From Brachycybe producta (Eukaryota; Arthropoda; Diplopoda; Playtdesmida; Andrognathidae), in NCBI GenBank assembly GCA_036925085.1, contig JAUPFP010000038.1, forward strand, positions 728,001 to 792,000: DNA of 64,000 nt, written 5' to 3'. This document shows, piece after piece, positions 1 through 64,000 of the stretch (its first letter is position 1; each line of letters begins with the position of its first letter). The translations under genes and the position numbers were made by a program. The notes under the pieces were generated by a model. It was not told the DNA's origin, ran no database searches, and was given only the letters and a program-made list of their open reading frames with translations.

Positions 1-998
1 GAAATTACTCAAAAAAGTTCATGACCTCACTCCAAAAAAAAACAATGTTTTTTTTTAAAAAAAGAGAGAATAAATTCACCATGTTTATATAATGTATTTC
101 TGATAAAAATCTAACAAACGTTTTCTTGACATAAAATAAAGAAACAACTCAAATCGCCATATCTGACTGCAATCATTTGCTTGTTAAGATGTCAAAAAAA
201 GAATAAAAACGAGCTAGCAGCTAACAAGAAACGTCAAGATGTTCCAGAAATTCAAGTTTTTAAAGAAGAAAATGTATCTCAAGTATATTTACAAAAATAT
301 CGACTAACAAACACATAGAAAGTGAGTGAGAGAGAGAGGGTTGGTTAGTTAAGATTGGTTTATTTATACTTTTTTCTCAATTTCCCGTTGAGTTGAAAAC
401 TCATAAAGCACTCTACACCATATAATATAAAAACACAAGCCACTTTTAACAAGAATACACACAACATATGTGGCAAAACATTTATTCTATATAAAAAAAC
501 GTTAAGATATTTCTATTTTACTAAAATGAAAAGAAAAAAATATATAACCCCCAACATCCCATCCCATGAATCGTTAAGTCATGTCAACCCCCTACATGGG
601 GGTAAAAACGTTGAGTATCATAAAAAAACCAACTTAAAAAAGCTTTAAACACAACAAAAAACATTAACACAATCTTTAAATGTCAGTTAAACGTTTCATT
701 AACAACTCAACTCAATAATATATATATATATATATATAATTTATGCAACAACAAAATATACACATTAGTTCAATTTATACGAACCAGATGCTTCAACATA
801 TTTCATTTCAATATCGTTCAAATCTCTCACCATAAAGCTGCTTTCACTTTCTGTAAATTTCAGGTGTTACCAAAATGAATTCATGGTTAGTTTTTATTTT
901 ATGATTTTGCCTTTTGCATAGAAAGCTTTGCAAGGGGGTAAAAAAAATGTTTTCACTTTGAAAACATTTAATCAAACTAGAAAAATAACAATAACTTT
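1..998. other. AT-rich non-coding stretch with a TA microsatellite
   Basis: No ORF or structured element was recognised here. It contains poly-A/T runs and a perfect (TA)n tract at about 719-738. Nothing else can be supported. Confidence 0.6.
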
Positions 999-1010
999 TG
1001 CTCATTATAA

Positions 1011-1328
1011 TGATTCAAATTTGTACGCAATATCATGCAAACGTTTCTCAATCTGTGGCCCAAAAGTCAATTATGAAGTAACAATCCCTGTTTAAATTAA
1101 CCAACAATTTGTTTTTGTTTTTTCAATCCAAAAGACTGGTTAGAGGCGAGAATTCTTGTTGACAAATAATAGTAAGCAGACATCTAGCTTCTAACCAGAC
1201 TTTTTGATTTGAAAAAGCATAATTCCAGTTGTTCTACTGATGACGTACAGTGGATTACTTCATAATTAGCAGCACTTGGGTCACAAATTGAGAAACATTT
1301 ACTCGATATTGCTTAAAAATTCGAGCCA
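1011..1328 (+). mobile_element. Family A MITE, copy 1
   Basis: A non-autonomous inverted-repeat element of about 318 bp. Its left end (ending GCAATATC at about 1033) and right end (GATATTGC from about 1305) are inverted copies, and the internal landmarks TTTCTCAAT, GTGGCCCAA, GGTTAGAGGC and TCTAACCAG occur in the order seen in the other A copies. It has no coding capacity. A 12-bp direct repeat, TGCTCATTATAA, flanks it at 999-1010 and 1329-1340. That is either a long target-site duplication or the result of insertion into a duplicated site. Other copies lie near 8.5, 15.6, 19.4, 36.4, 48.8 and 58.6 kb. Confidence 0.75.
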
Positions 1329-1387
1329 TGCTCATTATAACTTTCACTTTAGGTATTTACATTTTATTGATCTTATTATTAGTGAGA

Positions 1388-1544
1388 AGACAAAAAGAAT
1401 TATGCTTTTTGCAATCAAATAGACAGGTTAGAGGTCAAAGTTAACCTACAACGATAGGCCAGTTGTAGGATGGCTCTAGGAGGACTCTTAACCTCTAAGG
1501 CTCTAACCAGGCTTTTTGTGATTCCAAAAAAATATTCTTTTTGC
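1388..1544 (+). mobile_element. Short element sharing the family A core, copy 1
   Basis: An inverted-repeat element of about 155 bp. Both ends carry AAAAAGAAT and GGTTAGAG-type inverted motifs. Its inner arms (CAGGTTAGAGG and TCTAACCAGGCTTTTTG) are the same motif found in the centre of family A, but the outer GCAATATC arms of A are missing. A sister copy lies at 2771-2917. It could be an ancestor, a derivative or a separate family sharing the core. Confidence 0.6.
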
Positions 1545-2309
1545 TTCGCTCATTATGTTATTCAAAATGGTTTAACACCACCGTTAAAAGTTCATAATAA
1601 ATACAAATGAGGTTATTGAAATTCAGTTATGAAAACTTATACACAAATCAAAAAAATATTTTAAAAAACAAAATTCAATTGTTTTGTGTCAAGCAGCTGA
1701 TTTTTTTTATAGACTTTTACGTTGATCAGGTTGTGTTGTAGTTAAATCACTTGACTATCATTTGTCTATCTGTGTGAGTTGTAAAACATTAATAAGACTA
1801 TATACCCTATTAAAAATGTTTCATCTGCTACGTTTAGGATGCTCAAGAATGTCAATGAACACAACATGAAAGACAGGTGCAAACCTTGCAAAGCTATACA
1901 AAAGAGAGGATACGGAGTGTCATTGCTGGTTACCAGCAGGTCGTTTAGGAATCACACACAAAAAAAATCACTAAAAATAACTACCAGAAGAGCTACATCA
2001 ATGACAAAGCATAATATTTATAACAGATATTTGCCAATTAAAGATAATCAAAAGAAGAAATATGCTATCTTCATTGCTACTGTTAAGTTTGATTAAGGCT
2101 ATTAAAAATATTACTAAACGTGTCAAGTGTCATTTGATTAGCAATTTAGTAACAGCAACTAACAAAGTTCTAAAACTGAGGTTAATCCATCAATATTATT
2201 ATCCATCAATTATTGCAAAATGTTGCTACTTTTAAGTAGTTACTTTCTTTCAGAATAGCCACTTTATATTGCAGCAGCAAAACTTAATAATGTCATTTTC
2301 TTGCAGAGG

Positions 2310-2490
2310 ATTTTATGCATGAAAATGAACTTGTATTAAGAGAGATAATTTTGTGACAATGCATTATTTCAGCTGCACCAGTACACATTGCAATTATTAT
2401 TGGCTTTATATCTTTGAGTTTTATACTTTTGTCCCTCTGTCAGAAGCCTTCTCGGCTACTTGCAGAGTAATTTTTCAAATATAAATTCCA
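2310..2490 (+). repeat. Family K repeat fragment, copy 1
   Basis: This segment resembles 34820-35030. Shared landmarks in the same order are AACTTGTATTAAG, GACAATGCATTATTT, AGCTGCACCA, TATATCTTTGAGTTTT, TTTTGTCC and CAGAGTAATTTTTCAAAT. At 34.8 kb the block lies inside a TIR element (family J), so this copy may be a remnant of a J-like element that lost its ends. No protein is encoded. Confidence 0.6.
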
Positions 2491-2770
2491 TTAGGTCAAA
2501 CTAGGTTAATTTTTTTTAAAAGAATGTCATAGATTTATATGACATTCTTTTAAAACTGATCCGATCAAAATTTACTTTCTCTCTTAGTCTTATTATCATC
2601 TAATAGAAACAGGGCATAATAAGTATTTCAAAATTGAACATCAAATGATACAAACTCAATAATTTTTTTTACAAGAATTACTCAAAAGTCATCATCTCTT
2701 TAGTAAAGCATAATATGTATTATGTATTTCATTAATAAACATAACCAAAACCTCAAGTATAATTAGTAAG

Positions 2771-2917
2771 GCAACAAGAATTATCCTTTTTGCAATCAGA
2801 AAACTGGTTAGCGGCTAAAGTTAACCTACAACTACGATTCAGCTGTTATTTCAATTATGGAAGAACACTAGCCTCTAACCAGCCTCTTTGACTGCAACAA
2901 TCATATTTTTTGTCTTT
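2771..2917 (+). mobile_element. Short element sharing the family A core, copy 2
   Basis: A sister of the element at 1388-1544. Inverted arms carry ACTGGTTAGCGG on the left and CTAGCCTCTAACCAG on the right, with terminal AAGAATTATCCTTTTTGCAATC and its inverted counterpart. No ORF. The two copies are only 1.2 kb apart and in the same orientation. Confidence 0.6.
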
Positions 2918-2924
2918 ATAATTA

Positions 2925-4120
2925 ATACTTATTAAGTATAGGTCAAAAACAGAAAAGAACATTAGCAGGTAAATCAGTCAATCAATCAAGAAAATTCCGC
3001 TTTCATAAATACTTTTTGATGCATAAATCTTAATAATTCCTAATTAAGAATATAGTACTGTTAATAAGAAAGCTAAATTATGTCTAAGTTCCTCATTTAT
3101 CAACTTGTGATTTATTTTCATTTCAAACAAAGAAATTCTTTTTTTAAACAGAAAAAAAAAGTCCATTGAAATGTTGAGTCCAACATTAACAAACACCTTT
3201 TTCCTTTTTTAAAAGAAATTGTCTTAAAATGTAATATATTGCCGTAAACTGCAACCACATAAATTCCAGATCATTTCATATAATTGCCTATAAATTATGA
3301 CCGTCAATTGCATTTTAACTGTTCTCATTAACAGGGGGCGGGGGGAAAGAAAAGAGAGGAGGCTGCAGGTGATGGATCCTCTAGAAATCATCAAAATCAA
3401 CAACATTCAAATCCCAACCCTCTTTTGTCCACCACCTTCCACAAAATCAACGCTTCAAATCACTAATTTTTTTTAGAACTCAATTTCATATTTTTTTAAA
3501 AAAAAATTCAGCTATGGTGGGCTAGAAAATTAAATGATAAAATTAGACCATTTTTGCCAGTTTACTCCATTTTTTTCTAACTTTTCATCTAAAGAAAAAT
3601 GAACAGACCAAAGAAAAAAAAAGTAAAAAAGGTGGGGATAATTTCTTCTCCGTGATTTGGGTAGCAAAACTAACTAACTAACTAAATGGACACAGACGAC
3701 ATTTTACAAGCAACAAAAAACAACAACGTTGTTTTTATCGATTGCTCGAGGCTTCAAAACGATCAACATTCTTGAACAAATTCTTAAGTACGCTTAAAGG
3801 CCTAAAAAGTTCTCTTTTGTGACTCGTCACTTGGTAGAAAACAAGCATTCAGAAAAAAATGCAGACAAAACGTTTTATGTTAGAAAAACTTAAAAAATTT
3901 TTTTGGGTGGTCCAAAGTAACACACCTCTTTTCTTATAAAAAAAAGTCACCATTCTTCAATGACAAAACTTTTTATTTATAAACACCCTGTATTCGTAAT
4001 GACTTTTTTCTTTCTTTAATATTAAGGCCCAAATTCAAGAACATTCTGAAAAGTTTCGATAAAACCGTTTTCAAGTTTATTCATTAAAACATATGGGTTT
4101 CCTATGTTGGAACACTGTGT
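2925..4120. other. AT-rich non-coding stretch
   Basis: No gene seen. There is a G-rich patch near 3334-3345, with poly-A and poly-T runs throughout. Confidence 0.5.
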
Positions 4121-4192
4121 TTCATCACAAACGACGACAATGACTGAAGGTGGAGGCTAGCAATGCTTCTAGACAATGAGGCTGGAGTACGG

Positions 4193-4399
4193 ACAGGAAA
4201 TTAGAAATCGGGACATACAGAAGTTGGCTCCGCTTTTTTTTATGACGACCGGCAACTTCTAATTGGTTTGTTGTGTGGTTCGACATTGAAAAGGGCGGAG
4301 CATGTGACGTTAGACTACATAACCAACCAATAAGAAGTTGCCGGTCGTCATAAAAAGGGCGGAGCCAACTTCTGTATGTCCCGATTTCTAACTGCCTGT
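4193..4399 (+). mobile_element. Family H hAT-like MITE, copy 1, with target-site duplication
   Basis: A 207-bp element with long inverted arms. Left landmarks are ACAGG, AAATCGGGACATACAGAAGT and TGACGACCGGCAACTTCTAA; the right arm repeats these in inverted order and ends CCTGT. It is flanked by the exact direct repeat GGAGTACGG at 4184-4192 and 4400-4408 (9 bp as read, or 8 bp plus one shared base). A TIR beginning ACAGG with an 8-9-bp duplication suggests the hAT superfamily, but a Mutator-type element is not excluded. It is non-autonomous and inserted into element L. Confidence 0.85.
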
Positions 4400-4468
4400 G
4401 GAGTACGGCTAGCTGGCGATGGTGGACGATTGTGACGTCAAAAAAGTTAACAAAATTTAGGATTGTCT

Positions 4469-4495
4469 CATACCCATGCCCTGGGCATGGGTATG
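4469..4495. other. 27-bp near-perfect palindrome
   Basis: Two 13-base arms, CATACCCATGCCC and its exact reverse complement, separated by one base. It lies within the distal part of element L copy 1, so it may be only a diverged part of that element. Function unknown. Confidence 0.8.
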
Positions 4496-4684
4496 ATCAT
4501 CGTTTGGCCCCCAACCCTTACTCCTTTTTAATCAGACAAAATGACACAAACTAAATTGTTTGTCAACCACTCTGACGTCACAAGCTTCATCTTATAGTGA
4601 GGAATTATACTATAATGAAATTCTAATTATTCTCTAATATCTAGCCTCCAACTCCAACAATCGACATTGTTTGAGATGGGTACA

Positions 4685-6428
4685 GTTGTTGAAACTTTGT
4701 TTCAGAGAGGTTAAAGTTGAATTGTTAAGTTTAAATCTTGAACTGAGCCTAAAGTAACAATTTAAAATTTTAAATTGTTATTTTTTTTACCTGATTTTTA
4801 ACAAAATATGACAGCAATTATTAAATAAGTAGAATCTAATAAGAGACTTTTTTTTCTCAAATAAAAACCAATTTTATAATTAATATAATGTAGTTAGTTA
4901 AAGAGAACCGGTTAAACCTGATTTGTGCAAATTAATATAAATTGATTGCCACATTTTAAAAAACGAAACTTTCCTTTAAAGATCTCTCTCTATATATAGG
5001 CTTACAAATATAGCAAATGTTTTCATTTTTTATTACTTTAAAAAAATTAGCATGCAAAAGCAAATAAACGAATCAATTAAAACAGGTAAATCAGACACTT
5101 TGTCTAATTTCAGATCTGTTATCATGATTGAAATGATTTTTTGTTCTTGTTATTTTTTTTAAAAAATACAGCGCCACCTGGTTGGCACATTTCTACATGT
5201 CAATTTATTGAACACTTATAAATTAAGACTTTTCATTGTCTGAATTTTTTTTGTGTTGTTCACTTATATAAATTATCAAACGTGAGCAAATATTTACAAG
5301 AAATGTTACAAATTTTGAAATTAAGTAACCAGTAGGTGGGCCACGCAACAAAAAAAAACAATATAACCCTTTGACCACAATATGCTAATCGATGCGCCAT
5401 CTATAGGAAAATACAAAACTATACATAAACCTCAAAAATATTTTTCACTCTTCTTTTGAAACACGTCATTTATACTAAGAAAAACGTTGCTTTTTCAATA
5501 ATAAGCCTTAAGTGATCATGTGATGGCCTGAAAAATTCTCACCACATCTCAAAATTTATAATTGCACATAATTATACAGTGATTAGGGTAAACGTTTAAT
5601 TGGATTTTCACAATGCAATTGCAACAAAATAATTATTGACTACCACACAAATTTACTTACAGTAATTGCATTATGAGGACAAAATAGCCACACAAAAAAA
5701 CTTAATGATAAATTATAAAAGATGAAAATGAAATTATTAAAATTGGCAATGCAGACAAACCTCAAATTATAATTAATAGTTTTTTTTTATAAAAAAATAA
5801 TACAAAAATGAACATGATTTTTATAATAAATTAAAAAAATTGTTTGTTGGTGGTGTTACACAAAAAATAATTACTATTTAAAAAATAATCCGGATTTCGA
5901 ACAAGATTTTGTTCAACTTTTCACTACCACCACCCCCCCTCGCCCCCAAAACTCACATTTATATGTTAATTTCAATTAATTTGCAAATGATGTGCTTGTG
6001 GCTCATGGGCCAATAGTTGAACTTGACTGTATAAAGAATTGTTTCCACTCATACTAGTGAATCTGTAAACATTTTCATCAAAATAAGGAATAAGTCCAGA
6101 TACATTTTATGTATCCAATGATTTTTTGTGTTTTCACTACAACATGTTGCAGCCATAAATGACTCATTTTTCTCCTTCTGCACATATGATTAGGAAGAAT
6201 CATAAATGTCTTCTTTTCTCTTGGAATAGGCCTTTGCATCATGAGACCGGCAGCATTTTATTCACATTTGCAACATTTTAATGGCGTTTGCAACATTTTA
6301 ATTACTTTTGCAACAACTTTGTAAGATAAGTAAATAAGTATATTTATAATAATAATTATAAATATTTTATAAATAATTATAATATAATTTATAATATAAG
6401 TAAATTCTGTATACTTCATGAGTTTTAA
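4685..6428. other. AT-rich non-coding stretch
   Basis: No gene or complete element recognised. A C-rich run lies at about 5930-5945. Local AT palindromes occur but carry no repeat-family signature I could match. Confidence 0.5.
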
Positions 6429-6466
6429 GGGGCTCTCACACTGGCTATTTTTCTTGCAAGAGTTAA

Positions 6467-6896
6467 GCGGCAGTCACACTAGGCTGGTTTACAAGCCGCT
6501 GGTTGCTGCTGGCTATTAGCAGCAACAGCAAGCAGCAGCTGCTTTGGGTTCACACTTGTCCAGTCACTGCTGGTATTAGCAGTACAAGTCATCCAATCAC
6601 CGTCTTGCAAAAACACAAACTAACAACAACCAACCCAAGCAGTGGAGTTTCAACTACCACTAGTGCCACTACTAGCAACAAAAAGTTCGCACTATAGATG
6701 GCAGCAGCAGGAAGGGAGTCACATGACCAGCTGGTAGCTGCTAAAGTTGGACATGTCCAACTTCACCAGCCGCTGTTAAAATCACTAGCCCACTGGAGAA
6801 AGCAGCTGCTAGTAGCAGTTCAGACTATGCTGCTAGAGCGTTACAACCAGCCAGCAGCAACCAGCGGCTGGGAAACCAGCCTAGTGTGACTGCGGC
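6467..6896 (+). mobile_element. Family E inverted-repeat element, copy 1 (complete)
   Basis: An element of about 430 bp with inverted arms of about 48 bp. Left landmarks are GCAGTCACACTAGGCTGG and CCGCTGGTTGCTGCTGG; the right arm is their reverse complement, ending GTGTGACTGCGGC. The interior is rich in CAGCAG/CTGCTG, which makes short open frames that I do not regard as genes. It is nested in family F. No clear target-site duplication. Confidence 0.75.
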
Positions 6897-6927
6897 ATTG
6901 AGGTGCAAGAAAAAAGTCAACTATTAT

Positions 6928-7033
6928 GCGGCAGTCACATTAGGCTGGTTTACAAGCTGCTGGTTGCTGCTGGCTGGTTGTAGCCAGCTAGCAGCATAAT
7001 CTGAACTGCTACCAGCAGCTGCTTTCACCAGCC
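6928..7033 (+). mobile_element. Family E element, copy 2 (truncated)
   Basis: Starts like copy 1 (GCGGCAGTCACA, TAGGCTGGTTTACAAG, GGTTGCTGCTGGCTGG) in the same orientation but breaks off after about 105 bp and lacks the right inverted arm. It is separated from copy 1 by about 31 bp of family F sequence. Confidence 0.65.
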
Positions 7034-7138
7034 TCGTATAAGAGCTTTTATCACATTGATAATTGCAAGTTCAGTGTAATTCAAGAACATATTGTAGCGA
7101 GTTTTGCTGAAAATATTGCCAATGTGATCGTAACTTAA

Positions 7139-8304
7139 GTGGAAACGAACCTTAACTGGGCTAATGTAAGAGTCACCCCCCCTTAAGGGGACAGGAACAC
7201 AACGGGGTGTCCTTTAAAATAAAAATTACATGTTTTTAGTAAAGAAGGTTGAAAAGGGAGTGGTAGAAAATTTTTTTTTCTTCTTCTTCTTCTTCTTCTT
7301 CGGAGGGTTCAGAAAGTTACTTTGGTCATTTTCATTCAGTTCTTCTCTGTCTCTCAATTGCGAATATGAAACTTATATAAAATCTCGTTAACAAATCTTG
7401 AAATTTTTAATATGAGAAAGAGTGAAACCTCTTTTGAAAAACAGCGGTAGGTAACATTTATTGTTTGTTAACCGTCACCATCAAGAAGAGATATTTACAA
7501 AAATTAAAATGAAACCCGTCAAATTATAGAATATTATCTTGTCCAATTATTTTTTTTTGTTAAATTTTCGGAATTTTTTTTTACGAAAATATTATGAAAA
7601 AAAAAAACATCGCAAAAAGAAATTTAAATAAAATGGTACAATTATTTTTTTAAACAAAAATTATAAACAACTTCAGAAAAAAAGGAGCGGTAGGGCCTCA
7701 TTTTAAAATGTTTTATATTAATGTAACAAATATTCTTATAAACACGCCATCTGGTGTTCGTTGGAGATATCATTGCAAATAATATAATTCAAAATATTGT
7801 AGGTCATTATGAAAAATAAAAAAAGTAAAAACATTTTACGAAATTCGTACCAATTATCGTTGAAATGGTAAATGACACAAAACAGATCTCTTCTAAAAGT
7901 ACAAGTTAAAATAATACTGACAAGTTTTAATTTCGCAATTAAAATTAATTTAAATACTATGACCATTTTACCTAATTGTATTGAGCCACTGATTTAGAAC
8001 AAAAAAAGTACAAAATAGGACACACAATGATAAATCAGTGTGCCAATTAAGAATATAACATTTATGCTACTACAAATGTGTAGAAATGTCTAATTTTTCC
8101 TGCCTAACCTACAGATCTACATATTTAAACAATACAATGATTAAAATTAAAATTAGAAGTGATTCTCAGGAAGAGCCACTTATTGATTTCATCTTCTTTT
8201 CATGTGTAGTTTGTTGTCTGTGTACAATTTTATTAACAAAAAAAAGTTCGATTCTACCTGAAAGTTTCATTATGATTGACTTTTGTTTTGAAAAATCATG
8301 ATAG
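7139..8304. other. AT-rich non-coding stretch with TTC microsatellite
   Basis: No gene recognised. A (TTC)n tract spans about 7280-7301. Several small open frames are AT-driven, have no family signature, and in some cases lack an ATG. Confidence 0.5.
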
Positions 8305-8307
8305 AAT

Positions 8308-8440
8308 TTTTTTGGTATTGATCTAAGTCAAAGCTATTGCTAAACTCATCAACTTTTACATAAAACTTCATATAAAAAAGTTCATGAATTTAGTTTTAGC
8401 TTTGACTTAGCAATCATTTAAAGCCCTATCAAAGCCAACG
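8308..8440 (+). mobile_element. Family D hairpin element, copy 1
   Basis: An inverted repeat of about 130 bp. The left arm carries CTAAGTCAAAG and TTGCTAAACTCAT; the right arm carries ATGAATTTAG and CTTTGACTTAGCAATCATT. Other copies lie at 21.9, 22.4 and 27.9 kb. A family A copy begins about 10 bp downstream. Confidence 0.6.
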
Positions 8441-8450
8441 TAACTATTAA

Positions 8451-8695
8451 TGCTCGGATTTTTATGCAATATCAAACAAATATTTCTCAATCAGTGGCCC
8501 AAGGGCTAATTGTGAAGTAAGAATCCCGTTTAGATCAACCAGGTTTTTGATACTAAGCAAACATCTAGCCTCTAACCAGCCTTTTCGATTAGAAAAAGCA
8601 TAATTGAAGTTGAATAAAAGATGATGATTACTTCACAATTTGGGCACTTGCGTCACAACTTGAAAAACATTCGATTAATATTGCATAAAAATAAA
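8451..8695 (+). mobile_element. Family A MITE, copy 2
   Basis: Begins GCTCGGATTTTTATGCAATA and ends with the inverted ATTAATATTGCAT. It contains TTTCTCAATCAGTGGCCCAA, CTAGCCTCTAACCAGCC and GATGATGATTACTTCACAA. About 245 bp, so the left centre is deleted relative to the 318-bp copies at 1.0 and 58.6 kb. Non-coding. Confidence 0.75.
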
Positions 8696-8887
8696 CCAAA
8701 TTAGTGTAGACAACAAGTACAATAAGTTTCATCCGACTTTCTTGCTTGCTTTTACGGATATTGCGTACGCTTATAGTACTACCAATGTATTACTGATTTT
8801 GGCACATCATTCAAACGTATGTAACTCCCATTTACAATTCTTACAATCTATATAATTACTTATGATGCTGCTTTTGGACTAAATTGT

Positions 8888-8945
8888 CCCTCTGCGTAAT
8901 GCCCTTTTGGCTTCTTGCAGTGTATTTATTCAAATTCGAATACAC
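8888..8945 (+). repeat. Family K end fragment, copy 2
   Basis: Resembles the distal end of the K block: TTGTCCCTCTG, then CTTTTGGCTTCTTGCAGTG, then ATTCAAATTC. A short isolated remnant. Confidence 0.45.
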
Positions 8946-10750
8946 CCCAAACGTAGGAGTTTAAATCACCCACAAAAGCAAGATGAAACTTTTGCTGAAA
9001 ACTTACATTGTACAGTACAGTGTAATTGTAGGAGATTTTCACCAAATTTGATGGACCTTTTTGCATGAAATTTTCGCATTTGCACGAAAAAATTTCATTA
9101 GCACGTTTTTAAAATCACTGTGATAAAAACGTTCATCCAAAAAATAAACTTTTGCGCTCTGTATAAACGAGGTACAGTAGATTATATGTGGCTAGTAACT
9201 CAAAAATCAAATTTAGTGACAGTGGACAACTGGATATCTTCTGGATTTCTTGTTGACATATAATAATTTTGTACTAATTTGGAAACTCTGGTTTATCAGT
9301 ATATATATATAATTCTACAGTATATATATATATGGCATATATGGCAAAAACTACACAGAAATCTATTAAATTCACAAAATGAAACCTATACTCACAGGTG
9401 AAATAAAACAATTTACGCAAAACAATTAATATATAAAATCAATTATTAACAATATATGCCTACCCTCTTATTTTAATAATAATACTAAAAAAATTCTGTA
9501 TAAAATTAATAAACATAAGAAAACCACAAACACGAAACTATAAAAGTTAATTATTTTCTATTATACATATATTGAATAGGAGCTGCATTAATTCAAAAAT
9601 AAAATGTTAAATTGAAATTATTATATTAAATTGGCTACTGTTTGTTAAAAGAAAATTTCCCATTTGAGAAGAGAAAAAAAAATTACAAGGACGACAAAAC
9701 GATTAAGAAAAACTAACATAAAAAGCATTACATGTTATTATTTTTTTTAAAAAAAAGATGGGTCAGTTAAACACGCAAAAATACCACACAAACCAAAACA
9801 ATGAAAGGTCATAAAGAAAAAATCTTGAATTGAGATCTTAACCCCCCATAATTCAAATGATAAGTTTAGAAAAAAAATTAGATAAAACTAGCATTTACAT
9901 ATAAAAACAAGAGCTTATTTTTATATATAAAAAGATGCATCCATATAAACTCAATTAACTCATTATAATTTCATAATTTCTATTATTTTTGTGTTGTTTG
10001 TGTGACCTGTTTGTTTCAAATTCAAGCAAGTGTAACGAGAAAATTGGGAAGTCAGATAGAATCCCATTAGGTAAATCCAAACAATTAAAATTAAATAGGA
10101 CCCTTTCTCTCTCTCTCCATCATTTTCTACCCAAAATTGACAATTAGGTGTATTTCACACACACAATCTCCACCCCACCCACCATTTTTGACATATTAAT
10201 GCATTCAAAACAATAGCATCATCATCTTCCATTCCAAGGATTAAAACTAGAAGTAATAATCTTCGTCAACAATCAGACAGTTCCATCTTATTTCACGCCA
10301 ATTTATAACATCCTGCAGCAATCTCCTGAGATATATTATTCTTAGGAATATACATTATATTCTATATAGCTTATAATGTGGGCATAGGTGAGTAAGCAAC
10401 AAGCTTAACTTATTTTTTAATATATAATAAGCATACATTAAAAAATGGAAGATAATAAGTGAAAGGGGTTGTGTAACAAGCTTTCTCGCTTATATATTTA
10501 CATTTCAATTGCGTATATATAATTATTAATTTCATCCTAAATGCGTAACATACCGTCAAAACATTTAAGACCTGTACTGTATATAAGAAGATACATCAAT
10601 ATCTCTAATAAGTAGATTTGGGCTAATAGATCAAGCATTGTTATTGACCAAATTATACAAAGTATTTAAAAGTTTTAAATTGGCTTCTAAATTAGTAAAT
10701 TCAATTAACAATCCTCCTGAATCTTGAAACATTTCTTTTTATTAATTACC
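8946..10750. other. AT-rich non-coding stretch
   Basis: No gene seen. TA microsatellites occur near 9299-9335 and a CT run near 10103-10117. Long A/T runs dominate. Confidence 0.5.
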
Positions 10751-10751
10751 G

Positions 10752-10852
10752 AGGTGACTGAATAAGCGCTAAATTGAACAAACGCCAAAGTGAATAACTG
10801 CCAAATTTTCGGTTTTTATTCAGTTTGGCGCTTATTCAATTTCTCCACCCAA
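10752..10852 (+). repeat. Short inverted repeat, about 100 bp
   Basis: Arms containing TGAATAAGCGC on the left and GGCGCTTATTCA on the right, with secondary GCCAAA/TTTGGC pairing inside. It could be a small MITE or a fold-back spacer. No second copy was found. Confidence 0.45.
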
Positions 10853-10984
10853 TTCCCCTTCCAAAATTAAAATTATTCGTTTTTTGGACAAAGATGATTT
10901 TTTTTAAAGCAAATGAAATTAAAATGAAAATTGAAATTCAACATTGAAAGTAAAGAAAGAACTAACTAAAAATTGGCAGAACTA

Positions 10985-11260
10985 TACGATATTAACCATT
11001 TATGAATTTTGCATTTACCATGTAAGTTAAAACTAATTGTTTTAACTACTTTGAACACTAGGTTACCTAGGTACACAGAATTTGTAGTTAAAATTCTAAC
11101 TAGCTGCTTGAAACGACAGTTTAACTACTTTTAAGTCGATTTTTTAAAAGTAATAATAGTTACAACTATCATTAAACTACCTGCAAAAAATAGTTATTTA
11201 ACTGAAAATTCAAAAATGCAAAATTTAACCTTTAAAATTATAATCTACACATGAAATTTA
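10985..11260 (+). mobile_element. Imperfect inverted-repeat element (family Q)
   Basis: The left part carries GAATTTTGCATTTACC and GTTTTAACTAC. The right part carries TAGTTATTTAACTGAAAATT and AAATGCAAAATTTAACC in inverted order. About 275 bp, single copy in the window, ends approximate. Confidence 0.4.
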
Positions 11261-12540
11261 CATTTAAAGTTGGTTATAAAATCGTTAGAATTTCTTATTT
11301 ATTGACAAGATCATTTTAATAAAATGAATTAAGTCAAACGAAACCAATTACAAAAAAATTACTTAAAAAAGAAAGTTAAGTTCGCAAAAAAAGAGTTAAA
11401 ACCACGACATTGGATTCGAATTTTAAACGCAGTTTTTTTTCTCAAACACGTCAAGGTTGCTCACTCACTCGCTCGTTTTTTCATTAAGCAATAAACGAGC
11501 GGCTAATTAGTCAATTAGATAATAGGTGGGGCTGTATGTGTTAGGTATGGTCTGATTGCCACCCTTATTTCATTCAATTTGCACCTGAGCAAGAAAAGAG
11601 AAAGACCTTGAAACACCATTTAATCTATCTATTCTTGGCTTTCATTCTCATAATTACTCTCAGCCTTTAAAAAAAATTAACTCCATAACTTCACTTTTTG
11701 CCATTGTCATGAAAATAACAATAAACAAAAGAAAGCCCAAGTGAAAAAGGGGAGAGAGAGAAAAAAATACAAACAACACCAACAACACAAGATTGAAAAG
11801 TAACTGAGGCGAATAGAAACAAACAATCAAAATCCACCCCTCAAACCAACTTCATCTCCTGCAGAAGCTAATATTCTAATTTGCATAATAAAATTCGTAG
11901 ATTGTACATCCTTTTTGTACTGAGAGAGAGATAAACGCAAAACTCCGTAAATATCCTACTCATTACTATTGGAAAGTACCCATTATTACTCATTCATTTT
12001 TCCCCCTACAACCAGTTTGTTTTTTGTTTTACTTTTTAAGTTATACATCAAAGTTTGGGATCATTAACTTGGAGTCTTCAAATAATCGACCCACTTGACT
12101 GCAAAAGAACCGATCTTCCATTATTCATAACAAAAATTACTTTCCCCATATATAGAAGAAGAAGATCCAGAGTTCATAAAAACAGCAACAAAAAATCACT
12201 TCCAATATTTCATCTTATCTCTTTTTTCAAATCAATACTTTCATATATAGTTTATTAGCTAAGTATTTGACAGCTACTGCAGAAAAAAATGGTGAAAATA
12301 CAAAAAAAAAACATCCCTTTCAAAAATTGTTTTTACTCTTAATTTATTAATTATGAAAGTGTTTCTATAAATGGTAATACTTTTAAGTTTTAACTTTATA
12401 CTTGGTAACCTTTTGACCAAAAAAAAAATATTGCTATCTATCAAAACCGCTAGGTAGCACCACAATTGAGAGGTTTTTCTCTTCTTCAAATATATGTCAC
12501 ACTGTCAATCTGTGGAATCAGTCAAAATGCTAAATGAATC
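11261..12540. other. AT-rich non-coding stretch
   Basis: No gene supported. It contains GA runs (about 11751-11767 and 11920-11934) and small AT-driven open frames, one of which begins at a TTG rather than an ATG. Confidence 0.5.
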
Positions 12541-12634
12541 TGCAAAACAACCAACCTGCTAGTGAATCTGCAAAATTCAATACCTAAAAATGTATTGAAT
12601 TTTGCAGATTCAATAGCAGGTTGGTTGTTTTGCA
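12541..12634. repeat. Near-perfect hairpin, 43-bp stem and 8-nt loop
   Basis: The two 43-base arms (12541-12583 and 12592-12634) are reverse complements with one mismatch (42/43), around the loop CTAAAAAT. Arm landmarks are ACCAACCTGCTA and GAATCTGCAAAATTC. The near identity points to a recent origin or to selection on pairing. It could be a young MITE, the core of a larger palindrome or a transcribed hairpin. Open frames run through it on both strands only because it is stop-poor. Confidence 0.85.
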
Positions 12635-12717
12635 GAATGACAGTAACATTTAATAGTAAAACAGTCGTGCAACTTGCACGAAACAAAAAGACATACTTAA
12701 GGCAACCGGAAAAATAT

Positions 12718-12803
12718 ATAAGGGACATAAATTATGTGAAATGTTGAAGCAAATCAGTGTACACTCAACTTGCTTCAGAATTTCACATACAATGTAATGT
12801 CGC
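12718..12803. repeat. Imperfect hairpin
   Basis: ATGTGAAATGTTGAAGCAA on the left pairs with TTGCTTCAGAATTTCACAT on the right, with flanking GACAT/ATGTC. It lies 84 bp downstream of the 43-bp-stem hairpin and may belong to the same inverted-repeat unit. Confidence 0.55.
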
Positions 12804-14637
12804 ATAAAATGATTGAAATTCTTCATGTGACTCCTTATATTGGCGTCAATCTCAATACTATAGTGTTTAGAATCCCTAAGTAAACCACAAAGTGAACTCC
12901 AGATTGTACTTCATTATTTTTCATCCAAAAAGGTATGTTTGAAGCCATCTTTCCATGTGCACAGTAGGTCATCTTTTTGTAATGAAAACGTATGGGGAGG
13001 TTTTTAATGACTTAGGCGATTTTTTTTCAGGGACTTTTGTCTAATTGTTTCAGGTAGTACATTTGGAAACTTTTAATTTGGTATATACATTATGTGGAAG
13101 TTTTTGTACTGTATAAGCGTAAGTGAAATCACCCTAAACCTTTTAATATAGTGAATAGCTATAAAATCATTGAATTATTTTTATACATCCTTAGGTCACA
13201 CAAGAGTGGCAAAGAGAAAACAATTAACACTTAAAAAATAATTCAAACATAAGAGTTAAATTAACTTCGTCAGAAAGTAAATTAGAGGAATATATTATAA
13301 TATATAAAGAATAGCACTATCTATATTTTAAAAAGGGAGGAGAGGAAGAGGAGGAGGAGGGGGGGGACAGTTTTGATGAAAAAAGTGCGGCCATCAGAAG
13401 CAATTTTAAACTTTAAAGCAATATAAATAATTTGTGGCAGCCATTTTCAAGAGGTATAAACAATAATGACAGAAATGTGGTCGTTTTCCATTTGAGCTGG
13501 CAAAACGCAAGAAAAAAAGAAATATAAGAAAGATCTTTGATTAGGGTTGCAAACTATGTTTTTTTTTGTTCACTACAGAAAAAATCTACAAGTGTGACTC
13601 GGTGTTCAACTCTTGAGCTCGCGTGCCCATAACGCAGCCCCCCATTGAATGTATTTGGCCCTCTTTCTTAACATTTTGGCAGTCTCTGGTTGAACACCAG
13701 TCTAGTAAAAGTGGAGATCTCCAGCTAAGAGAAGAAAAAACACTTTATTGCCGTTTCTGTTTACATACTGTAATGGAAAACTTCTAAAGACACAAGATTT
13801 ATGCAGTCATATTTCAGTCACTATTAGTGGCAACACTGCGGGAAACATGGATTAGAAATTAGTTACATTTACAAATACTAATGAGCTACTAAGGGGCCTT
13901 CAAAAACTATGGCAGAGTTATATACATAAAAATTAATAAAGGTTACAAAAAGCAGTTGTTAACTTTGGATATTTATGCGTTTAAAAAAAATTTTTTTAAG
14001 AAATAAACTTTGGTGAAACAAGTTTAGAAAAGCTTAAAAAAGTATAATAAAAAAGGGAGGGGAATTGAAGGAGGACCAACCTCCAAAAAAAAATACACAC
14101 ATTCTAAAATAAAACATTGAATGTGGACGTCAAAGAGAGATAAGTTTCACCTTTTAAAAAATACTGATATTAGTTATAGGAGTTGAACACATAAAATGGT
14201 CAAAACAGGTCAACAAATGTTAGTTCAAGTGTATTGGAAGAGAGAGAAAGAAAAAGTCGACGAAATATGGAAGGTAGAGTGACGCCTGGTGGTGAGAGGC
14301 GGCATTATTTACGACCAAACTTTTTTTTTTTTTGAACGTGTAATAATAAGTTGGAGACGACGGGGAGTAACAACAATCGACTCCTTTTGAGAGTACCATA
14401 AAAATAAAAAAATAAATCCATGAAAAACACATCTAAAAAGGCGTCTAAAATACACACAAGACTGTCAGCAAGCAAGAGAGAGTACCGTGAAATTCATGCT
14501 GAGAAGGAAGTTAAAACATACACACAATATTATAGAAAAAAGATGAAAACCTGAACGAAGAATGTGAATTTCATGGCGCGGCGCCCCCTATAGACCTCAG
14601 AAACACCACAACAACATGCGGCGGCTACTCCTGTTAA
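12804..14637. other. Non-coding stretch with purine-rich tract
   Basis: No gene recognised. A G/A-rich tract at about 13335-13367 ends in a G run. The rest is AT-rich. Confidence 0.5.
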
Positions 14638-14763
14638 TGTCAAATGTTTCAAAATGGCCGCCATTAGTTTATTATTGCTGTCAAATATTTCAAAATGGCC
14701 GCCATTACTTTATTAGTGCTGTCACAAATGTTTCAAGGCAGTCTGCCATTAGTTTACTATTGC
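14638..14763 (+). repeat. Three 41-44-bp tandem repeats with AAATGGCCGCCATTA core
   Basis: Units start at 14638, 14679 and 14720, each TGTCA...TTTCAA...GCCATTA...TTATT(A/G)(T/G)TGC-like; the third is diverged and 3 bp longer. The first two contain AAAATGGCCGCCATTA, a near-palindrome built on the YY1-type core GCCATNTT/AANATGGC. The sequence shows the repetition; factor binding is inference. Confidence 0.75.
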
Positions 14764-14769
14764 AGTAAA

Positions 14770-14925
14770 CTAAAAGTGGCGATCGCGTGCATTGGCTACA
14801 TTTACTGCACCATTCATTGCTGTATGTGTCCTGCAATAAACTGCACGATTTGCAAATTATTTCTTGCACGCAGTATTTGCAGAACTATTTTTACTGAAAG
14901 GCTATTCATTGTGTGCTTACACACC
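14770..14925 (+). mobile_element. Diverged family F-like fragment
   Basis: GTGGCGATCGCGTGCATTGG followed by TTTACTGCA and TTTCTTGCACG resembles the F arms, but the two ends do not pair cleanly. A 99-residue open frame passes through it; it is repeat sequence with no protein family signature, so I do not call a gene. Confidence 0.35.
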
Positions 14926-15316
14926 AATACTGTTGAGCAAAGCTTTGCTTTTCAAGAATGTTTGCCAGCTATACAGAGGACAATGCATTGTTAGATGGAA
15001 TTTTTACTAGAAATCTCCGTATAAGTAAACATGGCCATCGGAAGCTTATTAAAGAAGTATAAGAGCTAGAACTGATGCATATTCTTAGTCATTTTTTTTT
15101 CCTAATGTAGATTAAGTTTTAAACTATGAAGTTCTTTTACAGCACATATACTGTAGACTGTATTTCTGTTTAAGGACAAATTCAATTTGATGATGCTCTC
15201 AAAACTTTGTCGTAAGTGACAATAATTTATGATTGGGAATTATCCCTCCCCCTGAGTTGAATTGAAATGAACATGATTGCACTTCAAGAAATGACAAAAA
15301 TATTGTTGTCAATCTA

Positions 15317-15533
15317 AAGCGGCGATCACAGTGGCTATTTCTCTCATAAGATTCCAAGCAAGAATTAAGTCAAATATTGCTGTGAATGTTGCACAATTTC
15401 ATTCAAACAATCGAAGATCAGCGTTTTCTGTAAACCGGTGTACAAGAAACTGTTAAGGTTTAGCAATCACAATTTATTGCAGAGCAAATTGCAGCGAGTC
15501 TTACTTTAAATATTTCCAATGTGATTGCCGCTT
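15317..15533 (+). mobile_element. Family F element, copy 2
   Basis: Begins GCGGCGATCACAGTGGCTAT and ends CCAATGTGATTGCCGCTT, which are inverted ends. Internal TTGCAGCGAGTCTTACTTTA and CAAGAATTAAG match the family. About 217 bp, non-coding. Confidence 0.65.
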
Positions 15534-15577
15534 CACACAATTTATTGCAAAAGACAATACATTGTATACGATGTATG

Positions 15578-15740
15578 GTTACTATCAGTTGTCAACTAGA
15601 GTTCCAGCATCTCACCAGTGTTTTTGATTTTAAAAAACATTATTGGTTGCTCTAAACGTGATTGTTACTTCACAATTGGATCCTGAGCCACAGATTAAGA
15701 AATATTTGCTTAATATTGGAAAAAAAAATCCGAGCCTTAA
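15578..15740 (+). mobile_element. Family A MITE, copy 3 (right half only)
   Basis: Starts inside the element at ACTATCAGTTGTCAACTAGA and runs to the terminal AAATCCGAGCCTTAA. The outer left arm is missing, so this is a truncated copy. It adjoins F-like sequence on both sides (GGTAATCACAATTTACTGC follows). Confidence 0.65.
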
Positions 15741-16887
15741 TTATTACAGTGGTAATCACAATTTACTGCTGGAAACATTGCAGTAAATGGTACCAGTATC
15801 ATAATGCTTTAGATTTGTGGTAACATCTGTCTCATTTCTGGTGTGCTTTAGGCTACCTATTGTCAAAAATCTTCAAATCTGTCAAAACTGTTCTAATTTT
15901 TCCCATGCAATACAAAAATGTCGATTATAAAAGTGAACATATGTATTCAATGATTGCAGCCGCTTTCCGTTTTTTTTTTTAAATCTTCCGGTCAAATTAC
16001 GATTTGTTTGACGTTCAGATTTTACATTGTATCTGAACCTCTCACCTGGTCTAAAATTTATGTTAATGAAGTATTAAATTCCATCAAAATTGCATGCATC
16101 CTTTGCTAAACCCCTAAGTTCCTTCCATTAGGAAGAATCATTCTGTCAATTTTTCATCCCTTGGTATATACATATATTCATAGATGGTCAGAAATCTCAT
16201 ACGATATGGCTGACGACTTTTCAAATAAAAGAAAAACTTCTTAATTCATTCAATCTAAAACTATCCCTAATTCTTTTTTCTACTTTACCCCCCCCCCCCC
16301 CCCCACCCCTCCTCCGTTAACCAATACAATAATCAAGCTTTATATAAAGTAAAGTAATATAATGAAACATCCCTTTCAACACTATGATTATTTCTTCATT
16401 GCAAAGTGTATAATCTACATGTTAATAAAGCCTTGAAAACTTCCTGTGTTACTTTTTTTTTTCTTCTTTCTCTCTCTCTAAAACATGTTCTGCATATGTT
16501 AAGTTTAATAACTACAAAATCAAACGAAAAGAGAAAAAATAAAAACTTGATAAAATTTGCAACAACATTTATTACAACCGAGTTAAATATAAGTTAGAGA
16601 ATATGTCAATCACACCATTGGAACTAATGATACTGTTTAAGGAACATAATTGTTGCACAAATACAACTATTTTCATCGAATTATAAGCAATCATTTTCAA
16701 AATACTTATTACAATCTGCTAAATAATCCACCCCATTACTTTTTATAGGTATCAGGAGTCATATCAATGAAATTGTATCCGTTTTAAACAGATTTTTATT
16801 ATATTAAGGCATGTTATATATTTATTAGGATGCAAATGTATTATCCACAACTGTTGCACTTGGAAATCCTGAGTGGTTCACAGTGGT
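15741..16887. other. Non-coding stretch with a 17-base C run
   Basis: No gene seen. A run of 17 C lies at 16288-16304. A short F-like fragment occurs at about 15745-15800. Confidence 0.5.
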
Positions 16888-16891
16888 TCTG

Positions 16892-17146
16892 AGTGGCGTT
16901 CACATTGGCAATATTTAAAGCAAGATTCACTGCAATGTGTGTCCTTGAATGAATTGCAATTACCAGTGTCGTACAGTACTCTTGCAAGACTTAAAAGTGG
17001 TTTCTTGCACACCGTCTTAAAGAAAACGCTTATCTTCGTTTTTTTCTGTACAAGAAAGTGTGCAAGATTCACAGCGATAGTTGACCTATTTCTTGCACGA
17101 AATCTTGCGAGAAAAAATAAATAGCTAGTGTGATCGCCACTTTAGA
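16892..17146 (+). mobile_element. Family F element, copy 3
   Basis: Left end GTGGCGTTCACATTGGCAAT; right end GCTAGTGTGATCGCCACTTT, its inverted counterpart. The interior contains several TTGCACA/CTTGCAAGA units. Open frames on both strands are shadows of the palindrome. Confidence 0.65.
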
Positions 17147-17236
17147 CTTTTGCCACGATTTCACACTTTTCTAAAGCTTTCGTAAATGAACAACGGTTTA
17201 ATGGAATTCATCTCTAGACAAATGATGATGCTAACT

Positions 17237-17302
17237 CGCCACATTTTTGACGAATGTTCGCCACATTTTTGACGAATGTTCGCCACATTTTTGACGAATG
17301 TT
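17237..17302 (+). repeat. Three perfect 22-bp tandem repeats
   Basis: The unit CGCCACATTTTTGACGAATG plus TT occurs three times without a mismatch, followed by a partial CGCCA. No gene is associated. Confidence 0.9.
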
Positions 17303-17307
17303 CGCCA

Positions 17308-19435
17308 AGTTTTTGCTCTAAAGAGCAATGGAGGTCAAAAATACACTTTTTAATACTGTGAACAAACGTTTATTTTAAAAGATATCGTCATAAAAATACG
17401 TTTAAATTTTGCCTGAATTGTGTCAGGAAATTTGTGAACCAACTAGGGGCCTATACCTTTCATTTATCAAAAATGTGATCCATTTCTTGATTTAAGAGGA
17501 GGAGGCTATCTGGAGCGCTGTATTTTCTTTCACCTCAAATATCGACTATTTATTTTGGTAATTAATTGCCCAAAATAAGTTACTAAAACGATCACTCCGG
17601 TGACACCCATTACACTGGAGTGAAATTAAAAATATCAGTGCCATAAGGCATAAACTGAATTTATTGTAGCCTTATTGGATTTTTTTTTGGCGAAAGGAAA
17701 ACGGTTTTTAGTGATCCACTTAGGTCTACGGGAATTACCACGAATAGGCTATCTTCAAAATTCTTGTAAAAATAGAAGGAAACTTAGTTTGTTTATGCAA
17801 AAGTATCAGTGAATTCATAGTACTGACACTGTACTGTATATCTGACTGCTTATTGTAATTTAAATTATGGTTAAAAAATAACTTGTGTGCGAAAAAAACG
17901 AACACACACCATGTTAAACAGCAATACCAGGCATTGCATCATACTTTTCTCAGGCATGCCGATAGCCTCTTAAGTCAGAAAAAGTCGCAATGATTTTCAG
18001 GTATAGGTCTATATATCCAAAGAATGCCCCTGATTTCCTGCTCCTCCTCCTTCTCTTTTTTATCATTTGGAAAATTATCAAATACCATGAATCGACCTCA
18101 CAAGATGAATACAACACAAGTAGAAATATGAACACAAGAAAAACTTACTTCATCATACATTTCATAGTTTGATGGTTATTATGACCAAGATGCAAAAAAC
18201 AAAATGAAAATAGTTAAAAAGTTAAGTTATGGAAGAAGTGACTAAAGCCAAAGCAATAAAGCAAAAACCAAGAGAAAACAAACCCAAGAAATAAAAACAA
18301 TTTTTTTTAAATAATTAACAACAAAAAATAAGAGACTTGAAAGATATATTAGAAGCTGGACAAAACAACCCCATAAAATAAATTTCACTCCCCCTCACAC
18401 ACACAAAAAATAGTTTAAAGTCTCTCCTCTCTCTCTCTATCTTTTTCTACCAATAAATTAATGGCCCGTAAAAACTAGAAATTCAAACAAAAAGTCCAAC
18501 TAAAAAATACAAATAATCGCAAAAAGAGAAAAGAAAAATACCTAGCAGAACATAAGAGAAACATCGTCCTTGTAACTTGTTGTTTAAAGATTCTTACAAC
18601 AAGAGAGAATCGGGTTATTTTTTTGCGCAGGTGTTTGTTTGGTGGCCATTTTTCCTGAGATTTTTACCTGAATTTCCCACGTAGACACACACACACAAGC
18701 CTAGCACAACCTACTCCTAATTGGCTGTAATTTATAACTTATAAGGCTACTGTTTGAATTTATAAACAAGTCAAATTTATCTTTTACACAAAACTATAAG
18801 ACTATAGGGCCATTTTATATTTAAGCACTTCCATGAGATTTAAAACTGAACAAGAAGTTGACAACATTGCAAATTATTTTAACACGTAGTCTTATTATTT
18901 GGACCCTAAGATGCATTTGCACGCGTACCATAATTATTTTAACCTGTGATCACAAGTAACATCTGCAATGAATCAGTATTCAAAAGAAAAATAAGGTAGC
19001 CATTTTGAATTTCACTGAAAATGCCTGCCTGCCTTACTCCATCAACTATGTTATTAAAAAGATTATATCACCCTCTTAAATCAAACTTGGTGTTGTCAAT
19101 TTGGAGGTTGTTTTTTCAAGCATACTCATAATTTAGTGTCATTTTGGAATGTTTAAAAAAAAATGAGCAATCCTATGTTTTTAAAAGCAATGGGATGATG
19201 AAAAGAAAGATGTAAGCAGAATTAAGATTGGTTCTCTCCTTGCTCTCCAATAAATGATGCAAATAATCAAAAAGAAAAATATTCAACAAAGAAATTATTC
19301 AACTCATTTGTGAAATGGGTTGAATAAATACCTAATCAAATTGGAATTATCTAAAGAGACGACAAAGTTGACATTACAAACAAAGCACCTTTAAACATTT
19401 AACTAACAAACTCATAATTATGTATAACTACAACT
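17308..19435. other. AT-rich non-coding stretch
   Basis: Nothing gene-like. CT runs near 18421-18440 and scattered poly-A. Confidence 0.5.
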
Positions 19436-19730
19436 ATTTTTATGCAATATCAAACAACTGTTTCTCAATCTATGGCCCAATTGTGACGTAATCCCGTTTA
19501 GATCGACCAACAATTATGTTTTTTTTTCAATTAAAACACTGCTTAGAGGCTAGAACTCTAGTTCACCAATGATAGTAACCAGAAATCTAGCCTCTAATCA
19601 GCTTTTGTTAAATTATAAAAACTAAAAAGCATAACTGCAGTTGCTGTAATGATATTATTCCAAAATTGACACTTGGGCCACAAATTGAGAAACAGTTGCT
19701 TGATATTGCATAAAAATCCCAGCTCTAATA
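19436..19730 (+). mobile_element. Family A MITE, copy 4
   Basis: Opens TTTTTATGCAATATCAAAC and closes with the inverted TTGATATTGCATAAAAATCC plus CAGCTCTAATA. The full internal order is present (TTTCTCAATC, GGCCCAA, AGAGGCTAGAACTCTAGTT, TCTAGCCTCTAATCAGC, TTGGGCCACAAATTGAGAAA). About 295 bp; the extreme left end is eroded. Confidence 0.8.
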
Positions 19731-20611
19731 ATAAAAAACCCCAAAAAAACTATCTATAATAAAAATAAATTTTGTAATTTTATTGAAAACAATATTTTAT
19801 TGCAAAACAATTAAAAAATGGCAAAAATGAATTCCCCAAGGTGTAGAACAATTGCTGCTATTTCCATTTAACATGACATAAAAAGCTAGCATAGATAGAA
19901 ATTGCTCTGTGCCTTGACCTCACCCATCCGTCAATATTAATTGACTACAAGGAATTTTTTCAGTTTAGAAAAACTTATGAAGAACCTTGACATTTAACGA
20001 TAAGGTTGTATTATATAGCGAGGACCGAAGTTCCCCCAGAACACTGGATTTTTTTTCTTCTTCTTCAATCTTCATTCCGAGAGCACCAGCTCCCCTTCCC
20101 CCATCTACATTATCACCCCACTTTCTTTCTAGGTTTTGCATGCATGTGTGACTTCACGGTATTTCACCCATTTAGGCACATTTCGAACGTTACGCATTCT
20201 TTTATCGTTTAACCCTGTCATCGAATGACTAATTGACTTTGGGTCAACTTGTTAAAAAAAGTAAGAACTCAACTCTCCATAGCGAAAACATCAATTTGAG
20301 AGCAAAACATTCAGAGCTCTCAGACTCAGCCCTCATTTTGTTAGAAATCTTATTTTATTAATAGACTATGTGGGAGGTGAATTCTATACAAAAACAAATT
20401 TTAATATAATATAAATACTAAATTAAAGGTTTGAAAGTTCACAACCTGAAAAAGAAAGAAAAGTCCTGAAAAATTCGTGAAAATCATCCAAAAAAAAACT
20501 AATTGAAACAAAATGTTGAAGCACAAAAAGATGATCCAGTATAACACTAACATTATAAATTAATGTAATTGACTGTGCTTCAAATTTATCAATTTATGTC
20601 ACTTGAAGTCA
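19731..20611. other. Non-coding stretch
   Basis: No gene or element recognised. An open frame at about 20006-20212 starts at TTG, not ATG, and has no recognisable domain. Confidence 0.45.
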
Positions 20612-20955
20612 GGTCCAGACTAGAACAAAACAAAGAACCGAAAACCGTTCGCAAACAGTATGAACGGTTTTCCGAACATGTTTAACTGTTAACAAATTTT
20701 ATTATTCTGTTCGGCCCCGATCCACCAATTGTCGGTTTTAGCTAGTCACATGAAAGGATGTTCGTGGTTCAGGCCAGGAGTCGTTTGGAGTTCTCAGCGA
20801 ACATTTTCCCAAACATTCATTCCAAGGTTACCAACTGGGAACATGTTCTGTTCAAGTTTAGACACTCCGGAAACACAGCAACTAGAGTAACAAACATGTT
20901 CTTTTAAAAATAGTCTTGAATTCGGTCTGCTCGGTGTTCTGTTCTAGTCTGGACC
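20612..20955 (+). mobile_element. Family I inverted-repeat element, copy 1
   Basis: An element of about 344 bp. The left end GGTCCAGACTAGAACA is inverted at the right end TGTTCTAGTCTGGACC. The interior has repeated GAACATGTTC-type motifs and CGAACATTTTCCC. Copy 2 lies at about 34405-34758. Non-coding. Confidence 0.8.
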
Positions 20956-21930
20956 CACCCAGATAGGTAGTTCTTTACGTTTGTCAAGTGATTTTACCGG
21001 GGGAAACAAATCTTAAGTCCAAGATTTTTAGCTTGTGGGGCTATAGGGTTCTCGAGGATGCTGAGTGAAGTGAATCCGTCTGCTTATAAATTAAGCCCTG
21101 AAAAAGAAAGAGGTTCTTCATCTAGCTAGTTTCTACCTGAAGAATTATAATAAAGCTCCTTTCTCTCCGTTCATTTCCTCACTTTCATGATAGAACATTT
21201 GTGAAACAGAACAGCTACGCTCTGTTATTACCACACCATTAGAACCAAATTAAACTCCTTTATAGTTCAAAATATATTATATAGAGAAAAATGTTCAAAA
21301 ACTATAAAAGCCTAATCTTTTCAGCACTCCCTTTGAAAATAAGCGGAGTAACTTAACACCAAATAGGTTTATAATAGTGGAAAGAAAGAGAGAAAGAAAA
21401 AACAGGGAGGAGTCGCATAATATTAACTTTAAAAATAACAAGTAAAACATTAAAAATGACCATCACGATACGTATATTATATATGAAGACGGTTAAATAA
21501 TGATTATTAATAAGGAGAAAGAAAAAAATCTCTCTTTCTCTCTCTCTGAAAATTGGCAGCGTTAGAAATGTAAAACTTCACAGTTAAGAGATAACCATCA
21601 AAAAATTAATGCGACAAATCACGACCATAAAAAACAATGATTTATAAAAACGTGACAAGGTAAAATGCAATTTTCAAAAATAATCGCCCATCATCTTCTT
21701 TAAATAGTTCAATTTTTCTCTACAAGAGGTGGCCAACCTTTTACTAGCCACTTTTTACCATCATCATATATGTTAGTTCAATATCTCCTAATTTTTACAT
21801 TTTTTTTTTATGCGATGATTTTTTTGAAATTTTAACAAAAAGAAAAAATATATTAACCAAAAACTGTCTTAAGAAAATTGATGATGAGTGCCGCCACATC
21901 ATGCAGTAATTATTTTTTAAAAATAAATTT
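20956..21930. other. Non-coding stretch
   Basis: Nothing gene-like. A CT run lies near 21530-21547. Confidence 0.5.
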
Positions 21931-22030
21931 AATGACTACATAATCAAATTTATAGTTAAACTCATCTAATTTTACATAAAACTTACGTTTATGAGTTTAG
22001 CAATACCTTTGACTATGTATTAAATCCCCA
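21931..22030 (+). mobile_element. Family D hairpin element, copy 2
   Basis: A hairpin of about 100 bp with arms AATGACTACATAATCAAA / TTTGACTATGTATTAAA and TAGTTAAACTCAT / ATGAGTTTAGCAA. It lies immediately upstream of a family C element. Confidence 0.6.
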
Positions 22031-22043
22031 TAAATCCCCTTAT

Positions 22044-22350
22044 ACCTTGTACACACATGAGTTAAATGAATTCAAATTAAATGTGTTTAGGAGAATTATA
22101 CGGAATCCAGTTAAGGACATGAACACCAAATAAAAATGATTAATTAATGAATTAATATTTTAAATTGAAATTTACTAAATCAATATTTTGTCAATAGTTT
22201 ATATATTTAAGTATGTTTAAGTATTAACTCAATATTTTCAGATTCATTAACTGAATAAATTGAATTCGATATATTGTTTGTTTGTCCTTCACAGGGCTCT
22301 GTAGAACACGTTTATTATTTAAATGCATTTAAATTATCAGGTGTGTACTA
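22044..22350 (+). mobile_element. Family C MITE, copy 1
   Basis: An AT-rich element of about 307 bp. The left end is CCTTGTACACACATGAGTTA, with an inverted, diverged right end carrying ATCAGGTGTGTACTAG. Internal landmarks are TACGGAATCCAGTTAAGGAC and TTCACAGGGCTCTGTAGAAC. It sits between two D elements. Non-coding. Confidence 0.8.
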
Positions 22351-22354
22351 GATA

Positions 22355-22491
22355 TTAAGGTTGTATTTTTAATGATTGCTAAGTCAAAGATAGTGCTAAC
22401 CCCACAGACATTAAAAAGGAAGTTTCATGTAAAAGCTGATGGAATTTAGCACTTGCTTTAACTTAGCGATCATTAAGAATATGAACCTTAA
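22355..22491 (+). mobile_element. Family D element, copy 3
   Basis: Ends TTAAGGTT and AACCTTAA are inverted, followed inward by ATGATTGCTAAGTCAAAG and its inverted partner TTAACTTAGCGATCAT. 137 bp, non-coding. It directly follows family C copy 1. Confidence 0.75.
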
Positions 22492-24689
22492 TTCTTTACT
22501 AAATAGTGTTGTTGCGATTGCTTATTTTCTTATTAAAATAATTCTGTTAAAATGTTTAAACCAGGAATTGTTCCATAATTGGACGCCGAAAACAATTTAG
22601 TTAAGTAATGAATCTATGATAAATAAATAATTTGCTTTGTCTCCTACACAATTTTTTGAAAGAAAAGAATTTCCGAATGTGCTTGATTTTATCATTTTAA
22701 TCTCAAATATGAGGCCATAGAAAGCCTCATGTACGAAGCCAATAGTGAAAACATGACGTCTACATTTACGGTTTTGACATAATTGTTTAGATTAAGTGTC
22801 TTGATACCATTTACATTTGGCTCTTCACACTGAAAATCACCATATTCAATTTAAATCTTCTAGAAAAAGCAATTATGTGGAATAGACGCATGTTTTCTTG
22901 AGAAGGGTATAGGTGGATCTATCGTAGTTTCCGGACAGACGCCACGCCCACGTGTGTTATTTACAGCTGCTATAGCTACTTTTCTGTTTTTTATACAGAA
23001 AATAGCTTTTTTTTCCTTTTCGGACGCGCAAATCGTATATAACTGCAAAGCAATATTTTAAGAAGTGGAATTTTATTTGTTTTAAAAGAAAAAGTAAATT
23101 TTATTTTTTTAGTTTAATTCACAAAAAAACATTTTCTTTGAAAATCTAACTTTGTAAAGTTGACTGACATTTTTAATTTATTTTGGCTCACACACAAAAT
23201 AGGTTTGAACACCACTCTTATTTGATTGTAATGATGAGTGATGGAAACATAAGGTGCAAAAATGCAAAAAAGATAAAACTCGCGAAAAAGTATTTAAAGT
23301 GTTATCAAGAGTATAGATATTTTTTTCCGAGCAATAATACACCTTCTCTCTTTTATAATGTTAAAAAAAAAACTAAATTATCTAAAGAGGCGAATGTAAT
23401 CAAGTATAATTTACTCTCCAAATGAGTGGTTACACCATAAACCATTTTTCTTTAAAACCAATTTTACCAAAACAGAAAAGAGATTATTTTTCTTTATACG
23501 AAAAGAGAGAAGAAGAAAAAAATCTTATCTATATTATACATGTAGTATATGTGCATTCAACGCCCCTATATACTTTAAATGAGAAATTATGAAAATCCGT
23601 GGCTAACAATTTAATACACAATCTTATGCAAACAAGAAAAGAAAAAAGTGTCCAATACATACATAGGCCTACATGTAAATACATACATACATATATTGTA
23701 TATTATATAAAAACTTGTTGACCAGGCATGGTCATAATTTTTACAACCTCAACAACAAAAACAACAACAAAAAAGAGGTGTACTTTTTCAACAATATCCA
23801 CATAACTACTTTCTGATTGGATCATAAATCACAATTCAATTCAAAATGGGTGTACACTTGTTATACTATACAGTCAGAAGAACTTGAAAGACTTTATATA
23901 CATACAGAGGGCGCAATGATTTGTTTGCCTTAACGTCAACGCCACCTATGATTTGCTACACAACTCGAAAAAAAAACATAGGCAATGTTTTAAGTTTTAA
24001 CTAATCATTCTCATTGTTTATAGTTTAGTTGTACAATTTACGTTGTACATATATGATAATAGAGAAAGTCAATTAGACACTTCAAACCACACCTGTAACT
24101 TGGGCCAATTTCAACAACAACAACAAAAATACCCCTTGATGCTCAGCCACCCCTCACCACCTTCACACTCCTTTTTCAATCAATTGGATCCACACTTTTT
24201 TTTGTAAAAAAAAAAGGTGAATTCCAAGACAGTATCCCGCTGTACAAAATCAGCAGGAGGGTTTATGAAATATACAGATAGATATTTAACTAAAACATTA
24301 AAGTGAAGCCTGAATAGAAATGCATATTTAATTTTAAATAACTCGTAAATCCCAAATTTGTTTTAAAATCATTTCGTGTTATCACTTATCATCAGTGTTT
24401 CAGTATTCAAGTTTCAAACTTTATTTACATAAATAAGGTTTTGTTGTAATAAGTGTGTGTGTGTGTGTACATCAATAAGGAGTGAACAAGGTGAATAAAC
24501 TAAGTTATTGGTTAGATTTCATATTGTGATAATATAAGAATTTAGAAGGGAAAAAAACGAGGCCTAAGTGTGCCATAGGTGGGCATCAACAAGAACTGCC
24601 TAATATGTTCAACATTATATAAAGTTTAAAGGTTAGTATTTTCCATCCTGAACTCACTTTAAATAAAGTTTAGATGAATTCCAGTTAAC
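22492..24689. other. Non-coding stretch with GT microsatellite
   Basis: No supported gene. (GT)8 at about 24453-24468. An open frame at 23183-23425 is AT-driven and begins at TTG. Confidence 0.5.
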
Positions 24690-25262
24690 ATCTAGTCACT
24701 CTTAACTTCAGAGCTAAACGCATTCAAGTTAATTGTGCTTAGTTGTAATTATACAGAGACTATAGTTAAGAACAAGAAAAAACAAAATTGACTTCGTTAC
24801 TTAATTGAATTACTTAATTTCGTTACAATTAACTACCGATATATTAAGATTAAAAGTCAATATATTTAAATATTAATTCAAAATATTGAGATCTAGATTA
24901 AAATGAAAATGTTTAATTTATTATATGTTTATTTGTCATTTTAATTGTAGCTATGTATATAATGTTTAATATTAAGAAATACAGAGAGTTCTACAGAGAC
25001 CTGTTAAGGACAAACAACCAAACAATATGTCGAATTCAATTTATTCATTTAATTTCTTTATATATTGCGTTAATATTTAAATATATTAAAGTTGTATTCA
25101 AATAATAATGGGTTAGTTTAACGAAATATTGATTTAAATAGTATTTCAATTTGTTCAGGTATTAAGTACATTACAGTCAGTTTTATCTTAATGTCCTTAC
25201 GTATAATTCAACTAAACACATTTAACTTGAATGCATTTAGCTCAAGTGTAGATAAGGTGTAA
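24690..25262. mobile_element. Two family C-like units in inverted orientation
   Basis: 24985-25262 is a reverse-oriented C copy: GTTCTACAGAG, GTTAAGGACAAACAA, TGTCGAATTCAATTTATTC, then AACACATTTAACTTGAATGC in the order expected on the minus strand. 24690-24984 carries a diverged left-half C in plus orientation (CATTCAAGTTAATTGTGCTT, TATAGTTAAGAAC). Together they make a palindrome of about 570 bp, either two insertions or one larger relative of C. Confidence 0.55.
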
Positions 25263-25413
25263 AAACCACTGAGCCCAGTTGCCCTGCAACTGTAGTTAAA
25301 CTTCATAAGAACACCATGTATACCGTACAATGATGCTATCTTTTCCCAGGATGCCTTCTTAGGTCGCTTGAAAACAGAATTCGTCAATGTGAATGTTGAA
25401 AATTCTAATACTA

Positions 25414-25438
25414 GTCTGGGTACGGCACGTACCCAGAC
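25414..25438. other. Perfect 11-bp-stem hairpin
   Basis: GTCTGGGTACG and CGTACCCAGAC separated by GCA. Not followed by a T run on either side and not near a gene. Role unknown. Confidence 0.8.
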
Positions 25439-27513
25439 AATTGTTCCAAATAGTGCTTTCAAGAACACCCAAAATAGGCTACTCATTATAAAATTCCGAA
25501 CAGTCAAAATTCCATTCAAACATTACATATTCACTCCTTTAACATAACATTAAATCATTAAATTAAGGGAGGTTTCGAATTTCTTCTTCTTCTTCTTGGT
25601 TTTCTAATAAATTGATTCTGTTGAACACTTTCTTATTCAGGAGAAGAATATGGCTCCATCAACTTCTTCGAATAGAAATTAAATATATAGCCAAAAGGGT
25701 TTTTAACTTTTTTTGATCAAATCTTACAAACCTAAAATGGATTCTCAGAATTAAATCAAAATTCAACCTAATTGCACCACCTGTAAAAGACGAGTATAAT
25801 TTATTTTTATAAAACAAATATGAAATTCTGGAAACCTTTTTTTTTTTGGGAGAAGAAATATTGAAGAATTAAAATACAAAGAAATATTGCCACTATCAAA
25901 ATCCATGGTATACTGTATTAATGTGTATATAGATCTAAGTCATCGTTGATGCTGCTTAGATGGTTAAGCCATTGCATTTCCAAAATTGTACAGAGGTATA
26001 AGATGGTAAATTTGCAACATATGTAATGTCAATATACTTGCTAAACAGCTAATATAATGAATAATCAATGACAGCCATTAATAAGCAAGAAAACTTTTAT
26101 TTTGATTATGTTAATTTGAATTTAAGTGAAAGTTTCACAACAAACTTAAAAAATTCATCTCACAAAATTTATATGCTTTGCCTGAAGGGCAATATTATGA
26201 ATACAAAAAAATGCATAAATTATTACAAGAAAACCAACTTCATTATTTACCCTGTTAAAACCCTTATTAACATTCTTTTGAAAATAAAAAAATTAGCTCT
26301 AAAAAAGTTACAAAACCAAAGAAAAAAAAAGTTTAATGTTATTTTCAAAGTAGAGAAACTTTCTTAACAACCTACCACCCTTAGTTAATCCGCCCTTCTT
26401 TCACCGTAGTTTACTTAATGTTGTTTATTATTTTGAACAAACAAACAAACAACAATAACAACAACAACAACATAAACAGATGCAAAGTCACGAAGAAACG
26501 CGTCTCTCGGTTCATCTTAAATAGAGAAGAAGAAAACAAACCCCCCCCCCCCCCCCCCTTCCTCCTTTCTGTAATCCTACATCTAATTTGCAGTCAGTTC
26601 AGTCATTTGCACGGAGACGACGATCCAAAGAGAAAGAGAGAGAAAGATCTATTTAAATATCACGCCTCAATTTCGGCGTAAAATCTACAACTTCATGCTT
26701 ATCAAACATGATTTAGCTTCATAAAGTCACACTTCAAAAATTTATAGTCTTGCACATTTAAGGAAACTACATAGAAATTAAAACAAAACAAAACTCGGCC
26801 ACTCCTTCTCCATATACATGTACAGTACATAGTTTATTATTATTAAATGACTGACAGGCAAAAAAAACTTAATAGATTTTGGATTCTGTAGGTCTTCTAG
26901 AAATATATTTTTATAATGCCATTTAAAATAAATAGTCTAATAAATATATTCTGGTGGTTTTGTTTTGGTTAAACTAACACAAAATTAGTCAGTTGACCAC
27001 ATATTACAAATTACCATTACAATGATAAAAGCCTAATATGAAGGTGTCCATATGCATTTCTGTGTCATGTAACATTTTTATCATTTTCAGATAATTAAAG
27101 GTAAGGTTATGCTAACAGTAACAGTTGCAAGGCATATTATATTAATCATGTAAATTTTCTGGAGAACAATAGCAGATTAGTGTGTTACTGTTTATTGTAG
27201 TTGGATAAATCAGCAGGTAACACTTTCTTGCATGAAAATTGTAAAAAAAAATGTTACTTAACACTTTCATGCATATATAATAATAGACCCCTTCGTATGA
27301 TACACTGTATTTCTAAATTACCTCAATTCTCTCTATTAAAACTGATTTGGACCCAATTTAAACTTGGAATTTAAGTGTGATATTCTTCATGGATACTTAG
27401 ATTAAGAGATGAGCACTGGTTTAGCTAGGTTTAATCGTTTAACTTAGAAGTGGCTCTCCTCACATTTCATAGTTTGAATAAAATCAAATTAAATGTCTCT
27501 CTTCGTGCCCAAG
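25439..27513. other. Non-coding stretch with an 18-base C run
   Basis: No gene seen. C18 at 26541-26558 and an ACA/ACAA-rich tract near 26440-26470. Open frames at 26068-26367 and 26418-26681 are low-complexity (Asn/Lys- or Pro-rich translations of simple sequence). Confidence 0.5.
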
Positions 27514-27816
27514 ACCTTGTACACACATGAGTTAAATGAATTCAAATTAAATGTGTTTAGGTGAATTTATACGGAATCCAGTTAAGGACATAAGAACCAC
27601 ATAAAAATTGACTTTATTATTTATATTTTAAATTGAAAATACTAAAACAATATTTTGTCAATAGTTTATATATTATTATATTTAAGTATTAACTTAATAT
27701 TTTCAGATTCATTAACTGAATAAATTGAATTCGGCATATTGTTTGTTTGTCCTTCACAGGGCTCTGTAGAATACATTTATTACTTAAATGCATTTAAATT
27801 ATCAAGTGTGTTCTAG
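27514..27816 (+). mobile_element. Family C MITE, copy 2
   Basis: Closely matches copy 1 at 22.04 kb: ACCTTGTACACACATGAGTT at the left, ACGGAATCCAGTTAAGGACA inside, CTTCACAGGGCTCTGTAGAA and AAGTGTGTTCTAG at the right. As at 22.4 kb, a D element follows directly. Confidence 0.8.
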
Positions 27817-27820
27817 GTAT

Positions 27821-27957
27821 AACACGAGTTGTTTTCCTAATTAAGTTCAGCACAAACTAATACCTCTTTTAACATCTGCTAATTCCATTAAGATTATAAA
27901 AGTTAATGAGTTTAGCACTATCTTTGACTTAGCAGTCATTAAGAATAACGACCATAA
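27821..27957 (+). mobile_element. Family D element, copy 4 (diverged)
   Basis: The right arm ATGAGTTTAGCACTATCTTT and GACTTAGCAGTCATTAAGAA matches the family; the left arm is weaker. It directly follows family C copy 2. Confidence 0.5.
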
Positions 27958-28191
27958 ACACTTGTATTCAGAGCACTATCTTTTTTGCTACATTTTTACA
28001 TTTTTTTCATGCAATAAATAATGTACTTTTCTTTTTGATTTAACAATTAAGAGGGTTGTGAAGTAGGTGAATTTCTGAAAAATATTCATAGAGGGTGCTC
28101 GCATCGTTTATTATGTATATAGGACGTTATGGTTATTCTCTAATATGATATGCAGCTTATGTATAAATGGTAAATTTTTGTGGGGGATGCA

Positions 28192-28925
28192 TTAGAGGCT
28201 ACAATGGATGTATATTCTCTTATTATATTTTGTTATGAAAACTATGTTTTACCTGAAAAATGTTGACCCGCCATATTTGTTTTTGGTGGGTTTAAGTGCT
28301 GACAAAAACTTAATTTTCTCTATTTCCATGCATGCTAAAAAAAATCTGTTCAATCCAACTAAAAGATCTGGTGGGGTTTTATAAATATCTAAAATTTTAT
28401 GCTGAAATATTCATATATAACCTTAGAAACTTACCTTCAAGTTCATGAAAAAAACCGTTGGCATCAAATTTCAAGTTGTAGGCATTTGCTATAGAGTTAC
28501 TATAGTCTATAGTATGCAATAGTAACTGTCAAATTTAAAATTGGAGCCATTTTTCTGCTAAAAGGTGGGATGGGTAAATTTAAAAATTAGAAAACAGCAA
28601 GAAGGAAAAGAAGAGACAGCATAAAATTTCGATTGTATTCCTCTCAACTATAGCCTCTCATAACTCCTGATAGGAGGCTATGTCTCAACATAGTTGGTAG
28701 GTTGCCATGGAAACAGACAGCCTACATTTTATAAACAAGGGAGACATTACAAAAAGAATAATAATGTATTTTCTATATAGAGAAACATCAAGCCATCTAA
28801 TCTATCCAAGGATGTATGTAGTGTCACATTCAAATGCTATTTTTGAACATGATGTCATATTCACTATTATTTATATGTATCTGTGTGTGTATATATGAAT
28901 AAATATGTATGTTACGGCCAATGTA
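28192..28925 (+). repeat. Foldback element, left outer arm
   Basis: Non-tandem sequence whose reverse complement recurs at 31545-32271. Landmarks inward: TGTTGACCCGCCAT, CATGCATGCTA, AGATCTGGTGG, AGTTCATGAAAAA, AGGTGGGATGGGTAAATTTA, CCATGGAAACAGACAGCC, and ATGCCTAGGCAATCTGCAAA at the junction with the tandem array. The arms differ by many substitutions and small indels, so the palindrome is not newly formed. A 63-residue open frame here has no domain signature. Confidence 0.75.
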
Positions 28926-29580
28926 TAAAATGCCTAGGCAATCTGCAAAATCACTCTTTTGCTAGTAAATATTCAAAATTCAGCAATTTAGGTCATGTGC
29001 ATACTAATCATCAGGCAATGTGTTAAATCCGGAATTTCCCAGGCAATAGACAAAATTCAGAGTTTTAGGCAATGTGCAAAATTCCTAACTTCAGGCAATG
29101 TGCAAAATTATCGACTTTTCATAAAATGTGTAAAATCACAAACTTTCCAGGCAATCTTTAAAATGACTACCTTTTCAGGCAATGTGCAAAATAATTAATT
29201 TTCTAGGCAGTGTGCCAATTTTTTTTAACTTTTCAGGCAATGTGTTAAATCCAGAATTTCTCAGGCAATAGACAAAATTCAGAGTTTTAGGCATTGTGCA
29301 AAATTCCTAACTTCAGGCAATGTGCAAAATTATCGACTTTTCATAAAATGTGTAAAATCACAAACTTTCCAGGCAATCTTTAAAATTCCTAACTTTTCAG
29401 GCAATGTGCAAAATAATTAATTTTCTAGGCAGTGTGCCAATTTTTTTTAACTTTTCAGGCAATGTGTTAAATCCAGAATTTCTCAGACAATAGACAAAAT
29501 TCAGTGTTTTAGGCAATGTGCAAAATTCTTACTTCGGGCAATGAGCAAAATTGTTAACTTTTCAGGCAATTTGCAAATTG
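28926..29580 (+). repeat. Foldback element, left middle array (~37-bp units, 222-bp higher-order period)
   Basis: About 17 degenerate units of the form CAGGCAATGTGCAAAAT plus about 20 variable bases. Groups of six recur as a higher-order unit: the landmark CAGGCAATGTGTTAAATCC appears at 29012, 29234 and 29456, a constant 222-bp step. The right-hand partner array (31159-31560) is shorter and does not show this period. Confidence 0.8.
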
Positions 29581-29583
29581 TTT

Positions 29584-30213
29584 GCGAACCTTACGGGACG
29601 GCTTGCGAACCTTTGCGGGTCGGAATGCGAACCTTTGCGGGTCGGAATGCGAACCTTTGCGGGTCGGAATGCGAACCTTTGCGGGTCGGAATGCGAACCT
29701 TTGCGGGTCGGAATGCGAACCTTTGCGGGTCGGAATGCGAACCTTTGCGGGACGGATTTGCGAACCTTTGCGGGTCGGATTTGCGAACCTTTGCGGGTCG
29801 GAATGCGAACCTTTGCGGGTCGGATTTGCGAACCTTTGCGGGTCGGAATGCGAACCTTTGCGGGACGGATTTGCGAACCTTTGCGGGACGGATTTGCGAA
29901 CCTTTGCGGGACGGATTTGCGAACCTTTGCGGGACGGATTTGCGAACCTTTGCGGGACGGATTTGCGAACCTTTGCGGGACGGATTTGCGAACCTTTGCG
30001 GGACGGATTGCGAACCTTTGCGGGACGGATTGCGAACCTTTGCGGGACGGATTGCGAACCTTTGCGGGACGGATTTTGAACCTTTGCGGGACGGATTTCG
30101 AACCTTTGCGGGACGGATTGCGAACCTTTGCGGGACGGATTGCGAACCTTTGCGGGACGGATTGCGAACCTTTGCGGGACGGATTGCGAACCTTTGCGGG
30201 ACGGATTGCGAAC
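29584..30213 (+). repeat. Foldback element, left inner array (22-23-bp units)
   Basis: About 28 head-to-tail units of the form TGCGAACCTTTGCGGGACGG. Unit variants occur in blocks: GGGTCGGAA first, then alternation of GGGTCGG and GGGACGG, then 23-bp GGGACGGATT with a triple T, then 22-bp units. GC- and CpG-rich in an AT-rich setting. Because the unit contains no stop codon, open frames longer than 200 residues arise; their translation only rotates through the unit. Confidence 0.9.
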
Positions 30214-30237
30214 CTTATAGAGCCTTTCTGTAGTTTG
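30214..30237. other. Centre of the foldback palindrome
   Basis: A short unpaired spacer of about 24 bp (TATAGAGCCTTTCTGTAGTT at its core) separates the two inner arrays. In a single strand it would be the loop of the hairpin. Confidence 0.7.
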
Positions 30238-31158
30238 CAAGCCGTCCCGCGCGCTTCGCAGATCCGTCCCGCGCAGGTTCGCAGATCCGTCCCGCGCAGG
30301 TTCGCAGATCCGTCCCGCGCAGGTTCGCAGATCCGTCCCGCGCAGGTTCGCAGATCCGTCCCGCGCAGGTTCGCAGATCCGTCCCGCGCAGGTTCGCAGA
30401 TCCGTCCCGCGGAGGTTCGCAGATCCGTCCCGCGGAGGTTCGCAGATCCGTCCCGCGGAGGTTCGCAGATCCGTCCCGCGGAGGTTCGCAGATCCGTCCC
30501 GCGGAGGTTCGCAGATCCGTCCCGCGGAGGTTCGCAGATCCGTCCCGCGGAGGTTCGCAGATCCGTCCCGCGGAGGTTCGCAGATCCGTCCCGCGGAGGT
30601 TCGCAGATCCGTCCCGCGGAGGTTCGCAGATCCGTCCCGCGGAGGTTCGCAGATCCGTCCCGCGGAGGTTCGCAAATCCGTCCCGCGGAGGTTCGCAAAT
30701 CCGTCCCGCGGAGGTTCGCAAATCCGTCCCGCGGAGGTTCGCAAATCCGTCCCGCGGAGGTTCGCAAATCCGTCCCGCGGAGGTTCGCAAATCCGTCCCG
30801 CGGAGGTTCGCAAATCCGTCCCGCGGAGGTTCGCAAATCCGTCCCGCGGAGGTTCGCAAATCCGTCCCGCGGAGGTTCGCAAATCCGTCCCGCGGAGGTT
30901 CGCAAATCCGTCCCGCGGAGGTTCGCAAATCCGTCCCGCGGAGGTTCGCAAATCCGTCCCGCGGAGGTTCGCAAATCCGTCCCGCGGAGGTTCGCAAATC
31001 CGTCCCGCGGAGGTTCGCAAATCCGTCCCGCGGAGGTTCGCAAATCCGTCCCGCGGAGGTTCGCAAATCCGTCCCGCGGAGGTTCGCAAATCCGTCCCGC
31101 GGAGGTTCGCAAATCCGTCCCGCGGAGGTTCGCAAATCCGTCCCGCGGAGGTTCGCAA
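30238..31158 (-). repeat. Foldback element, right inner array (23-bp units)
   Basis: About 40 units in the opposite orientation to the left array. Read on the plus strand the unit is GTTCGCARATCCGTCCCGCG plus three bases. Units fall into three consecutive blocks: about 7 with GATCC and CAG, about 11 with GATCC and GAG, then about 22 with AATCC and GAG. Against the left-array unit the constant difference is CTCCGC versus CTTTGC. Open frames of 306-564 residues cross it on both strands and are artefacts of a stop-free unit. Confidence 0.9.
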
Positions 31159-31560
31159 ATCATTTGCAAATTGCCTGAAAAGTTGTCATTTTGTGTGTTG
31201 CCTGGAAAGTTTGTGATTTTAGATATTCTCTGAAATAAGTTACGAATTTTGCACATTGCCTAAAACGCCCTAAATTTTGTCTATTGCCTGAGTATTTAAC
31301 ACATTGCCTTAAAGTTAAAAAAATTGGCACTGCATAGAACATTATTTTGCAAATTGCCTGAAATGTTAGTGATTTTGCAAATTGCCTGAAATGTTAGTGA
31401 TTTTGCAAATTGCCTGAAATGATAGTGATTTTGCAAATTGCCTGAAATTTTAGTGATTTTGAAAATTGCCTGAAACATTTCTGTTTGTCCATGACCTAAA
31501 TTGCTGAATTTTGCATATTTACTAGCAAAAAAAGTGTGGATTTGCATATTGCCTAGGCAT
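31159..31560 (-). repeat. Foldback element, right middle array (~30-38-bp units)
   Basis: Inverted counterpart of the left middle array: TTTTGCAAATTGCCTGAAA repeats four to five times, preceded by more diverged ATTGCCT units. About 400 bp against 655 bp on the left, so the two arrays have expanded or contracted independently. Confidence 0.8.
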
Positions 31561-31579
31561 TTTATACATAGGTGGTAAA

Positions 31580-31639
<60 letters not shown>

Positions 31640-32271
31640 AATACATTATTTTTTTTGTTGTAATGCCTTTTTTTTATAAAATATAGGCTGTCTGTTTCCA
31701 TGGCAACCTATAAACCTAGGTTAGACATAACCTTCTATAAGGTGCCATAGAGGCTTTGGTTGAGAGGAACACAATCTAAAATTTTATGCCATGTCTTCTT
31801 TTCTTGCTCTTGTTTTCTTATTTTTAAATTTACCCATCCCACCTTTTAGAAGAATGAGCACGCCCATTTCAAATTTGACAGTTGCCATTGAGATACTATA
31901 GACTCCATAATAACTCTATAGTAACTGTACAATTTGAAATTGGGTGCTCTTGCTATGCTCTATAGTACAGGACATAGCTGTAATTATTTGATGCCGATGG
32001 GGTTTTTCATGAACTTCAAGGTAATCATCTAAGGTTATAAATACATATTTCTGCATGAAATTTTATATGTTTATAAAACTCCACCAGATCTTTTAGAGGA
32101 ATTCATCAAATTTCTTCTAGCATGCATGTAAGTAGAGTAAATGAATTTTTAGACATCACTTACACCCAGCAAAAACAATCATGGCGGTCAACATTTTCTA
32201 TCTAAAACAAAACATACACATAGTTTACATAATAGAATATTATGTGTAATGTGACGTCATGTACTCTCTAA
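31545..32271 (-). repeat. Foldback element, right outer arm
   Basis: Reverse complement of the left outer arm, beginning at ATTGCCTAGGCATTTTATAC. It carries a (TA)n microsatellite of about 50 bp at 31587-31636 that is absent from the left arm. Landmarks outward: GGCTGTCTGTTTCCATGG, TTTACCCATCCCACCTTTTA, TTTTTCATGAACTTCAAGGT, CACCAGATCTTTTAG, TAGCATGCATG, ATGGCGGTCAACATTTTC. Confidence 0.75.
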
Positions 32272-34327
32272 CCAGGCCTTGACTCAATCAGATTTTTATT
32301 GATCTGAAAAAATTGGCCCATTACGACTTTTACTTCAATATAAAAATATACACATGCAATTAGGTAATGAAATTTAATTGTTCTTATAGAAAACAAATAA
32401 ATCTACCACCACATTTTTTTATTTTACTATTATCTCTTTTGTAAAACAAAGATAATGGATACCAAATATGTAGCTTTTTTTCTTCTATGAGATTTTGCAT
32501 AGAAAAAAAAAACACCTTTTTAAATATTTAATTAAAAATATTTAGAGGCAGATTTAAAGTCTGAAATTTTTTTAATCTGTTCCATTAAACAATCTAATAT
32601 TTATTACAGTTTTAATCACATTTTAAAAACTTATATGTCTCCAGATAATGACTACCAAACCTAACTGTATGTTTGAAATTTAAATTAGCATTATGTCTAT
32701 GCTAATTCAATACAAGTGGCGCCTCTGACGTCAGACACTGCAATCATAATGTCGTCTGTCAAAAAAACGTCCGTGGCGCTCTGTAACCCTCTTAAACGGG
32801 GATACAACAAAATACTATTATACTTTTTAGTGTAAATTGGGAAAAGGTCGGTTCTAAGTTTTTGCAAAAAGTCCATGCACATATTTGGTAGTTCAATCGA
32901 ACTTTTTTTTATCATAAGGACAAAGTTAGAAGTTATAACCTTTCGGTTAACGCCTCATAACAGTTTTTTTACCTTTCTGTAATGACCCTCACGGGCTGCT
33001 TGTGGATCAATTATTCAAATTTAACTTCTAGTAAACATTGTACAATTTTGTTATCTTTCGGGTAAAACTTTTCGTTTTAAATTTGTCATTGAGTTTACTG
33101 AAAAAGACCTAATTAGTAATGTTTTAAGTAAACTGTCATAAGATGATTTTTTATAATAAAAGTTTTATAACCATTTCACTTCATATAGTCTATATTTATA
33201 TATTAAAAGTGTCAACAACATATGTATGTTGTGATTATATTTGTAACTTAACTCATTAAATTATAAGACGTAGATTATAATTAATACGACCATCATGATG
33301 CACTTTCGGCATTCAACACTTGAAATTCCAAAATATAATTTTTAAAGTGATAAAAATATATATTAAAAAAAAACTGTCGACAATTTTCTCATAATAACAT
33401 CTTAATCTTCTGAAAATCTATTCACATTTCTGTGAAAATCTTTTGGCATAAAAACAGCCAAAGATCTTTACTTATTTTAAAGATGAAAAAAAAACCGTAA
33501 TTACAACAATAACACACACAAAAAAAAATTTTTTTCTACACATATTGCCCATCCCCATATAATTCGACTCTTTTTTTTTTGGTTTTAATTTGATTCTCTT
33601 CCAACAACATTACTTCTCAAAATTGGGCTGTACCCGGGTCAACAATTACAAAGAAATTTGTTGTTCGTTCAAACACTACAAGGCATAATTAAGATCAAAG
33701 CGTTGCAATTGCAACCTAATCATTATCACAATTTGCTTAGAATAGTTTAAATCAAGTTAATGGGTTCCAAATACACTTCTTTTTTCTCTTTTTGTTTTTT
33801 TCTCTTTATATACATTACACGCAATACAGTATAATAGACGCCTATTAGTAGCAGATCTCCGATTTCAATAATCAGCTCCTTGGCGTTATCATTAGACGCA
33901 CATTATATAAGCTTAACCACCTTCACTACAACAAAACAAAAACTCTCAAATAAAACCTCCTTATATATATAAAAAAATATATACTCTCCAATATAGGCTC
34001 CTCAGTTAATATACATAATAAGGGGAGGCCGGAGTTTGCGTGATGGACACATACAATTAACGTTTCTTTAGCTTTATATCGGTAAACGTAATTACATAAT
34101 TTGGACATTTAAAGAGTCTATAGAAAAACTTTAAGAAGTATTAACAAAAAAGAAACCCTCTTATGTTGGCCTTCGTAATATGCCTCTAAATCTTTCCACC
34201 AAGTTGTAAGATAATTACACAGTTCACTCAAAATAGATGACAAGTTAGTTCAACGAGTTTTTAAAACACCGAGGATTTTTTTCCCCTTCCTTTCTATACT
34301 TATTAACGATTATACAAGAAAATACAT
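32272..34327. other. AT-rich non-coding stretch
   Basis: No supported gene. A 72-residue ATG-initiated open frame on the minus strand (32697-32915) has a less biased composition than its neighbours, but no domain and no convincing splice context. Confidence 0.45.
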
Positions 34328-34404
34328 ATATACAGAGTGTTCATAAAGTCATTGTGAAGTTTCAACTTTTAATAACTTTACTTCTATAGGAACTGTGCAC
34401 ATGT

Positions 34405-34758
34405 GACACTGTTCGTGAATAATGTGTGGACGGTTTTTCCGAACATTTTTTGTAAGAAATTTTGTTCGTTGTTCTGTTGGCGCACGATCGATCCACCAGT
34501 TGTAGGATTTTGACCGCCACAACAAAGGATGTTCGTGTTCGGAACTTCGGGCCAGGAGTAGTTTGGTCGTCTCGGCGAACATTTCTCTGAAATCCAGTCA
34601 TTGTCGGTTTTGACAGCAGCCGAGGTTACCAACCGGGAACATGTTCTGTTCCAGTTTGGACACTCCGGCCACAGTTAACAGAAGTTACACAACAACGAAC
34701 ATGTTCTTTGGAAATGTATTCGAACATATTCTGTTTGGTGTTCTGTTCTAGTCTGGAC
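34405..34758 (+). mobile_element. Family I element, copy 2
   Basis: Matches copy 1 at 20.6 kb through ACGGTTTTTCCGAACAT, CGATCCACCAGTTGT, GGATGTTCGTG, GGGCCAGGAGT, CGGCGAACATT, GGTTACCAACCGGGAACAT and the terminal TGTTCTAGTCTGGACC. The left terminal arm (GTCCAGACTAGAAC) is missing. It lies inside element J. Three overlapping minus-strand open frames (34349-34632) run through it and are repeat shadows. Confidence 0.7.
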
Positions 34759-34819
34759 CCACCCTTACTGGTCTTTTAGGGTGGTAAGACAATGAAACTG
34801 TCTCGTAAAGGATTTTATA

Positions 34820-35030
34820 CATGACAGTAAACTTGTATTAAGGGGGCTCTTAAGTTTCTGACAATGCATTATTTAATTTATTTTAGCTGCACCACAGAAC
34901 ACATTGTATTTGCTATTCCGTTTATATCTTTGAGTTTTGAGAATGCATTTCGCATGCTGCAAACAGACTTTTGTCCTTCTGTTAGAGGCCTTCTTGGCTG
35001 CGTGTAGAGTATTTTTTTTTTCAAATTCAA
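34820..35030 (+). repeat. Family K block, copy 3 (inside J)
   Basis: Same order of landmarks as 2310-2490: AACTTGTATTAAGG, GACAATGCATTATTTAA, AGCTGCACCA, TATATCTTTGAGTTTT, TTTTGTCCTTCTG, AGAGGCCTTCTTGGCTGC. Its presence inside J suggests the other K fragments are decayed J-type elements. Confidence 0.55.
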
Positions 35031-35094
35031 ATCGTATATGTGAAGTCATTTAAAAATGATACTGCACAAGGACTTTACGGACATCCTGTATATA

Positions 35095-35952
35095 CAGTAT
35101 GTGTATAGGGGTAATACAATAGGCTGTTCGCTCCTCACCTCACCCCCACGCCATATTTAAAAAAATACACATATACATGTACATGATCAATAATAATAAT
35201 ATCGATGAAAAATCAGACAATTTGGCCTTAGGCAATTTCAGGCAGGTCCACCACCATCATCACCACCACCATTTGCCAAATTTAAAAAAAAAAAGGATTG
35301 TTGTGCCATCTTGGCGCCATGATGGCAAAAACACACAACATAAGGAAACACAAATACACACACAAAATTCCCCCCAGAGGGCTCTCAAGAATCAAACTTG
35401 TGGTTCTATCTATCTACGCCAGTTATGTCTAACTTTATCATTTGTCACTTTGTCGCATTAATGTCATATAATGTTAATATAATTTACCATTAAGAAAAAA
35501 GTTCAAGTACATGTAACTGCATGACAACGTATTATACTGTTGACCAATGGTCAGTTATAATATGTAAAAAAAATCCTAGTTTAATAAATCATAATATGTC
35601 AATAGTGAGATACAATCAAATGTTTACATGTTGGCATGAAAAGAGAAAAGAATAAATGAACTTCTGGCCAAAAAAAAAAAAGAGTATTTACCACACTTAA
35701 AGTTAATCCATTTCAAAAAGTGACAACTTTGAAGTCCCCCTTTTTTGTATCGTTGATATTCATTTACATGGACATTGATTAAGTTAAAGTAAATTTCTTA
35801 TAAGTACTTTTACTCTCACTATAGGTAAGGTAGATAAGATAGTCACAAAAAAAAATAAGTTCCTCAAGAGACAATCTTGGTTGTCCACTGATTTGACATA
35901 CTGAGACCACATAGGAAGATGTGAGAGCGTGAAACCCCCCCTCCCCCCTCAC

Positions 35953-35992
<40 letters not shown>

Positions 35993-36356
35993 CAACACCC
36001 ATAAAGTACCCCCTTAAACCTTAAACGACTACAAATAAGAAATCTCCTTCTTTGTTTTCCATCTAAAAAAGACACATTAGAAGACAATTTCGTCACAATA
36101 ATATATATATATACCTATGGGTTAAGATTCTTATATTTTTTTTTTGGTTTTCGGACAGAGGGCCACCCGGAGCTACACAACAAACCACAATTCACCATTA
36201 TAATGGACATCTTTTCTCTAAAAGTGACATTTAAGGACACAAAAAACCGTCAGTCATTTAGACCTAATGAATGCACGGGGGGTGCTTAACTTTTTAAAAA
36301 TCACCTTCCGGTGATTAGTGGTTATACAAAAAAAACTTTTGAATTGTAATAAATAG
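35095..36356. other. Non-coding stretch with GA microsatellite
   Basis: No gene. (GA)n at about 35955-35989 and a CAC/CAT-rich tract at about 35250-35271. Open frames here translate simple repeats (His or Leu-Ser runs). Confidence 0.55.
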
Positions 36357-36662
36357 GTGGTCGGATTTATATGCAATATCAAGCAAATGTTTCTCAATAT
36401 GTGACCCAAGTGCCAATAGTTCATCATCATAATCAGAGAAACTATAACTGCGCTTTTTCTAATAAAAAAGGGCTGGTTAGAAGCTAGATGTCTGTTTGCA
36501 ATCAGTTATCGACTTAAGTTCTAGCCTCTAACCAGTGATTTTGACTGAAAAAACCATTAATTGTTGGTTGATCTAAACGGGATTTTTACTTCACAATTCT
36601 TGGCCCTTGGGTCACGGACTGAGGAACAATTTGCTTGATATTGCATATAAATCCCAGTCCTA
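36357..36662 (-). mobile_element. Family A MITE, copy 5 (reverse orientation)
   Basis: The outer arms (TCGGATTTATATGCAATATC and GATATTGCATATAAATCCCA) are intact. The interior runs in the order seen on the minus strand of the other copies: GCTTTTTCTAATAAAAAAGG early, GGTTGATCTAAACGGGATTT late. About 306 bp. Confidence 0.75.
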
Positions 36663-36710
36663 GTAATAAGACTTGAAAAAAAAGTTTATATTTTAATCTT
36701 AAAATATCAA

Positions 36711-36759
36711 CTTGACCCATGCACGATTTCATTATAATGAATCGTGCATGGGGTCAAGT
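36711..36759. repeat. Compact hairpin, about 23-bp arms
   Basis: CTTGACCCATGCACGATTTC on the left pairs with GAATCGTGCATGGGGTCAAG on the right around an AT-rich loop, with single-base indels. It lies about 50 bp after family A copy 5. Possibly a small MITE; no second copy seen. Confidence 0.7.
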
Positions 36760-38542
36760 ATATATTTTAATCCATCACACCGTTTTGTCATATAAAACAA
36801 ACAGCATCCATATAAAAATGTTTATAAATGTTTGCTCACACTTCCAACCTCCACATTTTATTAAATTTTTTTTTTTACAAAAATCACGATTTTTTGGTTT
36901 ATTCGGTCTAAAGTCAAGTCAAAAGTGTCAAGTAAAATCCCACCCCTTTTTTAGTGTTGTTGTTTATTAGAATTTCACCATAATTCACAATCGTGTAAAT
37001 AGGGTCATTTTAGGACACAAATACCTATCCTATCTCATCTTCACCCATTCCCTCCCACCTATAGTCATATACCTCCCTCTCTCTATGTCTTTTGTCTATC
37101 TATCCATCTCTCTATGTCTCTCTCTCTCTCTCTCTCTCTGTTTCTCTACATGTAATACATCATTACGTCACGTGTCAGGTACATTACAAGGTGATATGAT
37201 AACATGTTGCCGTATATTACAAACAACAACAACAAAAATGTCTCATTTCATAAACAACCAAAAAATACATTTTACTGTCAAAAAAAACATAACGCCTTTT
37301 CTTCTATGGAACACCCACGCAATATTGTTTAACAAAATACTCTCTCTCTACACTTTTTTCATGGTTTTTTATTATACAATATTATAAACATTAAATTCTC
37401 TCTAGACACATTGTGGTATGCACATACCACCTGACAAAAACAAAAACTGGACACAACCATTTATAAATTATAACCCTACTCAAATACTATATAAAATTTA
37501 AAGATGAACATAAAAATAAAAATTCGACAATTCCTGAAGTTCATCTCAACACCACAACGAAAACCGTTTAAGACGAAAATGGATAACACGTAAAATTGCA
37601 TAACACAAAAAATGTGTACTTTTGTAGAGAAACATGTATTTTGGACATTTGTCCCTCTACCACAGGCCTTCTTTCGCTACCTGCAGAGTAATTTTTCAAA
37701 TTTAAATATTTTTGTGTCCTTAAAATTTTTTTCTTTTAACACGAAATTTGTTTAACATGAAATACAATGTACATTTACAAGAAATTTGAGTGAAAATACT
37801 ATTTTTTTCATCCAATATATTTTTTCATCTTTGTGAGCCAGTAATCAAAAACTGACCAATTATACCTAAAAAGTGTTAAACCCATTTAAAATCCCCCCTT
37901 ACATTAATTACAATTAACTCAAAACTCAAGTCAGTTGTCTGAGGTCGTTAAGTAGGCCTATTCAACATTGCAAACAAGTACTGTCAAGAGTTAGCCCACA
38001 AATGAACTTCCTCAGTTCAATTTTAAACAGAGTACTTTAGAATGGAAACCTGCTGACCATGACAATATATAAACACACTCAAGTCTCTCTCTCTTTCTTT
38101 CTGAAGTCCATATAATAATAAAGAAGCACACGTCCCACTGATGACCAGAAAGAAAGAAAAAACAGCTGAATAAACATGGTACTCCATGCAATTTCTTGAC
38201 CCCCATAGTCTCAAAATGATCCGCATGGGGCCCAATTAACTTCTATTTTTGGCTCTCTTTTCTTAAATTCTTCTAAAAATGAGTCTCAACTATTTAGAAG
38301 AAGAAGAAGAAACCCAACAATAACGGAAATTCACCATCAACCACATATTACACGAGCCTGCGTGTGATTTTCTGATTGGATTAGAGATCACAAAAGGTGA
38401 TGGTAAAAGATATATTAAACGACAGACCAAAAAAAAACCTAACAAGTCACGGTCAAGCCAAAAAACGATAACCCTTAAATTGCATTCTAACCACCCATAG
38501 AGCCTCCTGGTGTGACAGCAACCAACTAATCAGACACATAAT
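36760..38542. other. Non-coding stretch with CT microsatellite and K fragment
   Basis: No gene. (CT)n at about 37118-37139. A K-type fragment at about 37645-37710 reads TTTGTCCCTCTACC, AGGCCTTCTTTCGCTACCTG, AGAGTAATTTTTCAAAT. Confidence 0.5.
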
Positions 38543-39076
38543 GGATGCGTTCAGTTGTTAAGCACTTTTGAAACTGCTCGAGCAAATTTCACGTGCATGT
38601 CAAATCAAAAACTGCTGGAATGGAGCTGCTTGATGAGCACATGGAGGCTTGAGCCTTGGGCAGCCCCAGCCACGGTTGTTACCTGTTGCAGAATGTTGCA
38701 ATGGCATCGTGCCACGCACAGTCCAAAAGTTTAATTATTTTCATCTAAATAAGGTTTTTTCATAACAAAATATAAAAAGTAATTATAAATAATAATAATA
38801 ATAAAGTCTATGTGTAAGGCATAACACAAAAATCAAGCCACCAACACCTGTTTCAAACTGAATCATCGGTGTTGCGGTTGTGACATCGAAACACTACTGG
38901 CATCCATTGGAAAGCGCTCCAACGAGCGGAAAAAGAAAAGTCACAACAAACAACAAAAAAGATAAAAAAACTTTCATGTGAAAAGCTTTCCATTCATTTT
39001 CGAGCTGTTTTGCAAAGCAGCTTCAAACGAGCAATGAGCGCACAAAAAAAGAGGTGCTTAGAAACTGAACGCACCC
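38543..39076 (+). mobile_element. Family O TIR element carrying family B
   Basis: Ends GGATGCGTTCAGTTGTTAAG and GTGCTTAGAAACTGAACGCA-CCC are inverted repeats of about 23 bp. A secondary pair, GAGCTGCTT and AAGCAGCTTC, lies further in. The centre is occupied by a reverse-oriented B element. Without it the unit is about 300 bp. No clear target-site duplication. Non-coding. Confidence 0.65.
38650..38882 (-). mobile_element. Family B element, copy 2 (reverse orientation)
   Basis: On the minus strand it matches 48881-49112: GCAACA, ATTCAGTTTGAAACAGG, GGCTTGATTTT, TTTTGGACTGTG, GGCACGATGCCATTGCAACA, AGGTAACAACCGTGGCTGGG. Nested in element O. Non-coding, about 233 bp. Confidence 0.75.
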
Positions 39077-39987
39077 AAATATGCAACAAATCACTAGTAA
39101 TTTTTTTTTCGTCTTTCTTAAAACTATTCTTCTTGAAAATTGTACCCAAAAACACATTAATTTATGTCTAGTGTATAATCAAAACTTGAAAGGTAATTAA
39201 TAAATTGTTATAAATGCAATGGTAACATTAATATGCCTTATTATAATTTATATTTTAACTGCAAGTTCTATCTCTATAGTCTAAGAGGCATAAATATTAT
39301 GACATAAATTAACTAACATAAGGACCAACCCAGTTACTTGAACTCCTATTTTTTTTTTTAAAAAAACTTGTCAAAATAATTTTCTCCTTACCACCTTTTA
39401 AAAAATATATTTTCGATTTTATTATTAGCAAGAAAAAAGAGGGGGGGGCATTAACAAGAGTAGGAGAAACACAATTTATAAGCTTAACTAACATAACTTT
39501 GCATGTTTACATTTTTTGAAGACAAGACGTGACCAGGGCCAAAAAATAATTCAATATCTCAATCAAGAACAACAAAAAAATACATAGTCCCCCCCCCCCC
39601 ACCTCCACGTTCCTTTTCAGTCAAAATTTTTATGTTTATCTATCGAATCCTATTACAAATTTACACACAAACACACCCAACTTTTAAAACAAAACAAAAA
39701 ATCAACTATTTCAAACCCCCTCCCCCCACCACCACCACCACCAAAAAAAAAATGCAAATAAACCCTCTATATACTCAAATCTATCACTTTGTTTTCACAC
39801 CTCTTTAAGTTCAACCAATTACAGGTCATTTTCAAAGCTTTTATGTACTTGTCTAAATCATTTTTTTTTTGTATTATAGACATTACATATAAACATAAAA
39901 TATAAGATTTGTAGAAAGCTCAAGACAGATATATACCATATATTAGGTATAGGTTGTAGGTAGGATATATTATATGTATAAGTACTA
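39077..39987. other. Non-coding stretch upstream of the Copia insertion site
   Basis: No gene. C12 at 39589-39600 and an ACC-rich tract at about 39727-39743. Confidence 0.5.
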
Positions 39988-39992
39988 CTATT
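39988..39992. repeat. Copia target-site duplication, left copy (CTATT)
   Basis: CTATT immediately precedes the element and is repeated exactly at 44952-44956. A 5-bp duplication is the usual staggered-cut signature of Copia-type integrases. Confidence 0.92.
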
Positions 39993-40335
39993 TGTTAGAG
40001 TTTTAATTCATGGATGCATTAATAATACTTTGATATACATTAGATTGTAAAAACTTAAAAGCACATTTTGATAAAGATGATTGTCAACTACCATCACCAT
40101 TGAACATAAAGTAGTATTGCACAGAAAGGAAGGTTCCTGGCACTTTGCTGCCACCTATATTTATACCACCACCAAAAACAACTTTTCAATAAGAGAAAGG
40201 TCAGTGACCATAAGTCACATGGTCCCTTTCTCAGAAAACCTAAAACAATAGGTCCTTTGTGATAGACATGAAATGGTGTCACCTTTGAGTGACCACTGAG
40301 AAAAAATACCTGCAGGACGCAATTTTAAACTAACA
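39993..40335 (-). repeat. Copia 3' LTR
   Basis: 343 bp, TGTTAG...CTAACA with a 6-bp terminal inverted repeat. It matches the 5' LTR at a constant offset of 4616 bp with no difference seen. The 62-residue open frame inside is present in both LTRs, lacks a domain, and is not called a gene. Confidence 0.95.
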
Positions 40336-40347
40336 ATCCCCCTTTGC
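40336..40347 (-). promoter_or_regulatory. Polypurine tract (plus-strand DNA primer)
   Basis: On the minus strand GCAAAGGGGGAT directly abuts the 3' LTR. This purine run is in the position where RNase H leaves the primer for plus-strand DNA synthesis. Confidence 0.85.
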
Positions 40348-40372
40348 GTACAAACGTTTTTTTTCATTAGTC

Positions 40373-43300
40373 TTATTTTAAAAGTCCCAACATTTGATTG
40401 CAATTTAGAATTTTATCACAAGTCAGGCTTTTGGTTAATAAATCTGCTTCCATCTCTTCTGACCGGACAAACTCCAAGCAAATGTTGCCTTTCTGGACCT
40501 CATCTCGAACAAAGAAATATTTCCTATTAATATGCTTGGTTCGTGAATGTTGACTAAGGCTACGAATCCAATCAATGGCAGATTTGCTGTCTGATTTCAC
40601 AATAAGTGGTGTTGTTATATATTTATTCATGCCTAATTCTGAGACTAAACTGACTGACCATTTAAGATCTCTAACTCCTTCACATATAGCCATTAGTTCA
40701 GCTTCACAAGTTGAAAGTGCTACTAGTTTCTGTTTCTGGCTTTTCCAGCTAACTAGTTTATCACCTAGTTTAACCGTATAGCCCGAAAAGGATTTTGCAT
40801 CCTTAGTAGAGCACCAACTTGCATCCGTACTAACTTCTAACTTACCTTCCTGTCTACTGTATTTTAGTCCATACTCAATAGTTCCCTTTAAATACCGGTA
40901 AATTCGCTTAACTGCTGTTAAGTGAATTTGCCTTGGGTCTTGGTTGTACTGAGACAACTGACTAACATGATATGTAATATCTGGTCTTGTCCCCACAGAT
41001 AAGTACATTAGTGAGCCCATCATTTCCTGATATTCTTTTTGGTTAACTGGTAGAGAATCATTACTTTGATCCAAGTCTTGATTAGGGTCACCAGGTGTTT
41101 TTACTGGGTTACACTCATCCAGCCCAAACCTTTTCAGTATTTTGGCAATGTACTTCTTTTGGGATAATTCAAACCCCTCTTTGGTTTCACTGATTTCTAA
41201 TCCTAAAAAGGTACTTGCATTATTTATTTCAGTAATTTCAAAATGACTCCTTATTTTTTCCATTATCTCATGAATGAGATTTTCATTACTCCCTGCAACT
41301 AAAATGTCATCTACATAGACCCCCAAGAATAAACTTTCACCCTGTCTTTCATATTTGTAAACACATGGGTCACTTTTTAATCTTTGCAACTTTAAATTGA
41401 CAAGAATCTCATTTAACTTCTCGTTCCAGCAGCGTCCCGATTGTGGGAGTCCATATAAGCTTTTTTGAAGTTCACAGACTTTTCCTTCATCTCCCATTTG
41501 GATAAAACCCTCTGGTTGTTCCATAAATAATTTTTCTTTTAATTCTCCATAAAGATACGCTGTTTTGACATCATATTGTTTTATTTTTAACTTTAATTGT
41601 GATGCCAGGGCTACTAGAATTCGTAACGATTCCAGTTTCATGACTGGAGCAAAAGAAGCTTCGTAATCGATTCCCAATCTTTGGCTACAACCTACTGCAA
41701 CTAACCTGGCCTTTCGTTTGTGAATAGTGCCATCTGGGTTTTCTTTTAAGTCAAACACCCACTTACTTTTTATGACTTTCATGTCTCTTGTTCGTGGAGT
41801 TAATTTCCACACACAATGATTTGTCAAAGATTGCATTTCTTCATTCATTGCTATTTTCCAGTCCTCAGAATAAGGCACAGTCATGGCCTCTGTGTAGTTT
41901 TCTGGAATAACCTTTCCCCCCTCAATTGATATACTGGCTTGGTGTCTAGCTGTTTGTCGGTTCGATCGTCTTACTCCTTGAGCTATCAACCTTTCTTCTC
42001 TTTCCATCATTTCCACCTGGTGCCTTGCTTGAACTAATTCATTTGTGTCTCCTTGTTTACGACCGGGCCTCCAAATCTGGTCTGGTTCTAAGATTTCGTC
42101 ATGACATATTCCCTCAGGTTCTAACTGTTCTTCCTCTATGATGGCGTGATCTTGCTCTTTATATTCTAATTTCTTGTAGTCAGGGCCCCCCGGAACTAGT
42201 TCATTTAGTAATGTAACCCCCTTTTGGTGTTCATCGAACCTTACTGATCGTGATTCGTGCACTAAGTTATCTTCTGGGTCATACACCCTGTATGCTTTTC
42301 TCATCTGAGAATATCCGAGGAAAATCCCTTTGTTTGCTTTTGGTTCTAACTTATTTCTTTTGATTTTTGGAACAAAGTAATAAGCTAAGCTTCCAAACAC
42401 ACGAAGGTGTGTCACAGTTGGTACTCTTCCAGTCCACTTCTCAAATGGGGTTTTGCAGCTATCCTTTATTGGCGTACAATTCTTTAGGTAAGCGGCTGTT
42501 GCCACTGCTTCAGCCCAAAATTCAAGAGGGAGTTCTGCATCTAGTAACATTGTTCTTGCTTTGTCTAATAGTATTCTATTTGCTCTCTCTGCAACTCCAT
42601 TGCTTTGGGGTGAGTATGGGACAGTTCTCTGATGTTGGATTCCTTCATCCCGAAACAGATTTTCAAATTTATTGTTAATGAATTCCAACCCATTATCTGA
42701 TCTTATGCTTTTTATTTTAAGTCCCAATTCATTTTCCCTTAATTTCTTGAACTCTAAAAAACAATCAAATGTTTCATCTTTTGTTTTAAGGAAGTACACA
42801 AAAATTCGCCTGCTGAATGAATCAATTAATACATAAATGTATTTTGCCCCACCCAATGATAATGTTGGCATGGGCCCACATAGATCCATGTGAATTAATT
42901 CTAGTGGTTTTGTCTCGGATTTTATTACAATACTCTCATATGGCTTTTGGGCCATTTTACCTCTTACACATGGCTCACAGGTTCCTAATTTTCCTGGTTT
43001 CAAAGATAGACCTTTTACCATTCCATGTTGTTGTAATTGGTCCATGTAGGCTTCTCCTAGATGTCCTAATCTTTTGTGCCACAATTCTTTTTCTGGACAT
43101 TGCAGCCTATCCTGTAGTTTTGCAGTCATGCATTCTCTAGTTACTTCTTGTTCCTGAAATCTTAATTTTGTTTTTAGTACAAACATTCGATTTTTTTCAA
43201 AAGCTTCACCAATAAGATCTCCATTTTGATTAGTAATTTTAGCACCATTATTTTCAAAAACAATTTGATTTCCTCTACTTAACAAACTTCTAACTGATAA

Positions 43301-44470
43301 AAGGTTTGTCCTTAATTTTGGTACATATAATACATCTTGTACACAAATGTTCTTTTCTTGCCCATTCTGTAATGTGGTAGTGAGTTTTACATTTCCTCTT
43401 GCCACAGCCTTGATTGATCGTCCATCCTCAGCCAAGTTGACTTCACTGTCCATTGGTGTAACATCAGCCATCCAGTCGACCCTAGGAGACATATGCACTG
43501 TACACCCAGAATCCAGAGTCCACAGGTCTGTTCCACATGTAGAATTATCAGCTGGGTAGCTTGCTTCATTAGGTTGTAGATTAGATACATTCCATGCATG
43601 CTCAGAGAAGTCTTGTTTTGCTATGCTGGCCATTTGTCTCCCATGACCATTACCTCTAGCACTGTAATTTCTACCTCGTCCAGATCCTCTTTCAGTTCTG
43701 AATCTATTTTGAGATTCATTTTTGTGTCTATGCCAACAGTCTTTGGCTAAATGTCCGACTTTTTCACACACAAAACATTTTGCTGGTTGATTTTGTGGTC
43801 TTGATTTTCCTCTAAATGTTCCAGCCTTAAAGGCCCTTTCTGTGTTTGAGTTACTTGTGTGATTGGAGGAGCCCCCTTTAGAGTTCAATCGAATTTCTTC
43901 TTCCTGAAGAGCTTGTTGAACATATTCAATGGTGGCTGCTCTTTGAGGTCTGAGTACAGCTGCCACTGTTTCCATCCTGGATGGTAGGCCTCTCACAATG
44001 TGATACACAATTTCTCTTGTTGGGATTACCTGCCCTAAGGCAGCACTTCTTGTTGCAATGCTTCTTGCTCTAGTCAGATAGCAATCAACAGATTCATTTA
44101 CCCCCATCTGTATGTTTTTTAATTCAAGTGATGTGTCTATTCTTTTGTCTTCAATGTTCCCAGCATGAGTTTGTTTTAGTTGTTCCCAGACAGATTTGGC
44201 TTTTCTTTCCCCAATAAATAAACCAGCTTGTTCTGGTGATAAGGTACATACAATTATTCCAAAGGCTTCATCATTTTGTTCTTCCCAAAGTTCTCTTTGC
44301 TTGGCTTCAGATGATCCAGGTTCTCCTCCAGGTGCTGGCTCTGGGTCTTCTAGAATTGTTTTGTAGAGTTTTCTTGTCCTCAAAACTGTGCTGATTTTCA
44401 GTTCCCAGATGTGATAATTGTCCCCTGTTAGGAGGTCAATCCTGTTGAGTGATATGTGAGTTGTTGCCAT
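40373..44470 (-). CDS. gag-pol: Copia gag-pol polyprotein, 1365 residues, intact
   Basis: One uninterrupted frame encodes all replication proteins of the retrotransposon, which are cut from the polyprotein by its own protease. Gag (about 1-300) has the UBN2/Copia-type N-terminus and a CCHC zinc knuckle (C232, C235, H240, C245) for RNA packaging, followed by a basic Gly/Arg-rich linker. Protease has DSG at 320-322. Integrase has its zinc site (H465, H470, C498, C501) and a DD35E catalytic triad (D529, D592, E628). Reverse transcriptase has D967 and YVDD at 1052-1055. RNase H has D1216, the ALSTCEAEL motif at 1251-1259 and D1294. The ATG at 44470 has a good context (AAAATGG) and is the first in the frame. 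The stop lies 25 bp before the polypurine tract. No frameshift separates Gag from Pol, as usual for Copia-type elements. Length fits the family. Confidence 0.97.
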   Translation of the reverse strand: MATTHISLNRIDLLTGDNYHIWELKISTVLRTRKLYKTILEDPEPAPGGEPGSSEAKQRELWEEQNDEAFGIIVCTLSPEQAGLFIGERKAKSVWEQLKQTHAGNIEDKRIDTSLELKNIQMGVNESVDCYLTRARSIATRSAALGQVIPTREIVYHIVRGLPSRMETVAAVLRPQRAATIEYVQQALQEEEIRLNSKGGSSNHTSNSNTERAFKAGTFRGKSRPQNQPAKCFVCEKVGHLAKDCWHRHKNESQNRFRTERGSGRGRNYSARGNGHGRQMASIAKQDFSEHAWNVSNLQPNEASYPADNSTCGTDLWTLDSGCTVHMSPRVDWMADVTPMDSEVNLAEDGRSIKAVARGNVKLTTTLQNGQEKNICVQDVLYVPKLRTNLLSVRSLLSRGNQIVFENNGAKITNQNGDLIGEAFEKNRMFVLKTKLRFQEQEVTRECMTAKLQDRLQCPEKELWHKRLGHLGEAYMDQLQQHGMVKGLSLKPGKLGTCEPCVRGKMAQKPYESIVIKSETKPLELIHMDLCGPMPTLSLGGAKYIYVLIDSFSRRIFVYFLKTKDETFDCFLEFKKLRENELGLKIKSIRSDNGLEFINNKFENLFRDEGIQHQRTVPYSPQSNGVAERANRILLDKARTMLLDAELPLEFWAEAVATAAYLKNCTPIKDSCKTPFEKWTGRVPTVTHLRVFGSLAYYFVPKIKRNKLEPKANKGIFLGYSQMRKAYRVYDPEDNLVHESRSVRFDEHQKGVTLLNELVPGGPDYKKLEYKEQDHAIIEEEQLEPEGICHDEILEPDQIWRPGRKQGDTNELVQARHQVEMMEREERLIAQGVRRSNRQTARHQASISIEGGKVIPENYTEAMTVPYSEDWKIAMNEEMQSLTNHCVWKLTPRTRDMKVIKSKWVFDLKENPDGTIHKRKARLVAVGCSQRLGIDYEASFAPVMKLESLRILVALASQLKLKIKQYDVKTAYLYGELKEKLFMEQPEGFIQMGDEGKVCELQKSLYGLPQSGRCWNEKLNEILVNLKLQRLKSDPCVYKYERQGESLFLGVYVDDILVAGSNENLIHEIMEKIRSHFEITEINNASTFLGLEISETKEGFELSQKKYIAKILKRFGLDECNPVKTPGDPNQDLDQSNDSLPVNQKEYQEMMGSLMYLSVGTRPDITYHVSQLSQYNQDPRQIHLTAVKRIYRYLKGTIEYGLKYSRQEGKLEVSTDASWCSTKDAKSFSGYTVKLGDKLVSWKSQKQKLVALSTCEAELMAICEGVRDLKWSVSLVSELGMNKYITTPLIVKSDSKSAIDWIRSLSQHSRTKHINRKYFFVRDEVQKGNICLEFVRSEEMEADLLTKSLTCDKILNCNQMLGLLK

Positions 44471-44595
44471 TTTTTTTTTCTCTTCTTGATGATGAATTAT
44501 TTTAGGCTGTTAGTCCACAAATATTCAATGTTTTTTTTTTCTTTTAAAAAGTCGCCATTTCTTTTCACTAATCACTTTTTCTAATAGCAACCACG

Positions 44596-44606
44596 CTCTG
44601 CTACCA
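44596..44606 (-). promoter_or_regulatory. Primer-binding site, initiator tRNA-Met type
   Basis: On the minus strand TGGTAGCAGAG starts 2 nt after the 5' LTR. It is complementary to the 3' end of eukaryotic initiator tRNA-Met (ending CTCTGCTACCA). The match stops after 11 nt. tRNA-iMet priming is common in Ty1/Copia elements. Confidence 0.88.
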
Positions 44607-44608
44607 TT

Positions 44609-44951
44609 TGTTAGAGTTTTAATTCATGGATGCATTAATAATACTTTGATATACATTAGATTGTAAAAACTTAAAAGCACATTTTGATAAAGATGATTGT
44701 CAACTACCATCACCATTGAACATAAAGTAGTATTGCACAGAAAGGAAGGTTCCTGGCACTTTGCTGCCACCTATATTTATACCACCACCAAAAACAACTT
44801 TTCAATAAGAGAAAGGTCAGTGACCATAAGTCACATGGTCCCTTTCTCAGAAAACCTAAAACAATAGGTCCTTTGTGATAGACATGAAATGGTGTCACCT
44901 TTGAGTGACCACTGAGAAAAAATACCTGCAGGACGCAATTTTAAACTAACA
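44609..44951 (-). repeat. Copia 5' LTR (contains the promoter)
   Basis: 343 bp, TG...CA ends, no difference from the 3' LTR seen by eye. It precedes the PBS and so drives transcription of the genomic RNA. Confidence 0.95.
44774..44781 (-). promoter_or_regulatory. TATA box of the Copia 5' LTR
   Basis: TATAAATA on the minus strand, inside GGTATAAATATAGG about 170 bp into the LTR. Its position in mid-LTR fits the U3 promoter. The same motif sits at 40158-40165 in the 3' LTR. Confidence 0.6.
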
Positions 44952-44956
44952 CTATT
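44952..44956. repeat. Copia target-site duplication, right copy (CTATT)
   Basis: Exact copy of 39988-39992, directly following the 5' LTR. Confidence 0.92.
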
Positions 44957-45274
44957 ATTATATTTCATAATAATACATTTAAAAGCTGTTTTTTGTTGCA
45001 TACAACATCACTTATAAATCAATGTTGAAAAATAATAAACATCATTTTTATTTTCTTGCCTCCTTAAAGATTTGCTATTATTTGCTTATCTTTTTTAAAA
45101 AAAAAATATTATACCACAAAGAACGATTCAAGTAAATTTAATTTTCTTATCTTGTTAGTTTTTCTTTCGTTATTAAGATGATTTTATGAACAGTTGATTT
45201 TCGAAATTTGATTATTCTGTTGTTTTTTCAGGAGTAAAATTAAGAGAAACTAGAAAGGTAGCTTCAAACACTTA
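44957..45274. other. AT-rich non-coding stretch
   Basis: Nothing recognised. Confidence 0.5.
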
Positions 45275-45617
45275 AACTGGGATTACACCGAGCCCGAGGA
45301 AATATTATTTAGCATATTGTTGCATGTGTCATCCAAAAAATTCTTGCAGCATGTGCCATTCCTATTACACCGGAAGCTACAACTGTTATGTGCCGTGTGT
45401 GTCATTTTATTTGTGGTGTTTCTTTCTGTTTCTCACTCTATGTTCAACGAGCCAAATGCCACTCGAATCAGAAACAATGGCGACAACGTGCAACATGACG
45501 CACGGGTCTGAGGTTACATTTGTAGCATACCATAGAAAAAAACATTGTGCATCATGTCTCACACTGCAGTGTTGCATGCTACATGTTACACAATGTTTCC
45601 TTGTATAATCCCGGCTT
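45275..45617 (+). mobile_element. TIR element (family R)
   Basis: Left AACTGGGATTACACCGAG and right CTTGTATAATCCCGGCTTT are imperfect inverted ends; GAGGAAATATT and AATGTTTCCTTG pair further in. The interior is rich in inverted GCATGTG/CATGTTGC motifs. Short open frames are shadows. Confidence 0.55.
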
Positions 45618-45618
45618 T

Positions 45619-45955
45619 ATATACGAGCGACCTTATGTCGTACTGTCACAAGTTCTGCAAAAAAATGTAAAAAAAAATGAAACACATTGTTTCAAATGGC
45701 ACAAGACAGACATTTTTGTAGCGGCAACTAAAACCATTCAACAGGTTCAATTTTTTGCGTCACGACAGTCGTGATCTATGGGGTTTCAAAGGGACTTTGC
45801 ATCAGATTGACAACAAATTGTTTCACAGGCTCTAATAGTATAGTTGTTCTCAAGCATACTGTTGCACGATAAAATGTTGCTAGTGTCTTAATCGCGAGTA
45901 GCTGCGTCTTGCGACAAAAATGGTTGCACTTCAAAAAGTCGCTCGTGTGTAAACA
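45619..45955 (+). mobile_element. TIR element (family S) adjoining R
   Basis: Left ATACGAGCGACCTTATG faces right AAAAAGTCGCTCGTGTGTAA. A perfect 8-bp palindrome-like CACGACAGTCGTG lies inside. It directly abuts R, and the two may be parts of one larger palindromic element. Confidence 0.45.
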
Positions 45956-47482
45956 GCCCCTCATACAGTATATCATATAGAATGTCATTTTTTTTATATT
46001 TCTTTAAGATGTTTGTTATTTTGCAGAAAAAAGTCCACAGCGAAAGAGATAGGAGTTTGGCTGAAAAACAATTGGCAGCTCCATCCGTAGGACTGGACAA
46101 TGCCAGAGGGCACACTAACGCCACCTGTGCAACTGCAACAACTTGTATCACGAATAGTTTGACAAAACAAGACAAAAGAGATAATGGCCTTAAGGCTCAA
46201 CCAATTTAAAATACCATGTCAGGTTATAATAATGTAAAAGCGTCAAAGCTTTATTGGTTTATAGCTGCTGGCAACACGCAAAAAAATTATAACTGTTTTT
46301 TTAAGAAAACAAACCTCAGTAAAAAAGAAAGAAGAAAGGAAAAAGATTCCAATGTGAAAAAGACAACTAAAAAAAAATGAACAAGTACAACTGACTTTTA
46401 ATTTTGACAAGAGAAATGGTTGTTGAATTTCGTGTGAAACGTAACAACGACGACCCCAGCGGCCATTTGACGAAACAACACAGGTGCTGCTCGCTTGCTC
46501 GCTCTTTATACCTTCAAAAAAATTACTCATCACAAAAACATAAAACAAGAAGAACATTTATTTATCTTATTATCCACACACATACACAAAAAATATATCC
46601 GAACCAAACGTAATAAAAATGCTAAAGATTCCACAAAATACTTTTCTTCAACAAAAAAAAAAGTTGAAAAGTTCTATTGGAATTTGTAAACTTTCAAGAA
46701 TTTCAAAACGTTGTCCATGCATATTATGGCATTTAGTTGACAATTTCTTCTTTTTTATTCAGTACAAAAAAAGGGAATAATTAAAATCGAAACATTGAGT
46801 AAGAAGAGCACAGAGCAAAAAAAAAAAAATACTGTTGAGCTCAATGGTCACCGTATAAATAAAGGTGGAGCAAATACTCCAAATAGTGAGCAATTGCTTG
46901 CAAAAAAAGTTTCGTCAGGAGTAGACACAATTTTTATAAAACACATTGTTTCAAATACAGAAAATGACTTCATTTTTTTTTAGTTTAATCTAAGCTTAGA
47001 AATCGCAATGCATTTTAGATGCATTTTAGATTGGGGTGTGGGGTATGTGTTTTATTTGTTGACAGCACTGAGCAAAATCTAGCATACTTTTATAGCATTT
47101 AATTCATAGAATATGAATAACCTGTATTTATCTGACTCTGATGAGAAATGATCTGAGCAGATATTCTTTCATTATGAACAAATGCTCAGATTTATTATTC
47201 TTATAAAAAAATAAGCAAGTGCTCATGCTCCAAAATGGTGTTTTTTTTAACTTTTGCTCACTTTCAATGGCAATTATTCTTGTTATGCATGTATTAATAC
47301 TAATCAAAATTTTCTATATTCTTAACCAAAATATGTTTGATATTGATTGTACCGGTATTGAAATTGATCTAATTATGTATTCTAGGCATTAAATAATAAA
47401 TTTTAAAAAAATCATTTGAATGCAAAGGTGTTTTTTGGGGGGTCGTGAATCATTTTTGCAATAAGTTTTAAAGGCGTTGTTG
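45956..47482. other. Non-coding stretch with weak exon-like segments
   Basis: 46035-46209 (plus) follows a plausible acceptor (TTTGTTATTTTGCAG) and stays open to a TAA. 46416-46483 (plus) starts ATG in a good context (GAGAAATGG), has a coding-like composition and ends CAG before GTGCTG. Neither shows a protein family, and no partner exons were found, so I do not call a gene. Confidence 0.3.
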
Positions 47483-47822
47483 TATCCATTTCCATCTCGA
47501 ACGACGACGAGGGTTGGAGGTGGAGGTTAGATATTAAGAGATTTCCATTAAGAGTATCAAAATGTGCCCCAAAACCAAATTAAAATCCTCCAACTCCCGT
47601 TACCTAAACAAATGGCTACTAATGGGATGGAATGTGCTTTTCCTCACCATACATTTGGGAGGGAACTGATGAGGGCCGAGTGTGTGGCACGAAAGAATGA
47701 GGACAGAGCATGTGGCACGGTGCTGCGGGCTAGAAACCAAGTCCAAACCATATTACCCTAAAGCATTTCTAGCCTCTACTTCCAAGCCACATCGTCGTTT
47801 GAGATGATATCTCTTGAAATGC
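47483..47822 (+). mobile_element. Family L inverted-repeat element, copy 2
   Basis: Left ATCTCGAACGACGACGAG and GGTGGAGGTTAG pair with right CTAGCCTCTACTTCC and CATCGTCGTTTGAGATGATA. About 340 bp, uninterrupted, unlike copy 1 at 4.1 kb. A 65-residue open frame inside is not supported as a gene. Confidence 0.7.
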
Positions 47823-48821
47823 AACACACTGGTTTTAAGAACTGTTTTGTACCATGTACGAAAAACGTTCAAAATAGAATACACAAACGAACATGATTAA
47901 CACAAAAGAACTTTTAAAGAGAAAGGGAGTAATATTGTATACAACTTATGAAGTATTAATTCAACTTTTTAGAGAGAAAAACACACAGCGGGAAGTCATT
48001 TTTACATCAACAAACAGATGAATGAATTGTGATAATTCGAAAAGCAGGTGTGAGGAATAAATAAATTAAATAAATGAAACACAAAAAAGGAACATATTTA
48101 TATTATTAAGGTGTGGGTGAGTAGAATTATGAGGAGGAGACATAGTATTATTATTAAAAAATAAAATTATAATATTAAAAAGACAGAGACAAAAGACTGG
48201 AATACTAATGGAATTTGTTCCGATTTCGCCATATATTTTGTTTGGCAGCTATATTTCAAATTTGCACCCAACTATTATATTCTCAGTTAGCGTATTGTGT
48301 TGGCGTCTTTGGCGCCTTTATATTTGATTCCTAATGCCCAATTAAGTTGAGAATGTTTTCCTGGCGAATTTAGCAAAACGCCACAAAGTGACTATAGTGA
48401 GATTTACACCATTTTCTAGTCAACTCACTTTAAACAGTGCGTAAAACTAGGCTATAACTTTTAAAGAGCTGCAAAATTTGTGGTCAACTTAAAAGTCGTT
48501 TACGCCAAATAAGAGAGAGAGAGAGAGAGAAAAAAAAGCCCCCAGTTAACGAACTTCAAGATGCAAGTTAGACTAAACAAGACACACATATTAAGAAGAA
48601 GAGAAAATGGCCAACGGGAAGGTTACTAAAACAGGACATAGTTTTCAGGTTGGGGGGAAAGTCCAGAAGATATTTTTTTCCAACCTGAAAGAAGACAACA
48701 ACGAGCTAGATAATAGGAGGAGTCTACACTTCTTCTTTCAGTGATGAACATAACTAACCAGAAAAAAAATGACCCTCGATCAAACATTAAATGATCATGA
48801 AGAGAGATTACATGAATAATT
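47823..48821. other. AT-rich non-coding stretch
   Basis: Nothing gene-like. (GA)n at about 48513-48531. Confidence 0.5.
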
Positions 48822-48880
48822 AAGGGCTCAAATTTTTATACAATATCAAGCAAAAATGATTCTCAATTTGTGGCCCAAGT

Positions 48881-49112
48881 ATAGGCGGCCTTAGGGGTGT
48901 TGCAACCGCAACGCCTATTGTTCAGTTTGCAACAGGCTTGATTTTAATATTAGTCTTACGTAATTATACTGTATAACAATCAAAACTAAACTTCCAAATT
49001 ATCACTTAATTAAAATATGAAAATAATATCTGAACTCTTTGGACTGTGGCACAATGTCACTGCAACATTCTGAAACAGGTAACAACCATGGCTGGGGCCG
49101 CCGATATGGGCA
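48881..49112 (+). mobile_element. Family B element, copy 1, with 5-bp target-site duplication
   Basis: 232 bp inserted in family A. The short GC-rich ends GGCGGCC and GGCCGCC are inverted. The host motif CAAGT is duplicated at 48876-48880 and 49113-49117. Copy 2 lies reversed at 38650-38882. Non-coding. Confidence 0.8.
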
Positions 49113-49293
49113 CAAGTGCCAATTGTGAAGAAATCATCATTAGAGCAATTTCTAATCAAAAGTCTAATTAGAGACTAGATGTCCAGTTACTATCAGTTGT
49201 CAACTAGAGTTCTAGCCACTAATCCGTACTTTTTAATTGAAAAAAAACCGTAATTGTTGGTTGTTCTGAACAGGATTGTTACTTCACACTTAT

Positions 49294-49540
49294 ACCTTGT
49301 ACACACATGAGTTAAATGAATTCAAATTAAATGTGTTTATGTGAATTATACGGAATCCAGTTAAGGACATGAACACAAATAAAAATTGACATTATTATTA
49401 AGATTTTAAAATTGAAATACTAAACCAATATTTTGTCAATAGTTTATATTTTATATATTATAATTAAGTATTAACACAACATTTTGAGATTATTAACTGA
49501 TTAAATTGAATTCGACATATTGTTTGCTCGCCCTTCATAG
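49294..49540 (+). mobile_element. Family C MITE, copy 4 (right end missing)
   Basis: Begins CCTTGTACACACATGAGTTA like copies 1 and 2 and contains TACGGAATCCAGTTAAGGAC and GAATTCGACATATTGTTTG, but stops at CCCTTCATAG before the right TIR. It sits inside family A copy 6. Confidence 0.75.
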
Positions 49541-49561
49541 TACATAAAAACCGAGCCCTAA

Positions 49562-51024
49562 TAATAACATTGAATAATCTGTGGCAATCTGCGTTTGAGT
49601 TAACTTTAACTTTGAAAAATTAAAGATAACTTGAACATTTTTAACAAATATTATTTTAAAAAAAGGCAGAAAATAGACAATGTGTAACACAAAACTATAC
49701 CATTCTTTCGATTTGTATGTACTTGTTATAATTTGTTCATTAAGCATGAGGTTCAACGACAAGAGTCTTAAAACTCATTTATCATTCAATCATCATAACT
49801 ATACGACCCAAAGAATGACAAATTAATTTTTTTTTTCTAAAAAAATGTTCATTTTTTGTATTATTTTCTTGTCGAAACATGAGAAATGGTATTACATATC
49901 CTCTTTACAAATTTTAAAATACATTAAAAAAAACTTTATGGACCAAATTCAAATAGGAAATTCAGCACTTCAAACTTGAACCCTATTTAATTGTAACAGA
50001 AGTAAACAAGGCTTTTTTTAAACCCCCGTTCAGAGTGTTCAAAAATGAGTTCACATGCCTTCTTGAAATTGGGCCTCATTTTTGGTCCTTATATAAAGAT
50101 TAATTGATTTAATAGATTGTTTATAGCATTAATTACTTCTGAATTCATTACATTTTTTTAGGGCTGGAATATAACAGACCACTTTTTTGATTGAAAAATG
50201 AAGTCGAAGGTGGTTAATTGGTTGTTTTGTGGTTGTAGTGTATTTTACATGAAAAGACTCAAGGTGGTCGTTTTTGGCGACTACCCTACTTAACTTTTCA
50301 GTCAAAAAGTAGTCAGTGGTCCGTGTACCAAGGGCCTTTATAGCTACAATATTTTCAAATAGTTATTTCAACTTATTTGATTTCAAAAACCCAGTGCCGC
50401 GACTAGAAATTTTGTGCCAGGAGACTACATTACTGTGAACGCCCCTTACCTCCCTGCAGGCTACTCACACAAATTTGAGTAGCTTGTACTGTATAGTGTG
50501 AATATATGTGAATTTTTACCCTTGCAAGTGTTAGCTTATACTGTAATTAAAAAACTACTATATTCTTTTTAGTATGTATTGCTTATAGGCAATAAGCACA
50601 GCCTAAAACGTTTTGTAAATTTTGCAAATTGCATGACGGGTTTACTAGTGTGAATAATTTCTACAATACATGAAAACTACTAAATTAAATAAATGTGCAA
50701 TTAGGAAAATAGTCAGAAAAAAGTCGACTTTCAAAATTTATAAGTATTTTTTAATTTTAATTTCTAAACGTTTGGCGCCCGGAGATTACTTTCCCACATC
50801 CTCCTCGTTGTTACGCCACTGCAAAACCCTACATTATGTAAAAAAATTGCAGATCAGTGTAGTCTACAAAATATTATAGTAAGACCAGTACACCAAGCTC
50901 AAGATGACCACCAGGCTCATGAGGCCCATAAAGCCCTTGAACTGAATATTCATAAAAACTGATGAGTCATTCTAACTGAATAGTCATTTAATAATCTATA
51001 AAAAATAAGTTGACGACTGAATTA
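49562..51024. other. AT-rich non-coding stretch
   Basis: No gene recognised. An open frame at 49535-49762 (minus) overlaps the end of family A and is not supported. Confidence 0.45.
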
Positions 51025-51180
51025 AGTGGACCATAAGGCTTTAGTTTACCATTGGGTTTACAGGACCCCTTAGTTTAGAGGACCACTCGGCTTAGTTGAC
51101 CACTGAGGTATGTGGACTATAGAACGAAGTGGACCACGGTCCTTATAGTTTACTACTGGGCTTAATGATCACTGAAAAAT
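51025..51180 (+). repeat. Degenerate ~20-28-bp tandem repeat
   Basis: Units of the form GTGGACCA...GGCTTTAGTT / GAGGACCACTCGGCTTAGTT / TTGACCACTGAGG recur about seven times with variable spacing. Similar isolated GACCACCAGGCTCAT units lie at about 50880-50940, so the array was once longer. Confidence 0.5.
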
Positions 51181-52790
51181 GAGGTTACGAGCCTTATATA
51201 TGTAACATGTAGGTCAGAGTCAATTTTTAACAAGTAATAATAATAAACTGCACCGTTTTAATTAATTTTTTTAATTCAGTCACAATCTGATTTTGAGTAA
51301 TAGGCTGCTGATAGGATAACTACAACATTGTTGTTTTGTTTAACAGCAACTACCAAGACGCCATCTTGTAACTGCCAAATAAAACCTAATTAAAAAATAA
51401 GCTTCTCATGCTTACTAAATTGCAACTGCTAAATTGGCAACTAGAAGTTTTAACTTTAGATTTATTACAAATATCATAGTGAAGCATTCAATAAAACAAC
51501 TTTTTCGACAAGTTTACATATGGAAAAACTTGAGTAAAAAAAAGACACGATGATGATAATGAATAAAAAAAAAATGCTATCATCTATTTTTAAAGGCTTT
51601 TTTGACACGATATTTGTATCACATAGACTTTATCAATGAAGCATAAGAGCAACAGAAGAAGAAAAAAAAAAAAGATTATGAACGTTTATTCTGAAGTTAG
51701 TGAGTAAAAACGTTCGAGTGGATAAAAACCATCGTAAATTTGTTCACAAAAAAAAAACAGCCATCAAAAATGGCTGAATGGATGAAGACAGAAGCTTTTT
51801 AGGGCTCTGTTTTGAATGATTATAGACTTATAATCTATACTTGACTTCTGTTTAGTTTCTACTCTCTATTTTTAAAAACACACACACACCAAAGTGTCAA
51901 CAACTGATTATCACACCTTATGAATATACATCAAGGAACCCTCTCTCCGAACACAAAACTTGAGACACTTGAAACCTTTTTTTTTAAAAAAAAATAACAG
52001 CATGTGTGTGTGTGTGTGTGTGTGTGTGGTACTAAATATATTTCACACTATATATCTCCTTATAACCTATCATACCAGCCCCCCCCCTCATCCATCTACA
52101 CCCTTCATCAATATTGGATATCAATTTGACCACCCAAAAACACCATTCATATTATTCTACTTTGAACTGGCTCTCGGCGCCCGTCTCGAAAAAAAGGGCG
52201 CCTTCAGATTTAATTTTAAACTTTTATAATTTTATTTCTAAATTTTCTGATTAATAAATAATTTTATATTAAAAGGGAACCACAAAAATACGTTTTTTTG
52301 GTTAAATAAATGAACTTGGTTAGAGATTGGCTTTCTAGTCTGATAGATGTTAGTTTGACCCATGGGCGCTCCATCAGGTATTAGCAAGGGGGCGCGCTTT
52401 TTCATCACTTTCAAAAGCCAAATTTATATTTTAATATAATTATATTTTTCATTTTAAAAATAGGTCTACTATTATTTTATGGTTTACTTCGCTCGCTTGT
52501 ATTTGTTTTTTAAAAATATTTTCACTCGCTACGCTCACAGAATTTAAATCCATTTTTAAGGGAAGCGCATACTCAACATTGATTCTTAGGTTAGTTTAGA
52601 GTGATTCCCAATTTTATCAATAGAAAATTCGGAAAACAAGTATATTTTTGGTTCTATCTCTTACAATAGCCATAAAGTTCTTCCTTTTGACATGAAATTT
52701 GTTTAACACGAAAAGATCCATCCATTTAACGGTTCCATTAAACAGTTTCCACTGTATTTACATCGAGTACTTTTATAATCAAAGCTTACT
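51181..52790. other. AT-rich non-coding stretch with GT microsatellite
   Basis: No gene. (GT)n at about 52001-52027 and a C run near 52079-52087. Confidence 0.5.
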
Positions 52791-53018
52791 TAAGGGCGAT
52801 CACAGACGAGCCGCTTATAGTGGTCGAAATGGACTACAAAAGAGTCGTCAGCATGTGACCGAAACCACTCGAGTCCAATGTCAGCTGTTGTGGAGTGGTC
52901 CTAGTGTAATTAAAAGGAATTGCAAAAAAGTCGCGTCGAGTGGTCGGTTTTGGCCATACGCCGACCACATTTTACAGTCTATCTCGACCACTAAAAGTCG
53001 TTCGCCTGTGAACCCTTA
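52791..53018 (+). mobile_element. TIR element (family G)
   Basis: 228 bp with inverted ends TAAGGGCGATCACAG-ACGAG and CGCCTGTGAACCCTTA, then TAGTGGTCGA and TCGACCACTA inside. The ends resemble those of family F (GGCGATCACAG), suggesting relatives. A 106-residue open frame crossing it is repeat-derived. Confidence 0.7.
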
Positions 53019-55551
53019 GGACCTTTTTTTAAAAAAAAAAATAAATACGATCAAAACTACAGTAAATGAATTAAGTACAAAGCGTAAATAATAATTTAAT
53101 TATTTGGACCAAATTATACGATTACGGTTTTTAAACAAAAGAGGAAAAATGTAATAGTAAAACTATATAATTATCATTGATGCAAACTAACTGAGCAAAT
53201 AACTGCCTACATAAGCTTAATTTCCTCTCTATGTAATTTGGAACAGTAATAATTTTTTTTTATGTTAACGACAGCAATATCATAATAAAACAATTAATTT
53301 GTGATGTCGTTTGCAACATTTATGTTGATAATAATGGAGGGAAAGAAGAATCAAGATTCAGTTCAAATTTCAAAACTCAAAACCAAAATCAGTTCAGTTT
53401 TTTTTGTTTCTTTCAAAAAAGCGGATGGGAGGATCAAAAGGAGAGGCTACATGATATATCATGATGGCCAATCAAAATTAGGATCGTTCTCTGTTTAGAA
53501 GGCATCCTAAAATGGGCCAGAAGTTGAATTTATACCAAACTACTGTATATTTTACACAATACAAAATACCAACGCCAAATTTGTACCTTTTGAAAATTAT
53601 TTTCATTTTATATCTTCAGCTACCTCAGAGTTTAGATTAATATTAATCAGGTTCGGTAAAATCATTTTTTTGGTAAAAACCATAATTTTTTTTGGTAAAA
53701 ACCATAATTTTTTGGGGAAAATCGTCATTTTTTGGGAAAAAATCGTAATTTCTTTTGGAAAATATCAACATATGTTATTTTTCTATAATAATATATCATA
53801 ATCTATTGTTTTAACCTGAATGTCACCTTTTATTCTATCTGTTTGTAATTTTGATGTCTTTAATTAAATTGCGCCCGTATTACATTTAATAACATCATAT
53901 AAATTCCACAAACAAGCAAATTATGTGAAAATAGTTCACTTCCATTTTTCTGTCTGTTACTAATTTTAGAAAATGACAAGATGGCGGCGGCAAATTCACT
54001 TTTTTTTGAGAAATTTTAACGAATATGGCTGTGAAATTTTTTGCGTTTCCATTGCCTAACATTTTTGCAGACATAAATGTAGATGAGTCTACATTATTAG
54101 AAGTAGAAAAATAGAATTAATTTGTGTTTAAATATAATAATTAGTAAACAAATTAATTGTATTTTTCTACTAATTATTGATAGATAGATAGATATTAATA
54201 GATAATAGGTATCTAACAAACCTGTTAATTTTAAAAAAGGTCAAATTGGTTCAACTGTTTGATATTAGCCATATATTAAGTCCACATGGGTATTATTAAA
54301 TATTGTTTCGTCAAAATATTAAACCACACAAACAGCCAATAAAATATGATCTCATTTCCCCTTCTCCCTCTCCATCAATCTCCTCCCCCACAATTTCAAA
54401 TTTTCAATACACACACACAAAATCACAACCATGATTATTATTCAGTTTATCTGCATATCGTAATAATAATCATAAACCTAACAATTACTGTTTCCTATTA
54501 AGCTAGCAATCCGTGTAATTGAGCCAAACTGTCATTTAAAATTGACATCCGTCATACACATTCAGTTTTAACATATACTTTTTTATATATATAACCACTC
54601 ACAGAAAACCTTTGAAAACATTATGACCGGTTTTTTATTATTATTATTCTATTGGATAAAATGGATGAATAAGAAGAAGAAAAAAAAAACGGATCGGGTT
54701 CGAAATTGTTTATGCTGAGCACGTTCGATCGAGACATCGAACCGCCAACTTCCCTCAAAAAAAATTATTCTCATGTTTAATTAAACTTAATGAACGTTGT
54801 TTAAATCTATAGCAACAGCAGTGCAGAATATATCCAATGAATAAAATAGGAAGAATGAATATTTATTTAGCTATTCTACAGGAAATGACCACTAAATTCG
54901 ACCACTTACAAGTTAGAAGAAGACGAGAGAGAGAGAAAAAAAAAGGGGGAAAAATACAACCCGATAATTCGCTTCATTTTGTGGGACAATGAAACTTAAT
55001 TATAATCTCTCTCTTTCTCTCTCTATATATATAAAAGGTAAACAAACAATCCAATTTTGTTGTAGACAATGCCGTGACATTTTAAGAGGAAAAGGCTCTA
55101 AAATACAAAAATAAGCATGTTAAGACCTTTTTTCTTCTTCTAAGAATTTCAAAGTTGATTTCAACCTCGAAAGATGAGCATAAAAATAAAAATGGCATCA
55201 CTTTGACCTGTCTTAACACCCAAAATACCACCTTGACATATTTAAATCTACTATTGCTCATTATTAAATTGGGGACCATCAGTTTTACTGTCATCACTTA
55301 ATGAATACAACTGAGTGCCAATGATGTAAATAAGATTGAAAATTACAACCATTTCTTTGTGTTTAAAATTCAAGTTTAAGATGAAAACAACAACAAAAAA
55401 CACAAGAAACCAGACTTTTTTCTTAAAAAAAACTGCTAAATATTCAAAATATCGGAATCGAATTTGACAAATTGACAGACTATTTTAAATTCAAAGTTAC
55501 AAACTTGTAGATAAATATAAAACCCTAACTAATGTAAAAACATGTTTTGAA
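53019..55551. other. Non-coding stretch with short tandem repeats
   Basis: A 25-30-bp repeat, TTTTTTGGTAAAAACCATAA and variants (GGGAAAATCGT), runs about 53655-53760. (TAGA)n at about 54179-54193. ATGGCGGCGGCAAATTCAC at 53983 is a good start-codon context but the frame closes after 12 residues. No gene called. Confidence 0.5.
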
Positions 55552-55729
55552 TATACAGGATGTCCCATAAATCAGTTATGTGAAATGCTGGGTGGGATCT
55601 CAACGCCACTGAATTTTTATTTCTAAGGCGATTTGAAGGCGCTGGGTACAGTGAGCACATTTTGCGCACCATTTATTTGGCCATTTTTACTGTTTCCATG
55701 ATTTAAGATTTTTAGAAACATCCTGTATA
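55552..55729 (+). mobile_element. Family J mariner-like MITE, copy 2
   Basis: 178 bp with inverted ends TATACAGGATGTCCCATAAA and TTTAGAAACATCCTGTATA, and TA at both borders. The same terminal motif as the element at 34.3 kb. Non-coding; Tc1/mariner assignment is by TIR form and TA target only. Confidence 0.75.
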
Positions 55730-56443
55730 TAATAAGTATACTTTTCATTCAGTATACAATTATGCAAATGTAAATGACATTTAGAAGAAATTAACTTTTA
55801 CATGAATCCAAATTTGGTTGCAAGGCAACAAGAAAATAGTTTCTGAACTAGAAACGAGTTAAAACACACAATAAAAATCAACTGTTTAGAATCTTAATTC
55901 AGTTTAAACGGATAACTCGAAATTATATGTTCAGTCCTATTCCTTAGAATAGGATTATTCCATTTATTTAAATTCCAATTAAGACGAAACCATTGGTTAA
56001 CGCAAAAAAATGTTTTTGCTAATAATCCTTTTCTAACACGAAATAAAAGTTAAATTTCTGGATTTCCAAATTCGCTTTTCAATTGTATCTTTTTACAAAA
56101 TCTTTTTTTATATACGAATTTTGCTTAAATCAGTGGCTGAGTTTCTCGAATTCGCTTCCTTTCTGAATCCTTCTTACGTAAACACAGAATAATAGTCATA
56201 TGTGTAATGACAAATTATATATAAAATATATAAAAATTAGGAGTGAAAACCTAAATTTTAAACAATAAAAAGGTGTGCATTATAAACGGTCTGTGTCTTT
56301 TTTACCATTTTCACAGCAGTTGTATTATAATAAATACATCATAAAGTATGCAATTTTTTTTTAATTACGAAATTCGTGTAACATGAAAACATAATCAAGT
56401 TACTACTATTTCCTGTTAAGAGCCTACAGTGAAAAAAACTTAC

Positions 56444-56528
56444 AAAAATCTTCGCATGTAGGCGCTTCTGTAGCTGTGACGTCAACATGTGGCAAAAAAT
56501 TCAATTTTGATACACTTTTGTACGCCAT
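56444..56528 (-). other. Candidate first coding exon, weak
   Basis: On the minus strand an ATG in a strong context (GAGAAAATGGCG) opens 28 codons starting MAYKSVSKLNFLPH and containing HVDVTATEAPTCEDF, followed directly by a donor GTAAGT. The composition is coding-like beside its AT-driven surroundings. No family is recognised and no downstream exon was found to the left, so this could be chance. The larger open frame around it (56424-56657) extends past the donor. Confidence 0.18.
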
Positions 56529-56758
56529 TTTCTCTCTTATCGATGGATAAAAGTGGCTATATTTTAATAACGGCTCTTTTTTGGGTAAATATGCACTACT
56601 GAAAAAAGGAAGAGCAACTTTTGTTCTACAATGGTGAGTAATTTGAGTCGTATACAATTAGTGGTCAAATTTTAGGGTATCATGAAACTTATGGTTAGTG
56701 GGAAATTTAGATCCTATAAAATGTATAAACGGAGGAGCGTTTGTCGCCTATGGGATTT

Positions 56759-57140
56759 AACATGAGCTAAAAAAATACGAAATTTTAAAATGAAATTAAA
56801 AATAGAAAAACTAATTATAAACTTGTACCAACGTATCACTAGATGAGCAATATTGTTATGTACATATTGCAATTCGAATTTTGAAAATCACAATTTTTGT
56901 TGCAGAAAACAAAACATTTGTGTGAACCATGTATTTTTAAATAGGAATTTAACATGGGCTAAAAATACGAGATTTTAAGCGAAATTAAAAATAGAAAAAC
57001 TAATTATAAATTTGTACCAACGTATCACTAGATGAGCAATATTGTTATGTACATATTGCAATTTGAATTTTGAAAATAACAATTTTCGTTGCAGAAAACA
57101 AAACATTTGCCTGAACCATGTATTTTTAAAATAGGAATTT
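56759..57140 (+). repeat. 192-bp tandem duplication
   Basis: 56759-56950 and 56951-57140 are direct copies, both starting AACATGRGCTAAAAA and ending ATTTTTAAA-TAGGAATTT, with about a dozen differences. Shared landmarks are TACCAACGTATCACTAGATG and GTTATGTACATATTGCAATT. Each contains TTGCAG, which looks like a splice acceptor but has no open frame behind it. Confidence 0.9.
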
Positions 57141-58571
57141 CTCTTTCTCATTGGTTTCAATGGCTTAGCTGTGGGGCGCCACTAAACGGCGAAAAGTGGA
57201 ACTATAATTGTCATCTGCTAATATTCAAAATGGCGTCACACATATAGGCTCTTAAACGGTATCCCACTATAAATAAACTGTTGTTTTAATTGTTAAAATG
57301 ACCAATTCTAATTGCAATTCGGCACTGTAGGTACAACATGACCGATCTCATTTTTTTCATATTTACAGATTCTTTTTATACGTCATATGATGCAAACTTG
57401 GCGATTTCGGACGTTGCAGACGAGATTTTGAGTAAACGAACAGATCAGGCGGGAAAATTCAAATCCAGTTATATGCATAACTCAATTTGACCAAAAATTG
57501 AGATATTATGTTATATTGCAGTTACAGTGACGAATTGTTAGTCCACAAGTATGACAGGACTCCCGATGGCCCACCATGGTGACATATAAGCTAATAAGTA
57601 AGATATTTGAAGATTTGCTATGTGTTTGACATCATTGAATATTAAACATGATCAAAACGTAAAAACAAAAACTCCTACCAAAAACATCAAGCAACAAAAA
57701 CAGATTTCGGAAGACGAAAAAAAAAAGTAGCTAAAATTTACATGATTAAAAATTTAAAATTTAACACTAAAATGTGCCAAAAAGCCAATGAAATCCACCC
57801 AATCCCTGTGGCGAGTATCCCAAGGTTTTAACCTAAATAATACAGAGATAACGCAATATTTTAAAACAAAAATAAACAACCAAAAAAAAATTACCGGTTT
57901 TTATTCTTCCATTTTTTTTCCAAAAAAAAACACCCCCATCAAGTTTCCAAATATTTTGAGTAGAAATTACTTATTTGACAGGTCCACTAATTATCAAACT
58001 AAACACCTTCTAGAAACTAGCTTTTAAAAAAAAACTGCTGAAAACTGCTTGTTGTAAAACTTCAAAAACATTTGTTTAAAAGTTTAACAAATATGACAAG
58101 CAATTTGAAAAAAACAATCGTCGCCATTATCTTTCTCGAAAGAAAAAACAAAAAAACAACAACAAATTTTATAGTCAACTTCCGCTTGAATTGGTATTGT
58201 TATATTGAAAAGATGTGAGCTTATGACATACACAATGGGACATATTTACTTAAATTCATTGTTTGCAAATAAAAACACATCAAATTGTATCATTTCCTGT
58301 ATTAAAAACATTATAATTCCGAAATGATGTCATCGCATTTTATATTTTTCTATAATTTTACTAGGTAAGGTATAACTAAGAAATTAGAAGAAAAAAATAG
58401 TTTGAAATTATTTGTAAAAAATTGTTCAAAATCTGGATAAAATACAAATCACCATCAAGATGTTTATTGCTAAACTTTTCAGTAAAGGAATTTCGTCAAC
58501 ACTGAAATATAGTTTTTTTTTTTAAAAACTAGAAGAGTCATGAAGAAAAATGAATTTAATATTCATGATGA
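57141..58571. other. Non-coding stretch, CpG-richer at its left end
   Basis: 57150-57600 is less AT-rich and holds ATGGCGTCACACATATAG, a GGCGGGAAAA motif (E2F-like) at about 57448 and a TACGTCATATGA motif (CRE-like) at about 57379. This could be a promoter, but no gene was found on either side. A short exon-like segment at 57532-57590 follows a TATTGCAG acceptor and has no partner. Confidence 0.3.
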
Positions 58572-58889
58572 TTAGGGCTCGGATTTTGATGCAATATCAA
58601 CCGAAATGTTTCTCAATATGTGGTTCAAGTGCCAATTGTGAAGTAACAATCTCGTTGAACAGATAAAAAAAAACAATTGTTCTTTCTAATTAAAAACAAT
58701 GATTAGAGGCTAGAACTCTAGTTGACGACTGATAGTAACCAGACATCTAGCCTCTCTACCCAGCTTTTTTGATTAGAAAAAACATAATTTCAGTTGCTCT
58801 AATAATGATGATGATTACTTCACAATTGGCTCTTGGGCCACAAATTGAGAAACATTCCGGTTGATATTGCATCAAAATCCGAGCCCTAA
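58572..58889 (+). mobile_element. Family A MITE, copy 7 (best preserved)
   Basis: 318 bp. The ends TTAGGGCTCGGATTTTGATG and CATCAAAATCCGAGCCCTAA are perfect inverted repeats, and the TIR continues with few mismatches for about 80 bp (through TTTCTCAAT and CCAATTGTGAAGTAA). The inner inverted pair GGCTAGAACTCTAG / CATCTAGCCTCT is intact. Flanking ATGAT occurs on both sides just outside TA, but the duplication length cannot be fixed because TA may belong to the TIR. Confidence 0.9.
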
Positions 58890-59429
58890 TGATATTTTTT
58901 TTGTAATAATTCACGTTTTATTGCAACTAAAAAAAATCAAATTTAAAACTTTAAGTTCACTTGAAGTGAAAAATAAAGCCTAAATATTATCATTAAAATT
59001 CTCATCTACTATTTTAATTTCTAACAAAATTTTATTTGATTTTTCTCTTTTAATTGCTTTTAAAAACTACTTGATCAATAAATCCAAATTAGCATAGAAA
59101 TTGTCCACTCTTGCAGAATAGCATCTAATCACTAAATTGGTAATCGATTTTCTCTAGAATTGCAGGAAGTTCATTTCAACTCATCTGATGTCTTGACTTC
59201 GAGTCCAAAAAAAAATAATGTCACTTCCGGTTATGCTACTTCTATGATACAATAAAGTCCTAAAGATATAAGATAGGGCCTCTAGTTTGACCCCCCCCCC
59301 CAAAAAAAATGTCATCCTTATAACCGGAAGTAAAACAAAAAGGGGTGTCAACAAGAATCAAAAGGAACAGCAACAACAACAAAAAAAAACCTCATCATCT
59401 GACATTACAAGATGAGAAACATGATCTCG

Positions 59430-59460
<31 letters not shown>

Positions 59461-60168
59461 AAGATTCATCAGAATATTTTAAGAGAGAAGGAAAAACCGA
59501 GTCCATTCTCCTTTTGTTGCAAAAGAAAACGAAGAATCTTTTTTTTTTGTAGAATTAGCCAGCAGGAGTCCTTATAACATGAACCCCATTTCACCCACCA
59601 TCTTTATAAATATTATCATCATCATCATCATCATCAATCCGAATGCCCCTTTTTACAATACAAAAAAAATCCTTGTTTTGTGTGTGATTGATAGTATCAT
59701 TTTCTTATTCAAAATTACAATTGCAAACACATCGGAAAAAAGAGAGAAATATTATTATGTACACCCACACAATCACAAATACAGACTATTAATCAAAATA
59801 TGAATTTCTATTGCTTGTTATGCTCTTCTATATGTCATAATTCAATCTATATATGACATATACAAAGGCATATATATATAATAATTTACAAAATGACCTA
59901 TCAACATTTTTATTGCAATAGAAAGTCGATGTTTTTTCATTTTAGATAATTACTAAATTAAATTAATTAAATTTTAATTGAGATACTATAATCAAACTCA
60001 ATTACATCAAAATGAAATTGTGCATAACTAAGCCCAGTTTTAATTTGATTTGATTCAAAATTCATAACGAAATACAAAATAAAAAAGTTTAAAACAGCAT
60101 CCACATAGTAAGGTCTATTAGAAAAAGCGTTGTAGAAATAGAAGTATTTAACTGCAGTAATTTTATCT
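58890..60168. other. Non-coding stretch with CAT microsatellites
   Basis: (CAT)10 at 59431-59460 and (ATC)7 at about 59615-59636. C10 at about 59291-59300. No gene; the open frame at 59579-59803 is built on the ATC repeat. Confidence 0.55.
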
Positions 60169-60176
60169 GCTTAAAC

Positions 60177-60372
60177 CACAGGCAAGTATGCGCAGCAAGA
60201 AACAGTCGTTTGCCCCGCCCCTTTTATGAGAAATGACAACTTCTAATTAATTTCTTATTTGGTCTGACGTCACATGTCCGCCCTGTTCAATTTTTAATTG
60301 GTTGATATTTGATATGACGGTCATAAAAAAGGTGGGGCAAACGACTGTATCTTGCTGCGCACACTTGCCTGT
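60177..60372 (+). mobile_element. Family H hAT-like MITE, copy 2, with target-site duplication
   Basis: 196 bp. Inverted arms start CACAGGCAAG and carry GCGCAGCAAGA, CAGTCGTTTGCCCC and CCTTTTATGA on the left; the right arm is their inverse and ends CTTGCCTGT. Flanks GCTTAAAC (60169-60176) and GCTAAAAC (60373-60380) match at 7 of 8 positions. Arms differ in sequence from copy 1 at 4.2 kb, but the termini (ACAGG) and the AACTTCTAATTRRTTT motif are shared. Confidence 0.8.
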
Positions 60373-60537
60373 GCTAAAACAAAAACAACAAGGCAATATA
60401 AGAGGTGTTAAAACTTAATACAGCTGCCTTTTGTAGCTCCTGTTATGTTTCTTTTAGTTGTTTATTTCTGAATTTTCTCACTGAGTGGAGCTGCCTGTCA
60501 AGCGGGCTGTTTTTTTTTGCCCCTTTATTACTGAAGT

Positions 60538-61451
60538 GTATGGATGTGTAAATTATTAGTTACAAGTATTATTTATAGTAAAGTATAGGCTTGTAGTATT
60601 GTGTTCTTGTATTTACAAGTCAGGTGATTAGGGGGACACCATGACTTATTGTAAAAAAAAAATTCCAAGTGCACACCCAATTTTAATTTATGATTAATAG
60701 ATTATAATTGCTAATCATAATTCAATTATCTTACTTTTTTACTTATTTGAAAGAAGAAAGAAACTATGGATTTCTCACATCCTGTTTGAACTTAATCCCA
60801 TTTGACTCCTCCTGGATGTGACTAACTTAAAATCCAACATTTCAGAAACATTTCAAAATGAGTATAAAATCTAATTAATAATTATTTAATTTTTCTGGGT
60901 CCAACACTTTTTATTGTCTGTACTTTTTATAGTGAACACTTTGAAATTGCAAGTGCACAATCTGTGTGTCGAAACGCACACTAAAAAAGTGCTGAGGGAC
61001 ACAAAACAGCTGATTAGGGATTCAAAACGTGGCATCACGGGAGTCAAAACTGTTTATTCTGCAGGAGATATAGAAATAGGATTAAAAATTAAAATTTATA
61101 CATATCTTAAACACTCTAACATGTTTAATGTCCTCGGTTTCACTTTTGCTATCAATAAACCACATATTTATCTTAAATAAGATGAAAATACTAAAAAAAT
61201 AAATACAGTAGGCCTAATAAGTAAATTACAAATCCACTTTCACCTGTAAAGAATTTCATTTAAGTTACTGGTAAATTACTAGAACTAGTAGTATTCCAGT
61301 ACAGAACACTTGTAACTTTTACGAAAAACACTTTTAAACCAATAAGCATAGAGTTGTAAATGACAAATGTACAAATGGGCATTCAAGAACACAATAATTT
61401 TGTATCATTAAAAGTCACGCGTTAAAACACTTGTAAATTACAAATCCATAC
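60538..61451 (+). mobile_element. Larger inverted-repeat element (family N)
   Basis: Imperfect terminal repeats of about 100 bp: left GTATGGATGTGTAAATTA and ATTGTGTTCTTGTATTTACA; right CAAGAACACAATAATTTTGT and CTTGTAAATTACAAATCCATAC in inverted order. About 914 bp. It holds an 88-codon open frame (60914-61180) with no recognisable domain, beginning at GTG rather than ATG in the frame, so not called. Confidence 0.5.
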
Positions 61452-61633
61452 ATTTCAGGAATAGAGCCCCTGATGGCAGAAACATTTATTAAAAACCCAT
61501 TTCTTAAAAACAAATGTCCACAACTCTGTAATTTCACCACCAGCCAAACCAATCAAAATGATGCAAAATTCTGCGATTATTTCTACCCAATACAATAAAA
61601 AGCTATCCTTGCCACGTAAAAAAAATCAAGGCC

Positions 61634-61687
61634 AAAATTCAAGAAGAAAACTTCGATCCCAAAATTCAAGAAGAAAACTTCGATCCC
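61634..61687 (+). repeat. Two perfect 27-bp tandem repeats
   Basis: AAAATTCAAGAAGAAAACTT plus CGATCCC occurs twice without mismatch. Both copies are open on the minus strand, giving a duplicated nonapeptide in a 73-residue frame that I do not support as a gene. Confidence 0.85.
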
Positions 61688-63392
61688 AAACTTCAATTTG
61701 AAGCCTCTGTGCAAGATTTCAACATAGTAAATTCTATTGAGTACCATTGACAAGAGACTTTTGTATGTTGGAATTTTGCTCTTAAGGTTCAAAATTAAGT
61801 TCAAGTGTCAAGTTTTCTTCTTGAATTTACGTCTAGAAACAATTCTAAAAGATTACTAACTGCAGTAACGCCATCTAACAGCCAATAACTTCAACATTTC
61901 CAAAAAAAAATTGCCGACAAAATTTGCAATACAGTAGTTTCTTTTAATTTTAGAAATTCCACTTAAATTTTTACTAATAACAAATATTTGTTAGCTTTAT
62001 TACAACAAATTTTGTTTTACTTAAAAAAAAACTTCATCAGACAATTTGTTTTATTTACATTCACTTTCTGAAAATTAATTGGCTTAACCTTTTTTTTTTC
62101 AATTGTTGAATGTTACTTGGTACAATATCGAAATTCAATAAAACTAGACAAAAAATATAGAAATATAATGTAAATAACAGGAAAAAAAAAACACAAGCTG
62201 TTTTAAAAAAATAACGTTTTTATATGTAATAAATGCCTGAAAAAGATTGGCTCAACAACAAGCAGCAACAAAAAAAACATTTTTTTTTTCTAAAAAAACA
62301 CATTTACATTCTAGTTTACTTCGAACATTCAAACAAATATGAAATTCTGTTAGGTGTAGAAATAACAAACATAAAAAACACCTAACATATTCCAAAAAAA
62401 ATACGATAGAAGATAAAAAATAAATTAACTAATTAGTAATACATTAATGGTCAACGAGGAAGTTAAAAAATTCATTAAAAGTCAAACATCCTGTTTAAAA
62501 AATTAAAAAAGAAAAAAGTAACATCTTTGCACACTCCATATAAAGGAAGTTGTTCAAAAAGGAAATAAAAAGAAAAAAGAAAAATAAAGAAGAAAAGAAA
62601 AATGAAAAAAGGATTAATAATTATAACTAGATTATTGATAATAATTTAGTTATTAATTATTGCATATCGGCTATTTAATTAATAAAATCAACACAAAAAA
62701 AAGAATATTAATTTCCAAATAGAAATATTGTTAATTTCTTTAAATATAAGGTAAATACAACAATAGTAAAATAGTCTCAAATAAAAAAAATTATAAAAAA
62801 TTAAAAGAAATAAAAGGGGTTAAATTTAAAAAAGCAAAAATGTTACAAAGTAGAAAAACAGGATGAAGACGAAAAGAAAACGATCAAAAAGTCGATAACG
62901 GTTTAAGAAAGGAACTTGATGTCAAAAAATTGGTACGATAACATGGGAAAAAAGGTTTAACGTAGGAAATACATAGCGAAACATTAACTACACAAATTTA
63001 CAATAACAGGATATCATAGTCCGGAAACGTACGTAATAAAAAAGGTAGACATGTTTATTTTAGTGAGACGCTCGAAATTGGAGAAACGAGAGAGACACAA
63101 AATGTAGTCGCAGTCTGAATTGGAGATAGTTAGGCAGAATCTCAAAATTGGAGGAGTGAGAGAGTCGCAAATTTGAAGTACCAGAAAATCCATTGGAATA
63201 TCAAGATAGTGAAGTGTGTGAAAGTGCAAGTGCCCAAACAGGAATACCAGAAGAAGCAGCAAGTGGCCACCAGGATTTTTCCAGGAAATTGAAGAGAAGC
63301 TGATCAAGATTCATCTCGTGGAGAACTTTTCAACTATTTTAGGGTAGGACAAGCTATAATTTCAAATAATTGGCCACATAAAACCTTACAAA
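61688..63392. other. Very AT-rich non-coding stretch
   Basis: Poly-A and poly-T runs to about 63.0 kb; then a less AT-rich segment (63.0-63.3 kb) with repeated AATTGGAG-type motifs. No gene supported. Confidence 0.45.
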
Positions 63393-63554
63393 ATGGGAAA
63401 GGAGGACCAAACAAGGAAATTGAGATTGGGAGAATAGAATGGTTGAGATTATTGTATCCCTGTTATGCAAATTGAGAAAAAGGAGGACAAAACAAAGAAA
63501 TTGAGATTGAGTGAATAGAAATTTAGGATTTCTGTATCCCTGATATCCAAAGTG
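63393..63554 (+). repeat. 81-bp tandem duplication
   Basis: GGAGGACMAAACAARGAAAT, then TTGAGATTGRGWGAATAGAA, then TGTATCCCTG recur with an 81-bp step (63401 and 63482). A partial third unit follows at about 63555. Confidence 0.7.
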
Positions 63555-64000
63555 AAAGGGGGGACACATGATAATAAAATAGAGGTTGAGTGTGTTGATT
63601 TATCAAGAACTCAATACCTTTGTTGTATGATAGTGGTTGTGATCAGTTTTAATACAGCATTAATCAGAGCCCCTTTGAGAATTAATTCACAACCGTGGAC
63701 AGAGTGAATACCATCTTAGTGGTTTTACTCCGCATTCCATCTTTCTGTGAACCTTAAACCTCTGGTAGAAGTGTCATTGGGCTTATCATGAGACACTGAC
63801 TTCTTAATCCAGTGGACACAAATTGAGTAAATGAAAAAGGGTTAAGTGAAATGGTTAAACAAATTAAGAAGAAATGAATGAAGAGTAGTTAGGGAACTAT
63901 AAAAAATAAACAAAGAAATTGTATAACCATTGTTGTCATTTTACTATAAACAAAATAAAATATTGCTGTATTATTCATGTATAATTAAGTTAAATAAAAT
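63555..64000. other. Window end, possible transcript end but unassigned
   Basis: 63600-63830 is closer to balanced composition than its surroundings and is followed by several AATAAA motifs on the plus strand (about 63905, 63954 and 63993). This could be a 3' UTR, but no coding exon was identified. On the minus strand a frame of about 30 residues ending at about 63730 is open but too short to judge. Confidence 0.25.

Follow-up and report, generated by a model that had tools for sequence, protein, structure and literature searches.

The foldback elements FB of Drosophila and TU of the sea urchin have inverted arms composed of tandem repeats, with the arms at the termini and with target duplications other than TTAA. 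Most foldback elements are assigned to the Mutator superfamily, Galileo being among the exceptions, according to passages of PMC4079207; for Tetris of Drosophila virilis, the same passages propose a kinship with Mutator and report that no transposase was found. The Galileo repeats hold THAP binding sites (passages of PMC3688188 and PMC4079207). The Kolobok superfamily, in passages of Kojima and Bao 2022 (PMC9587614), is characterized by TTAA duplications, RR..YY ends and a C/DxxH motif between the second D and the E; the KolobokE lineage has, among a few lineages, a CCHC finger after the first D, as well as a lambda-exonuclease-like nuclease.

The window, a stretch of 64,000 nucleotides (C38:728001-792000 in the 295-Mb, 442-contig assembly that was searched), contains an element that is very probably a non-autonomous Kolobok transposon, mobilised in trans by KolobokE, in which the interior of the parent was replaced by the palindromic core of an old inverted duplication. 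A preliminary description had placed a non-autonomous foldback element at 28192-32271. This interval corresponds to the palindrome, but the mobile unit extends from 28047 to 32795 (4749 bp including both TTAA), reaching 145 bp beyond the palindrome at its left end and 524 bp beyond it at its right end. Its features are:

28047..28050, no strand: left TTAA target-site duplication (18 of 20 two-ended copies are flanked by TTAA at both ends)
28051..28057, plus strand: left terminal inverted repeat (TIR), GAGGGTT, from copy comparison
28051..28205, plus strand: left terminal module, 79% identical to the 1.1-kb family N and 78% to the C259 element (165 columns)
28192..about 28805, plus strand: left unique arm of the internal palindrome; its first 12 bp, TTAGAGGCTACA, are found armless in C259 and N
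29011..29577, plus strand: left AT-rich array with a period of about 28 bp (29063-29577) and a 222-bp higher-order repeat (29011-29564)
29582..30216, plus strand: left 22-bp G+C-rich array, unit GAACCTTTGCGGG[A/T]CGGA...GC, 28.5 copies
30217..30241, no strand: centre, 25 bp
30242..31161, minus strand: right 23-bp G+C-rich array, 40 copies, mirrored, with its own unit types
31162..31530, minus strand: right AT-rich array region, with regular 28-bp units at 31344-31475
31586..31636, no strand: (AT)n run, in the right arm only
about 31640..32271, minus strand: right unique arm of the internal palindrome
32239..32794, minus strand: right terminal module, matching the end of the C259 element at 96.2% identity over 556 bp
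32785..32791, minus strand: right TIR, AACCCTC, from copy comparison
32792..32795, no strand: right TTAA target-site duplication (18 of 20 two-ended copies are flanked by TTAA at both ends)

When 20 other copies, taken as 10-kb pieces (about 17 further copies lay outside this set), were compared with the window, the similarity began and ended abruptly at 28047 and 32795. Both ends were present in 20 of 21 copies; L011 had no right end and was excluded from the counts on ends, divergence, array units and flanks. Inside the TTAA, all 20 two-ended copies had GAGGGTT...AACCCTC, a true TIR of only 7 bp, and their termini, GA..TC in every case, had the 5'-RR and YY-3' form. TTAA was found on both sides in 18 of the 20, L016 and L024 having no left TTAA, and the flanks of the 20 copies were unrelated, with a best ungapped identity of 42% over 100 bp. 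Genome-wide, the left-end pattern had 65 matches, 37 of them of the window element's type by our own count, and the right-end pattern had 37 (34 exact, two with one mismatch and one with two). The best 40 of 133 candidates were scored in the left-arm search, most of them 96-100% identical, and the best 40 of 215 in the right-side search; the copy counts from these DNA searches, and from that for element N below (40 scored of 408), are lower bounds. The window element is mobile and recent. The arm search proposed in the preliminary description returned shared boundaries and target duplications, and the many copies with common boundaries bear out its view of a non-autonomous mobile element. An Rfam search of the window gave no matches.

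Three pairs of copies, on C38, C27 and C21, lay within 50 kb of each other compared with 0.23 expected (P about 0.002, the 50-kb limit having been set after the pairs were seen), in line with local cut-and-paste jumps. The two copies on C21 were head to head, had one TTAA in common and differed in their outer flanks.

The foldback anatomy that had been described was confirmed: the arms are inverted and rich in tandem repeats, the arrays mirror each other and the centre is short. The unique arms, both opening with TTAGAG, align inward from 28192 and 32271. Without gaps, the longest aligned block spans 202 nt at 82% complementarity; with gaps, the alignment continues across the AT-rich arrays to about 29412 and 31163. 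The same two arms were present in all 20 complete copies examined, which excludes chance as the source of the palindrome. The layers of the two halves are indeed inverted, but the halves are imperfect reverse complements, as the unique arms are 83.2-84.3% identical within each of the 20 copies and the left and right array units differ. The open reading frames in the arrays were rejected as genes and were read as by-products of the 22/23-bp repeats in several frames.

Outside the arrays, the mean divergence between copies was 0.33% in the left part and 0.36% in the right part (190 pairs from 20 copies). Since the arms have diverged by about 16% and the copies by about 0.35%, the palindrome is far older than the present burst and was passed on as a palindrome whose halves were not evened out. 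The G+C-rich arrays comprised 38 unit types over 20 copies, none of which occurred on both sides, with units spaced outside 12-40 nt dropped and with unit counts that depend on the assembly. Left units end in CTTTG, and the right unit ends vary (CTCCG, CTGCG, CTTCG, GCGCG). Neither the arm identity nor the unit types on each side gave any sign of conversion between the halves in the 20 copies, contrary to the earlier suggestion that both arms were kept by conversion. Replication slippage, also suggested as a means of keeping the arms, fits the change in array number inside each array.

Four copies that were free of substitutions outside the arrays, judged over about 2.1 kb with gaps ignored, had 39/48, 27/38, 27/39 and 22/36 left/right units. 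The two copies on C27 had identical array maps and different flanks, indicating that array change is not tied to every jump. The copy number of the arrays therefore shifts fast on each side, and the mirrored arrays turn over much faster than the arms; slippage or unequal exchange within each array fits these data. The numbers of left and right units were correlated (r 0.62, 20 copies), so the two sides may not be fully independent of each other; shared descent or total-length effects may lie behind the correlation. Two clocks can be told apart in the same element, that of a palindrome without arm conversion and that of quickly changing mirrored arrays.

Three right-end matches lay outside the foldback copies. 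Two of these, at C259:31705 and C107:265188 (both one-mismatch ends), had a PF20700 match about 5.6 kb inside the end, with open frames of 980 and 967 aa, respectively. Left-type ends at C107:253254 and C259:43835 delimit elements of about 11.9 and 12.1 kb. A third locus, C184, had a left-type end and a PF20700 match spaced as in C107, with no right end among the matches listed. The comparison covered positions 31690-32390, 36500-41600 and 43250-43880 of C259, and the ends of C107 and C184. The C259 right end followed the window right module over the 556 bp listed above and diverged about 30 bp inside the arm. Because the left modules match at only 78%, C259 is regarded as a relative and candidate mobiliser of the window element. 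The flanks were TGAA on both sides in C107, and CTAA and TTAA, an imperfect pair, in C259.

In the C259 frame, profile matches placed a transposase domain (PF20700) at residues 180-527 (E 8.9e-87) and a lambda-exonuclease-like domain (YqaJ, PF09588) at 728-878 (E 5.1e-17). The first 626 residues were aligned with six database relatives that were 31-37% identical. D330, D424/D426, C446xxH449 and E576 were invariant in the 7 aligned sequences, as were C369, C372, H385 and C387, which form a CCHC set after the first D. We assign D330, D424/D426 and E576 as putative catalytic residues. Judged from their sequences, the approximately 12-kb elements on C259 and C107 are likely the autonomous partner of the window element. 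The preliminary description had proposed looking for a larger relative with a transposase of the P, Mutator or hAT kind; a larger relative was found, but the TTAA and ends of the window element and the domains of this relative point to KolobokE. The transposase database matches came from Rhipicephalus, Helicoverpa and Bacillus rossius. PF20700 is Mutator-like by its Pfam name, but Mutator elements do not have a 4-bp duplication of TTAA.

A smaller relative, element N (1119 bp), sits in a TTAA inside an arm of the foldback copy on C273, and the uninterrupted arm in the window has one TTAA at that place. N was 85% identical to the right module over 537 columns and 79% to the left module over 165, and 38 of the best 40 scored matches among 408 candidates, N itself included, were full length. 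N corresponds to the two C259 ends joined together with the interior absent. Since the C259 left end is 81-91% like N over 413 bp, N is taken to be an internal-deletion derivative of a C259-kind element. A third group, of about 0.93 kb, was picked up by the end patterns. A recent family of foldbacks seems to coexist in one genome with smaller derivatives formed by deletion and with a likely autonomous partner whose frame is open, which makes the origin and upkeep of foldback cores testable.

The TTAA-specific 4-bp duplication (18 of 20 complete copies, and the uninterrupted TTAA site for N), the 5'-GA..TC-3' ends and the predicted partner transposase point to the Kolobok superfamily and its KolobokE lineage. 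The features in common with KolobokE, as given in passages of PMC9587614, are TTAA, 5'-RR..YY-3' termini and, in the putative partner, the DDE and C/DxxH residues, the CCHC finger and the downstream lambda-exonuclease-like domain. The window element differs in being geneless and in having a 4-kb palindromic core with mirrored arrays, a form that does not appear in those passages. No Kolobok foldback was found in the open-access literature searched, where co-mentions of Kolobok and foldback were unrelated in the text available; Repbase may list the family. With the window element assigned to Kolobok, mirror structures of the foldback type can form even in a group of transposons that is not normally associated with them.

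According to this assignment, a KolobokE-type transposase supplied by the approximately 12-kb elements of the same genome would move the window element in trans, through cut-and-paste transposition at TTAA. Of the KolobokE parent, nothing would remain but the 7-bp TIR and two end modules, of about 150 and 530 bp, that are unlike each other. The core would derive from a single old inverted duplication of the arm along with its AT-rich and its G+C-rich array, which template switching at the short inverted repeat TTAGAG..TACA at the arm tips may have produced. Afterwards, the halves would have been inherited unchanged in form, diverging by point mutation, and each array would grow and shrink separately through slippage or unequal exchange. 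The arm tips, TTAGAGGCTACA and TTAGAGAGTACA, are also native to C259, where they are armless, and the right tip in N is TTAGAGAGTATG. Template switching at a short inverted repeat would suit these armless tips. In free local alignment, the TTAGAG..TACA repeat showed no excess over shuffled sequence (best score 18, shuffle mean 19.6), and it is noteworthy only by its position at the arm tips.

It is unlikely, but must be weighed, that the element is instead a composite, in which a separate foldback element entered a KolobokE-derived MITE before the combined unit spread. An arm 26-mer had 113 matches at no more than 3 mismatches, and among the 100 matches listed, many had no mirrored partner nearby; in addition, three such places, L050-L052, were 88-90% identical to the right arm and about 85% to the left arm, with the (AT)n run absent. 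Both observations indicate that arm sequence exists outside the window family. However, the junctions between core and end modules fall within TTAGAG..TACA on both sides, a repeat that is present in the armless relatives, and when the sequences were compared by eye, neither TTAA nor another obvious target duplication was seen at the core junctions. Moreover, at least two arm-bearing places, on C32 and C9, are located at distances of 1.4 and 2.1 kb from related-type ends, AAGAGGCCTGT, and suggest an older family of the same kind. The arm-like sequence elsewhere points to an older arm-bearing family.

A non-autonomous piggyBac element is very improbable. Such an element would have the TTAA target duplication, and the genome holds intact piggyBac transposase frames, but neither TTAAGAGGG nor CCCTCTTAA occurred in any of the 12 piggyBac loci read, 3 of which had paired TTAACCCTTT ends, and none of the 12 had the GAGGG ends. 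The TTAA MITEs in passages of PMC2872659 have piggyBac-type CCC ends, unlike those of the window element, whose 5'-GA..TC-3' termini have the RR..YY form stated for Kolobok in the passages of PMC9587614.

There is equally little to recommend a classical long-TIR foldback such as FB, TU, Galileo or a Mutator-type element; the preliminary description had proposed a kinship with FB, Galileo and TU. The long inverted arms with tandem arrays and the short centre are those of such elements, and tandem-repeat inverted arms are common to FB, TU and the window element. The arms of FB and TU are terminal; those of the window element are internal, its TIR is 7 bp rather than very long, and the Kolobok features are found instead. 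Like the window element, Tetris is a non-autonomous foldback with arm tandem arrays that vary in number, and it shares its ends with a MITE, but its arms are terminal, its units are 220 bp and its duplications 8-10 bp as in Mutator-type foldbacks (passages of PMC4079207), in contrast to the internal arms, 4-bp TTAA and putative transposase partner here. Galileo resembles the window element in its long arms with internal repeats and differs in belonging to the P superfamily, with a P-type transposase and terminal arms (passages of PMC3688188 and PMC4079207). A local inverted duplication or an assembly artefact, to which palindromes and arrays are prone, can be dismissed with near certainty, since the arms are not single-copy and 20 copies on many contigs have the same ends and arms in unrelated flanks.

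Within the Kolobok reading, the lambda-exonuclease-like domain of KolobokE might itself contribute to the formation and remodelling of such cores, although this is improbable. Once the element had been excised, resection at the donor gap would bare single strands on which inverted repeats could snap back, and repair would then copy an arm in reverse as the arrays slip. If this were true, KolobokE transposition would repeatedly yield, as a by-product, internal palindromes with fast-changing mirrored arrays, and these would give rise to new satellite-like DNA.

The 13.9-kb copy on C273 was considered as an autonomous foldback and rejected, as it is broken by nested insertions. One is the 1.1-kb N; the other, 24 bp farther on, is a Ty3/gypsy-like retrotransposon whose 993-bp direct repeats are identical. 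The Copia database matches were led by Cordylochernes.

Between the two arms of the foldback element, the longest preserved segment was AGGTTGCCATGGAAACAGACAGCCTA (window 28698-28725 and its mirror), which also had exact matches at many places beyond the foldback family. Part of this segment, GTTGCCATGGAAAC, appears to resemble an RFX X-box. On contigs C9 (910671-912758) and C32 (2810325-2811766) of the same assembly, an end of a related type (AAGAGGCCTGT) was found 2.1 kb and 1.4 kb, respectively, away from an arm-like 26-mer, and these places perhaps represent an older arm-bearing family.

Two foldback copies formed a head-to-head pair at C21:3410743-3418848 (L053-L055), sharing a single central TTAA. 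The outer flanks of the pair were different, and one copy lacked one base at its tip. The copy at C273:14606-28546 (L041/L042) carried nested insertions, first the 1.1-kb element N, a relative of the foldback element, and next a gypsy-like retrotransposon whose 993-bp direct repeats were identical.

In the likely autonomous partner, inspection by eye of C259:39761-41600 (L045), which lies downstream of the frame for the transposase, revealed short repeated segments with splice-like borders, GTAAGT and TTTCAG, that may perhaps belong to a second, spliced gene.

The window also contained a Copia-like retrotransposon (39985-44951) with 351-bp direct repeats of 99.7% identity and an open frame of 1378 aa on the minus strand, the closest named matches coming from a pseudoscorpion, and a tandem duplication of a 189-bp unit (56755-57140, 92% matches).
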